From contig JAUZRQ010000002.1 of the NCBI GenBank assembly GCA_030950365.1, forward strand, positions 62,001-126,000: a DNA stretch of 64,000 nt. The letters run 5' to 3'. The number at the start of each line of letters is the position of its first letter. The stretch's first letter is position 1. Below the pieces are notes generated by a model. That model did no database searches. It was not told where the DNA came from and worked only from the letters and a program-made list of their open reading frames with translations. Both the position numbers and the translations under genes were made by a program. This DNA is from Candidatus Zhuqueibacterota bacterium (lineage in GTDB: Bacteria; Zhuqueibacterota; Zhuqueibacteria; Zhuqueibacterales; Geothermadaptataceae). Shown in pieces: positions 1 to 64,000 of the stretch.

Positions 1-1080
1 CCGCAGGCGGACATCCGATTGCAAGTTTCGGGTTATGCCAAATCGCTTGCCGTTCAAAGCAAGTCGCTGTTCACGGGGCAGAATTATTTTTATGATCTTT
101 CGCGGTTTCGGGCTAAAGGCCAGGTGTACGTCGGCAATGCCTTTCAGCTCGAAGGCTGGCTGGACACGGAGATGCATGCCGGCGATTTTCTCGAGACCCT
201 TGATTTCAAATTCGGCCAGCTTCTGCGGCCGGCCAGGTTTTTCGATCTCGACTGGGATGTGGTGACCGAAAACCGGCTGCAGGTGCAGCAGCGGCTGTTC
301 CGGCTGTTTGCCACCGCCTATATTCGCGATGTGCAAATCACCGTGGGCCGACAGCGCATCGCCTGGGGAACCGGATTTGCGTGGAATCCCACCGATTTGC
401 TCAACCCATATAATCCGTTTGCCATCGAACGGGAAGAAAAAGACGGTGTGGATGCGCTGTATGTGGCCGTGCCGCTGGGAGCATTGTCGCGACTGGAAGC
501 GGCCGTGGCGCCGGGAAAATCCGGCATGAAGCCGCGCTCCGCGGTGCGGTGGCATGCTAATGCGCATGGCGTAGATTTTTCGTTGATGGGAGGCCGCTTT
601 CAGGGAAAGTGGCTATTGGGCGGCGATCTGGTGGCGTATATGGGCGGCGCAGCGATCCGTGCCGAATGGGCCTACACCGTGCAGCCGGATCGCGGGGATT
701 ACTGGCGTTTCGTCGCCAACTGGGATTACAATTTCTCGAATGGCATCTATACACTGGTTGAATACTATTTCAACGGCAGGGGGACGTCCCAAAAAGAAGA
801 GTACAACCTGCTGGCGCTGCTAACCGGCGAGCCGTTCGGGCTGGCGCGGCATTATGTGGCCGCACTGGCGAGCAAAGATCTCACGCCGCTGTTCAAGCTG
901 GAATGGTACGCTATTGCCAACCTCAATGACCGCAGCGCGCTCTGGGGACCGGCCGTGACGTATTCTCTGACGGAGAATCTGGAAATCCTGTTCAGCGCCT
1001 ATCTGTTTGCCGGCGCCGAAGACAGCGAGCTTGGTGGTCTCAACAACGCCTATTTCGCCAGCCTGCAATATTACTTTTGA
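1..1080 (+). CDS. Outer-membrane beta-barrel protein, 5'-truncated
   Basis: The frame is open from base 1, so the gene starts before the window; the first apparent start (TTG at 19) is internal. The visible 359 or so residues consist of alternating aromatic/polar beta strands and end in Tyr-Tyr-Phe, the C-terminal aromatic signature recognised by the BAM machinery. The segment GRQRIAWGTGFAWNPTD resembles the strand motif of DUF1302 / alginate-export-type barrels, where GRQ..WG precedes NP.D. I infer an outer-membrane porin or export barrel; the substrate cannot be told. It converges on the glycosyltransferase gene 27 bp downstream. The signal peptide lies outside the window. Confidence 0.75.
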   Translation, partial: PQADIRLQVSGYAKSLAVQSKSLFTGQNYFYDLSRFRAKGQVYVGNAFQLEGWLDTEMHAGDFLETLDFKFGQLLRPARFFDLDWDVVTENRLQVQQRLFRLFATAYIRDVQITVGRQRIAWGTGFAWNPTDLLNPYNPFAIEREEKDGVDALYVAVPLGALSRLEAAVAPGKSGMKPRSAVRWHANAHGVDFSLMGGRFQGKWLLGGDLVAYMGGAAIRAEWAYTVQPDRGDYWRFVANWDYNFSNGIYTLVEYYFNGRGTSQKEEYNLLALLTGEPFGLARHYVAALASKDLTPLFKLEWYAIANLNDRSALWGPAVTYSLTENLEILFSAYLFAGAEDSELGGLNNAYFASLQYYF

Positions 1081-1107
1081 TGGAAGCGTGGAGAGGCGAG
1101 TGACGGA

Positions 1108-1935
1108 TCATTCAGCGCGCTCGGTTTCCTGCGCCATTTGCGGCAGTTCGTACTGACTTTCAATTTCCCCCCGGTGTTGCAATTCCCAGATTTTCATATA
1201 CAGCGCCATTTTGACCATCGCCGAGACCAGGGCCAGCAGAAAGCCGTGCATGCCATCGCGGTAGCCCTGGAGGCCGATGTATTTGTTGAAGAACGCCGCG
1301 ATGGGATGCAGCAAGATGTGGTACCACCGTACGCGCTTTCCGCCGGCGCGGTCCAGCGCCTCAAGGGAGGAATACCGGTTCAGGCGCTCGAAGCTTTCGC
1401 TGAGCGTACGGTGGGTGTAATGCACGAAATGATGTTGCAGCGTGCCGACGGCGCCATCCACCTCAAAGCCCTCGTGCACGCGCGCTTCGGTCACGCGCAC
1501 CCGGTCCCGTCGGAACAGCCGCAATTGATAGCCCGGATACCAGCCGCCGTGATACATGAATTTGCCCAGGAAGGTGCTCAGGCGCGGGATGCGAAAGCCG
1601 GCAAAGGGGATATCCTCCTGGCTGAGGATGCCCAGGATTTCATCGCGCAGCTCGGGGGTGACGCGCTCATCCGCATCGATGCTCAGCACCCAGGGGCAGG
1701 TCGCCTGTTCCAGGGCGAACTGCTTTTGCGCCGCATAGCCGGGCCAGGGATGGTGCAGCACGCGGTCGGTGAATTCCTGCGCCAGCGCCACCGTGTTATC
1801 GGTACTGCCGCCATCCACCACCACAATTTCATCCGCCCAGGCCACGGATTGCAGGCATTCGCGGATGTTGTTCGCCTCATTCTGCACAATCAGGGTCACC
1901 GATAGCCGGTGCTGGCGCGGCGGCGTGTCCTTCAT
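1108..1935 (-). CDS. Glycosyltransferase family 2 (LPS core WaaE/KdtX-like)
   Basis: A 275-residue GT-A fold glycosyltransferase, probably acting on the cytoplasmic face of the inner membrane in LPS core or O-glycan assembly. The N-terminus has the GT2 nucleotide-binding strand (LSVTLIVQNEANNI), then VDGGSTDNT and the DxD-like SIDADERVTPEL, an arrangement typical of WaaE/KdtX-type enzymes. The start chosen is the ATG at 1935. It overlaps the stop of the upstream GT9 gene as ATGA, whereas the longer frame to 2097 would run 54 residues into that gene. Translational coupling with the GT9 supports a shared role in surface polysaccharide synthesis. The acceptor sugar is unknown. Confidence 0.88.
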   Translation of the reverse strand: MKDTPPRQHRLSVTLIVQNEANNIRECLQSVAWADEIVVVDGGSTDNTVALAQEFTDRVLHHPWPGYAAQKQFALEQATCPWVLSIDADERVTPELRDEILGILSQEDIPFAGFRIPRLSTFLGKFMYHGGWYPGYQLRLFRRDRVRVTEARVHEGFEVDGAVGTLQHHFVHYTHRTLSESFERLNRYSSLEALDRAGGKRVRWYHILLHPIAAFFNKYIGLQGYRDGMHGFLLALVSAMVKMALYMKIWELQHRGEIESQYELPQMAQETERAE

Positions 1936-3005
1936 GGCATATCCCTCTGCAATTCCAGCGCATGCAGAGTGACCTGCAATACGGGCTCGACTTCCAGTTT
2001 GGTCATGCAGTCCAGCGTTTGAATATCGCAGGTGGTTTTGTTGCATCCGAGGCAGGGCAGGCCTTCGAGTTGCACCACGTGGTGGCCTTCGCCCCACGGC
2101 CCCTGCAGCTCAGGGCGCGTCGGGCCGAAAAGGCCCACCACCGGCGTGTCCACCGCCGCCGCCAGATGCATCGGGCCGCTGTCATTGCTCACCAGCAAGT
2201 GCAGCCGTTTGAGCAGCGCCGCCAGTTCCAGCAAATCGGTTTGTGGTGCAATGATCGGTTCGTGTTGCATGAGCCGCGCCACCTCCTGGGCATCCTGCAG
2301 CTCACCGGGCCCCCAGAACAGCATGATGCGGCACTGCAGTTGTTCAACCAGCCGGTCGCCAAGGTCGGCGAATTTTTGCAGCGGCCAACGCTTGGTGTAC
2401 CAGCCGCCGGAGCCGTTGAGCCCGATCACCAGTTCATGGGAAAGCCCCGATTCCTGCCAGTAGTGATCGGCGAACGCTTCTTCGATATCGCTGAGCTGCA
2501 CGCGCAGCTTCTGCGTGTGCACCGGCACACCAATGGCCTGCAGCGCGTCGAGATTGAACTGCACCTCGTGCACGCGATCGCCGCGCGGGGTGATGCGGTA
2601 ATTGTAGGCATATTTGCGGCCGCGAAAGGCAAAGCCAATTCGGTAACGGGCGCGCGTCGCCCAGGTAAATTGCGCCGAGCGCGGATTGCCGAATAAATCG
2701 AACACCAGATCGTAATCACGCTGGTGCAACTCCCGGAAAAACCGCGCATTTTCCCGCAGCCAGGAAAAGCCGGAAAGCGAGTCGACATAGCCTCGCTCGA
2801 ACACCACCACCTCATCGAGATCAGGATGGTGTTTCAGCAGTGGCGCGGATGGTTTTTCGGTAAGGAAATCGATCTGTGCCTCGGGAAAGGCCCGGCGAAG
2901 GTTCTCGATAACGGGCGTGGCCAGAATGACGTCGCCGATGGCCCGCAGTTTGATGATCAAAATGCGATGGACATGGTCGCGAATTCGGTCGTATTGCAAA
3001 TGCAT
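1932..3005 (-). CDS. Glycosyltransferase family 9 (ADP-heptose:LPS heptosyltransferase-like)
   Basis: A 357-residue GT-B glycosyltransferase. The N-terminal ILIIKLRAIGDVILATP (about residues 15-31) is the classical GT9 opening. The C-terminal half holds the donor-binding region, with SNDSGPMHLAAA and GLFGPTRPELQGPWG, followed by a Cys cluster (LPCLGCNKTTC) common in WaaF/WaaQ-like proteins of diverse bacteria. The family transfers heptose from ADP-heptose to LPS inner core at the inner membrane; the exact linkage cannot be assigned. It is followed with a 4-bp overlap by the GT2 gene and lies 81 bp downstream of the biotin carboxylase gene, so it may be read through from the carboxylase operon. 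Confidence 0.9.
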   Translation of the reverse strand: MHLQYDRIRDHVHRILIIKLRAIGDVILATPVIENLRRAFPEAQIDFLTEKPSAPLLKHHPDLDEVVVFERGYVDSLSGFSWLRENARFFRELHQRDYDLVFDLFGNPRSAQFTWATRARYRIGFAFRGRKYAYNYRITPRGDRVHEVQFNLDALQAIGVPVHTQKLRVQLSDIEEAFADHYWQESGLSHELVIGLNGSGGWYTKRWPLQKFADLGDRLVEQLQCRIMLFWGPGELQDAQEVARLMQHEPIIAPQTDLLELAALLKRLHLLVSNDSGPMHLAAAVDTPVVGLFGPTRPELQGPWGEGHHVVQLEGLPCLGCNKTTCDIQTLDCMTKLEVEPVLQVTLHALELQRDMP

Positions 3006-3086
3006 GGATGCGCAATCCTCGATTGATGATGTTTCGCTGATTGACGGCGGCCTGCCTCGCCGGTTGCCGGGCGACGGAATGGCGAA

Positions 3087-4613
3087 CTACACCCGCTTCA
3101 ACTGCTTCCAGCCGCGAATGCGCCAGGCCGAAGTTGAACGGTGATCGGTTTCTCTGGCCTGATCCAGTGGAACCAGTCCCTGCCCGTTTTCCATAGAATG
3201 CGCCAGCGCCACGGCCGCGGCGATTCGCTCATCGGCGTTCAGGTCCGAATCCAGTTCATCCAGTTTGGGGAGGTATTCGTTGGGGACGAAATGCGTGTCA
3301 AACTCGCCAGTCCGGTAACGCTCATGCTGCATGACCCAGATGCAGAACGGGATCGTGGTTTTGACGCCGAGCACGCGGTATTCCTTTAACGCCCGGATCA
3401 TCCGCTCGATGGCCTGTGAGCGGTTCTCGCCATGCACAATCAGTTTGGCGATCATGGGGTCGTAATACAGCGAAATTTCGTCGCCAGAGGTCACACCGGA
3501 ATCCACGCGCACGCCCGGCCCGTCGGGGTTTTGCAGGAATTCGACCGTGCCAATGGATGGCAGAAAATGGTTGCGCGGGTCCTCGGCATACACGCGGCAC
3601 TCGATGGCGTGGCCCTGCAAGTGCACCTGGTCTTGCGAAAACGGCAGCGGTTTGCCCATGGCCACCTCCAGTTGCAGCCTCACCAGGTCCATGCCTACGA
3701 CCATTTCGGTGACCGGATGCTCCACCTGGAGCCGTGTGTTCATTTCCAGGAAATAAAAGTGCCGGTCCTGATCCACCAGAAATTCGATGGTGCCGGCGTT
3801 CACGTAGCCACAGGCCTGTGCGGCTTTCACCGCGGCTTCGCCCATCTGTTCGCGCAGCTCCGGGGTCATCAGCGGCGAGGGCGATTCTTCGATGATCTTT
3901 TGATGCCGCCGCTGAATCGAACATTCGCGTTCGCACAGGTGCACTACGTTGCCGTGTTCATCGGCAAGAACCTGGAATTCGATATGCCGCGGGCCCTGTA
4001 CATATTTTTCGATGTAGACGCGGCCATCGCCAAACGCCGATTGCGCTTCGGAGGAGGCGCTGCGAAAGGCGGATGCTATTTCCGATTCCGATGCCACCAT
4101 GCGCATGCCCTTGCCGCCGCCGCCGGCCGTGGCTTTTAGCAGAACCGGAAAACCGATGGCTCTGGCCACGTTCAGGGCTTCGTCAGCGTTGGCAAGGGGA
4201 GCGGGACTGCCCGGCACAATCGGCACACCGGCTTTTTGCATGGTCTCGCGGGCGGCGGTTTTGTCGCCCATGATGCGCATGGCCTCCGGTGGTGGGCCGA
4301 TGAAAATCAGCCCGGCGTCGCGGACCTTCTCCGCGAATTGTGGATTTTCGGCCAGAAAGCCGTATCCGGGATGAATGGCCTGCGCTTCGGCGCGTCTGGC
4401 AATGTCGATGAGGCGCTCCTGCTGCAGGTAGCTTTCGGAGGCCGGCGGCGGGCCGAGGTAATAGGCTTCATCGGCCATGCGCACGTGGTAGGCCGTGCGG
4501 TCGGCTTCGGAATAGACGGCCACGGTCTGGATGCCCATCTCGCGGCAGGTGCGTATGATGCGCACCGCAATTTCCCCACGATTGGCGATAAGCACTTTGG
4601 CGATCGTTTTCAT
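3087..4613 (-). CDS. accC: Acyl-CoA (acetyl/propionyl-CoA) carboxylase biotin carboxylase subunit
   Basis: A 508-residue biotin carboxylase, catalysing ATP- and bicarbonate-dependent carboxylation of carrier-bound biotin. Visible are the N-terminal KVLIANRGEIAVRIIR, the ATP-grasp glycine loop GGGGKGMR (about 164-171) and the catalytic segment EMNTRLQVEHPVTE (about 290-303). The start is the ATG at 4613 (MKTIAKVL), since the preceding 15 residues of the open frame do not fit the family. It is about 60 residues longer than E. coli AccC, but the extra C-terminus has no biotinylation motif (no AMKM-like sequence), so the biotin carrier must be encoded elsewhere. It forms a leftward cluster with pccB and a STAS gene, which suggests an acyl-CoA carboxylase rather than only fatty-acid synthesis. 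Confidence 0.93.
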   Translation of the reverse strand: MKTIAKVLIANRGEIAVRIIRTCREMGIQTVAVYSEADRTAYHVRMADEAYYLGPPPASESYLQQERLIDIARRAEAQAIHPGYGFLAENPQFAEKVRDAGLIFIGPPPEAMRIMGDKTAARETMQKAGVPIVPGSPAPLANADEALNVARAIGFPVLLKATAGGGGKGMRMVASESEIASAFRSASSEAQSAFGDGRVYIEKYVQGPRHIEFQVLADEHGNVVHLCERECSIQRRHQKIIEESPSPLMTPELREQMGEAAVKAAQACGYVNAGTIEFLVDQDRHFYFLEMNTRLQVEHPVTEMVVGMDLVRLQLEVAMGKPLPFSQDQVHLQGHAIECRVYAEDPRNHFLPSIGTVEFLQNPDGPGVRVDSGVTSGDEISLYYDPMIAKLIVHGENRSQAIERMIRALKEYRVLGVKTTIPFCIWVMQHERYRTGEFDTHFVPNEYLPKLDELDSDLNADERIAAAVALAHSMENGQGLVPLDQARETDHRSTSAWRIRGWKQLKRV

Positions 4614-4781
4614 GGTTTGCCGTAGGTCGAAGTTTGAAATGGTTCTGCTTAAACGCACACAAAGGCCTCAAGCCACAAAGTTGAACGTGGATGATCCCTC
4701 GTGGCTTCGTGTGAGATTACAAAAATTTGCTTTTTATGCACGATGTAACGACGGCTCCGTGGCTTTTGGGCGAAATGATCA

Positions 4782-5123
4782 CTAACTCGCAAAGCTGGCC
4801 ACGGCCTCGTCTTCATTATCGAACGATTCGATCACATCATCCAGCTTGGCAATGCGGATCAGATTCAGCACGCGCTCGTTCAGATTGACCAGTTTGAGCA
4901 CGCTATTCTGTTCGCGGCCCTGTCGGATGCCGAACAGAATGGCGCCCAGACCGGTCGAATCGGCGTACTGCACTTCTCCCATGTCCAGCAAAATCGATTT
5001 GTTTTTGGCCGAGATGAGCTTCAGCAGCTCCACCTTCAGATCATGAGCCACATCCGTATCCAGACGTTCGTGATGGACACGCAGGATACACACGTCGTTT
5101 TTATGTTCTACTGTGTAGTGCAT
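4782..5123 (-). CDS. STAS-domain protein (anti-sigma factor antagonist, SpoIIAA-like)
   Basis: A 113-residue single-domain STAS protein. In this family a serine in a conserved D-S-x-G loop is phosphorylated by an anti-sigma kinase and controls partner binding. Here the loop reads YADSTGLGA, with the candidate phosphoserine at about residue 56, preceded by the strand SILLDMGEV, as expected. It therefore looks active, not degenerate. It sits between the two acyl-CoA carboxylase subunit genes, 29 bp after pccB and about 170 bp before the biotin carboxylase gene. The 168-bp gap to that gene contains an imperfect inverted repeat (CACACAAAGGCC.../...GCTTCGTGTG). No kinase or phosphatase partner is adjacent, so its signalling partner is unknown. 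Confidence 0.88.
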   Translation of the reverse strand: MHYTVEHKNDVCILRVHHERLDTDVAHDLKVELLKLISAKNKSILLDMGEVQYADSTGLGAILFGIRQGREQNSVLKLVNLNERVLNLIRIAKLDDVIESFDNEDEAVASFAS

Positions 5124-5152
5124 GGTTGGCTCCCCAAATCGACAGTTCCGGT

Positions 5153-6703
5153 TTATAAAGGAATATTTCCATGTTTTTTGCGTGGATTGGTATCGACCTT
5201 GTTTTCCAGCATATTCAGCGCCCGGATGAGCTTCGGCCGGGTTTCGGCCGGCTCGATCACGTCATCGATGTAGCCACGTTCAGCGGCGATATACGGATTG
5301 GCAAATTTTTCACGATATGCTTTTTCTTTTTCGGCCAACGCCGCCTGCGGGTCATCCGCGGCTTCAATGTCTTTTCGAAAAATAATCTCCACCGCGCCTT
5401 TGGGGCCCATCACCGCGATTTCGGCCGACGGCCAGGCGAAATTGATGTCGCCGCGGATGTGCTTGGAGCTCATCACGTCGTACGCGCCACCGTAGGCCTT
5501 GCGCGTGATGACCGTCAGCTTGGGTACGGTGGCTTCGCAAAAGGCGTACAGCAGTTTGGCGCCGTGTTTGATGATGCCGCCCCATTCCTGTTCCGTGCCC
5601 GGGAGAAACCCGGGCACGTCCACGAAGGTGAGCAGGGGAATATTGAAAGCGTCGCAAAAGCGGACGAACCGCGCGCCTTTGACCGACGAGTTGATGTCCA
5701 GCACACCTGCCAGCACGGTCGGCTGATTGGCCACAATGCCAACCGGTTTGCCGGCGAGCCGCGCAAAACCCACCACGATGTTCTGGGCAAAATCGGCGTG
5801 CACTTCCATAAACTCGCCATCATCGACGATTTTCAGGATGATGTCTTTGATGTCATACGGCTTGTTGGGGTTATCCGGAATGATGCTGTTCAAGGATTCG
5901 TCGGTTCGGTTGAACGGATCCTGGGTCGGCCGGATGGGCGGGTCTTCGGCATTGTTCAGCGGCAGAAAGCCCAACAACCGCCGGATATTTTGCAAACATT
6001 CGATTTCATTTTCGGCCAGAAAATGGGCCACGCCGCTTTTGATGGCATGGGTTTCCGCGCCGCCCAGCTCTTCAAAGGTCACGTCTTCATGCGTCACGGT
6101 TTTGACCACCTCCGGGCCTGTGACAAACATGTAGCTGGTGTTTTTCACCATGAAAATGAAATCCGTGATGGCCGGCGAATACACTGCCCCACCGGCGCAG
6201 GGACCGAGAATGGCCGAGATTTGCGGGATAACCCCGGAGGCCAGGGTGTTGCGCAGGAAGATGTCGGCGTAGGCGCCGAGACTCACCACCCCCTCTTGTA
6301 TACGCGCACCGCCGGAGTCATTCAGGCCGATGACCGGCGCGCCGTTTTTCATGGCCAGGTCCATGATTTTGCAAATCTTCTGGCCGTGCGCCTCTGAGAG
6401 CGAACCGCCGAACACGGTGAAATCCTGTGAAAACACATAAACCAGGCGGCCGTCGATGGTGCCGTAGCCGGTGACCACTCCATCGCCGGGAATGCGCTGT
6501 TTGTCCAGACCAAAATCGTGCGAGCGGTGCATCACCAACATATCCAACTCTTCGAAACTGTCTTCGTCCAGCAGCAGTTCGAGGCGCTCGCGCGCGGTGA
6601 GTTTGCCCTTGGCATGCTGCGCGGCGATGCGCTTTTCGCCACCGCCTAGTTTGGCCCGTTCCTTCAGTTCGCGCAATTGCTTTAGCTTATCAGATGTTGC
6701 CAT
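5153..6703 (-). CDS. pccB: Acyl-CoA carboxylase carboxyltransferase subunit beta (propionyl-CoA carboxylase beta)
   Basis: A 516-residue carboxyltransferase of the PccB/MmdA family, with the usual length and two crotonase-like halves. Diagnostic segments include [17 protein letters not shown] near the N-terminus, [23 protein letters not shown] (an oxyanion-hole region) and, in the C-terminal half, [20 protein letters not shown] and [15 protein letters not shown]. The family transfers carboxyl from biotin to propionyl- or acetyl-CoA in the cytoplasm. It is the first gene of the leftward run and is followed by the STAS gene and the biotin carboxylase. No decarboxylase membrane subunit (OadB/MmdB) is nearby, which favours an ATP-dependent carboxylase over a sodium-pumping decarboxylase. 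Confidence 0.94.
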
Positions 6704-7585
6704 GATTCCATCGCCGTTATGAGTTTATCAGACCTTGCATGAATCCTTTTAACAATGAGTCACTATTCAAATTTCGAAACGCTTGAAAAACAACGTTTGC
6801 ACTCATGATCGGGTTTCCAAAATCTAACAATAAACAATAATGAGTTTAAAATCAATGAGTAAGTGCCGAAAAAAGGTAACTATTCAGTTGTTCCCGTTTG
6901 ATGAAATCTTGCCCGTCATCGCGAGCAGCCGCCGCAAGGCGGGTGCGCCTGTCCGACTGCTGGCGGACGGCGATCTCTTTGTATATAAGAATGAGATCGC
7001 GTCGTCGCTCCGCTCCTCGCGATAACGGGTGGGAGACTGAAAATTTACCAAAAATGGTAACGAAGCAGCCGTAGCAACAATTTCGATATTTAAAATTGTC
7101 GTTCCGGCTTCCGGCGGCAGCGATGGAAGAGCGCCGGACAGCCGGAATGTCCCCCGGCGGATGGTTGCACGGATCGATGTCGCGGCGTGTTTCGTCATCC
7201 CCTCCTGGCGGAAGGAAAAAATAGGCAATGACGTGGCGAATGACCATATCTGCAAATGGGACGGATGTGCGGCACGCAGGGGTGTGGGTGTCTCGGGCTA
7301 ATGCGGAGCCAATGCGGTGGGCAATGGCCCATGAGAGTGGCCATGGTTTTACGCAATTTTTGCATTTTCATGACAATGGATATCGGAAAAAATGATATAT
7401 TTCATGCACATTTTTGGAGATGTTCAGTTCAGCCATTATGGGCGCACAAAAACGAAGCCCCCTTGCAGACGTCGGGATCGGAGATTTTTCCACCTCGCCA
7501 GACAGATCCGATAAGCCCGTGCATTTGATGCATGGCCCAAGTTTTACGTTAAATAGAGGACTCACCAACGTATCAGGAGGAAACC
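6704..7585. other. Repeat-rich intergenic region
   Basis: There is no convincing gene in this 882-bp gap between the divergently transcribed pccB and phytase genes. It holds a mosaic of short palindromes: a copy of the terminal-inverted-repeat element (6875-7049), a two-part imperfect hairpin around 7102-7147 (TTCCGGC / GCCGGAA outside TCCGGCG / CGCCGGA), and a segment bounded by CGTCAT and ATGACG (7193-7233). Promoters for both flanking genes must lie here, but I could not single one out with confidence. Open frames of 60-130 codons cross the repeats on both strands; they lack family features and I read them as chance. Confidence 0.6.
6875..7049. repeat. MITE-like palindromic element, copy A
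   Basis: The left end GGTAACTATTCAGT (6875-6888) is matched by the right end ACTGAAAATTTACC (7036-7049), its inverse complement apart from two positions. The interior contains GTCATCGCGAG near the left and CTCGCGATAAC near the right. The stretch 6993-7049 is closely similar to copy B at 13548-13602. It is about 175 bp long with no coding capacity, consistent with a non-autonomous mobile repeat. Confidence 0.6.
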
Positions 7586-8695
7586 ATGATTTGCCGTACG
7601 TACGCTCGTGTCATGACGGTTCTTTGGTTCTGTCTGCTGATCATGATGGGACGCGCCCTGGCCATGTCAGACCCCGATTTGAAAATCATCCGGATGTTTC
7701 CAAAAGATTCGACCACGGCGGTGCCGTATGATGCCGATGATCCGGCAATCTGGATTCATCCCACGGCGCCCGAACAAAGCCTGATCATTGGCATCGACAA
7801 GGCCAAAACCGAAGGAGGCATTTATGTCTGGGACCTCGAAGGCAATCCATTGCAATTTATTCCTCTGCGCCGGCCCAACAACATCGATGTGCGGCATGGC
7901 ATGACCTTGAGCGCCGGCTCTGTGGATATCGCCGTGGTAAATTTGCGCAACGATCAGGAGCTGCGCGTGTATGCCATCGATCCCCAAACACGCCGGCTGA
8001 CCGACATCACTACCGGCGCTGGCATCAAAACGCCGGAGCTCGAGGAGCCCGGCGGAGTGGCGCTGTATCACCGAAGGAAGGACGGCGCCATGTTCGTGTT
8101 TTGCAGCAGCGATGACGGCGAATCGGCGTATCAGTTGTACCAGTATCGCCTGGAAGACGACGGCACGGGGCGGGTCGCGGGCCGGCTCGTGCGCACCTTT
8201 GCTCAAAACTCCATTCGGGATAAGGTCGAAGGCATGGCCGCGGATGACGAGCTAGGCTATCTGTACGCCTCCGATGAGGAATATGCGGTGAGAAAATATT
8301 ACGCCGATCCGGACCTGAACAACGATGCTCAGATCACCGAGTTCGCCGTCAACGATGGCATTCGCGGTGACCGGGAAGGCATTGCCATTTACAAATGCGA
8401 CGAGAAGACTGGCTTCATTCTGGTTTCCAGCCAGAAACGCGGCACGGTCAAGGTGTATCCGCGCGAAGGCTTTGACGGCGATCCGCACCGGCATCCGCTG
8501 ATGGCCACCATCCTGACCAGAGACTCGCGCAAAACCGATGGTCTCGATGTCACATCGGTGGCGATCCCATCGTTATATCCGCAGGGTTTTTTGGTGAAAC
8601 ACGATAGCCCGGGACGGTGTTTCCGGATTTATGATTGGGAGGACATCGTTGGTAGAAATTTGTTGCAATGTAGTGACCGGCTAAGCCCAAAATGA
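7586..8695 (+). CDS. Secreted beta-propeller phytase (3-phytase, BPP family)
   Basis: A 369-residue exported protein with a hydrophobic signal peptide (about 1-26, ending near GRALA). A strong Shine-Dalgarno (AGGAGGAAACC) immediately precedes the ATG. The mature part carries the successive calcium- and phosphate-binding motifs of alkaline beta-propeller phytases: DDPAIWIHP, GIDKAKTEGGIYVWD, RPNNIDVRHG, EEPGGVALY, VEGMAADDELGYLYASDEE, GDREGIAIYK and KTDGLDVT. The family removes phosphate from inositol hexakisphosphate outside the cytoplasm and needs calcium. It is a single-gene unit, closed by a strong bidirectional terminator. Function is likely phosphate scavenging; no pho box was recognised. 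Confidence 0.92.
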   Translation: MICRTYARVMTVLWFCLLIMMGRALAMSDPDLKIIRMFPKDSTTAVPYDADDPAIWIHPTAPEQSLIIGIDKAKTEGGIYVWDLEGNPLQFIPLRRPNNIDVRHGMTLSAGSVDIAVVNLRNDQELRVYAIDPQTRRLTDITTGAGIKTPELEEPGGVALYHRRKDGAMFVFCSSDDGESAYQLYQYRLEDDGTGRVAGRLVRTFAQNSIRDKVEGMAADDELGYLYASDEEYAVRKYYADPDLNNDAQITEFAVNDGIRGDREGIAIYKCDEKTGFILVSSQKRGTVKVYPREGFDGDPHRHPLMATILTRDSRKTDGLDVTSVAIPSLYPQGFLVKHDSPGRCFRIYDWEDIVGRNLLQCSDRLSPK

Positions 8696-8744
8696 CAAAC
8701 CGGGCGTTCAGGTTTCGGATCGGTTATGTCTGACCGAAAGCAAA

Positions 8745-8783
8745 AAGGGCGACCCACTGCGAAAGTGCGTCGCCCTTGTTTTT
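8745..8783. terminator. Rho-independent terminator between convergent genes
   Basis: The stem AAGGGCGAC plus CAC pairs with GTG plus GTCGCCCTT, with one C/C mismatch and a TGCGAAA loop. It is flanked by an A-run on the left (AAAAA) and a T-run on the right (GTTTTT), so it can stop transcription from both the phytase gene and the leftward membrane-protein gene. Confidence 0.85.
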
Positions 8784-9240
8784 AGAACCGGAACAGCGGC
8801 CGGTGAGTTTGCCCGAACGGCCAGGGCGTCATCACCAGCATAAGCAGCACCGCAATGCCCAGATAGATCAGCACGGCCCGGTTGCTAGCACGCGGATCAC
8901 CGGCCCGCTTCACTTTGAAATTGGCCACATGCGTCAGAATCAGCGATAGGAGCATGACTGTGGGGTGTTCCACCGCCCAGAACCGCAGCGCCGTGGTTTT
9001 CATGGCCTGGCCGAAATTCTGCATGGCCTGATGCACCACCGGACTGAAAGCGGCATACAGCAGCACCCCCACAATCACCTGCACATCAAACAAAATAACG
9101 AATTGCCGCAGCCATTTTGGCATGTCCACAGAGTTTGAATCGGTGCGCAGATTCAAAAAAGACCGCACGATCAGATACAACCCGAGAATCAAAACGGCCC
9201 AGCGCAAATACGAATGGATATATAGTAGAATACTGTACAT
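8782..9240 (-). CDS. Four-helix membrane protein (Bacteroidota-type 'cytochrome B' family)
   Basis: A 152-residue integral membrane protein with four predicted helices. Conserved-looking features are HSYLRW in helix 1, QVIVGVLLY in helix 2, AVEHPTVM before helix 3 and a C-terminal TPWPF. This pattern matches a small family commonly annotated as 'cytochrome B' in Bacteroidota; its biochemistry is not established, though several histidines (HSY, EHP, THV) could ligate haem. I chose the ATG at 9240 (MYSILLY) because GGAGGG lies just upstream; the ATG at 9255 would place that SD inside the gene. It lies about 250 bp downstream of cydB, so a link to respiration is possible. Confidence 0.75.
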   Translation of the reverse strand: MYSILLYIHSYLRWAVLILGLYLIVRSFLNLRTDSNSVDMPKWLRQFVILFDVQVIVGVLLYAAFSPVVHQAMQNFGQAMKTTALRFWAVEHPTVMLLSLILTHVANFKVKRAGDPRASNRAVLIYLGIAVLLMLVMTPWPFGQTHRPLFRF

Positions 9241-9490
9241 CGGATTTCCCTCCATCGGTTAAAGGATTCAGGGAGCAATTCCAACAACGCATCTCCACGT
9301 CGCAACTTTTAAAAGGCTGTACTGCGTGACCAGGTATAGGATTGGATGGTTTGGCCACCGAATTCGCCTGGCTCGCTTTTGGTCCTGTTCAGTTTCTTTC
9401 CCTCCATAATTAATTTTAGTATATTTCAAATTAGTATATTTCAAGGCTGGTTCTTGAAGCTTGGTGAGGAGCAAAGGTGGTTGATGGCGC
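9241..9490. other. Gap with a short AT-rich direct repeat
   Basis: The gap between cydB and the small membrane-protein gene contains two adjacent copies of TTAGTATATTTCAA (about 9416-9443). They could be a binding site or part of a promoter, but nothing in the sequence proves either. No gene is seen. Confidence 0.4.
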
Positions 9491-10537
9491 TCAATATCCG
9501 GCATCCTCCGGCACCGAGGTGATCTTCCCGCGAAAGATATAAAACAGATAGGCAAAATAGGCGCACGCCAGCAAAATTCCGGGAATCCACCACAGAAGGC
9601 CAATTTTAAGGCCATACGCTCCGGCAGCCGTGTTGTGCACGGTTAAATTCCAGGCCGGATTGACGCTGGAGTACAGCGTCACCGGGTAGTGAGCAAAAGC
9701 GGTCACCGCGCCCATGCCGGCGATGAACGCCGCGGAAGCCAAAAACGCGCGGAAGTGCTCCCCCTTTCGGTTGAACGCGTACATGCCCAGCCAGCCGGCC
9801 AGACTCAGCAGAACGAACGCCCCCCCCCACGGATGCTCACCAAACCGGGCCCAGAAACCGGGGCGCACCGCCGGTGTGGCCACGAGCGCCAGTACCGAGC
9901 AGACCGTTAGTCCCCACCACGCTCGGCCCGCCACCCGCGCCGCGCGCTGCTGCAATTCACCACCGGTCTTAAAGGCCAGGTAATGCGCGCCATGCACTGT
10001 AAGAGTGGATACGGCTACAGCCACAAATAGCAAAGTGAACCAGTCCAAAACACCGGGGTGGGGCCCCGGCAAGAAATTGGTCCATAATGGGACAAAGAAA
10101 TAGCCATCTTGATTGAGCGGCACGCCGCGGATGATGTTGCCTAGTGCAGCGCCTAAAAATACGGTCAACAGCAAGCTGCCCACGGAAAACGTGCGGTCCC
10201 AGAATGCCTTCCACATCAGATGCTGGACATGATGCCGGAGCTCGATGCCCAGTGCGCGCAAAATGAGCACCCATAGCACCAGAATCAACGGCAGATAAAA
10301 ACCACTAAAGCTGGCGGCATACAGCTTCGGAAAAGCGAAATACAGCGTGCCGCCGGCTGCAATCAACCATACCTCATTGCCATCCCAGTACGGCCCGATG
10401 GCATTTAAAATGATGCGCCGGTCACCCTCTGTCCGACCCACCCAGAAATGCACAATGCCCGCTCCCAGATCAAAGCCATCCAGGATGACGTACATGATAA
10501 ACATGAATGACAGGGCAATATACCAGAATGTTTCCAT
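9491..10537 (-). CDS. cydB: Cytochrome bd-type quinol oxidase subunit II
   Basis: A 348-residue polytopic membrane protein with about eight or nine helices. The N-terminus METFWYIALSFMFIMYVILD leads into GFDLGAGIVHFW, the CydB/AppB signature; RRIILNAIGPYWDGNEVWLI is another strongly conserved stretch. CydB pairs with CydA to oxidise quinol and reduce oxygen to water, giving respiration at low oxygen tension. The start was moved to the second Met (10537), which is preceded by GAGGGA. It directly follows cydA with a 17-bp gap. No cydX-like micropeptide was recognised just downstream. Confidence 0.95.
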   Translation of the reverse strand: METFWYIALSFMFIMYVILDGFDLGAGIVHFWVGRTEGDRRIILNAIGPYWDGNEVWLIAAGGTLYFAFPKLYAASFSGFYLPLILVLWVLILRALGIELRHHVQHLMWKAFWDRTFSVGSLLLTVFLGAALGNIIRGVPLNQDGYFFVPLWTNFLPGPHPGVLDWFTLLFVAVAVSTLTVHGAHYLAFKTGGELQQRAARVAGRAWWGLTVCSVLALVATPAVRPGFWARFGEHPWGGAFVLLSLAGWLGMYAFNRKGEHFRAFLASAAFIAGMGAVTAFAHYPVTLYSSVNPAWNLTVHNTAAGAYGLKIGLLWWIPGILLACAYFAYLFYIFRGKITSVPEDAGY

Positions 10538-10554
10538 GTTCAATCCCTCACTTC

Positions 10555-11892
10555 TCAGGGTAATGGTTGCTGAACATGATCGGGCCCGTGCGATACTTCA
10601 CGCAAAATTAAAAAGACGAACAGCAGCGAGAGCGTGGCATAAATGCCCATAAACCCTAGCAACGTAAAAAGCGCGTTCCCGCCCGACACAAGCGGGGATG
10701 CACCGTCGGCCGTGCGCAATACCCCGTAAACCAGCCACGGTTGCCGCCCCAGCTCGGCGGTCATCCAGCCCGCGGTGTTGGCGATGTATGGAAATGGAAA
10801 GCTCAGCATCACGATCCACAGATACCAGCGGCTGTCGAAAAGCCTCTGCCGCCACCAGAGCAGCATACCCAGCGCGGCCACGGCGATAAAAATCGTGCCC
10901 AGCCCGACCATGATGTGGTAGGCGTAATACAGCAGCGGAATGTTGTCCGGCCATACATCGCGCGGAAAGGCATCCAGGCCTTTGACCTCGGCTTTCCAAC
11001 GGTGGTACGTCAAAAAGCTAAGCAAATTGGGAATGTGAATGGGATTGTCGATCCGCAGGTTTTCCATGTCTGGCTGGCCGATGAGGATCAGCTCGGCGCC
11101 TTCTTTGGTCTGGAACAGGCCTTCCATGGCGGCCAGGGTCACCGGTTGGTGTTTCGCGACCATTTTCCCCTGCATGTCACCCGTCGGGAAAGCGACCAGC
11201 AGGCTGGATACGGCCGCGGATGCCAGCCCGAGGCGCAGGAATCGCCGGGCGTATTCCAGATGTTGCCCAGTGAGCCAGTAAAACGCACCGACCGCAGCGA
11301 CCACAAACGAGGATGTGACCACGGCGCCGAGCATGTTATGCAGGTATTGCCACAGCGCCCAAGGGTTCAACAGGAAGGCCCAAAAGTCGGTGAGGTGCAC
11401 CTGGCCCTCTGCATCCAGGCTATAGCCCACGGGATGTTGCATCCAGGCATTGGTGACGATGATGAAATAGCCGGAAAGCCAGGAACCAAGAAAGACCATG
11501 AAGGCCGCAAAAAAATGGCCACGCGGTCCCAGCTTTTTTTCGCCAAAAAGAAATAGGCCTAGAAAACTGGATTCGAGAAAGAAGGCGAAAACACCTTCCA
11601 TCGCTAAAGTTTGTCCGATAATACCGCCAGCGAAGGTGGAAAATTTGGCCCAGTTGGTGCCGAATTGAAACTCCATGGGGATGCCGGTCACCACCCCCAT
11701 GGCAAAATTGATGGCAAAAATTTTAGCCCAGAACCGGGCGCTCCGATTGTACAGCTCGTCCTTTTTCCACAGCGCCAGGCCTTTCATGATCACGATTAGC
11801 AGCGCCAGCCCCATGGTGAGCTGGGGAAACAGATAATGGTACATGATCGTGAAGGCGAATTGCAATCGATGCAGGGTAAGGGCCGTTTCCAT
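10555..11892 (-). CDS. cydA: Cytochrome bd-type quinol oxidase subunit I
   Basis: A 445-residue haem-bearing subunit of cytochrome bd oxidase. With the ATG at 11892 as start, the ligand to the low-potential haem falls at His19 (RLQFAFTIMYHYLFPQ), as in E. coli CydA, and a GGGGAA SD lies just upstream; this supports that start over the TTG at 11904. Other conserved stretches are GVVTGIPMEFQFGTNW, the quinol-oxidation-loop entrance GDMQGKMVAKHQPVTLAAMEG and GWMTAELGRQPW. The quinol-binding loop is of the short type. It is the first gene of the cydAB operon. TTGAGCAAAATCAT just upstream of the start is a weak match to a CRP/FNR half-site pair, which I would not call on its own. Confidence 0.96.
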   Translation of the reverse strand: METALTLHRLQFAFTIMYHYLFPQLTMGLALLIVIMKGLALWKKDELYNRSARFWAKIFAINFAMGVVTGIPMEFQFGTNWAKFSTFAGGIIGQTLAMEGVFAFFLESSFLGLFLFGEKKLGPRGHFFAAFMVFLGSWLSGYFIIVTNAWMQHPVGYSLDAEGQVHLTDFWAFLLNPWALWQYLHNMLGAVVTSSFVVAAVGAFYWLTGQHLEYARRFLRLGLASAAVSSLLVAFPTGDMQGKMVAKHQPVTLAAMEGLFQTKEGAELILIGQPDMENLRIDNPIHIPNLLSFLTYHRWKAEVKGLDAFPRDVWPDNIPLLYYAYHIMVGLGTIFIAVAALGMLLWWRQRLFDSRWYLWIVMLSFPFPYIANTAGWMTAELGRQPWLVYGVLRTADGASPLVSGGNALFTLLGFMGIYATLSLLFVFLILREVSHGPDHVQQPLP

Positions 11893-12216
11893 GGCGTTCC
11901 CCAAGTCAGTTGAGCAAAATCATTTGCGCTAATATAAAAAAAGCGCGTCTAATGTGCAAGCTCAGTCGGGCGTTTTATTAGAAAAATTGAACAAAGCGAG
12001 ATGGGGCGGCCGTACTGCCGAAGCAAGGCACTTTCGCGGTGCATGCTGGTTAAAAAATCATTGCAAACCGGGGCTGGCTTATTTACTATAAAGAATTCCA
12101 TTGGCCAAATCCGGGAACAGTTTTTAAGTGGCCCTTGATGACCTGATCTATGAAATTGAGAAAAGCAAAATATTTATAACTAGTTTTCATTTGCATTGAT
12201 TCAAGCAAAGCAGAGC

Positions 12217-13470
12217 ATGATGAACCGTCGAGCTTTTTTGAACCAGGCTCTGAAGCATCTTGCCGCACTCAGTGCGGCGTTGGCATTGCCCGAATCGCTC
12301 ACCGAAGGCCATGCGCATGCGCTGAGACGGCATTACCGCTACAGCCATGGGGAAATCGACTGGCATGCAATCCGACGGCAAACCCTGCTGGATGAGAAGC
12401 TGGTCTATCTCAATACCGGGACCCTGGGCGCATGCCCCCGGCACGTGTTTGAGGTCACGCAAAAAACCTGGGAGCATCTGGAGCGCAATCCTGCGATCGT
12501 CGGCTTCCGTGAACTGATTCACACCGCCGACGAGGCCCGCAAGCAGGCCGCGCGTTTTATCGGTGCGGATGAGGATGAGGTGGCGTTCACCCAAAACACC
12601 ACCGAAGGCATGAACTGGATTGCGCAGGCGGTGGGATTGCATCAGGATGACGAAATTCTGACCACCAATCACGAGCATCCTGGCGGCGTGGTGGGCTGGA
12701 AATACGTTTGTCAGCAAACCGGCGCCCGGCTGGTTCGGATCGATCTCAACGATCAGTCTCGCACGCCCGAGGAAATCGTGGCGCTTTTTCGCGACCGCAT
12801 CACGCCACGCACGCGGGTGATCAGCGTGTCGCACGTGCTGTTCAGTACCGGCCTGCGCATGCCGATCGAGCTGCTCTCGCAACTGGCGCGGGAACACGAG
12901 CTGTTTCTGGCCGTGGATGGCGCGCAGGCGCCGGGCATGCTGCGGGTGGATGTGCATGCCCTTGGCTGCGATAGCTATGCCAGCAGCAGTCATAAATGGT
13001 TGATGGCCCCGAAGGGCAGCGGGATTTTATATTTGCGCAAAGCCATGCAGAAACGGGTGGTGCCGGTGGCCCTGGCCGCTGGTTTCGGCGCCTATACCGC
13101 GAATACGGGCACTCGCCATTTCCCGGGACTGGTCGGTCACGGCGCGGCCATCGACTGGCAGCAGATTCTCGGGCCGGAGCGGATCGAAACGCGCGTGCTG
13201 GCATTGAGCCGCTATGCATACGAGCGGCTGGCGGCATTCCAATCGCTGCGGATGCTCCGTCCGCGCGATGTCCGGCTGGATTCCGGCATGCTTGCCTTTG
13301 CGCTCACCGACCGCCGCAACCGCGATTTTGTCGCCGCCATGCAGAAGCAAGGTATTGTCCTGAAGGTGGTGCCCATGCTCAACGCCGTGCGCGTTTCCAC
13401 GCATATTTATAACGATGAGCGCGATATCGACCGCCTGATTGCGGCCATGCAGGCCGAAGGCATCCGATGA
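12217..13470 (+). CDS. Exported class-V aminotransferase family protein (isopenicillin N epimerase-like)
   Basis: A 417-residue PLP-dependent fold-type I enzyme. The N-terminus MMNRRAFLNQALKHLAAL followed by an Ala/Leu-rich stretch ending near ALALPES looks like a twin-arginine signal, implying export of a folded cofactor-loaded protein. The catalytic core has LNTGTLGACP, TQNTTEGMNWIA, VDGAQAPG and the PLP lysine in SSSHKWL. That ordering fits the isopenicillin-N epimerase / cysteine desulfurase-like branch. The true substrate is unknown; many relatives are unassigned. The ATG at 12217 was preferred over the TTG at 12196 because the Tat-like motif then sits at the very N-terminus. It is transcribed alone. 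Confidence 0.82.
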   Translation: MMNRRAFLNQALKHLAALSAALALPESLTEGHAHALRRHYRYSHGEIDWHAIRRQTLLDEKLVYLNTGTLGACPRHVFEVTQKTWEHLERNPAIVGFRELIHTADEARKQAARFIGADEDEVAFTQNTTEGMNWIAQAVGLHQDDEILTTNHEHPGGVVGWKYVCQQTGARLVRIDLNDQSRTPEEIVALFRDRITPRTRVISVSHVLFSTGLRMPIELLSQLAREHELFLAVDGAQAPGMLRVDVHALGCDSYASSSHKWLMAPKGSGILYLRKAMQKRVVPVALAAGFGAYTANTGTRHFPGLVGHGAAIDWQQILGPERIETRVLALSRYAYERLAAFQSLRMLRPRDVRLDSGMLAFALTDRRNRDFVAAMQKQGIVLKVVPMLNAVRVSTHIYNDERDIDRLIAAMQAEGIR

Positions 13471-13830
13471 GCCACGGGCCGCCGGAGGGTGGATGGTGTC
13501 CCGGTAGCCTTGAAATGAATGATTCGCTATGGTGAAATCCCTAACATGAGATCGTTTCCTCGCTCCGCTCCTCGCGATGACGGGAGGAAGCTGAACCGTT
13601 ACATAATGAACCACAGATTTCACAGATTGGCACTGATTTTGGAGAGCCACGGATGCATGCGGATTGAACGCGGGTGGTGTTTCTGCGGCCTTGAAATGAT
13701 GCATTCGCTATTCTGAAATCCTCAAAATTAAGCCCCAGCCGCCTCAGCGAGCTCTGCGAGAGGATTTCTTCCAGCAAATAGCCACGAAATCATCGCTAAA
13801 ACCCACCCATCCGTCAATCGTTGGAATTCA
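13471..13830. repeat. Duplicated short segment plus repeat copy B
   Basis: This 360-bp gap has no gene. Two direct copies of a roughly 50-bp segment occur at about 13491-13544 and 13671-13724; both contain GCCTTGAAATGA followed by ATTCGCTAT and TGAAATCC. Between them lies part of the MITE-like element (13548-13602). It carries CTCGCTCCGCTCCTCGCGAT and ends GCTGAACCGTTAC, matching the right terminal repeat. The phrase CCACAGATTTCACAGATT, a common low-information repeat of environmental genomes, follows at about 13609. Confidence 0.55.
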
Positions 13831-15855
13831 TTACCAATCCTGCTTTTGGATCCAGTCCCAGACCAGGCTGGAGCGCTGCACGACATAGTCCACGTCTTCG
13901 GCCAGCAGAAAACCTTCTTCTACCAGCGCCAGTGTAGCCTGGCGTACTTTCTGCAGATATTCCTGCTTCGAGGCATACAGCGCCTCGAGGCTGGGCCGCG
14001 GATCGCGCCAACGGTGCTTTTCAGCCTCGGTGCGCGGCTGCGGAATGAACGTGCCCAGAAAATCCGTCAGCTCATGCGTGGCGGCAGGAAAGCCGATGCG
14101 CAGATTCCACGGCGTGTACGTGGCCACCGGTACGCGCAGCTCCACATTGCGGACACCGGCAATTTCATTGCCCAGCGAATCCACCTGCGACACGCGTGAC
14201 GGAAAGGGTCGGCCCAGCCGTGGCGGCTGCCGGTCGATGATGCCTTCGAGCCAGCGCGAACCGTAATCGGCGCGGTAGGCCACATGCACCACGGTCGGAA
14301 ACGCGACCTTCGGAATGCGCGGAAACTGCACGCGGTCGATCGGCACCAGGGTGCGCCGGTCGATGCGTGGATAGCGGCTATCGGGCGGCGCTTTCCGATC
14401 TTTCACCCATTCGAGCAAGCGGATCAATAACGCGCGGTAGTTGACGCTGAAATCCAGCGGATTGCCGCGGTACACATTGGGCCCGGAGATTTTGGCGCGT
14501 GGGGGAAACCGCCCCACGAAATGCTGCCCGCTGGCCAAGTGATAAATGCGCTCGTTCGGCAGCGGTTCCACATCGGCGCGGCCATCCACGGTGGTGTGGA
14601 TAAGCGAAGCTGCCCGGCCCCAGTATTCATAGCCGGTGTTGATATAAAACGTTTTCGGCCGGTGGCGATCATTATGCATATGCGCCAGCAGGCCATCTGA
14701 GCGCCACTGCAGCGAATCGAATTGCGTCCGGCTGGTGAACGGGAAAATGTCAGTGGGGTAGAAAAACGCCGAGTAGCGATGCGCGTCGCGGGACGGTTGC
14801 GCAAAGCGGTGATTGAAGCTGCCACGGCCGGCGCCGGCGGTGATAATCATCAGCCCGTCGTAGGCCTGCCGGCCCGCCTCATCGGTATTGAAGCCTTGAT
14901 AGAGAAAATGGCGCAGGAAGCGCCCGGTTTGAGACACGCCCGCGGCAATGCCATACCGCACGGGAAACGGACAGGTGCTGTCGTATTTCGCATAGGCGAT
15001 GATGTCGCGGATGGCCGCCAGCCCGAGGCCCACAACCGCCGGATCTTTGGTCCGGTACACCAGCTCGTATATTTTGCCGGCCTCAAAACCACCTGCCAGC
15101 GTGATGTGGGTGCTGTCTGGCACAAGTCGCCCGTTTTCTTCGCGTGCAAATCGCCAGCGGTGGCGCGGTATGACCCGGCGAGGGGCATCGCGGCCGTCGC
15201 GTACGGTAAGCACATTGACCGGATCATCGGGGTCGGCCACGGGATAGGGAATGTGATTTCGGTGGCTGATGAGCAGCGATCTTTGCGGCTGGTCGAGCGT
15301 CCAATCGCTGCGTACCAGTCCATAAATAGGGCGACCGTCCGGGTAACGTGCGCGCGGCACGTGCAGCCGCAGAGCTGCGTCGCGTCGCGGCACATCGAAC
15401 TGCCAGCCCACCCAGATCACGGTCACGCCCCGGCGCATGAGAAGTCCATTGCCGAACGCTTCGGGCGAGGCGGGGTCGAGCTGACGCCGGGTGGCCCGGT
15501 TGAAATAGCGCAGCGAAAATTTGCCGCCGCGGTTGCTCACTTCAACCAGGGCCACGCCGGCGTCTTTTTGCTGGTGCACCGGTTTCAGCACCACCAAATT
15601 GGCCCATGCTTCAACCTGCCCCTCGGCGTTTCGGGGAGCCCGTTGCAAATCCACAATCCGGCGATTCATGGGATTGGCCGGATCAAATGCAAAATACGCC
15701 CGGCCCTCCAGCAATTCGTATGCCCCGGCCTCCCCGAATGACCGGCCATCCAGCACCGGCGTTCTGGACGTGATTTCGATCCGTTTCACCCCGGCCTGAG
15801 CCGCCATGCCGGGCATGATTAGCATAAGCAGGAATCCGTAATAATAACGACGCAT
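13831..15855 (-). CDS. Large secreted alpha/beta-hydrolase (Abhydrolase_10-type)
   Basis: A 674-residue exported protein. The ATG at 15855 (MRRYYYGFLLMLI) gives a clean signal peptide ending at AAQA and is preceded by GAGGGAAA, so the extra 70 codons upstream are rejected. The sequence resembles the alpha/beta-hydrolase family PF20091: an N-terminal beta-rich region (VKRIEITSRTPVLDG), then a catalytic domain with GIAAGVSQTGRFLRHFLYQG, whose GVSQTGR segment holds the likely nucleophile serine, and a distal YHLASGQHFV-type segment. Substrates of this family are poorly known. It lies 106 bp downstream of the molybdoenzyme gene on the same strand and may share its transcript. Confidence 0.78.
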   Translation of the reverse strand: MRRYYYGFLLMLIMPGMAAQAGVKRIEITSRTPVLDGRSFGEAGAYELLEGRAYFAFDPANPMNRRIVDLQRAPRNAEGQVEAWANLVVLKPVHQQKDAGVALVEVSNRGGKFSLRYFNRATRRQLDPASPEAFGNGLLMRRGVTVIWVGWQFDVPRRDAALRLHVPRARYPDGRPIYGLVRSDWTLDQPQRSLLISHRNHIPYPVADPDDPVNVLTVRDGRDAPRRVIPRHRWRFAREENGRLVPDSTHITLAGGFEAGKIYELVYRTKDPAVVGLGLAAIRDIIAYAKYDSTCPFPVRYGIAAGVSQTGRFLRHFLYQGFNTDEAGRQAYDGLMIITAGAGRGSFNHRFAQPSRDAHRYSAFFYPTDIFPFTSRTQFDSLQWRSDGLLAHMHNDRHRPKTFYINTGYEYWGRAASLIHTTVDGRADVEPLPNERIYHLASGQHFVGRFPPRAKISGPNVYRGNPLDFSVNYRALLIRLLEWVKDRKAPPDSRYPRIDRRTLVPIDRVQFPRIPKVAFPTVVHVAYRADYGSRWLEGIIDRQPPRLGRPFPSRVSQVDSLGNEIAGVRNVELRVPVATYTPWNLRIGFPAATHELTDFLGTFIPQPRTEAEKHRWRDPRPSLEALYASKQEYLQKVRQATLALVEEGFLLAEDVDYVVQRSSLVWDWIQKQDW

Positions 15856-15961
15856 CCATTTTCCCTCAAGAAAATTCGCAACTGATTTGAATTGTGCATA
15901 TGCAGCCGGCGCGGAATGGTAGGGAGATTTTCGTCGGCCTTGGCAGTCCATCATAGTGCCT

Positions 15962-16600
15962 TTATCCCATGCCGAAGCGCTCTTCCTTCCATGGATCGCC
16001 GTGCATGTGATAGCCGTAGCGTTCCCAGAAACCGGGCACGTTTTTATCGATAAACTCGAGGCCATTGAGCCATTTGGCGCTTTTCCAGAAATACAATTTG
16101 GGCACCACCAGCCGCATGGGCCCGCCGTGATCGATGGGCAACGGCTCTCCGTTCAGGGTGTCGGCCAGCAACACGTCATCGTCCATGAGCTCCTCCAGCA
16201 GCATGTTGGTGGTGTAGCCGCCGTACGCATGTTCCATGACCGCGCTGGCCTCGGGCAAAGGTCGCGCTTTCTCCACGATGACGGAGAACGGAACGCCCTC
16301 CCATTCGGTATCGAGAATTGACCAACGGGTGACGCAATGGATATCGGTTTTGATTTTTTTGCGTGGCAGGGCGCGAAATTCCTCCCAGGTCAGCTCAAAA
16401 GGATTTTCCACCAGCCCCCAAACCTTGAGCCGCCATTTCTGCAAATCGATGATGGGCGTTTCACCATAGGTCAAAACCGGCATTTTCCTGGTGATATATT
16501 GCCCGGGTGGTACTCGCTCCTGTTCATCCTGGCTGCGTTCGCGCCGGGGATCGGCCTTTCGCAAACGGTCCACGCGTTTCTGAGGATCCTGAGATGCCAT
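15962..16600 (-). CDS. Sulfite oxidase-family molybdopterin oxidoreductase
   Basis: A 212-residue soluble molybdopterin-binding protein. The conserved DIHCVTRWS has the cysteine expected to coordinate molybdenum in sulfite oxidase / YedY-like folds, followed by GVPFSVIVEKARP and GGYTTNMLLEELMDDDVLLA. DHGGPMRLVVPKLYFWKSAKWL is the typical C-terminal pterin-binding stretch. It is the short cytoplasmic class (like B. subtilis YuiH), lacking both a signal peptide and the dimerisation domain. The ATG is preceded by GGAGG. The electron partner and substrate are not evident; no b-type cytochrome subunit is adjacent. Confidence 0.88.
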   Translation of the reverse strand: MASQDPQKRVDRLRKADPRRERSQDEQERVPPGQYITRKMPVLTYGETPIIDLQKWRLKVWGLVENPFELTWEEFRALPRKKIKTDIHCVTRWSILDTEWEGVPFSVIVEKARPLPEASAVMEHAYGGYTTNMLLEELMDDDVLLADTLNGEPLPIDHGGPMRLVVPKLYFWKSAKWLNGLEFIDKNVPGFWERYGYHMHGDPWKEERFGMG

Positions 16601-16787
16601 AGCGACCTCCGCTAAAATGCGTTATCGTAAAATTTGCGCAAAATATTCTATGAATTTGGGACGGCATACGATGTTAGATTTTACAAAACTTTGCTGGATA
16701 AATCTACGCAAAAATAACCTGTGAAGGTAAAAAAGGGTGAGCAACTGGGGATCTATATGGGGAACATTCAACGTTAGGGGTGTGACA

Positions 16788-16958
16788 ATGCCGATAGGAG
16801 TGTACATCATTGCTATTGCTGTGGCAGCCTTGTTGGCGATCCCGATTCTAACCTATCTGCCTGAACCCTTTTCACTTATTGGTCTGGTGGTATTAACCGT
16901 GGCTTTCCCGTTTGTCGTGGTATGGTTGCTCCAGATGGAAGTGCGAAAAAATCAATAG
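16788..16958 (+). CDS. Small two-helix membrane protein, unknown function
   Basis: A 56-residue peptide starting MPIGVYIIAIAVAALLAIP, with two predicted transmembrane helices separated by a short LPEPFS turn and a charged C-terminus (MEVRKNQ). I took the ATG at 16788 rather than the GTG at 16737 because the shorter form begins directly with a helix and has a purine-rich stretch upstream. I do not recognise the family. It stands alone between the molybdoenzyme gene (divergent) and the hybrid kinase (convergent). Confidence 0.5.
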   Translation: MPIGVYIIAIAVAALLAIPILTYLPEPFSLIGLVVLTVAFPFVVVWLLQMEVRKNQ

Positions 16959-16966
16959 TGGCCGGT

Positions 16967-17016
16967 GCCAACGCGAGTTTTGTTGGCGTTTTATCCTGAG
17001 GAATTTACCTCAGGAT
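16967..17016. terminator. Paired hairpins at convergent gene ends
   Basis: GCCAAC...GTTGGC (16967-16987) followed by GTTTTA is a likely terminator for the small membrane-protein gene. A second perfect 9-bp stem, ATCCTGAGG / CCTCAGGAT (16993-17016), overlaps the stop codon of the leftward kinase gene; it lacks a T-run and may only stabilise the RNA end. Confidence 0.55.
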
Positions 17017-19532
17017 GAGTATTGTGAGCTTTTGAGCTGACTCAAGTGGCAGGTGTACCGGTTAAGAAGGATTTCCAGGTTTCTCACCTGAATCGGTTTG
17101 GAGAGATAATCGTCCATACCAGCGGCCAGGCAGCGCTCGCGATCACCCTTCATGGCATGGGCAGTCAAGGCAATGATGGGAATGTGCTGGCCAGTTTTTG
17201 CTTCTTTTTGTCGCACCAGCCGGGTTGCCTCAAGGCCATCCATCTCGGGCATTTGTACGTCCATGAGTACCAGATCGAACTCCTGCTTTTCTAGCTCTTT
17301 AATCGCTTCCTTACCATTGTTTACCACCACTACTTGGTGGCCCAATTTCTGGAGCAACCGGGTGGCTAATTTTTGGTTCACCGGGTTGTCCTCGGCTAAC
17401 AAAATTTTTAGATATCTTGGAATGGAACTCTGCGCCGAATGGGTGACATTCGTGTCCTCCACTACTGTGATTTGGTTCTCCACTGACAGGGCGATGACGG
17501 CTTGCAACAAATCTCGCGGTTTAACCGGTTTGATTAGAAAATGGATGTGTCGGTCATGGCCCTGGGCAGCAAAACGTTGATCAAGCTGGTTGGTAGGTAG
17601 GAGCGCTAAAAGCGGAATTTTCCGATGATCTTGGAAATCGTCGAGCAGGTGTTGCCACTCGTGTTTTCGGTCCCTTGCCGTCGGGAAATCAAGCAGAATA
17701 CAGGCAATTTGATCCAGGGACGAGAAAGAATCGAGAGCTTTTCTCAAATTCTCGGATTCACCAAAAATGATGGTCCGCAGGTGCCAGCTTTTAAACAGGT
17801 CGTGATAGAAAAATCGCGCCGTGGCATTGCGCGCCATGATGAGAATGGTTTTATGAGTTAGGGACGTTGTATCCAGTGATTCTTGCCAGGACGCTCGTAA
17901 ACGCGCCATCTGAAAACGACAAGTGAAGTGAAAGCAGGTTCCCCTTCCAACAGCGCTGTGGGAATCATCGTGGGTTGTCGATGGGGGCGGTGGTGAAACA
18001 CGGCACGACTGGATAAGCTGTTGAAATGTATCGATATCGGCGGAATTGACCTGGTCAATAAGCGTCGAAGGGCTTTCGAGCCAGATGTCGCCATTCATCA
18101 GCTTCACCAGCCGGGTGGTGATGGCCAGCCCGAGACCGGTTCCACCATAGCGCCGCGTCAAGGAATAATCGGCCTGAGAGAATGCTTCAAACACCATTTT
18201 TTGTTTATCACGTGGGATGCCGATCCCCGTATCTGCAATACAGAAGTGCAATGTGGTTTCACGATTCTGTAAATTGTCGCAAGTTACATACACCGCGATC
18301 TCACCTTCGGAAGTGAATTTGATCGCATTGCCGATGATATTGACCAAAATCTGCCGTAGGCGACCGGGATCACCAATTAGGCTTTCCGGTACATCGTTGG
18401 CTACATAATAAGCTAATTCGAGCCCCTTTAAATGGGCACTTACCGCTAGTGATTTTAGCACATCGCCCACACTCTCCCGCAACGAAAACTCTTCAGCCAA
18501 CAGTTCTAACTTGCCGGCTTCAATTTTTGAAAAATCGAGGATATCATTGATTATGGTAAGCAGCGAATCTGCAGACGATTTGACAATTTCCAGATATTCC
18601 TGCTGTTCCTGAGTTAGTTCGGTTTCCAGCGCCAGGTCTGTCATACCGATAATGCCGTTCATAGGCGTGCGGATTTCGTGGCTCATGTTGGCCAGAAATT
18701 CGCTTTTGGCGCGGTTGGCCGCCTCTGCCGCTTCCTTGGCGGCGCGCAATTCGCGAGTGCGTTCTTCCACGCGGTTCTCGAGATCCTGATTGATTGCTTC
18801 GAGTTGAGAGTGTGCAGCCTCCAGGTTGGCCACCATCCGGTTGAAGGCTTCGGCAAGCTGACCGACTTCGTCTGGAGATTTAACCGGAGCGCGCTGACTC
18901 AAATCACCGTGGGCGATTTTCTCCACAGTTTCTACCATGCGAACCAGCGGCAAGGTCATGATGGTGGTGAAAAAAGAGACGGCAGCCAGGCCGATCAAGA
19001 ATACGACCAAGCTGACCAGCGCAATGGTGCGGCGCATTTTGGTGACCTCGGCTCGCAAGCTGGCCAGGGAAAAGCCCATCTGTAGTGTACCGACCCGCCG
19101 ATTGGTTTGGTATAAGGGCTCAATCACATGATAGGTCAGGCGGTCTTCTGAAATTTGGCTCTTCACAAGGTGTGTGGGAATGACTATCCCGGAGTTCTGT
19201 GAATAGTGCCATAAAACTCGGCCCTCACGGTTGGTGACCCGGATGTAAATGATGTCCTTATTCTGACGTACCCCTGCTAACGCATCTTCAATCCCTTCGA
19301 TGTCTTCAAAAAACACGGCCGTACCGATGCTGAAGGCGGTCATGCGAGTAATACTTTTGGTGTTGGCAATAAATTGCGAATAAGCGCCGTCTTCAAAGCG
19401 GTTGGGGAAAAAGAGATAAATAAAAAAGGAAATCGCGGCAATCAGTAAGGTAAACACTGCAATCAGCTTGCTACGGTAACTATAAAACGATGGAATGTCT
19501 GGTCTTTTGATCTTAACTGGCATGATAAACAT
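17010..19532 (-). CDS. Hybrid sensor histidine kinase / response regulator (BarA-like)
   Basis: An 840-residue membrane kinase. Order: helix 1 (about 24-43), extracytoplasmic sensor region (44-168), helix 2 (169-190), HAMP (190-245), short coiled coil, HisKA with phospho-acceptor His285 ([12 protein letters not shown]), HATPase (N-box [11 protein letters not shown]-boxes DTGIGIP and GGTGLGL), a degenerate receiver and a canonical C-terminal receiver with Asp758 ([11 protein letters not shown]), Thr790 and Lys812. The middle receiver lacks the acidic pair at its start (ILIMARNA) although it keeps LLDF and IKPVKP. There is no Hpt domain, so phosphate must pass to a separate protein. It stands alone with no cognate regulator adjacent; the signal is unknown. 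Confidence 0.93.
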
Positions 19533-20720
19533 TCAGGCTTGCTTATTCCTACGCCTTTTGCCTATGTTTCATTGTCACGTGCAAGGCGAATGACTGGATG
19601 AACGTTGGATAGTACGTGGTTCAGATAGAACAAATCGGAACCGGTGTCGCTATGAATATTAAATTTGCCAGTCACTTTCTATCTATAACCTGCAATGAGA
19701 CATTCTGGAATTTTTATGGCAAACCGATGCAAGAGGCTGAAATGCTGGATACCCGCATCTCCGAACTGTATCAAAAAAGATGAACTTCCAGTATCTATCA
19801 CCAATCCACGTTCATGGAATGGCAAAAAGCGAAAAGGCATCTAAAAATTAGAGTTTTGGGTAAAATAGACTTATTACACGATCTAATTATAACCATTTGA
19901 TTTTGATACGCACTTTACACCTTTTGATCGGCAAGCTGCCTAAAAAACTGTAACTTCTTCGGTGTTTGCATGCAGGCACTTTTTAAGCCATGATCGAAGG
20001 TAGAGCTAAGGCTCTGCGGTAGAAGTGATAACCGCATCGGACGGATGGGCTGGGTTTCTTGCATTCCAGTACCCGGGTCATTCTAAAGCTGGATGCCGTA
20101 TTCTGAAAAAGAACCATCGACTATGGAACAAATGATGATTTTTAAGCTCTATGTCATTATTAATTAAGTGGATAGTTTCCCGACAGGATCGATAAGATCA
20201 ACCGGATAGACTCAAGACTTTGCGCTGCGACTGGCAGATGGTTCAATAAAGATGCTTTATACTCGTATCCTGTCACTTATGAAATGGGTCTGCCTATTTG
20301 ACAACCAAAATGATCCCTTCCCGGGGAGGCCACTTTCAAAAGTTCATTGTGAGCGTCTATTGATATGAAGCCTGCACAAGCTGATTTACAGGACTGGATA
20401 ATTTCTTAATTTGATAAGCATAAAACGGATTAAAGGCCCGGTGATCGTCGCTCTGTATTCGTTTGGGTTATTGGAGCTTGCGAAAATTATATTCATCATA
20501 CTTTCATACCGAAAGGAATGGAGCTTTGAAATTACCGCTTTGGAAATAGTTTGGAGATGATTGACAGGATGATTTTTAGTCACCTATTTTGGCCATGAAT
20601 ATTTTCTGTCTATCCTGTCAAGCCCATCAAAAAATGAATAGGCCACCCAAACAATTCAACATGAGCCCCAGTTTTTTACACAAATCTGCGCAAGGTTTTT
20701 ACCGCTCGCGGGTCAAATGA
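19533..20720. other. Long AT-rich intergenic region
   Basis: Nearly 1.2 kb without a convincing gene, more AT-rich than its surroundings. The one frame that reads like protein is a 43-codon ORF at 19652-19783 (+), beginning MNIKFASHFLSITCNETFWN and ending LYQKR; it has no clear SD and could be a gene remnant. The phrase CTATCCTGTCAAGCCCATCA near 20610 resembles a low-information repeat common in environmental genomes. The promoter of the ECF sigma gene should lie at the right-hand end, but no clear -35/-10 pair could be assigned. Confidence 0.5.
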
Positions 20721-21305
20721 ATGATGAAATCGACGACGGACAAAATCCAGCTGGAGAAGAATGCTGATCTGGTCGCGAAAATTGCTGCCGGTGACCGGCA
20801 GGCGTTTTCGCAATTCGTGCTGCAGAATCAGCGCCAGGTGGTGAATCTGGCCTTTCGTATTCTCGGCGATCGGTCGGCTGCCGAGGACATCGCTCAGGAT
20901 GCGTTTTTGCGCGCCTATCATTCGGCCGATCGCTTCCGGGGCGAAGCCAGCGTGCAGACCTGGCTCTATCGCATTACGGTGAATCTGGCGCTGAAACATC
21001 TGCGCAAGCGAAAGTGGGAACGGCTGTTTTCGTTTTTGGAAGCGGAGGAGATCAATCGTTGGCAAACGGAATTGAACCAGCATCCGGATCGACTGGCGGA
21101 AACCGAAGAGGCAAAGCAGTTGCTGCACCGGGCGGTTTTGCAATTGCCCAAGGCGCAACGGACGGTGCTGATCCTGCATCGGTGGGAAGGGCTATCGCAT
21201 AAGGAAATCGCCGATATCATGGGGGTGAGCGTGTCCGCTGTCGAATCGCGATTACATCGCGCCTACAAAAAGCTCGCAACCATTTTGTCCCGGTGGATGA
21301 AATGA
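20721..21305 (+). CDS. ECF-type RNA polymerase sigma factor
   Basis: A 194-residue group-4 sigma factor with only regions 2 and 4. Region 2 includes FRILGDRSAAEDIAQDAFLR and the promoter-melting/-10-binding stretch FRGEASVQTWLYRITVNLAL. Region 4 has LPKAQRTVLILHRWEGLSHK and the helix-turn-helix IADIMGVSVSAVESRLHRA. It is followed 79 bp downstream by a zinc-finger anti-sigma gene and two periplasmic LTxxQ proteins, an arrangement like the CnrH/CnrX and RpoE-type envelope or metal-sensing cassettes. It probably drives its own operon. Confidence 0.94.
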   Translation: MMKSTTDKIQLEKNADLVAKIAAGDRQAFSQFVLQNQRQVVNLAFRILGDRSAAEDIAQDAFLRAYHSADRFRGEASVQTWLYRITVNLALKHLRKRKWERLFSFLEAEEINRWQTELNQHPDRLAETEEAKQLLHRAVLQLPKAQRTVLILHRWEGLSHKEIADIMGVSVSAVESRLHRAYKKLATILSRWMK

Positions 21306-21384
21306 AAGCATACAAAACTTTTCGAAAAATCACCGCAAGGTTTTCCGACCTGGCGGGTCTAAGAGACAGATAGAGGGTGAGAGT

Positions 21385-21846
21385 ATGAAATGCTCGGAAT
21401 TCAAAACGCAGGCATTGCTGCTGATGGACCATCGGCTTAATGATGCGGTGCGCCAGGAGCTCGAAAAACACCGGGAGGAATGCCGCACCTGCTCCGAATA
21501 CGTTGAAAAGCTGGCGCGGGTGTGGCAGGCAGAGTTGCCGGAGCTCGATGCCTCGCCGGCGTTTCGGCAGCGCGTGATGGCACGGCTGCAGAGCGAGTCG
21601 TCGAGGCCGTCGCGGATGGCGGAGCTGTGGGAAGACCGGCTGTTGCCGGCGCTACGTCCGACGGCCCTGGTGATGTTTATGCTGGTCAGTATTTTCCTCG
21701 GTCGGTGGCTTGCCACCCCCACCGCGGCGCTAAACAACAATGGTACAGAGCCCCAGGACATGCTGTCCATCGAGTACTTTGAGACGCTCACGCAGGAATC
21801 CTTGGCGGCGGTGTATTTAAGTCTGGGGGAGGAGACCGATGAATAA
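21385..21846 (+). CDS. Membrane zinc-finger anti-sigma factor
   Basis: A 153-residue protein with an N-terminal zinc-binding anti-sigma domain: Cys3, then H29-x3-C33-x2-C36 (KHREECRTCSEY), the ZAS signature. One predicted transmembrane helix (about 91-109, RPTALVMFMLVSIFLGRWL) is followed by a short periplasmic tail. It should bind the neighbouring ECF sigma factor and hold it at the membrane until a signal arrives. The ATG follows a GAGGG SD. It overlaps the next gene by 8 bp, so the two are probably translated together. Confidence 0.87.
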   Translation: MKCSEFKTQALLLMDHRLNDAVRQELEKHREECRTCSEYVEKLARVWQAELPELDASPAFRQRVMARLQSESSRPSRMAELWEDRLLPALRPTALVMFMLVSIFLGRWLATPTAALNNNGTEPQDMLSIEYFETLTQESLAAVYLSLGEETDE

Positions 21847-22333
21847 AAAGCTCTTCCTGATCCTGCTCGCCGGGCTGACTCTGATCAACCTGAGCGCTTT
21901 CGGATTCTGGATTTATCAGAAGTACAGGCCGCGAGCGGACCGCGTTCACATGATGCCGCACCAGCCGGAGCGGCACCATCTGCGCATGCTGCATCTCACT
22001 CCGGAACAGACCCGGCGGTTCCGGGAATCGCAACGGGCGTTCAGGTGGAAGGCCGATTCCATCTCCCGCAAGATGCGCATCGCCCGGCTCACCTTGATGG
22101 ACGAGTTGCTCAGCGAACAGCCGGACAGCAGCAAAATCGACAGCTTGCTGATGCAGATTTCGAAAAGCCAGTGGTGGCTGGAAAAATTGCTGGTGGACCA
22201 CCTGCTGGCGCAGAAAGAATACCTCACCCCGGAGCAACAGGTGGCCCTGTTCAGGATGATGGAATCCAGATTGAAAGGACATCGAAGAATGGATTTTCAA
22301 AACCGTCTTGGTAATCAACCCAAAAGGAGGTAA
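21839..22333 (+). CDS. Periplasmic LTxxQ-motif sensor/chaperone (CnrX/ZraP/CpxP-like)
   Basis: A 164-residue protein with an N-terminal signal anchor (about 4-27) followed by a helical periplasmic domain. Two LTPEQ motifs (LTPEQTRRF and LTPEQQVALF) bracket long amphipathic helices, the hallmark of the CpxP/ZraP/CnrX superfamily. A His/Met-rich segment precedes the first motif (HMMPHQPERHHLRMLHLT), which suggests metal binding. From its position right after the anti-sigma gene I infer it is the periplasmic input that modulates the anti-sigma, as CnrX does with CnrY. The metal is unknown. Confidence 0.82.
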   Translation: MNKKLFLILLAGLTLINLSAFGFWIYQKYRPRADRVHMMPHQPERHHLRMLHLTPEQTRRFRESQRAFRWKADSISRKMRIARLTLMDELLSEQPDSSKIDSLLMQISKSQWWLEKLLVDHLLAQKEYLTPEQQVALFRMMESRLKGHRRMDFQNRLGNQPKRR

Positions 22334-22338
22334 GCGTA

Positions 22339-22845
22339 ATGAGACTGACATGGATGCAACTCGGCGTGGTACTGACGCTTATGGTGTGGAGCGCAGGACT
22401 CGTTTGGGCTCAGGAAGGCCCGCCTGAAGGCATGCACATGCCCATGATGGGTGCCATGCATGGTAAACACATGGGCGGTTTGCAATTGACCGACGAGCAA
22501 AAAGCGAAAATGGCCGATCTGCGTCTGGAACTGCAGAAAGAGATCGCACCTCTGCGCGCCAAATTGGTTGCGCTGCGGACGGACCTGAAACTGCTTCTGA
22601 TCGAGGATAATCCGAACATGCGCAAGATTGAAGCCAGGCAGAGCGAGATCAGTCAGGTACAGGAGCAGATCAGCCTGGCGCGAGTCCGCCACCAGGTAAA
22701 AGTTCGGCAGATGCTCACACCCGAGCAGCGTAAAAAGTTTGATGTCTTCATTCTGTCGGGCAAAAAAGGCAAACGCGGCATGCATAAACATGCCGGGAGG
22801 CCCGGTCCTCGAATGCATTCCCCACGGGCCCCTCGGGGCAAATGA
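22339..22845 (+). CDS. Periplasmic Spy/CpxP-family protein, Met/His-rich
   Basis: A 168-residue secreted protein with a signal peptide ending at VWAQ (about residue 25). The mature N-terminus is extremely rich in Met and His (GMHMPMMGAMHGKHMGG), then comes LTDEQKAKMADL, a helical hairpin and LTPEQRKKFDVF, as in Spy/ZraP. The basic C-terminus repeats His, Arg and Pro. The family comprises periplasmic chaperones or zinc/copper-responsive proteins. It is the last gene of the sigma operon, starts 5 bp after the previous stop with an AGGAGG SD, and is closed by a strong hairpin. The second LTxxQ paralogue may be the effector while the first is the sensor. Confidence 0.83.
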   Translation: MRLTWMQLGVVLTLMVWSAGLVWAQEGPPEGMHMPMMGAMHGKHMGGLQLTDEQKAKMADLRLELQKEIAPLRAKLVALRTDLKLLLIEDNPNMRKIEARQSEISQVQEQISLARVRHQVKVRQMLTPEQRKKFDVFILSGKKGKRGMHKHAGRPGPRMHSPRAPRGK

Positions 22846-22852
22846 ATTCATG

Positions 22853-22883
22853 CCGGGAGGGCCATGCCCTCCCGGTCCATTTT
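22853..22883 (+). terminator. Terminator of the ECF sigma operon
   Basis: A perfect 9-bp stem CCGGGAGGG / CCCTCCCGG with loop CCATG, followed by TCCATTTT. Confidence 0.75.
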
Positions 22884-22927
22884 GGGGTAATGAGTGGAAA
22901 GAATGAAAAACCGGTTCCGGCCATGCG

Positions 22928-23167
22928 TTAGAAAAGCTGAACCCCAAGCATTCTGAGCCCAAAATAGATCAACAGCAATCCCACCACGGCATACCAGGGA
23001 GCCTTTTTAAGCAGCTCCATGATCAGATTCCAGAAGCCCGATTCACCCGTGCTCGCCGGTCGGGGCGCGCCCGGCTTGATCCACCCGATGGAAACCAGCA
23101 CGGCAACCACGATCATGAGCATGCCCACGAAAATCAGGGCAACGCCGACGATGGTTTGCAGATCCAT
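22928..23167 (-). CDS. Small two-helix membrane protein
   Basis: A 79-residue protein beginning MDLQTIVGVALIFVGMLMIV, with two predicted helices (about 5-29 and 55-75) joined by a polar, proline-rich linker (IKPGAPRPASTGESG). The ATG at 23167 has a good GAGGAGA SD; the longer frame to 23227 adds 20 residues that look non-native. I do not recognise the family. It is convergent with the sigma operon and divergent from the SGNH gene. Confidence 0.6.
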   Translation of the reverse strand: MDLQTIVGVALIFVGMLMIVVAVLVSIGWIKPGAPRPASTGESGFWNLIMELLKKAPWYAVVGLLLIYFGLRMLGVQLF

Positions 23168-23460
23168 GTGTATCTCCTCGCTTTGGTGATCCCAGGTAAA
23201 GCTACACTTTTTCTTACCGCTTGTCAAAGCAAATCGCCTGGATGATAACCACCGGCCATCCCCTGCTTGTGTTTCACCCGAATCCTTTGTATTTTTAGAG
23301 GAGCCCCATGGTTTACTGCTGCAATCATTCCGTAAAATTCCCGCTGCGATTGCGGCGCCTCTGAGAAAGCATTAATGAATTTTGAAAACAGATGAATCGT
23401 TGCCGGTTTTCTGACATAAGTGCACAGGCGTTTTAGCAAAATAGTTCGAGAACCGATTCG

Positions 23461-24846
23461 ATGCGAGTGCACGTGCGATATACGAAAATAAAAAATGCGT
23501 TTGTGAATTTAATGCTGCTGCTTCTATCAACGCTGGCGGTTGTGCTGGCGACGGAGCTGGCGTTGCGCCTGTTCTGGCAGCACCCGGGCCGTTATGCCGG
23601 CGCCACCGATGAAAGCCTTTTCTGGCAATACGATTCCCTGCTGGGCTGGTCCATGCAGGCCAACGCCCGCGGCGAGTTTGTTCGGCCGGAGTTTCGCACC
23701 ACGGTGGCCACCAACCGCCTTGGCCTTCGCGATGATGAGCTGCCGGCCACCAAAGCCGATAACGAAGTGCGTATCCTGTTGCTGGGCGATTCCGTGGTCG
23801 CGGGGTTTGAGGTGGATAAAGACAGCACCCTGGAGGCGCGACTGGAACAGCGGCTCGCTCGCTGCGATCCGGCGCGAGTCTATCGGGTCATTAATGCCGG
23901 ATTTCGCGGCTATGGTACGGATCAGGAGTTGCTGTTTTTGCAGCGCCGGGGACTGGCTTTACAGCCGGATGTGGTGGTGCTGGCGGTGGTGCCGGCGAAT
24001 GATCCGGAGAACAACGTGACCGTGCACACGGCCGGCCGCGTATTTGCGAAACCGTATTTTATATATGATGAGCTCGGGAAATTGGCGTTGCGCGGCGTGC
24101 CCGTGCCGAAACAGCCGCCATCGCAGCAAATCTACAGCCCGGTGCTCACCGGCCGGCCGCCGGATTGGACACCAGAACCGGAAGAAGAATCTGCGTCACC
24201 TCTGGCCGGCGCCAAAGCCTGGCTGAGTCGGCACCTGTACCTGTATGCCTTCATCGCCCAGCGGTTAAAGGCTGCGCCGCCGCAGTGGGTGGCATGGCTG
24301 CAGCGTAAGGGGATTCTGCATAGCAACGTGCCGTCCGCGTGGGTGAATGTTTACAGAAATCCAATGCCGCCGGACTGGCAAAAACGCTGGCAACTCACCC
24401 TTGATTTGATTACCGAAATACACCAACTTTGCCAGGAGCGTGGCATCCGCCTTCTGGTGTGGATGTTTCCGCTCAAGGAACAAATCTATGCGCGCGATCG
24501 CGAGATTTTTCTGCGAACCTATGGGCTGGATGCCAACGAAATCGATTTCGATTGGCCGCAGCGCTTGCTGCATGACTTCTGCGAGCGGAAGGGCATCGAG
24601 TTCGTGGAAACGTTGGCACTGTTTCGCCGGGCAGCGCAAAGCGGCCGTCGCCTGCATTTCATGAGCGACAATCATTTCAATGCCGCGGGCCATGCTCTGA
24701 TCGCCGAATTGCTTTTTGATCGGCTTTGCCAGCAGTCAGCGCAGGCTGCCGGAAATCGGAGCGGCAAAAGTTGGGGCTCATGGTGGATTCGTTGCAACAG
24801 GGACAACCATGAATTCTGGAACCTTATATTTCGGGCAAAATCATGA
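23461..24846 (+). CDS. Membrane-anchored SGNH/GDSL-type hydrolase
   Basis: A 461-residue protein with an N-terminal signal anchor (about 14-35) and an SGNH hydrolase domain. Block I is LLLGDSVVAGFEVD with the nucleophile serine, block II-like NAGFRGYGTDQE supplies the oxyanion glycine, and block V is DNHFNAAGHALIAELL with the catalytic Asp/His pair. The region between blocks II and V is enlarged by a proline-rich insertion. Such proteins de-acylate or acylate cell-surface glycans; the substrate is not evident. The stop codon overlaps the start of the following FAD oxidoreductase gene (ATGA), suggesting a shared pathway. Confidence 0.82.
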   Translation: MRVHVRYTKIKNAFVNLMLLLLSTLAVVLATELALRLFWQHPGRYAGATDESLFWQYDSLLGWSMQANARGEFVRPEFRTTVATNRLGLRDDELPATKADNEVRILLLGDSVVAGFEVDKDSTLEARLEQRLARCDPARVYRVINAGFRGYGTDQELLFLQRRGLALQPDVVVLAVVPANDPENNVTVHTAGRVFAKPYFIYDELGKLALRGVPVPKQPPSQQIYSPVLTGRPPDWTPEPEEESASPLAGAKAWLSRHLYLYAFIAQRLKAAPPQWVAWLQRKGILHSNVPSAWVNVYRNPMPPDWQKRWQLTLDLITEIHQLCQERGIRLLVWMFPLKEQIYARDREIFLRTYGLDANEIDFDWPQRLLHDFCERKGIEFVETLALFRRAAQSGRRLHFMSDNHFNAAGHALIAELLFDRLCQQSAQAAGNRSGKSWGSWWIRCNRDNHEFWNLIFRAKS

Positions 24847-25898
24847 AACGACGTGAAGTGGATTTCATGATCGTGGGTCAGGGACTGGCCGGAAGTCAGC
24901 TTGCGGCCATGCTCAGGCGGGAAGGCCGGTCGGTGCTGGTGGTAGATAACGGTAATCCCGCCGCGGCGTCCAGAGTCAATCTCGGGGTGATGAATCCAGT
25001 TACCGGGCGCAAGCTGAAACTGGCCTGGAAGGTGGATCAGGTGTTCCCGTTTGCCGAAGAGTGGTACCGGAGTCTTGAGCGCGAGCTGAGCGTTCCTCTA
25101 TTTGAAAAGAAAAACCTCATTCGCTTTTTTATCGATGAGAAGCAAAAGCGCGTGTGGGAGGAGAAAAGGGACCGGCCGGAGTTTCAGCCCTACCTGGCCG
25201 AGCCGCAGCAATGGGAAGCGTATTTGCCGTTCGTCCATGCGCCCCTGGGGGGTATCGAAATTACCGGGGCTGCGCTGGTGAATGTGGAAGGGCTACTGTC
25301 ACGGTGGCGCCAAATCTTGCGACAGGAAGGAGCCCTTATTGAAGCCACGTTGAATCTGAGAGACGTTGAATTTGAAAATGACCGTGTGGTGTGGCGGGAT
25401 GTTTCAGCAGAAAAAATCATTTGTTGCGAGGGATTTCGGGCTGTCAGCAACCCGTTCTTTTCGTGGCTGCCATTTTCTCCAGTGAAAGGTGAAGCGATGG
25501 TGGTGGATATCCCGGATTTGCCTGCGGAGAGGGTGCTGAATCGTGGCATTTTTGTTCGTCCCGAGGAAGGGAGTCGGTTCCGAGTTGGCTCAACGCATTT
25601 GCACCGTGACTTCGTTGAAATTCCGACCAAAGCGGGGATTGAACAATTGAAATCCAAGCTGAGCGATTTCATCCGTCCGCCATTTGAAGTGCGCAAAATC
25701 ATGGCCGGGATTCGTCCGACTCTGCCCGATGCACGACCGGTCATTGGTTTGCATCCTGAGTACCCGCAGGTGGCCATTTTTAATGGGCTTGGCAGCAAAG
25801 GCGTCTCCATGTCGCCTTATGCCGCCCGCGCGCTGGTTGATTTCCTCCTGCGTGGCCGTCGCATCGATCCCGAATTGGATGTCCGGCGGTTCTGTTGA
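24843..25898 (+). CDS. FAD-dependent oxidoreductase (DAO family)
   Basis: A 351-residue flavoprotein. The N-terminal VDFMIVGQGLAGSQLAAMLR is a Rossmann dinucleotide-binding motif (GxGxxG), followed by the acidic end of strand 2 (VLVVDNG). Near the C-terminus MAGIRPTLPDARPVIGLHPE and the second FAD-contact GLGSKGVSMSPYAARALVDFL are typical of the D-amino-acid / glycine-oxidase fold. The substrate is unknown. It overlaps the SGNH gene by 4 bp and is followed by a strong terminator 85 bp downstream, so the two form a unit. Confidence 0.86.
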   Translation: MKRREVDFMIVGQGLAGSQLAAMLRREGRSVLVVDNGNPAAASRVNLGVMNPVTGRKLKLAWKVDQVFPFAEEWYRSLERELSVPLFEKKNLIRFFIDEKQKRVWEEKRDRPEFQPYLAEPQQWEAYLPFVHAPLGGIEITGAALVNVEGLLSRWRQILRQEGALIEATLNLRDVEFENDRVVWRDVSAEKIICCEGFRAVSNPFFSWLPFSPVKGEAMVVDIPDLPAERVLNRGIFVRPEEGSRFRVGSTHLHRDFVEIPTKAGIEQLKSKLSDFIRPPFEVRKIMAGIRPTLPDARPVIGLHPEYPQVAIFNGLGSKGVSMSPYAARALVDFLLRGRRIDPELDVRRFC

Positions 25899-25983
25899 AA
25901 CTATCCGATAAAGAGCGCAAATTGATGAGCAAAAATATGTTGCATAGGCCCTCTGATTCATCCTTCAGGTTTAGTGATTGCAT

Positions 25984-26017
25984 AAAAAAAGCCCGAAGCA
26001 GAGCCTCGGGCTTTTTT
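25984..26017. terminator. Bidirectional rho-independent terminator
   Basis: GCCCGA / TCGGGC stem between an A-run (AAAAAAA) and a T-run (TTTTTT). It closes the SGNH/FAD operon and could also end leftward transcripts from the CHAT operon side. Confidence 0.85.
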
Positions 26018-26105
26018 GCTTCCGTAGCGGAAGCATTGAGCTGGAACGGAGGTTTTGGGGGAAACGTCCGCTCAAGAAGTTTTTTACCCTCATTCGTAGC
26101 TTTAT

Positions 26106-26153
26106 CCCGGTGATAATGGCGCTGGCAGCATCGGCTGCCAGCGCCAAACCGGG
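26106..26153. repeat. Long perfect hairpin in the gap
   Basis: GGCGCTGGCAGC (26118-26129) and GCTGCCAGCGCC (26134-26145) form a perfect 12-bp stem with loop ATCG. It is extended after a bulge by CCCGGT / ACCGGG (26106-26111 / 26148-26153). No T-run follows on either strand, so it is not a standard terminator. It lies inside a small leftward open frame (25971-26279). The rest of the 25899-26632 gap shows only the two terminators. Confidence 0.6.
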
Positions 26154-26560
26154 TGCGATAGTCCCATTCACGAGTCCCCCTGTTCCCCCTGGCCCCATAA
26201 TGCTATAGCCCCCTCGATGAAAGCCGTCCTCGTTATACCGCATCGAAGCCATGGGACTATTCATAGCAACCAATTTCAATGGCTTCTCTTAAAAAAGACA
26301 ATAAGTCTTAAGATTTTTCCCGAAAAAAAATCAAATTTTGTTGTTTTTTTCGTGGATTGGATGAATTTGGTGAGGATGACCCATCCATAGTCTGGTTTGC
26401 AATTAAGCAGGCTGAACGGCATGTTAGAGAATCGTCATGAAAACTTCCAGCAAATGGCGGAACCGATAGGACCAAACGAATATTGAAAATTGTAGTGTGG
26501 CTGGTTAGTGTCATTTGACTGAAAAGGATTCCGAAAAAGCGCGGCACTCTCCCGATAAAC

Positions 26561-26592
26561 AAAAAAAGCGAAGTACCTCGACAATGCTTCGC
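26561..26592 (-). terminator. Terminator of the CHAT-protease operon
   Basis: On the minus strand GCGAAG and CTTCGC pair around a 13-nt loop and are followed by TTTTTTT. It lies about 40 bp after the last gene of the leftward operon. Confidence 0.65.
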
Positions 26593-26632
26593 GCCAACCG
26601 GCATTCAAATCCCATTTTCATTCAGCTTATGC

Positions 26633-27130
26633 TTAACCAAGCACTTCCCAGCTTTCGTTCTCCTGTATCTGGTGTCGCATCAAACTGTTGTACAAAATGG
26701 CAATAAACAATCCCAGAATAAATCCAAATACGAACATTTCCAGCACTCCAAGAACCATACCAAACATGGTGTTGACCGAAAAGTCCGGGAATATCAACTC
26801 GAAAAAGGACAGCACATGTCCGGCCCCGGAAAAAGCCACCAGCAACGAGATGATGAGAAAAATCAGTGCGCTGGCCAGCCCCAGGGCGATGCCAAATTTC
26901 GGCGCGTCAAGCAAGGCACTGTTAAAGCGCGAGCGATCGGGATAGTAATTGTCCGTGGGCGGCGGACCACTTTTAGGATCCGCTTCGGAGAGCATCAAAA
27001 GCGTGGTTTTGGCGGTTGCAGGCTGTTCGCTTTCTTGTGGTTGGGATGGAGCAAGGCTCGGGCCCGGCGGTGGACCGCTCTTTGGGTCTCCTTCATACAA
27101 CTTCATTTTAGTAAGCCATCTGGATAGCAT
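26633..27130 (-). CDS. Small membrane protein with duplicated DPKSGPPP motif and holin-like two-helix module
   Basis: A 165-residue protein, last gene of the CHAT operon, with SD GGGAGG before the ATG. The N-terminal 75 residues are polar and proline-rich and contain DPKSGPPP twice (about 15-22 and 51-58). The C-terminal part has two predicted helices (79-100, 122-147) around HVLSFFELIFPDFSVN. This two-helix module aligns without gaps, over about 75 residues, with the N-terminus of the zincin protein four genes upstream. It shares the H, EL, P, N/G and the G-x3-G...G-x3-G...A..Y pattern. It also recalls small membrane proteins annotated 'bacteriophage holin'. I infer a membrane partner, pore or substrate of the CHAT protease; this is untested. 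Confidence 0.7.
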   Translation of the reverse strand: MLSRWLTKMKLYEGDPKSGPPPGPSLAPSQPQESEQPATAKTTLLMLSEADPKSGPPPTDNYYPDRSRFNSALLDAPKFGIALGLASALIFLIISLLVAFSGAGHVLSFFELIFPDFSVNTMFGMVLGVLEMFVFGFILGLFIAILYNSLMRHQIQENESWEVLG

Positions 27131-27168
27131 ATGAATGCCTCCCGTTTCTGGCGATTCCAGGTTAAGTT

Positions 27169-30165
27169 CTATTCATGCGCTCCCACCAGGATGAATCCCG
27201 CCCAGGCGAAGGGGAACGGATACTGGACGATCGGATCGGATCGCATTTTTTGAATCAGCGCCAGTTGGGCCTGGCGCAGTGCGCCGGCAAAAGTGGCGCC
27301 CGTCTGCCATTTACGGTAGAATTGTACCACCATAAATTGCGTGTATTTGTCATCCAGTTTCCACAGGCTGGTCAGGATCGTGGGAACGCCACCGCGGATG
27401 AACGCCTGAGTGAGGCCAAAAATGCCCTCTCCGCGATACAGGCGGCCGCTGGCCGTTTCACAGGCCGAGAGCGTTACCAGGCGCACGCCGTTGAAATCGA
27501 ATTTCAAGATTTCATCCACTGTCAGCACGTTATCGCTGAAATCCTCGGGCAGCACATCGGCAGAGGAGCGGTACAGCGCCATGCTGGTGGTCTGCGGGCC
27601 AAGCATTAGGTACGAACCCCAGACGTTTTCTTCATTGGCCGCGGCATGGGTGGCAAAATGCAGCACATCAAAGCGATGGCGGATCGCCGCGCGGAAGCGC
27701 GCTTCCGTGGCCTGTGCGCCGATGAACGTGACCGACTTCGAAAACAGGCGCGCAATCTGCCGGACTTCCGATTCGGCGCCTTTCAGGTCGCCTGAGGGAT
27801 TACCGATTGCCAGCAGCTTCGACGCTGGCGTATCGTTCCGCCCGGCCACCTGCTGTCGCTGGCGCATCAGCACGGCCACGCTGGGGGCGTAAGCCAGCGC
27901 GGTTTCATGCAGCCAGTAGCGAGGTCGGTGCGGCTGGCTGGCCGGCAATGGCAGGGCCGCAAACGGCAGGTACGACAGGACTCCATCTGGAATGATATAC
28001 GTGATCTTGTCGGGATGCAATTCCGGCAGAATGGGCTGCACCAGGAGATCATACAATTGCTCACCCAGGGTCAGAGACCGTTCGAAGGTTGCGCGCGGTT
28101 GTTTGCGTACCGCCGCCCTGAACCGGTCCGGGGCATCCGCGCCGATACTGCGCAGAAATTGCGACACGAGCGCTTCCAGCGAATCCCGCTCGATTGCAGA
28201 CTCATGCACCCGCAGCCCCTGCTCATTGAGGATGAAGACCAGCAGTCGGTGGCGGGTGAGTTTGTACTCGAGAATTTGCGCATTTTCGGCAAACCGGTTC
28301 TGCACATCCGTAAATTCCAGGAAACTGGCCGCGAACGGAACGGCGCTGTGGGTTTCCGTGTCAGCGGGATTGAGCATGTCATACAGCGTGCGTGCGCGGG
28401 CGCGTTCGGAGAATTCAAACGCCGTCTGGATGCGATTCTGCCGCAACTGCAACAAAATCATATCGTCGTACACATCCTGAACTGTGGCGAAATAGCTCAT
28501 TTGGGGATCCGTGGAAAGTTGCCGGCGCGTGTTTTCAATCGTGCGGATGGCCAGCGTGTATTCCTGCTCGGCCAAATCGGGCCGTTCGTGCACCAGGTAA
28601 TGCCGGCCACGTGAATAGTAGGCGTTGTAAAGTAACATGGGATCCTGCACTTCTTCTGCCAACTCGACCGCCTCGTCATACCAGTCCAGCGCTTCTTCGA
28701 CGTCATCCATGTGTGCATAGGTATCCGCCAGCCGGATCGTTGCCTGGATTTGCCCTTCTTTGAACCCCTTCTTTTTGAAAATGTCGCGCATACGTTTATA
28801 TTCATTCACGGCTTTCTGCCATTCGCCGCGACGCTGATAGAAATTGCCAATGCCGATGCGGATTTCACCTTCGATGCGGTTGGCTGCTTTTCGCTGGTCG
28901 GGAGAGAGGGCGACGGCCAGCTCATCAAGGGCGCGGCGGTAGTAAATCAGGGCGGTGGAGTCGGCGCGCTCATCAAAATGGATGTCGCCGATGTTTTTCA
29001 GCACCGTGGCGATGCGGTAGGAATCCTTCAGCCCGATATAAATATCCAGCGCCTGAAGGAACTTCGAGCGTGCCTGCCTGTATTGGCCCAGAACGCGGTG
29101 CAAATATCCCATATCCAGCAGCGCCAGCGCCATGTTCTCTCGCGATGGCAGGCGCTCCGCCAGCTCATACGCCTTTTTGTAATAGCGCATGGCCTTCTGA
29201 TATTGCCCCATGCCGCGGTAGAGCAGGCCATAATTGATATAACAAATGAGGATGTCGTAGGGGCTGTTGTTCTTTTTCGCCAGCTCCATGGCTTCGGTGA
29301 GCGAGCTATAGGCGGTCTGAAAATCGCCCATGCGCCGTGCGGCAATGCTAAGACGCTCGAGGATATTAGAGATGGCCAGCTCATCCTGCAGCTCATGCGC
29401 CATTACGAGGCCCTTTTTTAGGTGCTGAGCCGCTTCGGCATAATCGCCGTTGAAAAACAGCGCCGAACCCAGCGCGTGACGTGCCCAAACTTCGCGGTAG
29501 CGATAGCCGTATGCCTGTGCCTTTCGCAGGGTTTCACGAGCCAGTCTGACTGCCTGCGCGTATTTCGAGCCTTTGTAATAGATATATTTCAGTTTCAGCA
29601 GATTGTCCACTTCCCGACGGCGATCGCCGATGTTCTGGCTCAGGCGCAACGACTGCCGATAGTGGTGCGCCGCTACCGCCGTATCTCTGATCAGCGACTG
29701 CTGCCCCTTCTGGTAGAAAATTTCCAGCGTCAGCTTGCGGAGCTGTTCACGTCGGCTCAGCTTGCGGTAAAAATCGATTTCGGCCAGATAAAAGGAATCG
29801 TTCAGCGCGCTGGCGAATTGTTCTGCCAGCCATTCCGCCGTTCGGCGCAAAGGATCGGCCCGATCCAGCTCACCACGGTATTCGTGGTGCAAAGCCTGGC
29901 GCAGGATGCCATGAAAAATCTGGCGGTAGCGAAAGGTGTGGCGCGTAAAAATGGCGCGCGCTTGCGCCTCGTCATCCTGCTCCAGGAACGCATGCAGCGA
30001 ATCATACAGCGCCTGGTCGGCAGGCCGAAGGGCGTCCTTTTCGAAGAAAGAGAAGATGTCCGCTTCTGGCAGCTCCGGCAAACGGCGATGCCACTCATAC
30101 AACCAAAAGGCGACCGCCGCAACAATCAGCAGAATGATCATCGACGCTGTGGTTTTGGTGCTCAT
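27169..30165 (-). CDS. Membrane-anchored TPR-CHAT cysteine protease
   Basis: A 998-residue protein. The start is the ATG at 30165 (MSTKTTASMII), overlapping the stop of the upstream gene as ATGA. One N-terminal transmembrane helix (about 8-23) is followed by a long array of TPR-type helical repeats (roughly 100-560, e.g. LGSALFFNGDYAEAAQHLKK and YGLLYRGMGQYQKAMRYYKK). A C-terminal CHAT domain (about 680-998) follows. The caspase-like dyad is visible: His840 in VLHFATHAA and Cys902 in TLSACETASG, followed by GGVPTILTSLWKLDD. CHAT proteases belong to the separase/caspase clan; in type III-E CRISPR a TPR-CHAT cleaves a sigma-regulating protein. Here the operon contains a sigma/anti-sigma pair but no cas gene is seen. 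The topology is ambiguous: charges flank both sides of the helix. Confidence 0.92.
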   Translation of the reverse strand: MSTKTTASMIILLIVAAVAFWLYEWHRRLPELPEADIFSFFEKDALRPADQALYDSLHAFLEQDDEAQARAIFTRHTFRYRQIFHGILRQALHHEYRGELDRADPLRRTAEWLAEQFASALNDSFYLAEIDFYRKLSRREQLRKLTLEIFYQKGQQSLIRDTAVAAHHYRQSLRLSQNIGDRRREVDNLLKLKYIYYKGSKYAQAVRLARETLRKAQAYGYRYREVWARHALGSALFFNGDYAEAAQHLKKGLVMAHELQDELAISNILERLSIAARRMGDFQTAYSSLTEAMELAKKNNSPYDILICYINYGLLYRGMGQYQKAMRYYKKAYELAERLPSRENMALALLDMGYLHRVLGQYRQARSKFLQALDIYIGLKDSYRIATVLKNIGDIHFDERADSTALIYYRRALDELAVALSPDQRKAANRIEGEIRIGIGNFYQRRGEWQKAVNEYKRMRDIFKKKGFKEGQIQATIRLADTYAHMDDVEEALDWYDEAVELAEEVQDPMLLYNAYYSRGRHYLVHERPDLAEQEYTLAIRTIENTRRQLSTDPQMSYFATVQDVYDDMILLQLRQNRIQTAFEFSERARARTLYDMLNPADTETHSAVPFAASFLEFTDVQNRFAENAQILEYKLTRHRLLVFILNEQGLRVHESAIERDSLEALVSQFLRSIGADAPDRFRAAVRKQPRATFERSLTLGEQLYDLLVQPILPELHPDKITYIIPDGVLSYLPFAALPLPASQPHRPRYWLHETALAYAPSVAVLMRQRQQVAGRNDTPASKLLAIGNPSGDLKGAESEVRQIARLFSKSVTFIGAQATEARFRAAIRHRFDVLHFATHAAANEENVWGSYLMLGPQTTSMALYRSSADVLPEDFSDNVLTVDEILKFDFNGVRLVTLSACETASGRLYRGEGIFGLTQAFIRGGVPTILTSLWKLDDKYTQFMVVQFYRKWQTGATFAGALRQAQLALIQKMRSDPIVQYPFPFAWAGFILVGAHE

Positions 30166-30554
30166 CTCCGTTCTTTTTCCCTCGCCTGTCTTTTGAAATG
30201 CGATTTCAGCCAGAGACTCAGCAAACCGAAAATGGATTTCAGCGCCTGGCCCGAAGGTCGGAAGGCCAGCGCTCGAAACTCCAGTGCCCGTTTTTGCCCC
30301 TGCACCCAGCGTGCATGGATGGCATCGAAATTGGGAAGCCAATCCTGACGAAATTTGCGGATTTCTTCTAAAAGGTCATCGGGCGGCCCGGGGCGAGCCG
30401 GTTGCTGACCTTTTTGGGGTGCATAATGGGTTGCAAAAAACAATTGTGTCAGCAAGCGCTCATATTCCAGCAGTTTTTGTGCGGTCAGACCGCGGCGACG
30501 ATGCTCCGGATCGCGCAGCAGCGCCTGGCGCAATTTGGGATGCATGGGAGACAT
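30162..30554 (-). CDS. Uncharacterised 130-residue protein of the CHAT operon
   Basis: A basic, probably helical and soluble protein starting MSPMHPKLRQALLRDPEHRR at 30554; the longer frame to 30626 would run back into the zincin gene. The N-terminal half is rich in Leu, Arg and Gln with a linker QKGQQPARPGPPDD, the middle has DLLEEIRKFRQDW, and the C-terminus ends in a strongly basic tail (KSHFKRQAREKERR) after a hydrophobic patch (SIFGLLSLWL) that might touch the membrane. I do not recognise a family. Its stop overlaps the CHAT start by 4 bp, so it is co-translated with the protease and could be an adaptor, inhibitor or substrate. Confidence 0.65.
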   Translation of the reverse strand: MSPMHPKLRQALLRDPEHRRRGLTAQKLLEYERLLTQLFFATHYAPQKGQQPARPGPPDDLLEEIRKFRQDWLPNFDAIHARWVQGQKRALEFRALAFRPSGQALKSIFGLLSLWLKSHFKRQAREKERR

Positions 30555-30573
30555 GATTGGGTTTCCGGTCTGG

Positions 30574-31851
30574 TTAACTGCCTGGACGATTGATTTTAAC
30601 CAGCAACTTGTCGTAAAGAAAATCAAAAATCAGCTTGTCGTAGTGGTAATCGAAGTAAGCGATATCCATAATGCAGGACGAGCTCATTTTGGGGCGCTCG
30701 GCAACGTAGGAAGTCCAGTCGGTCGGTTTGTCGCTGCGGTAGCGGTCGGAATAGTACAGCACGGCTTCGGAACCAGGCCCCTGATAGGTCGCATACACAT
30801 CGGGCACGGGGTCCGTTGGATGCAACCGCCGTTTGCGATTGATGACGAATTGCAATAGGCTTTCGGTGCTACCGGCATACTGATCGAGATATTCGTCGAT
30901 AATGGCGCCGTTCTCCAGTGAAGACAGCGCATGCGCGAATTCGTGCAGGGGTGTTTTCAGCCGGTCATCCCATGCGGATAGCGCCACCACCCCAGGAACG
31001 GCCGCTTCAAACGCGTGCTGTTTTTCTGTGAGCGGTCCATCGGCGGTTTCACTGAATGTGAACTTGAAAGTACGGCCATCCGGTCCGTCCACCGTAAACC
31101 GAGCTGCGGAGCGGGTCAGCTTTTCTGAGGCGGAAATGACGAAAATCACGTCCGCATAGTGGATGCGCCGGTCATGGTCGCTGGTGCTTTTTACGAAATC
31201 CGCAACCAGGGCGCTATTCAGACGCGGCGCCAGAATATGATCGATGTCGGAGATCGACTCGCACAGCGCATTGGCCTCCTCCAATGCCGTACGCGTGGTA
31301 TCGAACAGCGTGATGATGCGCATGCGCCGGGCGATTTGCGGCAGCCGCAACAGCTCGTTATTGGCAAAACTCCGCAAAACGCGCAGTACCGTGCGGTAAA
31401 ATACCACCGGGTTGCTTAAAATGGTGTCGGCTTCAAATCGGCTGTCCCGGGGATGTGCAATAACTGGATTGGCCACGAACACCACAGTAAATGGCCGGGC
31501 GCCGCTGCCTTCCTGAAATACATTGATTTTGCGAGATGGATCGAGCTGAAAAATTTGCCGGGATGCGGCATGCAAATGCCGGCTGACCAGGCAGCCGTAA
31601 ATCCAGGCAACGAGATAGCCGAACACAAGGCCGTAAATCAAACTCCAGAAAAGCCCTGCAATAAGCCCCACCACATTGAGGCGGTATCCCGGATAAATGA
31701 TTTCATACAACTCCGTGAAAGTGTGAACAGAGGAACTGGCCAGAGCGGTAAGCGTGACGATGAGCACGGCAAAGGCATTGAGTAGGGCACACGTTAACCC
31801 CAGCACAGGCGGGCGAAAAAAGAAGACCTGTGACACCTTGCGAATCTTCAA
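30574..31851 (-). CDS. Membrane protein with HExxH zincin motif (peptidase M64-like)
   Basis: A 425-residue protein from a TTG start at 31851 (LKIRKVSQV) preceded by GGAGG; the ATG at 31869 lacks an SD and would put that GGAGG inside the gene. The N-terminal two-helix module (about 17-38 and 59-88) is related to the small last protein of the operon. The soluble part contains TPLHEFAHALSSL (303-312) followed by IIDEYLDQY, matching the zinc-binding pattern HExxHxxx..DEY of family M64 (IgA-peptidase-like). A later SSSCIMD (about 390-396) may be the Met-turn region. I infer a membrane-tethered metallopeptidase; with divergence this high it could be inactive. It lies in the middle of the operon, 19 bp before the next gene. 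Confidence 0.68.
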   Translation of the reverse strand: MKIRKVSQVFFFRPPVLGLTCALLNAFAVLIVTLTALASSSVHTFTELYEIIYPGYRLNVVGLIAGLFWSLIYGLVFGYLVAWIYGCLVSRHLHAASRQIFQLDPSRKINVFQEGSGARPFTVVFVANPVIAHPRDSRFEADTILSNPVVFYRTVLRVLRSFANNELLRLPQIARRMRIITLFDTTRTALEEANALCESISDIDHILAPRLNSALVADFVKSTSDHDRRIHYADVIFVISASEKLTRSAARFTVDGPDGRTFKFTFSETADGPLTEKQHAFEAAVPGVVALSAWDDRLKTPLHEFAHALSSLENGAIIDEYLDQYAGSTESLLQFVINRKRRLHPTDPVPDVYATYQGPGSEAVLYYSDRYRSDKPTDWTSYVAERPKMSSSCIMDIAYFDYHYDKLIFDFLYDKLLVKINRPGS

Positions 31852-31924
31852 GGAAGGGCCTCCTACCATTGTAAATAGGCAACCGATCGGCTGTAAACGT
31901 CCCCTGGGGGTGGAATCTCCAGAT

Positions 31925-32911
31925 TTATTGTTCTTTCAGGCGTTCCAGGTGCATGCGCGCGATTTTGCTCCAGTTGGAATCGGAATCTAATTTAAGATAA
32001 GCTTCCCAGGTTGCAAGCGCTTCCTGACGAAATTCAGGAAAATGCTGATAGACCATGGCGAGATTATACAGAGCTTCCTTGAGATCGGGTTGATACTTGA
32101 GCGCCTTTTTAAAAAATGGGATGGCACTTTTGCATTCAGAGCGTTTCCATTGAAGAACGCCAAGGTCGTTGTAAACCGATGCCAGCGTGGAATCGATGCT
32201 CAGGGCTTTGGTGTAAAACATTTCTGCCTGTTCTGGATTGCTCTTGAAGCAAAGATAATATGCTCCAAGCAATTGATAGGCTTCCGCATTGCGAGGATTG
32301 AGTTCGATGGCCTTTTTGAGGCTGACCACCCAGGGAGCTTCGCTTTCGCTGGATGCACCACGCGTGATGCCGAATTCGGCATATTCGAATCCGCCGGAGG
32401 GACGTAAGGCTTCGCGATCGCTGATGGCCAGTTTCTCGGTCATCAGGAGGCGGCTCTGGTTAAGTAGGGATGTGCTTTTCCCGTGTTTGTAAGCCGGTAT
32501 TCCCCAGATGACCACAATCAGCACGATGGTTGCCAGCGCTGCTGCCCAGCGGAGCCCAGCATCGGGGGAGAAAAGCCAGTGGCAGATTTTCACAAGCGGA
32601 TTGCGAGTACGTTTGGCCTTGTCGGGTTTTGGGGGAGGAAACAGACGGTCAAGTATGTGGGAAGCATTGAGGGACGGATGATCTTCAAACTCTTTTAGGA
32701 TATCGTCGAGATTCTCCTCGGTCTGGATTTGATGAAAGTAAAGGATAGCTGTATGTCGGCACAGGTCGCATCGGTTGAGATGCCGAAAAACCTGGTTAAC
32801 TGCCGATTCATCGAGTTCCCTGTTGAAGAATCGAATCAAAACGTCTTCGTCAAGGTGCCTGGAACCATTTGGGCCTTCCGAATCCCTGAAGTGTTTGATG
32901 TTCCGACTCAT
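31925..32911 (-). CDS. Zinc-finger anti-sigma factor with transmembrane helix and TPR domain
   Basis: A 328-residue protein starting MSRNIKHF at 32911; the longer frame to 33013 lacks support. The N-terminal anti-sigma domain has His19 and H44-x3-C48-x2-C51 (RHLNRCDLCRH), the ZAS zinc motif. A proline-rich linker leads to one helix (about 121-139, LRWAAALATIVLIVVIWGIP). The C-terminal part (about 180-325) has three to four TPRs such as AYQLLGAYYLCFKSNPEQAE and VYNDLGVLQWKRSECKSAIP. By standard anti-sigma topology the TPRs would face the periplasm. It lies 184 bp downstream of the sigma gene and 73 bp upstream of the zincin gene, so it should control the sigma factor in response to something bound or cleaved there. 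Confidence 0.85.
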   Translation of the reverse strand: MSRNIKHFRDSEGPNGSRHLDEDVLIRFFNRELDESAVNQVFRHLNRCDLCRHTAILYFHQIQTEENLDDILKEFEDHPSLNASHILDRLFPPPKPDKAKRTRNPLVKICHWLFSPDAGLRWAAALATIVLIVVIWGIPAYKHGKSTSLLNQSRLLMTEKLAISDREALRPSGGFEYAEFGITRGASSESEAPWVVSLKKAIELNPRNAEAYQLLGAYYLCFKSNPEQAEMFYTKALSIDSTLASVYNDLGVLQWKRSECKSAIPFFKKALKYQPDLKEALYNLAMVYQHFPEFRQEALATWEAYLKLDSDSNWSKIARMHLERLKEQ

Positions 32912-33095
32912 TAATCTAACCTGATCAGTTTGTATATTTTGGCTTTTCCGTTCATTGTAGTTCGCGAGTAGGGCACCAATGGATTTAGCCCACTTTTGGA
33001 ACCCGATGTGCACTTATTAGTGCGACCAAAGCGAAATTGCAACACAATTTTGTTGACACTGATTAAGATATGATTTATCCGGATTTTTCCCGAAA

Positions 33096-33773
33096 TTAAG
33101 GTCTGATCCCCCGAGATTGCAGACATTGCCGAACTTTTTCCTTCAATTCGCTGATCAGATTGGAGACCCGCTTCTCTGTCAAATCGATACCGGCAAAGGC
33201 AGTGATGCTGGGAACATCCATGCCTTCAAATATATATAAATAAAAAATTAATCGATCGCGTTCCGGCCTCCGCGAACCGGTGGTGCTTTTCTCCAGGCAA
33301 TATTCAACCTCTTCCCGAAGTTCTGCAAATTTGGTGGTTTCGCCAAAGGTGGCTTCGGGAATGAGCTCCTGCCATCCCCTTGGCTGATCCTGATCGAATC
33401 CGTTAAAAGGCTCATCCATTGAAAAAATCCCCCCTTCTGGTGAGCGTGACTGTGACGTAATTGAATTGAAATCGTACAGCACGATCCGAATCGAGATCAC
33501 CCGCAACCATTCGAAAATGGTATTCTCATATTGGCCTTTGTATCCCCTTAATGCCTTTCCGTCCTTTTCCAGTAGCTTGACATACACGTTGTGGACGAGA
33601 TCCTCGAGTTGGTGCAGCCCGCGACGGTACGGAATCTTCCGGCAGGTTCGGATGATAACAGATGTAATAAATCGATTGAAGCGCCTATGAAATTCTTCCC
33701 ATCCATCTCGGTCATCCAGGTTATTGGCAAGGTAGCTAATCAGGGCGTTATGACTGAGTTTTGAAATATCCAT
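33096..33773 (-). CDS. ECF-like sigma factor of the CHAT operon (divergent)
   Basis: A 225-residue sigma-70-family protein from the ATG at 33773 (MDISKLSH); the TTG at 33806 is an alternative. Region 2 reads LEDLVHNVYVKLLEKDGKAL followed by RGYKGQYENTIFEWLRVISI, as in ECF sigma factors. A long acidic linker leads to a region-4-like helical end with FEGMDVPSITAFAGIDLTEK and RVSNLISELKEKVRQCL. It is longer than usual and divergent from the ECF factor at 20.7 kb. Heading an operon with a zinc-finger anti-sigma, it should direct transcription of the CHAT genes, but I could not identify a target promoter upstream. Confidence 0.83.
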   Translation of the reverse strand: MDISKLSHNALISYLANNLDDRDGWEEFHRRFNRFITSVIIRTCRKIPYRRGLHQLEDLVHNVYVKLLEKDGKALRGYKGQYENTIFEWLRVISIRIVLYDFNSITSQSRSPEGGIFSMDEPFNGFDQDQPRGWQELIPEATFGETTKFAELREEVEYCLEKSTTGSRRPERDRLIFYLYIFEGMDVPSITAFAGIDLTEKRVSNLISELKEKVRQCLQSRGIRP

Positions 33774-34785
33774 GTTTGCATATTTGCCTTTTAGCGTCGG
33801 CGACAAGAATTATTCACATATTGGGCAGATTCGGGCTAATTGCGGTCAGAAATATCGCTTTCTCCAAAAAGCACATTTCATTAATAGACGATCAATTTTT
33901 ATTCAGCGACATTCTTGATCCTGTAGAAAAGCCAGCGTTGATCCGGTTTTGGGGTTGGATATGAACAGGCTGTAGAGTTATCTTCACAGTTGCATTCGAG
34001 GCCGGACCGAGTGCAACAGTTCCACATCACCCTCAAGCCTCCCTTCCTGCGGTTCGCTGACAGTATCCCATGGCGAATGCTTCAGCCTGTACCAGTAACT
34101 ATTCAGCTCTCCAGGTGTCATTGCGAGGATCCGCCAGTCGGCGTAGGCTTATAATGACAGGTTCTTTACTGGGCCGCTTCACTTGAAGAGTTGTGCATAT
34201 TGAAATCTAACTTTTGTAAAAACAATTTATTAATACCGTCCTGACCTGTCAAGCGATTTATTACCGATCTGCATTGTAAAGACTAAAAAATCGCTCGATT
34301 TGCGTTCGAAATCATCTATGGGCCATAAAGTGCTCTACATTGAATTCTCTCCACGGTAAATACAGGCGAATTTCCCCCTGACACTTTTTCAGGTCTGGCG
34401 ATTCTGCGAAAAGCATTTCCCTACATTAAAACAGTATCTCCTTAGATGGCGCGTCACCAGAGGTAGGGTGTGCTGCGTTTGATGCATGTCCATTCCCAGT
34501 CCTTCTTTTCCGCATGTCCAAAAGGGTCATCGCCAATATTTGCCGCGGCTGGCGCCCCAGCAAACAAAACCGTCACGCTGGAAAAAACAATTGCTTTTCG
34601 ATGGAATTTGATATTTATATTAATAAACGACAGCATTGTGCGATGCATAGGATAGCCGGAAACGTAATGAATGGCGCAGGCAAAGAAGCGATCTTGAGCG
34701 CGGGGCGCCATTGCGTGGCGTTCTCGCCAGTGAATCCAGACTGTTCGTGCTGTTGCTGAGAGGGCGCATACCGGATGCAGAGTGC
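33774..34785. other. Long intergenic region upstream of the CHAT operon
   Basis: About 1 kb with a copy of the MITE-like element (34095-34194) and otherwise no convincing gene. A leftward frame at 34454-34648 (MHRTMLSFININ...) reads like a signal peptide ending in GAPAAA followed by about 28 residues, but has no SD, so I do not call it. Both the leftward sigma promoter and the rightward UbiA promoter must lie here; neither is obvious. Confidence 0.5.
34095..34194. repeat. MITE-like palindromic element, copy C
   Basis: Left end GTAACTATTCAGC (34095-34107), a decayed right end near ACTTGAAGAGTTGT, and a core GTCATTGCGAGGATCCGCCA followed by GTCGGCGTAGGC and ATGAC. The core is nearly identical to copy D at 62.7 kb. 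Confidence 0.6.
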
Positions 34786-35757
34786 ATGGCGATTCAGGAA
34801 TTCGCAGCCTGCATGGTCTTGATTACGAAATCAGGCGCCGATTCGCAAAAATTTATTTCCCAAATTGGTTCTAACGCCTTCAATCGCATCAGAACACCAA
34901 CCTCACGAGATGAAGTGATCGGTATTGATGAGAAAATCTGGGCGACGTTACACATCGTTCGTCCGCACAATTGCCTGATTAGCGGTCTCAGCATCTGGAT
35001 TGCGGCATTTCTGGCCCGCCCCATTCAATCTCCTGCCGCGGTCGGGTTTGCGATTCTCTCAGGTATGCTTTTGACCGCTGGCGCCAATGTGATTAACGAC
35101 TGGTATGACGTCGAGATCGACCGGATCAACCGGCCTACACGGCCGTTGCCTTCCGGGCGCTTGAGCATGAAATTTGCCCTGCAATTTGCGATTATTTTGT
35201 TTGTTTGTGGCGTATTTTTTAGTATATTTATTGGGAAAATTGCTGTAATTATTGCAATAACAAGCGTTTTTTTACTGATTGGCTACAGCGCGCGGTACAA
35301 ACGGACGGTGTTATGGGGGAACGCGATTGTCAGTTTGATGACCGCTCTGGCCTTTGTGTACGGTGCGTTGGCCGCCGGGAATTGGAAAGATGGGCTTATC
35401 CCTGCCACGTTTGCATTTCTTTTTCATTTTGGCCGCGAAATTATCAAGGATTTGGACGATGTGGCTGGAGACGCGGCCATGTCGGCCATGACCCTTCCCA
35501 TTCGGTACGGTTCACGAATCGCGTACCTCTGGGTGACTGCCACATATGGATTGCTCATTTTGATGACGTTAGTACCGTACGCGGCCAAAATGTACGGCAG
35601 GATGTATCTCATCACGGTCGTGGTGGGGGTGGATTTCGTATTGCTGGCCGTGCTGATCGCACTGTGGTGGAAAAAGGAAGCGCTGAACCTCCGACGTATC
35701 AACGGTATTCTTAAAGTGGATATGCTGGTTGGACTGATGGCGATTTATCTGGGCTAA
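34786..35757 (+). CDS. UbiA-family prenyltransferase (DGGGP synthase-like)
   Basis: An integral membrane prenyltransferase of about 323 residues, though the start is uncertain: conserved sequence begins only at WATLHIVRPHNCLISGLSI, about 50 residues in, and no strong SD marks the ATG at 34786 or the TTG at 34711. The first Asp-rich motif is NVINDWYDVEIDRINRPTRP and the second is REIIKDLDDVAGD, both needed for magnesium-prenyl diphosphate binding. The overall look is that of archaeal geranylgeranylglyceryl-phosphate geranylgeranyltransferase-like UbiA enzymes, which are known in FCB bacteria; menaquinone or other acceptors cannot be excluded. It is the first gene of a rightward run with dtd (11 bp gap), maf and a rodZ-like gene. 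Confidence 0.82.
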   Translation: MAIQEFAACMVLITKSGADSQKFISQIGSNAFNRIRTPTSRDEVIGIDEKIWATLHIVRPHNCLISGLSIWIAAFLARPIQSPAAVGFAILSGMLLTAGANVINDWYDVEIDRINRPTRPLPSGRLSMKFALQFAIILFVCGVFFSIFIGKIAVIIAITSVFLLIGYSARYKRTVLWGNAIVSLMTALAFVYGALAAGNWKDGLIPATFAFLFHFGREIIKDLDDVAGDAAMSAMTLPIRYGSRIAYLWVTATYGLLILMTLVPYAAKMYGRMYLITVVVGVDFVLLAVLIALWWKKEALNLRRINGILKVDMLVGLMAIYLG

Positions 35758-35768
35758 CAGGAGGGCAT

Positions 35769-36209
35769 GTGCGAGCTTTACTACAACGAGTGACCTATGG
35801 CTCGGTTTCCATCGATGACGTGGTGGTGGGCGAAATTGGCCCGGGCGTGGTGATTCTGCTGGGCATTCGCCAGGGTGATGCCGAAAAAGATGCGGAGTAT
35901 CTGGCGCAGAAATGCGTGAATTTACGAATGTTTGCCGATGAAAATGGGAATTTGAACCGCTCCCTTCTGGAAACCAACGGGGAGGCGCTGATCATTTCGC
36001 AGTTTACTTTATACGGCGATACGCGCAAAGGGCGCCGGCCGAGCTTTACGCAAGCGGCCCGGCCTGCGGAAAGTGAGCCGTTGTATAACAAGTTCGTGGA
36101 GGCCGTGCGCCGGCATGGCGTGCGCGTGGCCACGGGGCGCTTCGGCGCCATGATGCTGGTCAAAATACACAACGATGGACCGGTCACACTGTTGGTGGAA
36201 AGCAAATAG
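35769..36209 (+). CDS. dtd: D-aminoacyl-tRNA deacylase
   Basis: A 146-residue DTD, starting at GTG (MRALLQRV) with AGGAGG upstream. It hydrolyses D-aminoacyl-tRNAs in the cytoplasm, preventing D-amino acids from entering proteins. Both signature elements are present: SQFTLYGDTRKGRRPSF (the SQxT motif) and the C-terminal NDGPVTLLVE (with the Gly-cisPro pair GP). Length is normal for the family. It lies between the UbiA gene and maf. Confidence 0.96.
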   Translation: MRALLQRVTYGSVSIDDVVVGEIGPGVVILLGIRQGDAEKDAEYLAQKCVNLRMFADENGNLNRSLLETNGEALIISQFTLYGDTRKGRRPSFTQAARPAESEPLYNKFVEAVRRHGVRVATGRFGAMMLVKIHNDGPVTLLVESK

Positions 36210-36220
36210 AGCGGGGTGTC

Positions 36221-36826
36221 GTGGAACTGGTAAAGCGCATCTTTGCGGACCGGCCATTGGTGCTGGCCTCGAAATCGCCAAGGCGCGAACAATTGCTGCG
36301 GCTGGTTGGCCTTGAATTTATCATAGACGTTCCGGATATTGATGAAGAAGCCGTTGAACCGGGGCTTCCCCCGGCGGAAATCGTGACGGAACTGGCGCGG
36401 CGCAAGGCCGAAACGATCGCGCCGAAGCACCGAGAAGCTTTCATCATCGCTGCCGATACAATAGTTGTATTGCAGGATGAGATCCTCGGAAAACCCCGCG
36501 ATCGGCAGGATGCCGTGGCCATGTTGCGCAAAATGAGCGGGCAGCACCACAGGGTGTATACCGGTTTTACCGTGCTGCAGCTTCCGGAGGGCGTTCGGGT
36601 GGAAGCGGTGGAATGCACGCGCGTAACCTTCAAGCCGCTCAGTGACGAGGAGATTGAAGCTTATGTGGATACCGGCAGTCCCATGGACAAGGCCGGCGCT
36701 TACGGCATTCAGGATATGAGTGCCATTTTCATCGAAAAAATCGATGGTTGTTTTTACAACGTGGTGGGGTTTCCGCTGGCGCGATTTTACCAGACGTGTA
36801 AGGCGAAGTTTTTCAAAGGGAATTGA
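36221..36826 (+). CDS. maf: Maf-family nucleoside triphosphate pyrophosphatase
   Basis: A 201-residue Maf/YhdE-type enzyme starting at GTG. LVLASKSPRREQLL is the N-terminal substrate-binding motif, ADTIVVLQDEILGKP supplies acidic metal ligands, and DKAGAYGIQDMSAIFIEKID is the conserved C-terminal stretch. The family hydrolyses non-canonical or UTP/dTTP-type nucleotides to monophosphates. It sits directly between dtd and the rodZ-like gene, a housekeeping context. Confidence 0.95.
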   Translation: MELVKRIFADRPLVLASKSPRREQLLRLVGLEFIIDVPDIDEEAVEPGLPPAEIVTELARRKAETIAPKHREAFIIAADTIVVLQDEILGKPRDRQDAVAMLRKMSGQHHRVYTGFTVLQLPEGVRVEAVECTRVTFKPLSDEEIEAYVDTGSPMDKAGAYGIQDMSAIFIEKIDGCFYNVVGFPLARFYQTCKAKFFKGN

Positions 36827-36835
36827 GAGGTGCAT

Positions 36836-37783
36836 ATGGATTTAGACGGCGTCAAAAAGGAGATCGGGGAAGCCATCGCCGCTGCACGGGAAAAGCTGGG
36901 GAAAAGTTTTGAGGACATCTTTCAGGAAACCAAAATCAATCCGGAATATCTGAAGAAGATCGAGGAAGGGCAGTTTGATTTTTTACCTCGGCCGTATGTG
37001 GTGGCCTATCTAAAGACCTTTGCCCATAAGGTCAAGTTAGACGGGCATGCCCTGGTGAATCAGTGGCTGGAAGCGGAAAAAGCGCATTTGCAAAGGTTGC
37101 AGGAAGAAGCCGGTGAAATGGGTGCGCCGGTTGAGAGTGCTGCAGAACTTGTCCCGGAACTAAAACGTCCCAAACCTGCCCCGGTGATGACTCGCTATGC
37201 CCGAGAAATCCTCGGCGGGGTAGGATTGGTCGTGGGCGTTTTGCTGCTGCTATATTATTTCTCCCAGAACGGCAAAAGCCCGGAACGGGGGGAATCCACC
37301 GGTGAGCTGACGGCAAACCACGAGCAGGTCAATGAGATCCCCATCGAAGAGATGGTGGCCGAGAGTGAGAAGCGGGTGCAAGAAACGCTGATCCCGACCG
37401 TGCCCGAGGAAGCTCTTGTTGGTCCGAAATCCCAGGCCGTCCGGCCAGCCCCATTGTTGCTCAAAGTGGAGGCCATTGAAAACGTATGGATGAAAGTGAT
37501 CATCGACGGGATTGACGAGAGCGAATACACCTTCCAACCCGGCAACCGATATCAGTGGGACGGTGAGCATGAATTCCGATTAATTATTGGCAATGCCGGT
37601 GGCGTTCGCTTATATTTGAATGGTAGGGACCTGGGTGTGATCGGCAAAAGTGGGCAGGTCGCCCGGCTGACCATCGATAAGAGCGGTATTGTGCACAAGC
37701 GCCTCTCCCGCCCCAGAACCGTGGCCGATACCACGGTGGCGCGCAACAACATCCAGGCCAATGCCGATACGCTGCGGCATTGA
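36836..37783 (+). CDS. RodZ-like cytoskeletal membrane protein
   Basis: A 315-residue bitopic protein. The N-terminal helix-turn-helix (IGEAIAAAREKLGKSFEDIF then TKINPEYLKKIEEGQF and RPYVVAYLKTFAHKV) is the HTH_25 domain of RodZ. One helix (about 126-143, GGVGLVVGVLLLLYYF) is followed by an acidic linker and a C-terminal periplasmic DUF4115-like beta domain (LLLKVEAIENVWMKVIIDG ... EFRLIIGNAGGVRLYLNGRD). RodZ couples MreB to the elongation machinery. The ATG at 36836 was chosen over the GTG at 36830 because of the GAGAGGTG SD. It follows maf by 9 bp. Confidence 0.87.
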   Translation: MDLDGVKKEIGEAIAAAREKLGKSFEDIFQETKINPEYLKKIEEGQFDFLPRPYVVAYLKTFAHKVKLDGHALVNQWLEAEKAHLQRLQEEAGEMGAPVESAAELVPELKRPKPAPVMTRYAREILGGVGLVVGVLLLLYYFSQNGKSPERGESTGELTANHEQVNEIPIEEMVAESEKRVQETLIPTVPEEALVGPKSQAVRPAPLLLKVEAIENVWMKVIIDGIDESEYTFQPGNRYQWDGEHEFRLIIGNAGGVRLYLNGRDLGVIGKSGQVARLTIDKSGIVHKRLSRPRTVADTTVARNNIQANADTLRH

Positions 37784-37825
37784 GCATGACCGATCACGAG
37801 GATATCCAATTTTCTATTTGATGTG

Positions 37826-38395
37826 ATGACCATATCGTTCAGATTCATCCTGAGTTTTCTTTTAGGACTCTTGGGCCTGTGTGGCATGCAGCGGTCCGGG
37901 TTGGCACAGGAGCTGGAAGAGCCGCACCTGCTCGGCGCCTGTTCACGAGATTCGCTGGAGTTCAATTGGCCGGATTTTCAACCGAGCTTTTCCGATCTGT
38001 CGCCCAAAGCATTAGAGTTCCTGCGAACCTGGCCGGACTCCATCGATATTCTGATTTTTCTGGGCACCTGGTGCAGCGACAGCAAGCGCGAGGTACCGCG
38101 CTTTTTCGAAATCATCGATGCGATTCACAATCCGGTGTTTACATACAGGCTTTACGGGCTGGACCGCGGCAAGCGAGATGAAGAGGGGCTGGCGGAACGT
38201 TATGGCATCGAGCGGGTGCCCACGTTCATCTTTTTTAAGGGCCAACTGGATCTGGGACGGGTGGTAGAGACGCCGCGCATCACCCTGGAAGACGACTGGG
38301 CTTACATTCTTGAATATTACCGAACCATGAAATTGCCCGAACCCATCGACACGATGTTGACGTCAATACTGACCAATCTGGCCTTCGGCTGGTGA
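37826..38395 (+). CDS. Secreted thioredoxin-fold protein with CxxS site
   Basis: A 189-residue exported protein; the signal peptide (about 1-27) ends near GLAQ. The thioredoxin fold shows ILIFLGTWCSDSKREVPRF, where the active site is C-S-D-S in place of CxxC, and a cis-proline loop ERVPTFIFF. Having only one redox-type Cys at the active site, it is more likely an isomerase or trap-like protein than a classical disulfide oxidoreductase. It lies between the rodZ-like gene and mpl. Confidence 0.8.
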   Translation: MTISFRFILSFLLGLLGLCGMQRSGLAQELEEPHLLGACSRDSLEFNWPDFQPSFSDLSPKALEFLRTWPDSIDILIFLGTWCSDSKREVPRFFEIIDAIHNPVFTYRLYGLDRGKRDEEGLAERYGIERVPTFIFFKGQLDLGRVVETPRITLEDDWAYILEYYRTMKLPEPIDTMLTSILTNLAFGW

Positions 38396-38468
38396 GGCCT
38401 TTCTTTGATCGGTGGCAGGAAGAAAGAGTGGTAAGATTCGATTCAAAACACGGAATGTCTGTGGCTGT

Positions 38469-39896
38469 ATGCTCAATTTATCGAGGATAAAATCCATCTA
38501 TCATATTGCCATTTGTGGTACAGGCATGGCCTCGCTTGCGGCGATGCTCAAAAATCGCGGCTACCGGGTGATCGGCTCGGATGAAAATGTCTATCCCCCA
38601 ATGAGCACCTTTCTGGAAGAACAGGCCATCCCGATTTATCAGGGGTTTGATGCCGAACACATCCGGCAAGAAAAGCCGGACCTGGTGGTCATCGGCAACG
38701 CCATGTCGAGGGGAAATCCCGAAGTCGAATTTGTTTTAAACGAAAAAATCCCCTATATTTCTCTGCCGGCTGCTTTGCGGGAATTCTTCATCCGGGGGCG
38801 CTATTCGTGCGTCGTCACCGGGACGCACGGAAAGACCACCACCACCTCGATGCTCGCCTGGGTGCTCCAATCGGCCGGATTGCAGCCCGGCCTGTTTGTT
38901 GGCGGCCTGCCGGAAAATTTCGGTCGCGGTTTTCAACTGGGCGACGGACCACATTTCGTGATCGAGGGGGATGAATACGATTCGGCTTTTTTCGATAAAG
39001 GCCCGAAGTTTTTGCATTATATGCCAGATTTGCTTATAATAAATAATATCGAATTCGATCACGCGGATATATACCGGAACCTGGATGAGATCAAAACCAT
39101 GTTCCGGCGGCTGGTACGCATCGTTCCGAGCCGGGGGCACATCATCGCTAATGCCGATGATCCGGTGGTCCAGGAGGTGGTACAGCCCTGCTATTCGAAT
39201 TTGCACGCGTTCGGCCGATCCGCCGCAGCCGAATGGCGCGCGGATGAGATCGCACATACCGAAACTGGCAGCCGGTTTGTAATTCAGCATCGCGGGGAAA
39301 CCGTCGCAGAGGCGGAGATCGCCCTGTGGGGCGAGCATAACGTGCAGAACGCACTGGCCGTGTTTGTGGCGGCCACGCAACTTGGCTTTCGGCCCGAGCA
39401 TATACTCAAGGGCTTGCGCACGTTTCGCGGCGTTCGGCGCCGGCTGACGCGCATCGGTGAAGTGGATGGCATGGTGATTTTCGATGACTTTGCGCATCAT
39501 GCCACGGCCATCAAAGAAACCCTGAAAGCGGTGCGCAGCCATTTCCCGAGCCGGCGCATCTGGGCCATTTTTGAGCCACGCACGGCCTCAGCAAAACGGA
39601 AAGTTTTTGAGAAACAGTTCTATGCAGCCTTTGATGGCGTCGACCGGGTGATCATTGCGCCGCTGCACCGGCCGGACAAAGTGCCCGAGGCCGAGCGGCT
39701 TTCGGTCGAGCGCATTTTGAACGCCCTGCGCGACAAAGCAATCCCGGCAGAGAGCATCGCCCCGGGCGAGCCCATGCTGGCGTATCTATCCGAGCATGCC
39801 GAATCCGGCGATGTGTTCGTTTTTATGAGCAACGGTGATTTCAATAGCATGCCAACCAAGCTCTGGCATGTTCTGAACCATAAACGTGGACAATGA
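38469..39896 (+). CDS. mpl: UDP-N-acetylmuramate:L-alanyl-gamma-D-glutamyl-meso-diaminopimelate ligase
   Basis: A 475-residue Mur ligase of the Mpl (recycling) type, which attaches recovered tripeptide to UDP-MurNAc in the cytoplasm. The N-terminal IYHIAICGTGMASLAAML is the MurC/Mpl UDP-binding loop, GTHGKTTTTSML (about 118-129) is the ATP loop, EGDEYDSAFFDKGPKFLHY is characteristic of Mpl rather than MurC, and FDDFAHHATAIKETLKAVR is the C-terminal ligase motif. The start is placed at the ATG 38469; an upstream in-frame ATG at 38412 adds 19 unlikely residues. Confidence 0.93.
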   Translation: MLNLSRIKSIYHIAICGTGMASLAAMLKNRGYRVIGSDENVYPPMSTFLEEQAIPIYQGFDAEHIRQEKPDLVVIGNAMSRGNPEVEFVLNEKIPYISLPAALREFFIRGRYSCVVTGTHGKTTTTSMLAWVLQSAGLQPGLFVGGLPENFGRGFQLGDGPHFVIEGDEYDSAFFDKGPKFLHYMPDLLIINNIEFDHADIYRNLDEIKTMFRRLVRIVPSRGHIIANADDPVVQEVVQPCYSNLHAFGRSAAAEWRADEIAHTETGSRFVIQHRGETVAEAEIALWGEHNVQNALAVFVAATQLGFRPEHILKGLRTFRGVRRRLTRIGEVDGMVIFDDFAHHATAIKETLKAVRSHFPSRRIWAIFEPRTASAKRKVFEKQFYAAFDGVDRVIIAPLHRPDKVPEAERLSVERILNALRDKAIPAESIAPGEPMLAYLSEHAESGDVFVFMSNGDFNSMPTKLWHVLNHKRGQ

Positions 39897-39906
39897 GGTA
39901 AGGAAG

Positions 39907-40449
39907 ATGAACAACAACAAGAAAACGAAAGCACCTCGACGCCCCAAAGGACAGTATCGGAAAGGGCGAAAAGGACAGGGACAGGGACGCGCCAATCGCC
40001 AGAGGCCTCGCCGAAGGGAGGAAGACGAGAAGATTCAGCGGCTGATCCGCAATATCAATGATCTGTTGGCGGACACGAATCAGGCGATTTGTCTGGAAGA
40101 TCTGAATGCGTACGAGCGCAAACGGATTCATCAGTACTTTGATAACAAAGAAGACTTTGAGACCAAGACCTATCGCAACGGCGAAGATTACCTGCTCTGG
40201 GTGTTTCCGATTGCCAAGCTGAGGCAGCTGGCGGAAGAAAAAGCGCGTGAAGCCCTGGAGCTGGGCGAGGAAGTGGATCTACCGCCCATGAGCAATTACG
40301 AGCGCTTTATCATTCATGACACGCTGAAATCCTGGGACAGCGTTGAGACCGCGTCCTTCGGCGAGGGCGAGGAACGTCACGTGCGCATCACCCCGGTCCG
40401 GTTCGGGCGCAAGCTGAAGCGCATGGTAAAAAAGATCAAATTTTTTTAA
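39907..40449 (+). CDS. R3H-domain protein (Jag-like RNA/DNA-binding)
   Basis: A 180-residue protein. The first 45 residues are intensely basic (RPKGQYRKGRKGQGQGRANR) and likely disordered. A helical segment follows, then the R3H domain with the R-x3-H core in MSNYERFIIHDTLKSWDSV and the trailing TASFGEGEERHVRITP. R3H domains bind single-stranded nucleic acids. It lacks the KH domain of true Jag proteins, so it may be an RNA chaperone or ribosome-associated factor. The ATG at 39907 with a GAGG SD is preferred to the GTG at 39886, which overlaps mpl. A strong terminator follows. Confidence 0.82.
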   Translation: MNNNKKTKAPRRPKGQYRKGRKGQGQGRANRQRPRRREEDEKIQRLIRNINDLLADTNQAICLEDLNAYERKRIHQYFDNKEDFETKTYRNGEDYLLWVFPIAKLRQLAEEKAREALELGEEVDLPPMSNYERFIIHDTLKSWDSVETASFGEGEERHVRITPVRFGRKLKRMVKKIKFF

Positions 40450-40465
40450 ATGGTTGACCATGGCA

Positions 40466-40490
40466 AGCCACGCTACGGCGTGGCTTTTTT
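40466..40490 (+). terminator. Terminator after the R3H gene
   Basis: A perfect 8-bp stem AGCCACGC / GCGTGGCT with the stable TACG loop, then TTTTT. Confidence 0.9.
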
Positions 40491-40671
40491 ATTGAATTTC
40501 GTGCATAAAATAGCTTAATTATACCGGGAAAAGCGCTGCAGCGTTGAGTTTGTAAACCTGTCGGCGTGGCGCTTCCCATGATTCACCAAATCCATTCTCA
40601 AGCGAATGGCAATTCGCTCGATGTTTAAGGTGTTGAATCAGGACTAAATCATAAACAGAGGAGACAGAGAT

Positions 40672-41160
40672 ATGTTGAGTGACAAATTGCAATCGGCCCT
40701 GAACGAGCAGATCAAACACGAGTTCTACTCGGCTTATTTATATCTGGCCATGTCGGCCCATTTTGAGAGTCAGAGTTTGCCCGGCTTCGCCAAGTGGATG
40801 CGCAAGCAGGCCGACGAAGAAATGGGCCACGCGATGAAGATTTACGACTTCATCCATGATCGTGGCGGCACGGTAACGCTGCAGGCCATCGAGCAACCGC
40901 CCACTGACTTCGGCGCGCCCCTGGAGGCGTTTCAGCAGGCGCTGGAACATGAAAAATTCATCACCGGCCGCATCAACGAACTGTACAAACTGGCACTTGC
41001 CGAGAACGATTATCCCACCCAGGTGATGCTACAGTGGTTTATCGAAGAGCAGGTGGAAGAGGAAAAAACGGCCAGCGAAATTGTGGAACAATTGAAATTG
41101 ACGGCAAACCACGGACCGGCCATTTTGATGATGGATCACCGGTTGGGCAAGCGGGAATAG
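40672..41160 (+). CDS. ftnA: Ferritin
   Basis: A 162-residue non-haem ferritin storing iron as ferric oxide inside a 24-mer. The four-helix bundle has typical ferroxidase ligands: Glu in [17 protein letters not shown], the EExxH element in [16 protein letters not shown], and Glu/Gln residues in [19 protein letters not shown]. Length and layout match FtnA. The SD (GAGGAGA) is strong. It is monocistronic, between two noncoding gaps; no Fur box was recognised with confidence. Confidence 0.95.
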
Positions 41161-41476
41161 GTCAGAAAAGGTTTTGCCGCCATGGCGGATGACTGGCTTT
41201 TCGCTGGCATTTTCCAGGTGTTTTTTGTCATTCCGAGGTTTTCGCCGTTCTCTCATAGCGGAACGGCGAAACATTCCGGGACCTCTCCTTTAATTGGTGC
41301 AGAGGACGCAATTCCGGAATTCCGGCGGCGATCTGTATGTGCTTGCCAGAGGCCGGAATCGCAAAATAGGCTATGGCCAAATGGTTGCAAAACACGATGG
41401 TCATCGAAGTCATCCCGGCTGGTTTCAGCCTGCCGGGCGGGAGCCGTTACCCTGCAAAAAGCACTGAGCGAATTTC
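41161..41476. repeat. Gap with nested inverted repeat
   Basis: A perfect 11-bp hairpin TTTCGCCGTTC / GAACGGCGAAA (41240-41250 / 41261-41271) sits inside a wider pair GAGGT / ACCTC (41235-41239 / 41281-41285). The left flank starts GTCATTCCGAG, similar in style to the ends of the dispersed palindromes elsewhere in the window. No gene is seen in the 316 bp. Confidence 0.5.
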
Positions 41477-42577
41477 ATGAGGATCGTTTTTTTGGAAAGC
41501 TTTTACGGTGGTTCGCATAAAAATTTTCTGGATGGACTCGTCAAGTACAGCCGACACCAAATTGAGCCGATTACCCTGCCGGCCCGGTTCTGGAAATGGC
41601 GCCTGCGCGCCTCGGCGCTGTATTTCGCCGAGCAGTATGCTAAAAGTGTCAAAAAATACGATCTACTGATCGCCACCGACATGCTCAATCTGGCCGAGTT
41701 CAAGGCGCTATCTAACTATGACCGGCCGATGGTCATGTTTTTTCATGAAAATCAGCTCACCTATCCGCTGCCGGAGCGCGAAAGTTTTGATCCGCATTTT
41801 GGCCTGATCAACATCGTGTCTGCACTGGCGGCCGATTTGAACCTGTTTAACAGCATTTTTCAGCTCGAACGATTCAACGAAGAATTGCCGGAATTTGTCA
41901 ACCGGATTCCGGAATTCGTGCCGCTGGAAGCACCGGCTACCATTCGCCGCAAGAGCCGGGTGATCTACATGGGCTGCGATTTCAGCGCTTTCAAGAACGT
42001 AAGGCCAGTGAAAAACGACGTGCCGGTGATCTTATGGAACCACCGGTGGGAATTCGATAAACAGCCGCAGGTGTTTTTCCGCGTGTTGTATCGCCTGGCT
42101 GAGGAAGGCGTGCCGTTCAAGCTGGTCATTCTGGGGGAAAATTATCAGGTGCATCCGAAGGAATTTTTGCAGGCGCGCGAGCAGCTTAAAGATCGTATTC
42201 TGCAATTCGGGTTCGTGGAAAGCAAAGAGGATTATGCCCATTTTCTGGAAATGTCCGACATCGTGGTATCCACCGCGATTCAGGAAAATTTTGGCTTTTC
42301 GGTGACCGAAGCGATCTACTGCTACACCCTGCCGTTGCTGCCCCGGCGGCTGAGCTACCCGGAGATTCTGGACAAGCGCTTTCATAAGGCGTTTCTTTAC
42401 AAAAACGAGGAAGACCTGCTTAACAAACTGCGTCATTTGCTTTTGAATTATCGGCAATACGACCAGACCCGCATTGAGCTGTCAGAATCCATGCGCAAAT
42501 TCGACTGGCAGAACCGTATCGAGGAGTTCGATCAATTGTTTGAAGACGTGGTGGCGCAAGCCGACGTTTCCGCATAA
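41477..42577 (+). CDS. tRNA-queuosine alpha-mannosyltransferase homologue (GTDC1/DUF3524 family)
   Basis: A 366-residue GT-B glycosyltransferase. The N-terminal MRIVFLESFYGGSHKNFLDG, DLLIATDMLNLAEFKAL, FFHENQLTYPLPE and GLINIVSALAADLNLFNS are the signature of the DUF3524/GTDC1 family. The C-terminal half has a GT4-like donor site (ILWNHRWEFDKQP, STAIQENFGFSVTEAIYCYT). Eukaryotic members (QTMAN) mannosylate queuosine-34 of tRNA-Asp; for bacterial members I infer a related tRNA or other acceptor. It stands alone, and I see no queuosine biosynthesis gene in the window. Confidence 0.82.
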   Translation: MRIVFLESFYGGSHKNFLDGLVKYSRHQIEPITLPARFWKWRLRASALYFAEQYAKSVKKYDLLIATDMLNLAEFKALSNYDRPMVMFFHENQLTYPLPERESFDPHFGLINIVSALAADLNLFNSIFQLERFNEELPEFVNRIPEFVPLEAPATIRRKSRVIYMGCDFSAFKNVRPVKNDVPVILWNHRWEFDKQPQVFFRVLYRLAEEGVPFKLVILGENYQVHPKEFLQAREQLKDRILQFGFVESKEDYAHFLEMSDIVVSTAIQENFGFSVTEAIYCYTLPLLPRRLSYPEILDKRFHKAFLYKNEEDLLNKLRHLLLNYRQYDQTRIELSESMRKFDWQNRIEEFDQLFEDVVAQADVSA

Positions 42578-43028
42578 ATCCCGGGCCTGCTTCCAGTCCG
42601 GCAGCGGGTCCCTTACCTCCCCGTCATGTTCCACCTTCATCGATTAAAGTCCAGCCGAAACTGGTAATCATTGTCTCCCAAATCCTCTTTATCTTGATAT
42701 TCTGGTATTTTTCATCAATCAATATAACCGGTTGATAAAAACCGGAAGGGCAAAGCAAAAATGGATTTTGTTGGTAAAGCTGAACGGTTACGCAAATACT
42801 GTGATATCATCAAGCTTTCCAGAGCCTGTCCGATAAAATCCACGTAACATTGTTACATTCAGCCGGAGGCCGATTTTGCTTGATCTGGCGATCAGTAAAT
42901 GAGGAGGGCAACGAAAAAAGGCGATCAAGCGCGTTAAGATCGAAGTGGCTGAGCGGATATAAGTGCGCAGGATTAGCCTGCACAAACAGGACAGCTTGCC
43001 AATTCAAGCTTACTCATAACGAAGGACG
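42578..43028. other. Intergenic region upstream of the secretion cluster
   Basis: 450 bp with no convincing gene. A short frame at 42850-43050 overlaps the start of the GspF-like gene and lacks family features. The promoter of the secretion/pilus cluster is expected here but could not be resolved. Confidence 0.45.
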
Positions 43029-44246
43029 ATGCCGGTTTTTCAATATTTAGGTCGTACCGCAGATGGGGCGATTTCGAAGGGGGACCTTGTTGCCGAGGAG
43101 ATCGCGGATGCGTTTCGCTTATTAAAGAAGCGTGGCATTATCCCCATCAAAATTGAAAAAGCAAAAAGCAACGCCGAGCGGTCAGGCTACAATTTTTTTT
43201 CGTTTCAGCGGCGGCTGAAGCCCACCCAGGTGCAGTATTTCTGTGTGCAAATGGCCACCATGCTGAACGCCGGATTGCAGGTGACCCGGGCGCTCGCCAT
43301 CATTGCCGGGCAGAAACAAAATCCGCGCTTGCAGGCTATTGCGAAAAGCATGCAGAGGGATGTTGAGCATGGCAAGTCGTTGTATTTAGCGGCTACCACC
43401 TTCCGGCAGGACCTCGGCGATATGCTGGTAAATCTCATCGCTGCCGGTGAAGAAAGCGGCAACGTCGATACGATTTTCCTGCATTATGCACAGTACCTGG
43501 AAAAGCGCATCAAGTTGATGCGTGAGATCAAGGGGGCGATGATTTATCCGGCCATTTTGTTTTTTATCGGTATTGCGGTGATCTTATTGCTGGCCTTCTA
43601 TGTATTGCCGCGCTTCGCAGATATCCTGGATAACAACAAATTTGAAATGCCTGCCGTGACACGGATTATGCTGGCAGCCAGCGAGTTTTTGCGGCAGAAT
43701 ATCTTCGAAGTTGGCCTTGGCATCATGGTATTGCTGGTCGTTGCCGGATTCATTCTCCGGCAGCCGCGTGTGCAGTTTTTCGTCGACCGGTTGAAGTTCA
43801 AACTGCCCTTTGTGAAGTCTCTCACATCGTTGGCCGTCACGGCGCGGCTATCACGAAGCATGGCCATGATGTTGAAGAGCGGCCTGCCGTTTTTAAAAAA
43901 TCTAGAACACACCATTCCAATCATTGGCAATCGATATGCCGAACATTTGCTGGCAAACATGAAAAATGAACTGACCGCGGGGGTGGATGTTCACAGCACG
44001 TTTTTAAAAATTCACTTTCTGCCCGATCTGTTTCTCAGCCTCATCGAGGTAGGAGAGCGCAGCGGCAAGCTGGATCGTATGTTTGAGCAGGCCGCCGAGT
44101 ATTACGAATCCGAGCTGGAATCGAAATTGAAAAGGGCGGTGCAGCTATTCGAGCCGGGCATGCTGTTGATGATTTCACTATTCGTTGGTCTGATCGCATC
44201 TGCGCTGATTAGCACCATTATGAAAGCGGTGCAATCGTTTTATTGA
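43029..44246 (+). CDS. gspF: Type II secretion / type IV pilus inner-membrane platform protein (GspF/PilC)
   Basis: A 405-residue polytopic protein with two repeated GspF domains: the first around QVQYFCVQMATMLNAGLQVT, the second around RLSRSMAMMLKSGLPFLKNL. Both carry the conserved helical core (GEESGNVDTIF and GERSGKLDRMFEQAAEYYE). Membrane segments lie at about 170-195, 225-245 and near the C-terminus. In T2SS/T4P it is the platform on which the assembly ATPase acts. It is the first gene of the cluster. No GspE-type ATPase is encoded beside it. Confidence 0.92.
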   Translation: MPVFQYLGRTADGAISKGDLVAEEIADAFRLLKKRGIIPIKIEKAKSNAERSGYNFFSFQRRLKPTQVQYFCVQMATMLNAGLQVTRALAIIAGQKQNPRLQAIAKSMQRDVEHGKSLYLAATTFRQDLGDMLVNLIAAGEESGNVDTIFLHYAQYLEKRIKLMREIKGAMIYPAILFFIGIAVILLLAFYVLPRFADILDNNKFEMPAVTRIMLAASEFLRQNIFEVGLGIMVLLVVAGFILRQPRVQFFVDRLKFKLPFVKSLTSLAVTARLSRSMAMMLKSGLPFLKNLEHTIPIIGNRYAEHLLANMKNELTAGVDVHSTFLKIHFLPDLFLSLIEVGERSGKLDRMFEQAAEYYESELESKLKRAVQLFEPGMLLMISLFVGLIASALISTIMKAVQSFY

Positions 44247-44421
44247 AATTCGTGACGCAGCGGGCCCCCGATCCATTTAAAGCGCGGTTCGTCTATGCCA
44301 TTAAGGAGAATTTACAATAATTTTGTTTTTTCATAAATGATTTTTGTACGTCGATAACACGATAAAGCATTTGTGCTTTAAGGGATGTGATGGGAGTGCT
44401 TAAATTAAAAGGAGTATAATC

Positions 44422-44967
44422 ATGCTTAACCAAAATAAAAGCCAAAGGGGCTTTTCTCTCGCTGAGCTGCTGATCGTGGTTGCCATTATCGCGGTGCTGG
44501 CGTCCATCGTGGTCATGAACATGGGCGGATCGGATACTTCGGCGAGAGAAGCGAAACTGCGAGCCAATGTCAAGCTCCTTAGAGGAGCTTTGACAGCTTT
44601 TTATGCAGACCATGGATTCTATCCCTGTACTTCAATGGATGCCTATAATAAAAATGGCGATCAAACCAAATTTAAGCGGCAATTGACCTGGTACACAGAT
44701 GAACGGGGATATGTGTCACGCAAAAAATCCGGTCGATATCGATTTGGCCCGTATTTAAAAGAATTTCCCGAAAATCCATTTTATACGGATAAGTCAAAAG
44801 CCGACCAGGTAGTCATTGATCGTAAAAATGAACGGATTTTGGAAGATTTGGTTAAAGCGGTTCAGAATGCCAACGGAAATAATGGTTGGTACTACGAAGC
44901 CAAAAGCGGAAATATTGTGCCGAACCTCGGGGGGGCAACCTTCCCGGATAAGTATGTAGAGTTCTGA
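44422..44967 (+). CDS. gspG: Major pseudopilin (GspG/PilA-like)
   Basis: A 181-residue prepilin. A short basic leader ends QRG, cut before FSLAELLIVVAIIAVLASIV with Glu5 of the mature protein present, as the prepilin peptidase requires. The soluble domain includes the DPW-less loop ADHGFYPCTSMDAYNKNG and the GPYLKEFPENPF stretch resembling major pseudopilins. An AAAGGAG SD precedes the ATG. A 175-bp AT-rich gap separates it from the gspF-like gene, so it may have its own promoter. Confidence 0.85.
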   Translation: MLNQNKSQRGFSLAELLIVVAIIAVLASIVVMNMGGSDTSAREAKLRANVKLLRGALTAFYADHGFYPCTSMDAYNKNGDQTKFKRQLTWYTDERGYVSRKKSGRYRFGPYLKEFPENPFYTDKSKADQVVIDRKNERILEDLVKAVQNANGNNGWYYEAKSGNIVPNLGGATFPDKYVEF

Positions 44968-44992
44968 TAAAAAAACATCAAAAACCGTAATC

Positions 44993-45403
44993 ATGACGCG
45001 CCAATGGGGACAATCAGAATCAGCAGATTTATTGGGAAATGAAAAAGGCTTCACGCTGCTGGAAGTGCTGGTCAGCGTGAGTCTTCTCACCATTGGCGTT
45101 GTTAGCCTGCTATCGTTTTACAGCCAGTCTAGCCAGTTCCATGTTCGCCAGCACGAAAGGCTACTGGCCTTCCAACTGGCCATGGAGCGCATTGAGGCGA
45201 TACGCCAGGTCGTACTGGAAAAAGGGGGAGCAGCCGTATCGCCGACAGCATATCCTGATGACCAGGTACTGAATTCTACCCTGTTTCTTCGTAAAACCCG
45301 AATTCACAAAATCAGCGACCGACTACTGGAAGTCACCGTAACCGTGATCTATCCGAATGGGCGAGTGCAACTGACGACGCGACTTTTGCAATGGCAAAAC
45401 TGA
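44993..45403 (+). CDS. Minor pseudopilin (GspI/PilV-like)
   Basis: A 136-residue prepilin-like protein with the processing site NEKG/FTLLEVLVSVSLLTIG. The leader before it is long (18 residues), so a TTG start closer to GNEKG cannot be excluded. The mature part is short and beta-rich, as in GspI/PilV. It lies 25 bp after the major pseudopilin gene and overlaps the next pilin gene by 13 bp. Confidence 0.78.
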   Translation: MTRQWGQSESADLLGNEKGFTLLEVLVSVSLLTIGVVSLLSFYSQSSQFHVRQHERLLAFQLAMERIEAIRQVVLEKGGAAVSPTAYPDDQVLNSTLFLRKTRIHKISDRLLEVTVTVIYPNGRVQLTTRLLQWQN

Positions 45404-45888
45404 GCGCAAAACGGTGCGAAAGCGGGTTCAGCCTGGTGGAGCTGCTCATCGCCATCGGGCTGTCGTCGATGATTGCGGTGATGCTGTTCGCCGGATTTCG
45501 GAGCAGCATTCATCTCTGGCAAAAAATCGAAACCAAAGCCCGGATCGATTTTGACTGGATGCGGTTCAGCCAGGAGTTCGCGCACGATGTGCGACTCGGC
45601 CGGGAAATTATCCTCGCCTCGAAAAAGGCGCTGGTGCTGTGGCAGGGCAGTCAATATGTGAAATGGACCGTGGACAGCACAGCAGCCGGGTTGACCGTGA
45701 CCCGCATGACCTCACCGAATCAGAAAACCTTCCGCAAGCGGCCTGGCGATGTGATCATTAAAATGCCGCATGGCAATCCGCCATTGAGTTTGTCTTTCAA
45801 GGTGGCCGGTAGCAAAACCGTGGTGGCCACTCTGCGCAATGGCCATGAAACGTTCACGTTGCGAGAATCCTTCCGGCCCTATGATTGA
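45391..45888 (+). CDS. Minor pseudopilin (GspJ/PilW-like)
   Basis: A 165-residue prepilin with leader ending CESG, cut before FSLVELLIAIGLSSMIAVML. The soluble part (SIHLWQKIETKARIDFDWMR) is followed by beta strands, in the manner of GspJ. It overlaps the preceding and following genes, pointing to one tightly packed pilin operon. Confidence 0.76.
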   Translation: MAKLSAKRCESGFSLVELLIAIGLSSMIAVMLFAGFRSSIHLWQKIETKARIDFDWMRFSQEFAHDVRLGREIILASKKALVLWQGSQYVKWTVDSTAAGLTVTRMTSPNQKTFRKRPGDVIIKMPHGNPPLSLSFKVAGSKTVVATLRNGHETFTLRESFRPYD

Positions 45889-46894
45889 CCCGCGATTACA
45901 TAACGAGCAAGGCTGGCTTCTGGCCAGCACGCTGATTATGCTGACCACGCTGGCGACCATCGCCTTTGCCATGGGCATGTACGTGTACTACGAAATTTAC
46001 ACCGAAAGCCGCTACGAAGCCCGCGAGCGCGCCCGTTACATCGCCGAAGCCGGATTGGCCACCTATCTGCACGAGTATTGGATTAAAAATCCTGCTAAAA
46101 AGCGCACAAGCAATTCGATGGACGATTTTGCTGGCGGGAAATATACTATTGTGAAAGTGGCCGCGGATACCCTCCTTGTGATTGGTGAATTTGATAACCA
46201 GAAAACTGAAATTGTCGTGGCGGTGCTGCAAAGCGGAGCGGGTTGGGATTATGGGCTGATGGCCGGCGAAGAGATCGAAATGGAGCATGATGCTGAGGGA
46301 CAGATTATCGGCAATGTGCATGCCAACGATGAGGTGGAGCGGTCCAGCCGGTTGTTCGTACAGGGAAGCGTGACCGAAGGCAAGCCCGAAGTGCAACCGC
46401 CTGCAATCGATTGGGACTTCTTCAAACAACAGGCCCGGAAAACCGGACAATTCGTCAACGGCAAAAAAACCTTTGATGAACGCGGCAGCCCTTACAGCGG
46501 CGTCTGGTATGTGGCCGGAGAGGCGAAAATCAAAGATCACGTCGTGTTTTCCGGGGTGCTGGTTTCCGAGAAGAAAATCAAAATAGACGGCGACGAGATC
46601 ATTTTGCAGCCTGCGAAAACCGGGCAGCCGGTGCTGCTCTGTAAAGAAAAAGTGGAGCTAAAAGGCGATGAATTAACAATCAAAGGTTTCGTTTATGCAG
46701 GTAAGGAGCTGAAGTTCAAAGGCGACACCATCACCCTTGTCGGCTCCGCCTGTTCCAGAAAAAAGATCGAACTCAAAGGGGATGAGCTGAAGATCCGGTT
46801 CAACTCGGCTTATGTCAGCAATTTGCAGGGGGTGACGTTCTCCGGCCATGGCGGCGGCAAAGATATTAAAATTGTGCACTGGAAAGAAAATTGA
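45881..46894 (+). CDS. PilX/GspK-position pilus protein with repeated beta segments
   Basis: A 337-residue protein from the ATG at 45881 (MIDPRLHNEQGW), overlapping the GspJ-like stop by 8 bp. It has a prepilin-like hydrophobic N-terminus (EQGWLLASTLIMLTTLATIA) without the canonical Glu5, as in GspK/PilX minor pilins. Instead of the GspK helical domain the C-terminal half has repeated short strands (KGDELTIKGFVY, KGDTITLVGSAC, KGDELKIRFNSA) that look like a right-handed beta-helix, and ends in a Gly-rich strand. It probably caps or modifies the pseudopilus tip; this is inference from position. Confidence 0.68.
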   Translation: MIDPRLHNEQGWLLASTLIMLTTLATIAFAMGMYVYYEIYTESRYEARERARYIAEAGLATYLHEYWIKNPAKKRTSNSMDDFAGGKYTIVKVAADTLLVIGEFDNQKTEIVVAVLQSGAGWDYGLMAGEEIEMEHDAEGQIIGNVHANDEVERSSRLFVQGSVTEGKPEVQPPAIDWDFFKQQARKTGQFVNGKKTFDERGSPYSGVWYVAGEAKIKDHVVFSGVLVSEKKIKIDGDEIILQPAKTGQPVLLCKEKVELKGDELTIKGFVYAGKELKFKGDTITLVGSACSRKKIELKGDELKIRFNSAYVSNLQGVTFSGHGGGKDIKIVHWKEN

Positions 46895-47084
46895 GGCGCC
46901 CGGCCTGCCAGGATATGTGCCACTTCCATGCCATGACATAAAGCGCATTCTTGAACTTTTTGTAAGAATTCACGCTTGAACCGCATTTTTGACGATTTTT
47001 TAATGAAGACGAAGCGATGATAGCAGGCAGATTCGAAGAAGTTTATCACCTTTTTCAAAGATTGCAAAGGATTGCGCACATAGC

Positions 47085-48812
47085 ATGAGCCCGGATGATA
47101 TTTCGATAATCGAATCGATGGAGGAGAAATCTCCGAAGGCTGAAAAAGACCAACCAGACCGATGTGACGGTGAGCTGGACGTGGTGCAGTTGCCGCATTC
47201 GGAGGGCGACTCTGGCGGTGATACCGCACATTTGCCTGTGCGCAAAACCTCCGGCCCGATAGATGGCAAGCCCAAGCGGCTCACCCTGGCCATCGATTTT
47301 GGCAGCAACACCCTCAAAGCTGTGGTGTTGAAAAGCGGCAAGGCCACGGAAATTGTATGGTGGGGCATCTATGAAGCTGAATCGGAAACCGGTTCTCTAA
47401 GCGAAGCAGAGGTGGTGGCGGCTTTGCGGGGGTGGATGGAAGAGATCGGTGGGGTCGATCAGATTGTTCTTGGCACCAGTCAGGATCAAGTTTATGTACG
47501 CTTTTTTCAACTTCCAGTAGAAAACGAAAACGAATTTCGTCAGGCCGTTGAACTGGAAATACAAAGCGGGCCAGACTTTAAAACACTGACTGACCGTGTG
47601 GAAGTCATTCCCATTGCTCGAATAAACAATGAAGATATGAATGGCTGGATGGGGCTGGTATATATTGTCAGAGAAGAAAACCTTCTGAATCTGTATGAAC
47701 GGCTCAATTCCTTTCTGAATGCACGGATGTTCATTCGGCCTTCGGTGCTTGGACCAGCAACGATTTACCTCCCTTTGGCTGCCGGCAAAACTGTAGCGTT
47801 GGTGGATCTCGGGGCAAAATACACGCGTATTTCAATTCTTTCTCATGGCAAGCTGGCGCTGGTGCGGGAGGTGCCCACCGGCAGCGAAAGTTTGACTCGG
47901 GAGCTCATGAACTCGGAGTCGGATCGGGCGCATGCAGAGTTTCGCAAGAGAAAGGCGATTCTGACCTCAGTCGCCGATGAACTCGACCAGCACTCGCTGG
48001 CGATCAACGGACGGGAAGTTAGTGTGTGGAGCATTCAACAGTGGATCACCGACATCCGCAACACCCTGACGTATTTCGAGTTGCATCATCAGAAGAGCGT
48101 GGAGGATATTTTGCTGCTTGGCGGCGGCGCGCGCCTTTCGGCGCTCACCGAAATTCTCGAGCTCGAATTGGGTATGCGAATACAGTGCGCCAAATTGCCC
48201 GATAGGATCATTATGGCTTGCAAAAATGACCTCGACTGGTTTATGGAGCGGTATCCGCGGTTCGCAGTGGCCATCGGTCTGGCTCTACCACCTCAACCGA
48301 CCGCCGGGATTTGCAATCTGCCAGTGGCCAGGAAGGGGTTTAATTTGCCACTATCAATGTCCAAATCTCTGATGGTGCTGATCGCCGGCACCGTACTACT
48401 GGCGGCGGTGATCTGGCCAAGAATCTTGTTGCATCAGAGCGGAAGGGAGTTGCAAGAACGGCATCGATATGTGCAAGAGTTAAGCGCCCGCCTCGAAATG
48501 TTCGCCCCCAACTCGGATGAATTCTGGTCCGATGATGCCGATCTCGAAGCCCAAATGACCATTGATATTATCCGAATGTTGGATTGGTTTGCAGACAACT
48601 TGCCGGCGGATGCCTGGTTGAATAGCATTCAGATCTCCAATGTAGCAGAAGACAAGGTGCGCGTTAAAGGGCAGGCTCTGTCCATTGAGGATGTGCGTAT
48701 CTTGCTGCAGCGCATGCTGGCTGACGAAGATCGTCCGGGACGGTTGCTGGAATTCGAAGCTGAACTGGAAAAGCGGGGGTACCGATTTTCAGCAAAATTG
48801 CAATCCGAATAA
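47085..48812 (+). CDS. PilM-PilN fusion (GspL-like) pilus assembly protein
   Basis: A 575-residue protein. After a variable acidic N-terminus (about 60 residues) comes an actin-like PilM fold: LAIDFGSNTLKAVVLK (phosphate 1), ALVDLGAKYTRISIL (phosphate 2) and EDILLLGGGARLSAL (adenosine). One transmembrane helix (about 428-446, LMVLIAGTVLLAAVIWP) is followed by a PilN-like periplasmic ferredoxin-type domain. Separate PilM and PilN genes are usual; a fusion corresponds to GspL of T2SS. It recruits the ATPase to the inner membrane. A 190-bp gap separates it from the pilin genes. Confidence 0.83.
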   Translation: MSPDDISIIESMEEKSPKAEKDQPDRCDGELDVVQLPHSEGDSGGDTAHLPVRKTSGPIDGKPKRLTLAIDFGSNTLKAVVLKSGKATEIVWWGIYEAESETGSLSEAEVVAALRGWMEEIGGVDQIVLGTSQDQVYVRFFQLPVENENEFRQAVELEIQSGPDFKTLTDRVEVIPIARINNEDMNGWMGLVYIVREENLLNLYERLNSFLNARMFIRPSVLGPATIYLPLAAGKTVALVDLGAKYTRISILSHGKLALVREVPTGSESLTRELMNSESDRAHAEFRKRKAILTSVADELDQHSLAINGREVSVWSIQQWITDIRNTLTYFELHHQKSVEDILLLGGGARLSALTEILELELGMRIQCAKLPDRIIMACKNDLDWFMERYPRFAVAIGLALPPQPTAGICNLPVARKGFNLPLSMSKSLMVLIAGTVLLAAVIWPRILLHQSGRELQERHRYVQELSARLEMFAPNSDEFWSDDADLEAQMTIDIIRMLDWFADNLPADAWLNSIQISNVAEDKVRVKGQALSIEDVRILLQRMLADEDRPGRLLEFEAELEKRGYRFSAKLQSE

Positions 48813-48833
48813 TAGATGGCGATTGAGGTGATC

Positions 48834-49379
48834 ATGTTGCGATTCTGGCAACAGGCAAACGCAAACGAGAAGCGGCTTATCCTTCTAACGGCTATGCTGG
48901 TGCTGGTACTTTTGAGCTTCCTGGGCGTGTATCGTCCGCTTAAAATGTGGCAGGCGCGCAAGACGGAACTGGCTGAGCTTGAACGTCGCATCATGTCTAT
49001 GCAGCAACAACTCGAAACACTGGCGACCGATGACGAAACCGCCGAGGGGAAAACGGGGCAAACAAAGGTGGGCCGGTCCTCTTCTGATATGACGGTTTCG
49101 CAGAAAATGGCTTATCTGCTCACCACGCGCTGGCCTGGCCTACAAGTTCAGGAGCTGGAATACCGCAGTGCGGAAAGCAGCGATGATGAGCGCGAGCGGC
49201 TGCAAATACAGATTCGCGGATCCTACCCAACGCTGCGCTCGTATTTGACGTTTTTAAAAGAGCATGCAGGCGTTCGTTTTGAAAATGTGAAAATTCGTAA
49301 TGCCCCGGCGCTGGCAGGGAAGGCGATCGATCCTGGGCAAATGGTGATGGTACTAACGGTCGATCCGGGAGCGCAATGA
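48834..49379 (+). CDS. PilO/GspM-like assembly protein
   Basis: A 181-residue bitopic protein. A short cytoplasmic start (MLRFWQQANANEKR) leads to one helix (about 16-34), a coiled coil (WQARKTELAELERRIMSMQQ) and a C-terminal ferredoxin-like domain ending in beta strands. This is the GspM/PilO plan. The ATG at 48834 has GAGGTGA upstream and is preferred over 48816. It is overlapped by 4 bp by the next gene. Confidence 0.78.
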   Translation: MLRFWQQANANEKRLILLTAMLVLVLLSFLGVYRPLKMWQARKTELAELERRIMSMQQQLETLATDDETAEGKTGQTKVGRSSSDMTVSQKMAYLLTTRWPGLQVQELEYRSAESSDDERERLQIQIRGSYPTLRSYLTFLKEHAGVRFENVKIRNAPALAGKAIDPGQMVMVLTVDPGAQ

Positions 49380-49852
49380 AAGCAGTGATAAAAACCGGGT
49401 GGTGGATCGCGATACTGACGATTGCCATGACACAATGGCATTGCAAGCGGAGCGACGAAAACACACAAGATGACCTGCAAGAAGCGCTTGCAACCGTACG
49501 CAGCCTGGCTGAGGCCTCGACTTCTGAGCCGATGGTCACCATTACCAGTGCGGATTCGGTGCCGGCAGAGGTGCGCCGAAGATGGAAGCGCAATCCATTT
49601 TTACCTGTGAGCCGGAAAATAAAAAAGCCCGAGCCAGGAAAACCAGCCAAAAAGCCAGAACCAAGACAACCGCAGTTTCGGTTGCAAGGCATCATGTGGA
49701 GTAACGGCCAGGGCGCGGCGATCATCAACAACCGGATGGTGGTGGCAGGCAAACGTTATGACCATTTCGAAGTGCTGGAAATCAAGCCGGAATTCGTGCG
49801 GATTCGCGTGTTCCCCGATGAGCGAATCATCACGCTGAAATGGAGAGGATGA
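49376..49852 (+). CDS. PilP/GspC-like periplasmic protein
   Basis: A 158-residue exported protein. A hydrophobic N-terminus ends in TQWHC, a possible lipoprotein cysteine, as in PilP. The middle is disordered and Lys/Pro-rich (KKPEPGKPAKKPEPRQPQ). The C-terminal beta domain FRLQGIMWSNGQGAAIINNR is the HR/PilP fold that links the inner-membrane complex to the secretin. It overlaps the previous gene (ATGA) and precedes the secretin, which matches its expected contact. Confidence 0.78.
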   Translation: MKAVIKTGWWIAILTIAMTQWHCKRSDENTQDDLQEALATVRSLAEASTSEPMVTITSADSVPAEVRRRWKRNPFLPVSRKIKKPEPGKPAKKPEPRQPQFRLQGIMWSNGQGAAIINNRMVVAGKRYDHFEVLEIKPEFVRIRVFPDERIITLKWRG

Positions 49853-49877
49853 CATCAAAGGGGTGCAGGAAAGGCTT

Positions 49878-51290
49878 ATGAGCAGACAGATGATACGAAA
49901 GCCGCGCGTTGCTATGGGAATACAATGGCGTAGGCTAACCGACCGGATGCAAACGGTGCTGGTCGCGGCCCTGATGATGGGCACTCTGGCCTGCGCCGGC
50001 AGCTCGCAGAAGCTCATGGTGCCGGAAGAAGATCCCGCGCCGCTCGAGTGGTATGATTATGATGCGACGCCAGACGATCGCCACCACTTTGCCATCGTAA
50101 CCGAACCGGTACAGGCTTCCAAAATCACCTCCATGCCAGTCCCGTCCGATTCGATTCGCGTCAGTTTTCAATTTGAAGATGTAGTGCTCTGGCAGGCGGT
50201 GCGCACGGTGGCGCATGCATTTCAAAAAAACTTTGTGGCCAGTGACAGCCTCAATGCGCGGGTCAATCAATCGCTTTACAATGCAGACCTGCAGGAGGCG
50301 CTGACGTCGCTGTTGCAGCCGGCCGGTTATGTGTTTTGGCTCGAAAACGGCGTCATCCATATACGGCGCGCCGATGAAAACCTGACTCGCATCTATACCT
50401 TGCAGCATGGCCGCGCCGAGAATATTTGGCCCGCGTTCAAAAAGATTTTGGCCAGAGTATCAGGCTTTGCCGATTCGCTGCGCAACGTCATCATTCTTTC
50501 CGGTCCAGCTGCGGAAGTGCTGCAAACCGAGGCCATGCTGGCCCGCCTGGATGAACAGCGTCCCGATATTCTGATTCAGGCCGAGATCATTGAGCTCTCC
50601 GATGGATTGACGCGCAATTTGGGCGTGCAATGGCAGGGCACAGCCTCGTCGGGGAACTTTTCCGTCATCGGTGAGAGTTCGCAGTTTCAACAGCAGCTTA
50701 CCTCGATTCTGCAACTGGGCTATCTGAATAGCAACCAACTAACCACTTTGTTGGAGGCGGTGGACGAAAGCCGGGATGCGCGCCTGCTGTCGCGGCCACG
50801 CATCGTTGCCACCAGCGGTGAACTGGCCAGCATTTTGGCCGGCGAGCGTGTGCCTTACACCCGTGTGTCCGAAGAAACCGCATCCGGTGGCTTTTTGCAG
50901 CAAGTGGAATTTGTGGATGTGGGTATTAAACTGACCATTGTGGCGCATGCCATCGATGGCGGACGCCGGGTAGTGCTGGAAGTGCACCCTGAAGTTAGTG
51001 AGGTGCTGGATAAAGCCGTTCAGGGCGTACCACGCATCGCCACCCGCGAAGCACACACCAAAATTACCGTGGATGACGGCATGACCGCCGTGATCGGTGG
51101 GCTGACGCGTGAGCACAAGGCCATCGTCGAGACCGGCGTTCCGGTTTTGCGCAGTATCCCCGGGATCGGCTGGCTGTTCAAGCGGCGCAGTGTGGAAACC
51201 ACCCGAACCGAATTGCTGGTGCTCATCACTCCAAAAATTCTCACCCCGGAGCGTCGGGAAGAATTGCTGCTCGAGCGCAAAAAATTCTGA
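49878..51290 (+). CDS. Secretin (GspD/PilQ family)
   Basis: A 470-residue outer-membrane secretin, short for the family. The N-terminus includes a hydrophobic export signal ending TLACAGSS, possibly a lipoprotein site. Next comes an STN-like domain (VSFQFEDVVLWQAVRTVAHA) and one further N-domain, then the secretin core with RPDILIQAEIIELSDGLTRN, the gate region LLSRPRIVATSGELASILAG and the C-terminal GVPVLRSIPGIGWLFKRRS and TELLVLITPKIL. It forms the multimeric outer-membrane channel. The ATG at 49878 with GGAAAGG upstream was preferred over the GTG at 49863. It is the last gene of the cluster. Confidence 0.91.
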   Translation: MSRQMIRKPRVAMGIQWRRLTDRMQTVLVAALMMGTLACAGSSQKLMVPEEDPAPLEWYDYDATPDDRHHFAIVTEPVQASKITSMPVPSDSIRVSFQFEDVVLWQAVRTVAHAFQKNFVASDSLNARVNQSLYNADLQEALTSLLQPAGYVFWLENGVIHIRRADENLTRIYTLQHGRAENIWPAFKKILARVSGFADSLRNVIILSGPAAEVLQTEAMLARLDEQRPDILIQAEIIELSDGLTRNLGVQWQGTASSGNFSVIGESSQFQQQLTSILQLGYLNSNQLTTLLEAVDESRDARLLSRPRIVATSGELASILAGERVPYTRVSEETASGGFLQQVEFVDVGIKLTIVAHAIDGGRRVVLEVHPEVSEVLDKAVQGVPRIATREAHTKITVDDGMTAVIGGLTREHKAIVETGVPVLRSIPGIGWLFKRRSVETTRTELLVLITPKILTPERREELLLERKKF

Positions 51291-51380
51291 TCATCGCCGA
51301 ATGAGGCAGCGCCCTTCCCTGGCCAGCAGGCGCAACGGGAGATCGCGGTCCCGGCACGGGCTGCAGCATGCGGGTATTTT

Positions 51381-51556
51381 GAATGGATTCCGGCTCGGCT
51401 CAAGCTGAAGCTTGCGGCTACTTTGGATGGATTTTGGTTCAGCGCAAGCTGAAGCTTGCGGCTACCTTTGGATGGATTTTGGTTCAGCGCAGGCTGAAGC
51501 CTGCGGCTACCCTTGGATGGATTTTGGTTCAGCGCAGGCTGAAGCCTGCGGCAACC
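51381..51556. repeat. Four-unit tandem array of 45-bp hairpin repeats
   Basis: Four head-to-tail units with a 44-45 bp period. The linker is TGGATGGATTTTGGTTCAGC-like, ending each time in a small palindrome then GCGGCTAC. The palindrome is GCAAGCTGAAGCTTGC in unit 2 (CAAGCTGAAGCTTG in unit 1) and GCAGGCTGAAGCCTGC in units 3 and 4, so the stems change on both sides and keep pairing. Both strands read as 15-residue repeats in one frame because 45 is a multiple of three, but there is no start signal. The remaining gap sequence (51291-51755) shows nothing else. Confidence 0.75.
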
Positions 51557-51755
51557 GGTTTGGGTGAATTCCATTTCACTTGCATTGGCTTTGGGGAGGA
51601 GGGGGCGCCATTTCCATTGAAACCTTGCAACTCCGCCCGGATTTTGTTATGTTGTAGGATGATTGCAGAGCCGTGCAGGTGGCCTGGCCATGGTGGGCCG
51701 CCTGCGCCATCCTCTTTTTCCATAACCGTTTTCAGGATGAAACAGACGGGGCTAC

Positions 51756-52658
51756 ATGCAGGCCGAACCATACCGAAAATATGCTGGTCTGATCCTGATC
51801 ATGGGGACGTTTGCGGCGCTGTGGGGCGCCTGCGAAATCGACCATGGCCTCAAACCCATTCAAACCAAAATCACCGGCCGGATCCTGTTCCAGAATCCGC
51901 CGCCGCCGTACGCCGCCGAAACCCGGGTGGTGGCCACCCGGCGTTTCCCCCCGGAGAATCTGACCTCGGATGTATTGTTCAGCGACAAACTGTCGTTCCG
52001 CCGTAATTTGCCCGCCGGCGCCATCGACACCGTGCATTACGAAATCGTGGCCGAGACAGGGGAGTACCCGGCTGTGGGCGTGCTGTGGCGTCGCAGCGGG
52101 GAAGAATGGAACATCACCAACATCCTGGGTATCTACACCGATCCTTTGCAATTTGCACCAAAGCCGGTGATCATCGACGAGCAGCATCCGGTGGTGGAAC
52201 ATGTGGATATTCTTGCCGACTGGGAGCTGGCCTACCGGGATGCCTTTGTCGAAGGCAACATTTATTTCGTTGGCAAGTGGCCGGAAAACACCGAAATTCT
52301 GGCGCTAGGCATGTTCCCGATTATCCCCGAAAATCAAATCGAATTCCTGACCATCAAGGCGCTGGACATCACCATCCCGCTGTTCCGCAGCGAGCCCTAT
52401 CACTACCGCACCCCCGTGGCCAGCGGCACGTACAAATTCATTGCCGTGTTCTGGAAAGGCAAGGGCAGCGCGATTTTCGATATCAAGGCCATCGGCTTTC
52501 ACGCCTGCCCGACCGCTTCGATGAAGCCCCGGGAAGTCCGAGTAGCCAGCGGCGAAACCGTCACCGGTGTCGATATTGTGGTGGATTTTTCCACCCTGCC
52601 GGGCGGTGTGAGATACAACAAACAGGGCGGTCCCTGCCCGGCGGGGCACAGGCAATGA
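51756..52658 (+). CDS. Putative outer-membrane lipoprotein paired with a TonB receptor
   Basis: A 300-residue exported protein whose hydrophobic leader ends ALWGACEIDHG, consistent with a lipoprotein cysteine near residue 26. The rest is beta-rich, with repeated immunoglobulin-like strands (GRILFQNPPPPYAAETRVV, VEGNIYFVGKWPENTEIL, GTYKFIAVFWKGKGSAIF), and has no enzymatic motif. I do not recognise a family beyond this. Its stop overlaps the TonB receptor start (ATGA), so by analogy with SusC/SusD-type pairs it may be the receptor's surface substrate-binding partner, but no SusD fold is visible. Confidence 0.62.
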   Translation: MQAEPYRKYAGLILIMGTFAALWGACEIDHGLKPIQTKITGRILFQNPPPPYAAETRVVATRRFPPENLTSDVLFSDKLSFRRNLPAGAIDTVHYEIVAETGEYPAVGVLWRRSGEEWNITNILGIYTDPLQFAPKPVIIDEQHPVVEHVDILADWELAYRDAFVEGNIYFVGKWPENTEILALGMFPIIPENQIEFLTIKALDITIPLFRSEPYHYRTPVASGTYKFIAVFWKGKGSAIFDIKAIGFHACPTASMKPREVRVASGETVTGVDIVVDFSTLPGGVRYNKQGGPCPAGHRQ

Positions 52659-54955
52659 AAACGAGGTTGAACTGCACGGTAGCCATGCAATGGTTGCGGA
52701 TTGGCAAGACCGGACGGGCTGCCGCCTGCGCGGCATGGTTGCTACTGGCCGGTCGCCCCGCTGCGGCCCAGGAATGGGGCGTCATTCGCGGCGTGGTGAA
52801 AAGCGGCATCGATGGGCAGCCGCTGCGGGCGGCAAATGTCGAGGTGGTCGGCGCCTCGCGCGGCGCGGGCACCAATGTGCGCGGCGAATTCTGGCTGCCG
52901 CGGTTGCAGCCAGGAGCGTACCGGCTGCGCGCCAGCTTCATCGGCTTTGCGCCGGAAGAGCAAACCGTGCAGGTGTCCGCCGGAGACACTGTATTCGTGA
53001 CTTTTGAGCTGTGGCCGCAGCCGATTTTGTTCGACGAAGTGGTGATCACCGCCAGCCGCGAGCCGGAGAAAGTGCAGAATGCCGTGGTTAGCGTCAGCAC
53101 GCTGCCGGCGGAAGCGGTGCTGCGGCGCAGCGCCCTGCGCCTGGACGCGGTGCTCGAAACCGTGCCTGGCGTCAACGTGATGGGCGAAAACGTAAACATC
53201 CGCAACAGCACCGGCTACACCCGCGGCCTCGGCAGCCGGGTGCTGGTGCTGCTGGATGGCGTGCCGGTGCTGATCAGCGATCTCGGCAACATGAATTGGG
53301 ATATCATTCCGGTAACCGATATCGAGCGCGTGGAAGTGGTGAAAGGCCCGGCCTCGGCCCTGTACGGCTCGTTTGCGCTCGGCGGCGTGATCAACATCAT
53401 CACCCACAATCCGACGCCGGAAGGCAACCTTCTGGTTCGATCCATTGCCGGCGTGTACGACCGGCCCTATTATCCCGAATGGCGCTGGACCGACCGCACG
53501 CTGAATTTCAACCGCACCGATCTCAGTTATTCCCGGCAATTCGGCAACTGGGGGGTGCGCTTCACCCTCGGCCGGCACGAATCCACCGGCGACCGCGAAA
53601 ACCGGCATTTCCAGCGCTGGAATGCGACCTTCAAGCTGATCTGGACGCCCGATGCGCAATCGGAGTGGGGGGCGTTTGTGGCCTATTCCCGCGATCGCCG
53701 CGGTGAGTTCATCGAGTCGCGCTTTGACCATCCGTACCGCGTGCCGCCGGAGCAGTTGCCCTTCCGCCTTCGGCTGGATGCCTGGGCGGCATATCTGCAC
53801 TACCGGCGGCAACTGAATCCGTGGCTGGAGCTGCTGGCGCGCGTGTCGTATGTGCGCCAGCTCACCGGCAATCAGTACAACGTGCCCGGCGATTTCAAAC
53901 CGGCGCAGGGCCCCGGCGCCAACGTCCAGCTCAATGCCCGGCTGGACAGCAGCGTGACCTATTCAGTGGGCGTGGAGTATCATTACGACTTTGCCGAGCA
54001 GCGGCATTTCGGCCGGCATTTTTCGTTTACCGTGTCGCCGTATGTGCAGCAGAAATGGCAAATCGGTGAACGGCTGCGGGTCACCGCCGGACTGAGGTTC
54101 GATCATTATTATCTACTGCCCACGGCACGCGTTCAGACGCAGTTTGCGAATTTGGATTCGGTGATCAATCCGCTGTACATGGGTAAGGAGGAGCAACACC
54201 TGAATCCGCAACTTGGCATCAGCTATCAGCCGTTCCCGGGCACGGTGCTGCATGCGGCGGTGGGCCGCGGCATCCGCATTCCAGCGCTGGGGGAGCGGTT
54301 CCTACAGTTCAAAATTCCCATCGAATTTCGTCCCAATGCGGCCATCCGCACCGAACGCTCGTTCTCCTACGAGCTGGGCTGGCGCCAGCGCCTGGGCCGC
54401 TGGCTGCATTTTGAAGTGACCGGCTTCCTTTCGTATTACAAGGATTTGATCGAGCCGGTGTACGTGGCCGACGTGACGACATTTTTTGCCACCCTGGTTA
54501 ACATCCCGGAGGCGCGCATTGCTGGAGTGGAAATGGCCACATCGTGGCGATGGTGGCGCAACCGCCTGCAGCTCGAGGCCAGCGCCACCTGGACCGAGCC
54601 GATTATTTTGTATGACGCTCAAATTGAAAACACATCGGTGGTCTATCGGCGCGGGCAACTGCTGAGCTACCGGCCGCGCTGGATTGCATTTGTTTCTCCC
54701 ACCTTGCGGCTCGGCGCGTTTGCCATCAGCGCCGATTTCAGCTATGCATCGAAACTCCTGCGCGAGCAGGTGCAGTTGTATAAAGACGATCCGCGGGTTC
54801 CCAAAAAGCAACTGGATGTGCGGCTGTCCTATGTTCGCGGACCGTTCACGTTGCAATTTCAAGTACGAAATGTCTTGCAGTATCACTATACCCAGCTCGA
54901 ACGCAACATGAACGAAGTACGCAATGTCTCGATCGGGCTGTTGTGGGAAAAATAG
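52655..54955 (+). CDS. TonB-dependent outer-membrane receptor
   Basis: A 766-residue receptor; the true start is the ATG at 52655 (MKTRLNCTVAMQ), the much longer frame upstream being the shadow of the lipoprotein gene. The signal peptide ends AAAQ. The domains are an N-terminal carboxypeptidase-regulatory-like domain (VIRGVVKSGIDGQPLRAANV), a plug (PGVNVMGENVNIRNSTGYTR, VEVVKGPASALYGSFALGGV) and a 22-strand barrel ending in VSIGLLWEK. The family imports siderophores, cobalamin or glycans using TonB energy; the ligand is unknown. The extra N-terminal domain is common in FCB bacteria. Confidence 0.92.
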   Translation: MKTRLNCTVAMQWLRIGKTGRAAACAAWLLLAGRPAAAQEWGVIRGVVKSGIDGQPLRAANVEVVGASRGAGTNVRGEFWLPRLQPGAYRLRASFIGFAPEEQTVQVSAGDTVFVTFELWPQPILFDEVVITASREPEKVQNAVVSVSTLPAEAVLRRSALRLDAVLETVPGVNVMGENVNIRNSTGYTRGLGSRVLVLLDGVPVLISDLGNMNWDIIPVTDIERVEVVKGPASALYGSFALGGVINIITHNPTPEGNLLVRSIAGVYDRPYYPEWRWTDRTLNFNRTDLSYSRQFGNWGVRFTLGRHESTGDRENRHFQRWNATFKLIWTPDAQSEWGAFVAYSRDRRGEFIESRFDHPYRVPPEQLPFRLRLDAWAAYLHYRRQLNPWLELLARVSYVRQLTGNQYNVPGDFKPAQGPGANVQLNARLDSSVTYSVGVEYHYDFAEQRHFGRHFSFTVSPYVQQKWQIGERLRVTAGLRFDHYYLLPTARVQTQFANLDSVINPLYMGKEEQHLNPQLGISYQPFPGTVLHAAVGRGIRIPALGERFLQFKIPIEFRPNAAIRTERSFSYELGWRQRLGRWLHFEVTGFLSYYKDLIEPVYVADVTTFFATLVNIPEARIAGVEMATSWRWWRNRLQLEASATWTEPIILYDAQIENTSVVYRRGQLLSYRPRWIAFVSPTLRLGAFAISADFSYASKLLREQVQLYKDDPRVPKKQLDVRLSYVRGPFTLQFQVRNVLQYHYTQLERNMNEVRNVSIGLLWEK

Positions 54956-55269
54956 CGCCCGGCCGGGGCTCCGCTCATTGTGAATCCAAAACGGCCGATT
55001 GTGCTGAATCCTTCCCGAGGAGACGAGCGCATATCCGAATCGGCTTCCGCCCGGCGATTTCAAGGCAATCCGACGTCCATGAATCGCTTGGACCCATTCC
55101 CGGGCATCCTGCCAAATTGCGGCCGCTCTCTGCAAAAGTTTCCGTGCCAGCCGTACAAAATTGCAGAAAAATTCCATTGGCACAGAGATTGCCTTTTAAG
55201 GCGTATGAAAGAAGCGTGCAATGATCCGGCATTCACACATCCTGAACAGGCGATTCGGGAGGTGAGAGT

Positions 55270-55716
55270 ATGCTGCGATATCACGTTTCGCTACGAACGT
55301 TTCTACCATTGGCGCTGGCTTTGTGCCTGTATCCCCGACCCGCCAATCAGCATGCCAGTGTAGCGATGTTTTCGGAGCCGGTCCCGGTGCAATTGGCTTT
55401 TGCCGAGGCGGATCGGTTGCATGTGTATCCGCAATGGCGGTTCCCCTGGCCGTTTGTCAGGATTCCGCAGCATGAAAACGAGCGACGGCCCAAAATGCGG
55501 AATGTGGTTCTGCGCGCGGCCGCGCACGGAGCAAGCCGCACGCGATCGGATATTCCCCCGGCAGCGGTACTTCGGGATCCGCTGCAGGAATTAAGCATCG
55601 GGGCGCGACCTCGCCATGGCCAGTGGCTGAGGAAACGCAATGGCAAAAAAGGAGTACACTATCATGGGAGCCGCCGCGTGATCCATGTGGCATCCAAACG
55701 ATGGCTCCTGGCGTAA
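55270..55716 (+). CDS. Small exported protein, unknown function
   Basis: A 148-residue frame with an excellent SD (GGGAGGTGAGAGT) and a plausible signal peptide (MLRYHVSLRTFLPLALALCL ...). The mature part is rich in Arg, His, Pro and Ala with no recognisable domain, and codon choice looks less structured than in neighbours. It precedes the eRF1-like gene by 42 bp on the same strand. It may be a real but fast-evolving gene, or a chance frame. The 54956-55269 gap before it shows nothing. Confidence 0.4.
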   Translation: MLRYHVSLRTFLPLALALCLYPRPANQHASVAMFSEPVPVQLAFAEADRLHVYPQWRFPWPFVRIPQHENERRPKMRNVVLRAAAHGASRTRSDIPPAAVLRDPLQELSIGARPRHGQWLRKRNGKKGVHYHGSRRVIHVASKRWLLA

Positions 55717-55758
55717 TCAGGGGGACGATTTCATCAAAATCACAGGAGGATAGCCACC

Positions 55759-56928
55759 ATGATCTCGCAAGCCCAACTTACCGAATTGATGCATTTCAAG
55801 CCCGACAAAGGCTATGTGCTCAGCGTGTATTTCAACGCCAATCTCGGTGAACTCAATCCGGACATGCAGAAAATTGCAGCCAAAAAGTTGATTCAGGAAG
55901 GCTTTGAGGCTCTCGAAACCAGGGACATCGATCGGCAGGAAAAAGGCGATGTCATTGCCAATCTCGAAAAAATCCAGGAATATATGCAAAGCGTGCTTCT
56001 GACCACGCATTCCTTCCGCGGTCTGGCGATTTTTGCCGGTCCCGATTTCTGGCAGGTGTACGAGCTGCCGCATCCCCTGCGCAGCGCCATTTATCTGGAT
56101 CGCACCCCCTACATCCGGCCGCTCATGGCCGTGCTGACCAATTACCGCCGTTTGCTGGTGGCCCTGGTGGACCGCCGCGAGGGCATTTTGTACGATTATT
56201 ACGTGGGCGAGCTGAATGAAATTCAGCGCATTAGCGACGATGTGCCCGGCCGGGTACGAATTGCCGGCTGGGCCGGCTATGGTGAGGACAAAATCAAGCG
56301 TCATATTCTCGATCATGAGCATCGGCATTACAAAAATGTGGCCGATGCAATTTTCCAGTTTTTCAAAGCCGAGCGATTTGAATATCTGGTGCTGGGCTGT
56401 CATGAAGCCGAGCGCAATGTCATTGAACAGCACCTGCATCCGTGGATTCGCGAGCGCATCATCGGCTGGTTCGCCGCCGAGCCGGACATCAAGTTGACGC
56501 CAATCAGGCGCATTCTTGAAGAGGTGGCTGATATTGAAAAACGCTATCGCAGGCAGCAGGACGAGAAAATTATACAGGATTTGTTGAATGAAGCCAATAG
56601 TCACCGACTCGGCGTGGTGGGTTTGAAAGCAAGCCTGAATATGCTGCAGAGTGGCGCCGTACAGACCCTGGTGGTGGAGGAAGGCTGGAAACAATCCGGC
56701 GCGCGCTGCCCGAGTTGCGGTTATCTGTATGATGAGGGCGATCGGTGCGTGTATTGTGATGCGGCGCTGGAGGCATTGCAGGACGTGATTGATGAGGCGG
56801 TGACTTATGCGATCGATGCTGCGGTGTTTGTGCACCACGTGCAGCCGGACTCCCTCCCGGACGAGTTTCCGCACATTGGAGCGCTACTGCGGTTCCGGCC
56901 GGCGGAAAAGGAAACCGCAGCGGCCTAG
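55759..56928 (+). CDS. Bacterial eRF1-like protein (baeRF family) with zinc ribbon
   Basis: A 389-residue cytoplasmic protein with SD AGGAGGA. The central domain (LLVALVDRREGILYDYYVGE) resembles domain 2 of archaeal/eukaryotic release factor 1; where the GGQ loop would be it has GWAGYGEDKIKRHI followed by HEHRHYKNVADAI. The C-terminal L7Ae-like domain has LGVVGLKASLNMLQSGAVQT, and is followed by a zinc ribbon CPSCG...CVYC (about 316-333). This arrangement matches the baeRF families described as bacterial homologues of aRF1/eRF1 (some linked to stalled-ribosome rescue, as Vms1 in eukaryotes). Lack of GGQ argues against conventional peptide release. It is followed by a strong terminator. Confidence 0.8.
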   Translation: MISQAQLTELMHFKPDKGYVLSVYFNANLGELNPDMQKIAAKKLIQEGFEALETRDIDRQEKGDVIANLEKIQEYMQSVLLTTHSFRGLAIFAGPDFWQVYELPHPLRSAIYLDRTPYIRPLMAVLTNYRRLLVALVDRREGILYDYYVGELNEIQRISDDVPGRVRIAGWAGYGEDKIKRHILDHEHRHYKNVADAIFQFFKAERFEYLVLGCHEAERNVIEQHLHPWIRERIIGWFAAEPDIKLTPIRRILEEVADIEKRYRRQQDEKIIQDLLNEANSHRLGVVGLKASLNMLQSGAVQTLVVEEGWKQSGARCPSCGYLYDEGDRCVYCDAALEALQDVIDEAVTYAIDAAVFVHHVQPDSLPDEFPHIGALLRFRPAEKETAAA

Positions 56929-56957
56929 CGCATCCGGTTTGGCCCCGTGCAATCGGA

Positions 56958-56994
56958 CGGGGCATCTGCGGCCGGCAGGTGCCCCGCTTTTTTT
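56958..56994 (+). terminator. Terminator of the eRF1-like gene
   Basis: CGGGGCA / TGCCCCG stem (56958-56964 / 56980-56986), followed by C and a run of seven T. Confidence 0.85.
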
Positions 56995-57010
56995 AGTGAA
57001 GGCTATGTAA

Positions 57011-57271
57011 CGCAAGCATCTTTGCTTGCGCGCATTCCGGTCGCAAGGTGGGCGCTTGCATGCCATGTCGCAAGCTGTAAGGTTGGGTTACGAAGCTGCT
57101 CGGTCTAACAGCGTCCCTGACGCTGTTTGGAAGGCGATGGGTATGATTTGCGCATACACGGTCAGAGACCGTGTAGGATGGGTTGTAACGCACTCCCTTT
57201 CGCAATCTGGAAGCTTGCGCCACTTTATCAAGCCGTGACTAGTCTTAAAGATCACAAGCTGGGAGCTTGTG
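57011..57271. repeat. Array of short hairpins with variable stems
   Basis: At least four perfect stems with 3-4 nt loops in 260 bp: CGCAAGCA-TCTT-TGCTTGCG (57011), AACAGCGTC-CCT-GACGCTGTT (57107), ACACGGTC-AGA-GACCGTGT (57156) and CACAAGCT-GGG-AGCTTGTG (57253). A fifth, with one mismatch, lies near 57200. Spacing is about 45-52 bp in the right part and linkers share TGGGTT-like words (GGTTGGGTTACG, GATGGGTTGTAACG). The stem sequences differ but pairing is kept. No gene is seen in 56929-57446. Confidence 0.65.
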
Positions 57272-57446
57272 CTACAGATGCATTCAAAAAATGTGCCTGT
57301 TTTGCTGTGAACCTTGCTTAAAATCCCGAATTCAGCTTGAATTTTTCACAAATTCCTTTTATAATATCTATCTTCGCAGCCCGGCGCATTTCCGAACGCC
57401 CGTGCGGGCTTTCCTAACCCTACAGGACAGTGCTAAAGGAATGTTT

Positions 57447-59279
57447 ATGAAACGATTAACGCTTCCCATCCTGTTGTTGAGCGTATTTCTGCTTTCCGCC
57501 AGAACCATCCCTGCGCAGGAGATTCTTCCGGTCGATCAACTCAAGCCCGGCATGGTCGCCACCGCGAAAACGGTGTTTCAGGGCGATCAAATCGAAGAGT
57601 TCGGCGTCGAAATTATTGACATGCTGCGCAACTTCTATCCAAAACGCGATCTGATCATCGTGCGGCTGCGCGGCGAAAAGGCTGAATTCACCGGACCGGT
57701 GGCCGGCATGAGCGGTAGCCCGGTGTACTACAACGGCAAAATCATCGGTTCGCTGTCCTATTCGCTCGGTAACTTTTTGAAAGAACCGCTCATGGGCATC
57801 ACCCCGATTCGCGAAATGCTGGAAATTTTTGACAAAGAAAAACGCCGGAGCACGGAACTGGCGGCCATGGGCAGCCGCGAGCACATGCAGCGGTTTGTTG
57901 ATATGGCGCTGGCCCTGGAGCCGGTGGAATGGAAAGCATTTTTGCCACAGCGGCCATCGCTGCACGCAGGCGGATTTGGCGTCACCCAACTACCGGTGTT
58001 GCTTAATTTGAGTGGCTTCAGCGATCACGGTTTTGAACTGGCGCAAAAGCTGTTCGCGCCGCTGGGATTTTCCGCGGTCCGTGGCGGCAGCAGTGGTTCG
58101 CAAAACCAGGGCATGGACCTGGTGCCCGGCGCACCCATTTCCGCCGTACTACTCACCGGCGATATGAGCATCGATGCCACGGGCACGGTGACCTACCGCG
58201 ACGGTGATCGCGTGCTGGCCTTCGGGCATCCGTTTTTCGACAACGGGCCGATCGAGCTGCCCATGGCGCAATCGCATATCATCACCACCATCTCCAGTGC
58301 CATGGCGTCGCAGAAGCTCGGCCTCACCGGCAAGCTGGTGGGCACGCTGCGCCAGGATCGCACAACCGGGGTCATGGGCATCCTCGGGCCGATTCCGCGC
58401 ATGACCGAGGTGACCATGCGGTACCTCTCCGAGGATGGGCAGCAAAGCCAGTTTTCGTTTTCCGTGGCGCGCGAAAAGAGCATCGCGTCCATCTCGCCGC
58501 TGATTTTGCGCATTGCGCTGATCTCGGCGCTGGAATCGGCGCGGCTGAGTACCGGCTTCAACAGTCTGCGCCTCAAGGGCGTGGTGGTACTCGATGACGG
58601 CGAAAAACTGATCCTCGACAACTTGTTCCCGGGGTACCAGCCATTGCCGGTGTTTTCCTTTCTGAACAGCATTTTGCACAGCACTGGTCAGATCGCGTCG
58701 ACCCTGGCGGCGATTACCACCAATCCGTTCAAGCATGTGGCCATTTCGCGCGTGGGCCTGAGGTTCGAATCGATCCCCGGGCGGCAGAGCGCAGAGCTGG
58801 AGAGCGTGTGGGTGAACCGCACGCGGTTTGTGCCCGGGGATACCATCGAAGTGAGCTATCGCATCCGGCCGTACCAGGGCGTGCCGTTCACGCAAAAACA
58901 GCAGGTGGTGATTCCGGAATCCATTCAGGGCCGGGTGCTGAACATTGTGGTGGGCGGCGGACCCGATCTGACCCGCTACGAGCGCCGAATCATGCCGAGC
59001 AAGTTTTCCGCCAATTCCTATGCCAGCCTGCTGCGCATTTTGCGCCAGGCACGGCGCAACGATCGCCTGTTTATCCAGATTCGCATTTCCGACCGCGGGC
59101 TGATCGTCAACGGCGAGGAACTGCCCGGATTGCCGCCATCGGTGCTGCCGGTGCTGGCCGATCGCAGCAACCGTAATGGCACGCGGCAAACCCGCGACCG
59201 GGTGGTGATCGAAAAAGCCATCCCGCAAAAGCAGATGATCGAAGGCATTCACGTGATCCGGCTGTACCGGCAGGATTAG
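57447..59279 (+). CDS. SpoIVB-type (S55) serine peptidase-like exported protein
   Basis: A 610-residue exported protein. The start is ATG 57447 (MKRLTLPILLLSV) with AAGGA upstream; the signal peptide ends RTIPAQ. The N-terminal peptidase domain contains LKPGMVATAKTVFQGDQIEE, the serine element GPVAGMSGSPVYYNGKIIGS and GDRVLAFGHPFFDNGPIELP, all characteristic of SpoIVB peptidase S55. A C-terminal beta domain (about 440-610, RTRFVPGDTIEVSYRIRPYQ) follows. SpoIVB signals across membranes in sporulation; homologues in non-sporulating FCB bacteria have no assigned substrate. The next gene, 83 bp on, encodes a secreted beta-propeller and may be its partner. Confidence 0.85.
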   Translation: MKRLTLPILLLSVFLLSARTIPAQEILPVDQLKPGMVATAKTVFQGDQIEEFGVEIIDMLRNFYPKRDLIIVRLRGEKAEFTGPVAGMSGSPVYYNGKIIGSLSYSLGNFLKEPLMGITPIREMLEIFDKEKRRSTELAAMGSREHMQRFVDMALALEPVEWKAFLPQRPSLHAGGFGVTQLPVLLNLSGFSDHGFELAQKLFAPLGFSAVRGGSSGSQNQGMDLVPGAPISAVLLTGDMSIDATGTVTYRDGDRVLAFGHPFFDNGPIELPMAQSHIITTISSAMASQKLGLTGKLVGTLRQDRTTGVMGILGPIPRMTEVTMRYLSEDGQQSQFSFSVAREKSIASISPLILRIALISALESARLSTGFNSLRLKGVVVLDDGEKLILDNLFPGYQPLPVFSFLNSILHSTGQIASTLAAITTNPFKHVAISRVGLRFESIPGRQSAELESVWVNRTRFVPGDTIEVSYRIRPYQGVPFTQKQQVVIPESIQGRVLNIVVGGGPDLTRYERRIMPSKFSANSYASLLRILRQARRNDRLFIQIRISDRGLIVNGEELPGLPPSVLPVLADRSNRNGTRQTRDRVVIEKAIPQKQMIEGIHVIRLYRQD

Positions 59280-59362
59280 TCAGGCGCAGCCGCGGCATAA
59301 ACCGATTTCAAATCACGGCAAATCATTTCGAGCACCCTAAACAGACAGGTCAGGACAGGATA

Positions 59363-61501
59363 ATGCAGAGGAAATTCGCATTCGCGCTTTTGGCGGTGTT
59401 GACGCTGGCACTGACAACGCTCGCTCAGGCCGGTTCTCCAAAGATCAAAAAATATCGCAGTTTCGAGGATTTCATCAAAGGCGAAAGCAAGGGCATCGCC
59501 ATCAGTTATGAGGGCTACTTGAGCCTTGCGCCGAACGTGAAAGCCTGGTTCGAGAGCCAGTCGCCGCACATCTGGCGGATTGTTCAGGTGGGCAAAACGT
59601 TTTACGCCGGCGCCGGCAGTCCGGCGGCTGTGTACCGCATTTCGGCCCAAGGGGATACCAGTACGATTTTCCAGAGCGATGCCGCGGCCATTTTTGCACT
59701 GGCCGCCGATGCGCAGGGCAATGTCTGGTTTGCACCATCGCCGGGTGGTGATGTGTATCGCTACCGCAACGGCGACGTGCAGAAAATCGCCAGCCTGGAT
59801 GTGACCTATGTGTGGGATCTGCTGCCTGCGGACGGGCAGGTGCTGGTAGCCACGGGCGAGCCCGGCGATATTTACCGGCTTTCGGCAGACGGCAAGGCGG
59901 AAAAATTCTACGAAAGCAAGGAGACGCACATCCGCACATTGGCGCGCGACGCAGCCGGCCGGATTTATGCCGGTTCCGCCGATAAAGGTCTGCTATTCCG
60001 TTTCGATGCCAGTGGCAAACCGTTTGTGCTGTACGATTCGCCGCAATCCGAGATTTTTGCCATTTTGCCGCGAAAGGACGGCCGGGTATGGATCGCCTGC
60101 GCCAGTGAAGGGCTGCGCCGGCCCACGCCTTCCGGCGCGCGCGTGAGTCTGGGCGAACTGCGCATTGAAGCGGAAGGGCGTGAAGAGCGCGCTCCCCGGC
60201 CATCGGTGCCGTCACCGGCGCCGTCTCTGGGTCGCGGCAATCCCGGGGCAGTGTATCTGGTTGCAGTAAACGGTGTGGCCAAAAATGTGTGGGAAGGCCT
60301 GCGGGATCGCGTGCAGGCTGTGGCGCCGTATGCCGATGGCTCGATTCTCGTCGGCACCGGCGATAACGGCAAGATTTATCAGGTTTTCCCCAACGGCGAT
60401 ATCAATTTGCTGCTCGACCTGGAACCGGCGCAGATCACGGCGCTATTGCCGCTGGCCGATGGCCGGATGGCGGTGGGCACGTCCAATCTGGGTAAGGGTT
60501 TTTTCATCCAAAAGACACGCGTGCGTGAAGGCGAATACCTGTCGCCGGTGATCGATGCCAAGATCAATGCGCGCTGGGGCAGTGCCAGTTGGCGCGGCGA
60601 TGGTAGTATCCAGCTGTTCGTGCGCAGCGGCAACAGCGAAAAACCGGACAACACCTGGAGCTCCTGGTTTGGCCCGCTGACCGATGCCGGCGGCGCCACG
60701 ATCCAGGCGCCTAATGCGCGATTCCTGCAGTGGCGGGCGGTCCTCAAACGCGGCAACCGCCAGGCCCGTCTGGAAGAGGTGGCCATTGGCTACATGCAGG
60801 AAAACGTGCCGCCGGAAATCACTTCAATTACCATTTACAAACCGGGTGTGGCTTTCCCCGATGCCGTGAGCGAGGGCAAGAAGCAGGACATTGAAGCCGG
60901 CAACAACCGCAATTCCAGCAGCCGTCCACGCTCCTCCCGTAGCTATAAGCGCGAAACCAAGCAGGGCTATCAATCCGTGGGCTGGAAGGCCAAAGATCCG
61001 AACGCTGATGAGCTGACGTACCATGTGTACTACCGTCAGGTGGATTCGCCGGTGTGGCGTACGCTGGTGGAAGATTACAGCGCCACGGTGTATTCCTGGG
61101 ACAGCCGCACCCTGGAAGACGGCAAGTATGTGGTGAAGGTGGTGGTGTCGGATAAAAAGAGCAATCCGCCGGGCCAGGAGCTGACGCATGAAAAACTCAG
61201 CAAGCCGTTTGTGATCGATAATACTGCGCCCGAGATTTCGCCGCTCAAGCTCGAGAAGGGCAGCGAACCGCGGGTGCGGTTCACCGCCAAGGATGCCGGG
61301 ACGCGCGTGAGCTCCGCCTATTATGCGCTCGATGCGCAGAAGTGGCAGTTGCTTTATCCGGACGACGGGATTGCGGATTCGCCGCGGGAACACTTCACCA
61401 TCCGGCTGCCGGATTTGAAACCGGGCAAGCACATCCTGACCGTGAAGGTATTCGATGAAAACAACAACGTGCGTTATCGCCATTTGAATTTTCGCTGGTA
61501 A
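59363..61501 (+). CDS. Secreted beta-propeller protein
   Basis: A 712-residue exported protein with signal peptide ending LAQA (about 1-23). The first 390 residues contain repeated four-stranded blades (FYAGAGSPAAVYRISAQG, VWFAPSPGGDVYRYRNGD, VLVATGEPGDIYRLSADG, IYAGSADKGLLFRFDASG, ILVGTGDNGKIYQVFPNG), i.e. a beta-propeller. This is followed by an acidic/arginine linker and Ig/fibronectin-like domains (YHVYYRQVDSPVWRTLVEDY, GKHILTVKVFDENNNVRYRH). No catalytic residues are evident. It follows the S55-peptidase gene by 83 bp; a cell-surface binding role is inferred. Confidence 0.78.
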   Translation: MQRKFAFALLAVLTLALTTLAQAGSPKIKKYRSFEDFIKGESKGIAISYEGYLSLAPNVKAWFESQSPHIWRIVQVGKTFYAGAGSPAAVYRISAQGDTSTIFQSDAAAIFALAADAQGNVWFAPSPGGDVYRYRNGDVQKIASLDVTYVWDLLPADGQVLVATGEPGDIYRLSADGKAEKFYESKETHIRTLARDAAGRIYAGSADKGLLFRFDASGKPFVLYDSPQSEIFAILPRKDGRVWIACASEGLRRPTPSGARVSLGELRIEAEGREERAPRPSVPSPAPSLGRGNPGAVYLVAVNGVAKNVWEGLRDRVQAVAPYADGSILVGTGDNGKIYQVFPNGDINLLLDLEPAQITALLPLADGRMAVGTSNLGKGFFIQKTRVREGEYLSPVIDAKINARWGSASWRGDGSIQLFVRSGNSEKPDNTWSSWFGPLTDAGGATIQAPNARFLQWRAVLKRGNRQARLEEVAIGYMQENVPPEITSITIYKPGVAFPDAVSEGKKQDIEAGNNRNSSSRPRSSRSYKRETKQGYQSVGWKAKDPNADELTYHVYYRQVDSPVWRTLVEDYSATVYSWDSRTLEDGKYVVKVVVSDKKSNPPGQELTHEKLSKPFVIDNTAPEISPLKLEKGSEPRVRFTAKDAGTRVSSAYYALDAQKWQLLYPDDGIADSPREHFTIRLPDLKPGKHILTVKVFDENNNVRYRHLNFRW

Positions 61502-61525
61502 AACAGAGAAAGGCCTCTAGCGGAG

Positions 61526-62536
61526 ATGAGCGGACTGATTCAACCCGATGAAATTGCCCGGATCGATCGGATTGTCAGCAAATACGCCAATTTTGTGATT
61601 ACCACGCATGTTAATCCGGACGGCGACGGCCTGGGATCAGAAGTGGCTTTTGCCGAGTTCTTGCGTCAGCGCAAAAAAACGTTTTCGATTATCAACAATA
61701 GCCCAGTGCCGGAAAACTACCGCTTTCTGGATCCAAACGCGCAGATGGAGGTGTTCAACAAAGAGCGGCATATCGAGGTGCTCACCAGCGCCGATGTGCT
61801 GTTCATTCTGGACATCAGCGACTGGGGCCGCTTGCGCAAGCTCGGCGAGCTGGTGCACGACCTATCGCTCAAAACCGTGTGCATCGATCATCATCCGGTC
61901 AAGGAGCCGTTCGCGGATGTGGATATCATTTACCCAGAGGCGTGTTCTACCGGCGAGCTGATTTACGAGCTGCTCAAAGGACTGGGCGCGCGTTTCACGC
62001 AGCGCATTTGTGAAGCCATTTACACCGCCATCCTGACCGATACCGGCTCCTTTCGCTTCACCAACACCAATCCGGCGGCGCACCGCATCGTCGCCGAGTT
62101 GCTGGAATCGGGCATTAATCCGCAAAAGATTTACAGCAATGTGTATGAGAACCAGAGCGTCGAGCGGGTGAAGCTGATGGCGCGGGTGCTGAGCGAGCTG
62201 CGTATCGAATACGACGGCCGCCTGGCCTGGATGAAGATCACTCAGCAGATGCTGAAAGAAACCGGAGCCACGCTGAAGGACACCGAAGGGCTGGCGGATT
62301 TCCCGCGCTCCATCGCCGGCGTGGAAGTGGCCCTGCTGTTTATGGAACTCGAGGATGGCAAGGTGAAAATCAGCTTCCGTTCCAAGGGCAATGTAGTGAT
62401 CAACGGTCTGGCACAGGAATTTTCTGGCGGTGGGCATGCCTTTGCGGCCGGCGCTTCCACTGATGGACCGATAGAGGCGGTGATCCCGGTCGTGCTGAAA
62501 CGCGCCGGCGCATTGTTTGAAAAACCGAAACATTGA
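61526..62536 (+). CDS. nrnA: DHH-family phosphoesterase (NrnA oligoribonuclease / PAP phosphatase)
   Basis: A 336-residue NrnA-type enzyme, degrading nano-RNAs and 3'-phosphoadenosine-5'-phosphate. The DHH domain has THVNPDGDGLGSEVAFAEFL, LDISDWGRLRKLGELV, and the DHHP motif (CIDHHPVKEPF) with EACSTGELIYELLK. The linker leads to the DHHA1 domain (KISFRSKGNVVINGLAQEFS then GGGHAFAAGAST). All metal ligands are present. It is the last gene of the run and starts 24 bp after the beta-propeller gene. Confidence 0.93.
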   Translation: MSGLIQPDEIARIDRIVSKYANFVITTHVNPDGDGLGSEVAFAEFLRQRKKTFSIINNSPVPENYRFLDPNAQMEVFNKERHIEVLTSADVLFILDISDWGRLRKLGELVHDLSLKTVCIDHHPVKEPFADVDIIYPEACSTGELIYELLKGLGARFTQRICEAIYTAILTDTGSFRFTNTNPAAHRIVAELLESGINPQKIYSNVYENQSVERVKLMARVLSELRIEYDGRLAWMKITQQMLKETGATLKDTEGLADFPRSIAGVEVALLFMELEDGKVKISFRSKGNVVINGLAQEFSGGGHAFAAGASTDGPIEAVIPVVLKRAGALFEKPKH

Positions 62537-62696
62537 GCCTTGTTTTAGAGGTTCCCACCTCAGATGTTTGGCGAAATGTTGGTTTAAATGTCGGGCCGCT
62601 GCATTGCAGCCCGCGCGGCAACGGCGGATACGCCGGGTTTATTTCCGGCAACCACAGATTGTTTTCTGAGCGCTGTCTTTTGAGCATTCATGTATT

Positions 62697-62795
62697 GTAA
62701 CTATTCAGCCCACTATCTGTCATTGCGAGGATCCGCCAGCCGGCGGAGGCTCGCGATGACGGATCCTTTTATTTTTTGTTACAAAGGGCTGAATA
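62697..62795. repeat. MITE-like palindromic element, copy D
   Basis: Left end GTAACTATTCAGCCC (62697-62711) and right end GGGCTGAATA (62786-62795), a perfect inverted match over ten bases. The core has GTCATTGCGAGGATCCGCCA near the left and GGAGGCTCGCGATGAC at the right, itself palindromic. This is the best-preserved copy. The rest of the 62537-62861 gap shows nothing further. Confidence 0.65.
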
Positions 62796-62861
62796 AATGC
62801 CATGCATTACTGAATATTAGCACACTGAGTACGTTAGCCCTCTGAAATTCGCCATTCAAGT

Positions 62862-64000
62862 ATGTCCAATCAACCATCAGATATCCATACCCGCCTTTCG
62901 GAGCTCATCGCCGGAATGGAGCCCGACCTGATTCAGTATCGTCGGCATCTGCACCAGCATCCTGAATTGGGCTATCAGGAGCAAAATACGGCCAGATACC
63001 TGACCGAACTGCTGCGCTCCTTTGGCCTCACGCCGCGGCGTGTGGCTGGCACTGGACTTCTGGTGGATATTGGCGAGGCTCCAGCCAGGATCGGCTTCCG
63101 TGCCGATATGGATGCGCTGCCCATCCGTGAAGAAACGGGGCTGCCGTATGCCTCGCAGAATTCGGGGGTGATGCATGCCTGCGGGCATGATGTGCACATG
63201 GCCGTGGCGCTGGGCGTGGCCCGGGCGTTGGTGGCGTTGCGCGAGCACTTGACGCACGGCGTGCGCCTTCTGTTTCAGCCTGCGGAGGAGCTCATGCCCG
63301 GTGGCGCCGCCGACATGATTCGTGACGGGGCCATCGAGGGACTGGAAGCGATTTACGCGCTGCACGTGGAACCCACGCTGCCAGCCGGCACGGTGGGTCT
63401 CAAATACGGCCCGTTTCTGGCTTCGGTGGACACATTCGATATCGAGCTCAGAGGCAAGATGGGCCATGCTGGCTATCCGCACCGCGCCGTGGATCCGGTG
63501 CCTGCAGCAGCCGAGCTCGTGCTGGCGCTGCAAACTCTGGTCGCCCGCAAAACCGATCCCGTTAGCCCTGCAGTGTTCAGTATTACAGAATTGCAGGCTG
63601 GCGAGGCCAAGAATATCATCCCGGCAAAAGTGCATCTGGGCGGCACTTACCGCTGTCTGGATGCCGCCGTGCGCGAACAGATTCCACACTGGCTCGAGGA
63701 CATGCTGGCCGGCATCTGCCGCGCGCATGGATTGGAATACAAGTTGTCATTTGAGCACGGTTCGCCCGTGCTGGTGAACGACGAGCACTGCACGCGCAAA
63801 CTGGAACAGGTCTGTCGCCAGGTACTCGGCGATGACCGCGTTGTGATTCTGCAGGAACCCCGTCTGGGGGCCGAGGATTTTTCGTTTTACCTGGAACATA
63901 TTCCGGGGACGCTGATGCGCCTCGGCGTGCAAACCGATCCGGCGCAAACTGTGCCGCTGCATTCGCCGCGCTTCGCTCCCGATGAGCGCGCCATGGCCGT
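62862..64000 (+). CDS. M20-family amidohydrolase (hippurate hydrolase / carboxypeptidase-like), 3'-truncated
   Basis: The gene runs off the right edge; 379 residues are visible. It is a cytoplasmic M20D metallopeptidase-like amidohydrolase, acting on N-acyl amino acids or amides. Visible motifs are YRRHLHQHPELGYQE (29-40 region), FRADMDALPIREETGLPY, the metal-binding HACGHDVHM (105-113), FQPAEELMPGGA with the catalytic Glu and GHAGYPHRAVDPV in the dimerisation domain. The final stretch LHSPRF carries the last metal histidine. The substrate cannot be fixed. The gene start is the ATG at 62862. Confidence 0.92.
   Translation, partial: MSNQPSDIHTRLSELIAGMEPDLIQYRRHLHQHPELGYQEQNTARYLTELLRSFGLTPRRVAGTGLLVDIGEAPARIGFRADMDALPIREETGLPYASQNSGVMHACGHDVHMAVALGVARALVALREHLTHGVRLLFQPAEELMPGGAADMIRDGAIEGLEAIYALHVEPTLPAGTVGLKYGPFLASVDTFDIELRGKMGHAGYPHRAVDPVPAAAELVLALQTLVARKTDPVSPAVFSITELQAGEAKNIIPAKVHLGGTYRCLDAAVREQIPHWLEDMLAGICRAHGLEYKLSFEHGSPVLVNDEHCTRKLEQVCRQVLGDDRVVILQEPRLGAEDFSFYLEHIPGTLMRLGVQTDPAQTVPLHSPRFAPDERAMA

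Follow-up and report, generated by a model that had tools for sequence, protein, structure and literature searches.

Closest described systems

Among the described systems closest to the locus presented here, the TPR-CHAT protein Csx29 of the type III-E CASP/Craspase systems (Csx29, Csx30 and CASP-sigma) acts in an RNA-guided complex, and the M64 (IgA-type) peptidases, such as the T. ramosa IgA peptidase and BF3526, are, to our knowledge, secreted. Csx29 cleaves Csx30, a sigma inhibitor (PMC10028731). Proteolysis of a membrane anti-sigma factor is established for RseA, which DegS/RseP cut on the periplasmic side first and then again (cited in PMC10028731), and in the EACC2-caspase/ECF sigma/DUF1822 neighbourhoods a caspase-fold peptidase lies beside an ECF sigma factor and a TPR protein (PMC8195603). 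In Myxococcus xanthus, DdvS-DdvA (PDB 8rot and 8rw5) pairs an ECF sigma factor with a membrane anti-sigma factor, DdvA, which is listed as a CHAT-domain protein and whose one-polypeptide layout (anti-sigma domain, transmembrane (TM) segment, TPR and CHAT) is read here from PDB titles, fold match and length.

The operon described in the following lies in a window (the whole stretch analysed, 64,000 nucleotides) from a Candidatus Zhuqueibacterota bacterium, a member of a phylum about which little is known. With DdvS-DdvA it shares an ECF sigma factor and a membrane anti-sigma factor, and DdvA is the best PDB fold match of its TPR-CHAT model (E 2.4e-17); however, its zinc-motif anti-sigma factor and its TPR-CHAT protein are encoded by two genes, unlike the DdvA-type layout, and a zincin, a 130-residue protein (p130) and a two-helix membrane protein are added. 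With the Craspase systems it has in common a TPR-CHAT protein with matching His and Cys residues, an ECF sigma factor and a sigma inhibitor, whereas it contains no RAMP/Cas7-11 gene, its CHAT protein is membrane-anchored and predicted to be exported, the inhibitor is a different one and a zincin is present in addition. The M64 peptidases are the closest solved folds of this zincin and share with it HExxH and a following Asp, but the window protein is predicted to be tethered to the membrane on the cytoplasmic side, is not matched by PF09471 and comes together with p130. The protease families are unrelated to DegS/RseP, and neither a PDZ domain nor an intramembrane protease was found in the operon; the EACC2-caspase neighbourhoods differ in caspase-fold family and partners, and no M64-like zincin is described there (PMC8195603). 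Finally, other loci of the phylum (L103, L106, L107, L112 and others) combine an ECF sigma factor, a zf-HC2/TPR anti-sigma factor and a TPR-CHAT protein, i.e. three components also present here, frequently with the order unchanged, but no zincin, p130 or two-helix gene was found beside them, their CHATs belong to a separate lineage and their anti-sigma factors lack the RxSGG motif described below.

No earlier description of the operon was found in the open-access literature, most subscription papers being outside the scope of the search, and it is apparently undescribed. Since zincin-less ECF sigma/anti-sigma/CHAT loci are common and its CHAT model resembles DdvA and Csx29, we regard the operon as a novel form of sigma signalling linked to CHAT, in which the addition of the zincin, p130 and the two-helix protein is what is new.

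Gene layout

All six genes proposed in the initial annotation are present at the positions given there, as minus-strand open reading frames within 26633-33773 of the window. In the order of transcription, the features are:

33096..33773, minus strand: divergent ECF-type sigma factor, 225 aa (TIGR02937 and SigH/SigE profile match)
31925..33013, minus strand: membrane anti-sigma factor with N-terminal zinc motif (HLNRCDLC), one TM segment (residues 156-174) and C-terminal TPRs (TPR Pfam matches)
32759..32782, minus strand: HLNRCDLC (residues 78-85), zinc anti-sigma motif of the HxxxCxxC type
32387..32404, minus strand: RPSGGF (residues 204-209), conserved juxtamembrane motif on the periplasmic side and candidate site for cleavage or recognition by CHAT
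30574..31869, minus strand: M64-like zincin of 431 aa, 2TM hairpin at the N-terminus (AlphaFold model, PDB fold matches)
31564..31812, minus strand: holin_4-like 2TM hairpin of the zincin, residues 20-102, predicted N-in, C-in
30889..30945, minus strand: zincin active site HEFAH...G-A-I-I-D-E-Y (H309, E310, H313, D325), invariant in the alignment of homologues
30162..30554, minus strand: p130, small helical protein, 130 aa, with a conserved N-terminal MxPLHP...YExLL domain; predicted cytoplasmic adaptor
27169..30165, minus strand: TPR-CHAT protein, 998 aa, with N-terminal signal anchor (PF12770); predicted periplasmic
27460..27648, minus strand: CHAT catalytic dyad, His840 to Cys902 (homologue alignments; profile alignment with Csx29)
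26633..27130, minus strand: two-helix membrane protein, 165 aa, with a long N-terminal tail predicted to be cytoplasmic (DUF5676/holin_4 sub-threshold); conserved downstream of CHAT
27065..27088, minus strand: tail motif copy 1, DPKSGPPP
26951..26980, minus strand: tail motif copy 2, DPKSGPPPTD, candidate protease site (P57 invariant and D60 nearly so in the alignment)

The intergenic distances from the sigma to the two-helix gene are 82, 55, 19, -4 and 38 nt, and the only true ATGA overlap (4 nt) is the p130/CHAT junction; one of the two ATGA-type or near overlaps originally proposed thus stands and the second does not. The region 20721-22845 of the window contains another ECF-like sigma reading frame (194 aa, plus strand), upstream of two small LTxEQ-repeat proteins that resemble Spy/CpxP-type periplasmic proteins.

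Conservation, distribution and co-inheritance

Within the phylum sample of 82 searchable genomes, the zincin query found a match in 23, five of them only through a 2TM protein, which leaves about 18 with a true zincin. Gene neighbourhoods and a search through 84,980 species genomes placed relatives in KSB1 and Calditrichota metagenome-assembled genomes (MAGs), in one Brocadia MAG, where the copy is possibly a mis-binned contig, and in Nostoc, as a divergent relative. Three copies of the operon are found in one Calditrichia genome and two in another. Presence is patchy within genera: in one genus (g4), two genomes carry the operon (L033 and L034) and two well-assembled ones (G076 and G077) have no zincin, which indicates recent gain or loss.

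Sixteen loci had enough contig on both sides to be counted as complete and were annotated by profiles. The zincin, p130, CHAT and two-helix genes occur together in all 16, the sigma gene in 15 and a recognizable anti-sigma gene in 14, and the exact order sigma, anti-sigma, zincin, p130, CHAT, two-helix is kept in 13 (in L066 with p130 fused to CHAT); the non-co-occurrence that had been named as counter-evidence was therefore not found. The exceptions are a permuted order (L071), several sigma genes with no recognized anti-sigma gene (L054) and a locus with neither sigma nor anti-sigma gene (L040), and truncated loci agree with the operon as far as their sequence goes. As a separate observation, several divergent sigma-like genes and two membrane proteins of 412 and 420 aa precede the zincin operon in L054 (2805-8564) and look like duplicated sigma/anti-sigma sets. 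Recurrence in about two dozen loci with non-conserved flanks puts the gene set beyond chance, as expected for the single conserved unit originally claimed. The flanking genes encode ordinary surface or metabolic proteins that are not shared between relatives apart from secretion-tail domains, and a wider conserved operon was rejected on this account.

Co-inheritance is also visible in protein distances. Across 12 loci, and with species relatedness left in, the correlation is highest for zincin and CHAT (r=0.83), the tightest co-varying pair of all, followed by zincin-p130 (0.74), CHAT-p130 (0.71), CHAT-two-helix (0.70), CHAT-anti-sigma (0.65) and zincin-anti-sigma (0.60); values as high were obtained in 0 of 2000 permutations for zincin-CHAT, zincin-p130, CHAT-two-helix and CHAT-anti-sigma. 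Sigma distances in the same 12 loci correlate weakly and non-significantly with those of the other operon proteins (r ~0.1), so that the sigma factor is taken to be saturated, fast-evolving or exchangeable. The operon CHATs form their own lineage, one branch (SH-aLRT 98) separating 21 of them from 21 other CHATs of the phylum in a quick tree with long branches. The gene set is thus conserved and largely co-inherited, and both catalytic sites, as described below, are conserved. A sigma gene and/or a zf-HC2/TPR anti-sigma gene adjoins CHAT in at least nine of about 19 further CHAT loci that were inspected, and CHAT-linked ECF signalling is therefore recurrent in the phylum.

The sigma/anti-sigma pair

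The features of an ECF sigma/zinc anti-sigma pair are present, namely sigma region 2 and region 4 homology and an HxxxCxxC motif ahead of one TM segment. The sigma factor matches TIGR02937 at 8.8e-10, slightly below the NCBIfam cut-off; 15 of 18 homologues match this family, and the profile built from the homologues matches the solved SigH and SigE structures (3e-10 to 1e-9), in keeping with the original assignment as ECF-like. The proposed membrane ZAS anti-sigma factor with TPRs was likewise borne out, HLNRCDLC, TM segment and TPRs all being found.

Most zincin-operon anti-sigma factors carry R-[LP]-[SA]-G-G-[FY], or a close variant, some 20-40 residues past the TM segment, and the RxSGG-type motif is absent from the nine other CHAT-linked anti-sigma factors of the phylum that were compared. 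This conserved juxtamembrane motif, R-[LP]-S-G-G-[YF], is a candidate cleavage site. Like the tail motif of the two-helix proteins, it was spotted by eye in alignments, and either the zinc motif or the RxSGG motif is missing in some operon anti-sigma factors.

The TPR-CHAT protein

The TPR-CHAT protein matches PF12770 at 1.3e-62 (212 bits against a cut-off of 24) and TPR families, and has His840 and Cys902 where they had been placed. These residues correspond to the Csx29 His and Cys in a profile alignment and are invariant in alignments, the dyad being retained in every operon CHAT that covers the site; its loss in most homologues, named beforehand as an adverse outcome, did not appear. The structural model (pLDDT 88.1) matches DdvA, Csx29 (3.3e-17) and separase in the PDB. 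In PDB sequence searches the profile of the whole protein was swamped by TPRs and the single CHAT domain gave no phmmer match, whereas the domain profile retrieved Csx29 as the best TPR-CHAT chain (1.4e-6).

All topologies considered here derive from hydropathy and charge. The N-terminal charges of the window CHAT are ambiguous (one K/R on the left and two on the right), so its topology rests on homologues: lipobox-like N-termini occur in operon CHATs of L048 (LFVLGC), L054 (IAAISGC) and L071 (CVLSGC), less clearly in L067 and L068, and signal peptides or lipoboxes can be seen by eye in most of the phylum's other CHATs. CHAT is accordingly predicted to be in the periplasm, and p130 and the zincin in the cytoplasm, so that the membrane would probably lie between the two proteases. 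A very long open frame (~2,500-2,900 codons) that ends in CHAT, possibly a conserved giant CHAT protein, is also present in many genomes of the phylum, often as a single copy.

The zincin and the two-helix protein

The M64-like HExxH membrane protein of the initial annotation is upheld by fold, HEFAH and the 2TM hairpin both being found. The zincin matches neither PF09471 (M64) nor any other Pfam family, no Pfam M64 match occurs in 16 members, and a PDB profile search yielded nothing usable; the likeness came from the fold search, in which the five best PDB matches of the AlphaFold model (pLDDT 85.8) are all M64 peptidases at E 1e-4 to 3e-3, BF3526 and the IgA peptidase of T. ramosa among them. 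As the TM-scores are 0.33-0.37 by query length, the modelled relationship is remote but specific. HExxH and the Asp are kept, in the pattern HEx[AGTV]H...D, in every operon zincin that covers the site. When soluble relatives are aligned, H309, E310, H313, G321, D325, Y327 and D329 stay invariant and E326 varies, and D325 is therefore the likely third metal ligand.

The first 100 residues of the zincin and the two-helix protein are related 2TM hairpins: both match NF037947 (holin_4) below threshold, and the queries cross-match each other's homologues. The hairpin reaches 9.5e-14, and its helices appear in the AlphaFold model; the two-helix protein reaches 7.4e-8, and 5.5e-5 with DUF5676. The curated cut-offs are not attained (51.7 and 32.8 bits against 70 for holin_4, and 24.4 against 27.6 for DUF5676). 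The zincins have at least two TM segments, flanked by positive residues on the N-terminal side, and the TM flanks of the two-helix protein are positive on the side predicted to be inside; by this hydropathy reasoning both the zincin domain, predicted to be a membrane-tethered cytoplasmic enzyme, and the two-helix tail are placed inside. The tails carry G-[GP]-P-P-x-T-D or G-G-G-P-[ED]-D-D-P, duplicated in the window, L121, L035 and L040, and this cytoplasmic Gly/Pro-Asp motif is a further candidate cleavage site.

p130 as a putative adaptor

No Pfam, NCBIfam or PADLOC family matched p130. In two loci (L040 and L066) it is fused ahead of TM-TPR-CHAT (p130 profile 1.6e-10 and 1.2e-12), with a single TM segment between the two parts and K/R residues on the p130 side, so that p130 would be inside and CHAT outside. 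In addition, a short protein with a YERLL-type stretch is encoded directly 3' of zincins that are soluble and lack TM segments, both in Nostoc and on a plasmid of Bradyrhizobium, with no CHAT there; the zincin-p130 pairing is thus seen without CHAT in two other phyla. From the p130-CHAT fusions and the p130-like proteins behind soluble zincins, p130 emerges as a natural coupler of both proteases, and we infer that it couples CHAT and the zincin. This link, the probable separation of the proteases by the membrane and the frequency of ECF sigma/anti-sigma/CHAT loci in the phylum all go beyond the initial annotation.

The soluble two-gene pair, a zincin followed by a short p130-like reading frame, is scattered and rare (Nostoc linckia, L062:8815-10192; Bradyrhizobium elkanii plasmid, L123:5947-7113), and Rhizobium ruizarguesonis (L124) has a broken copy. 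On both rhizobial plasmids (L123 and L124) the zincin adjoins the same three genes, for two FAD enzymes and a thiamine-pyrophosphate enzyme, in differing orientation. In the Nostoc order, the zincin is found in one of 196 genomes, the Nostoc genome itself, and the soluble form is therefore rare there. In a p130 homologue of L049 (3430-4770), the conserved N- and C-terminal regions are separated by a large insert made up of repeated domains.

Proposed proteolytic signalling across the membrane

The preferred reading of the operon is that of a proteolytic route by which signals cross the membrane. In particular, a probability of roughly 45% is given to an ECF sigma module spanning the inner membrane, with proteolysis on each of the two sides as its switch. 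The anchored TPR-CHAT protein would face the periplasm, where its TPRs may sense a partner or an envelope signal; once active, it would cut the periplasmic juxtamembrane segment of the anti-sigma factor, likely at or near R-[LP]-S-G-G-[YF]. Cytoplasmic p130 would couple CHAT to the membrane-tethered M64-like zincin, which may cut a target in the cytoplasm; the likeliest substrates are the freed anti-sigma factor and the two-helix protein, at its Gly/Pro-rich tail. The sigma factor would then be released, while the two-helix protein would be switched on or off within the membrane. Such a scheme would follow the logic of two-site anti-sigma proteolysis by DegS/RseP, with unrelated proteases. The specific relay, in which periplasmic TPR-CHAT and cytoplasmic zincin, coupled by p130, together dismantle the anti-sigma factor and process a membrane effector, is put forward tentatively.

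Two-sided proteolysis is supported by conservation, co-variation, the dyad and zincin sites, the M64, DdvA, Csx29 and separase folds, topology, the occurrence of p130 behind soluble zincins in two other phyla and the motifs. Against it speak the sigma distances, the locus without sigma and anti-sigma genes (L040), the permuted one (L071), the ambiguous CHAT N-terminus and the motif gaps in anti-sigma factors.

Alternative explanations

Envelope-stress control in the style of DdvS-DdvA, with TPR-CHAT as the periplasmic sensor partner of the anti-sigma factor and with the zincin, p130 and the two-helix protein as co-regulated output or a quality-control protease, is the alternative that survives best, although it is rather unlikely. 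It would account for the transmembrane anti-sigma factor DdvA topping the PDB matches of the CHAT model, for the frequency of zincin-less ECF sigma/anti-sigma/CHAT loci in the phylum and for the zincin-p130 pair occurring alone elsewhere; it fits poorly with CHAT and zincin co-varying most tightly of all pairs, with the fusion of p130 to CHAT and with the presence of the four core genes in all 16 complete loci, including the sigma-less L040, which points to a functional core rather than a loose output.

A gasdermin-like membrane-damage or death module, in which a protease cuts the tail of a holin-like two-helix protein that then permeabilizes the membrane while the sigma pair sets the dose, is improbable. 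The holin_4 resemblance of both hairpins, the conserved and repeatedly duplicated tail motif and the patchy presence among relatives are compatible with it, but the holin_4 scores are below cut-off, the name itself is an annotation, and similar 2TM proteins elsewhere (L050 and L051) adjoin housekeeping genes. Moreover, PADLOC matches within the operon were limited to a generic TPR one in CHAT and a weak one to LeoA (E 0.03), ten flanking proteins of related loci gave none, and no relatives of the operon were found among INPHARED phages or in IMG/VR; both a defence island and viral carriage were rejected. Of the single proteolytic signalling or defence circuit initially suggested, the conserved unit with two intact protease sites and a sigma/anti-sigma pair stands, whereas the defence part is unsupported, there being no PADLOC system in operon or flanks, ordinary neighbours and no phage or viral relative.

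Craspase-like defence, in which CHAT proteolysis of the anti-sigma factor or p130 answers nucleic-acid sensing, is very improbable: the remote relationship of CHAT to Csx29 by profile and fold and the cutting of the sigma inhibitor Csx30 by Csx29 are outweighed by the lack of any RAMP (PF03787, Cas7-type) match in the organism's own, 95%-complete genome, which agrees with the absence of cas7-11 first claimed, by an anti-sigma factor that is a zinc-motif/TM/TPR protein, by ordinary flanks and by a CHAT predicted to be periplasmic, so that Craspase identity was rejected and the close analogy to RNA-guided Csx29 drawn at the outset was not supported.

Implications

If the relay were true, it would give a fold like that of the IgA peptidases an intracellular signalling role and would mean that two-site anti-sigma proteolysis has evolved in a second way. 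More generally, CHAT proteases, known from CRISPR and separase biology, would gain a place in signalling from the envelope to transcription, and an intracellular use of an M64-like peptidase is suggested. By naming short motifs as candidate cut sites, the analysis makes a family of unannotated proteins testable in E. coli, and it shows CHAT-linked sigma signalling to be widespread in the KSB1/Calditrichota lineage.
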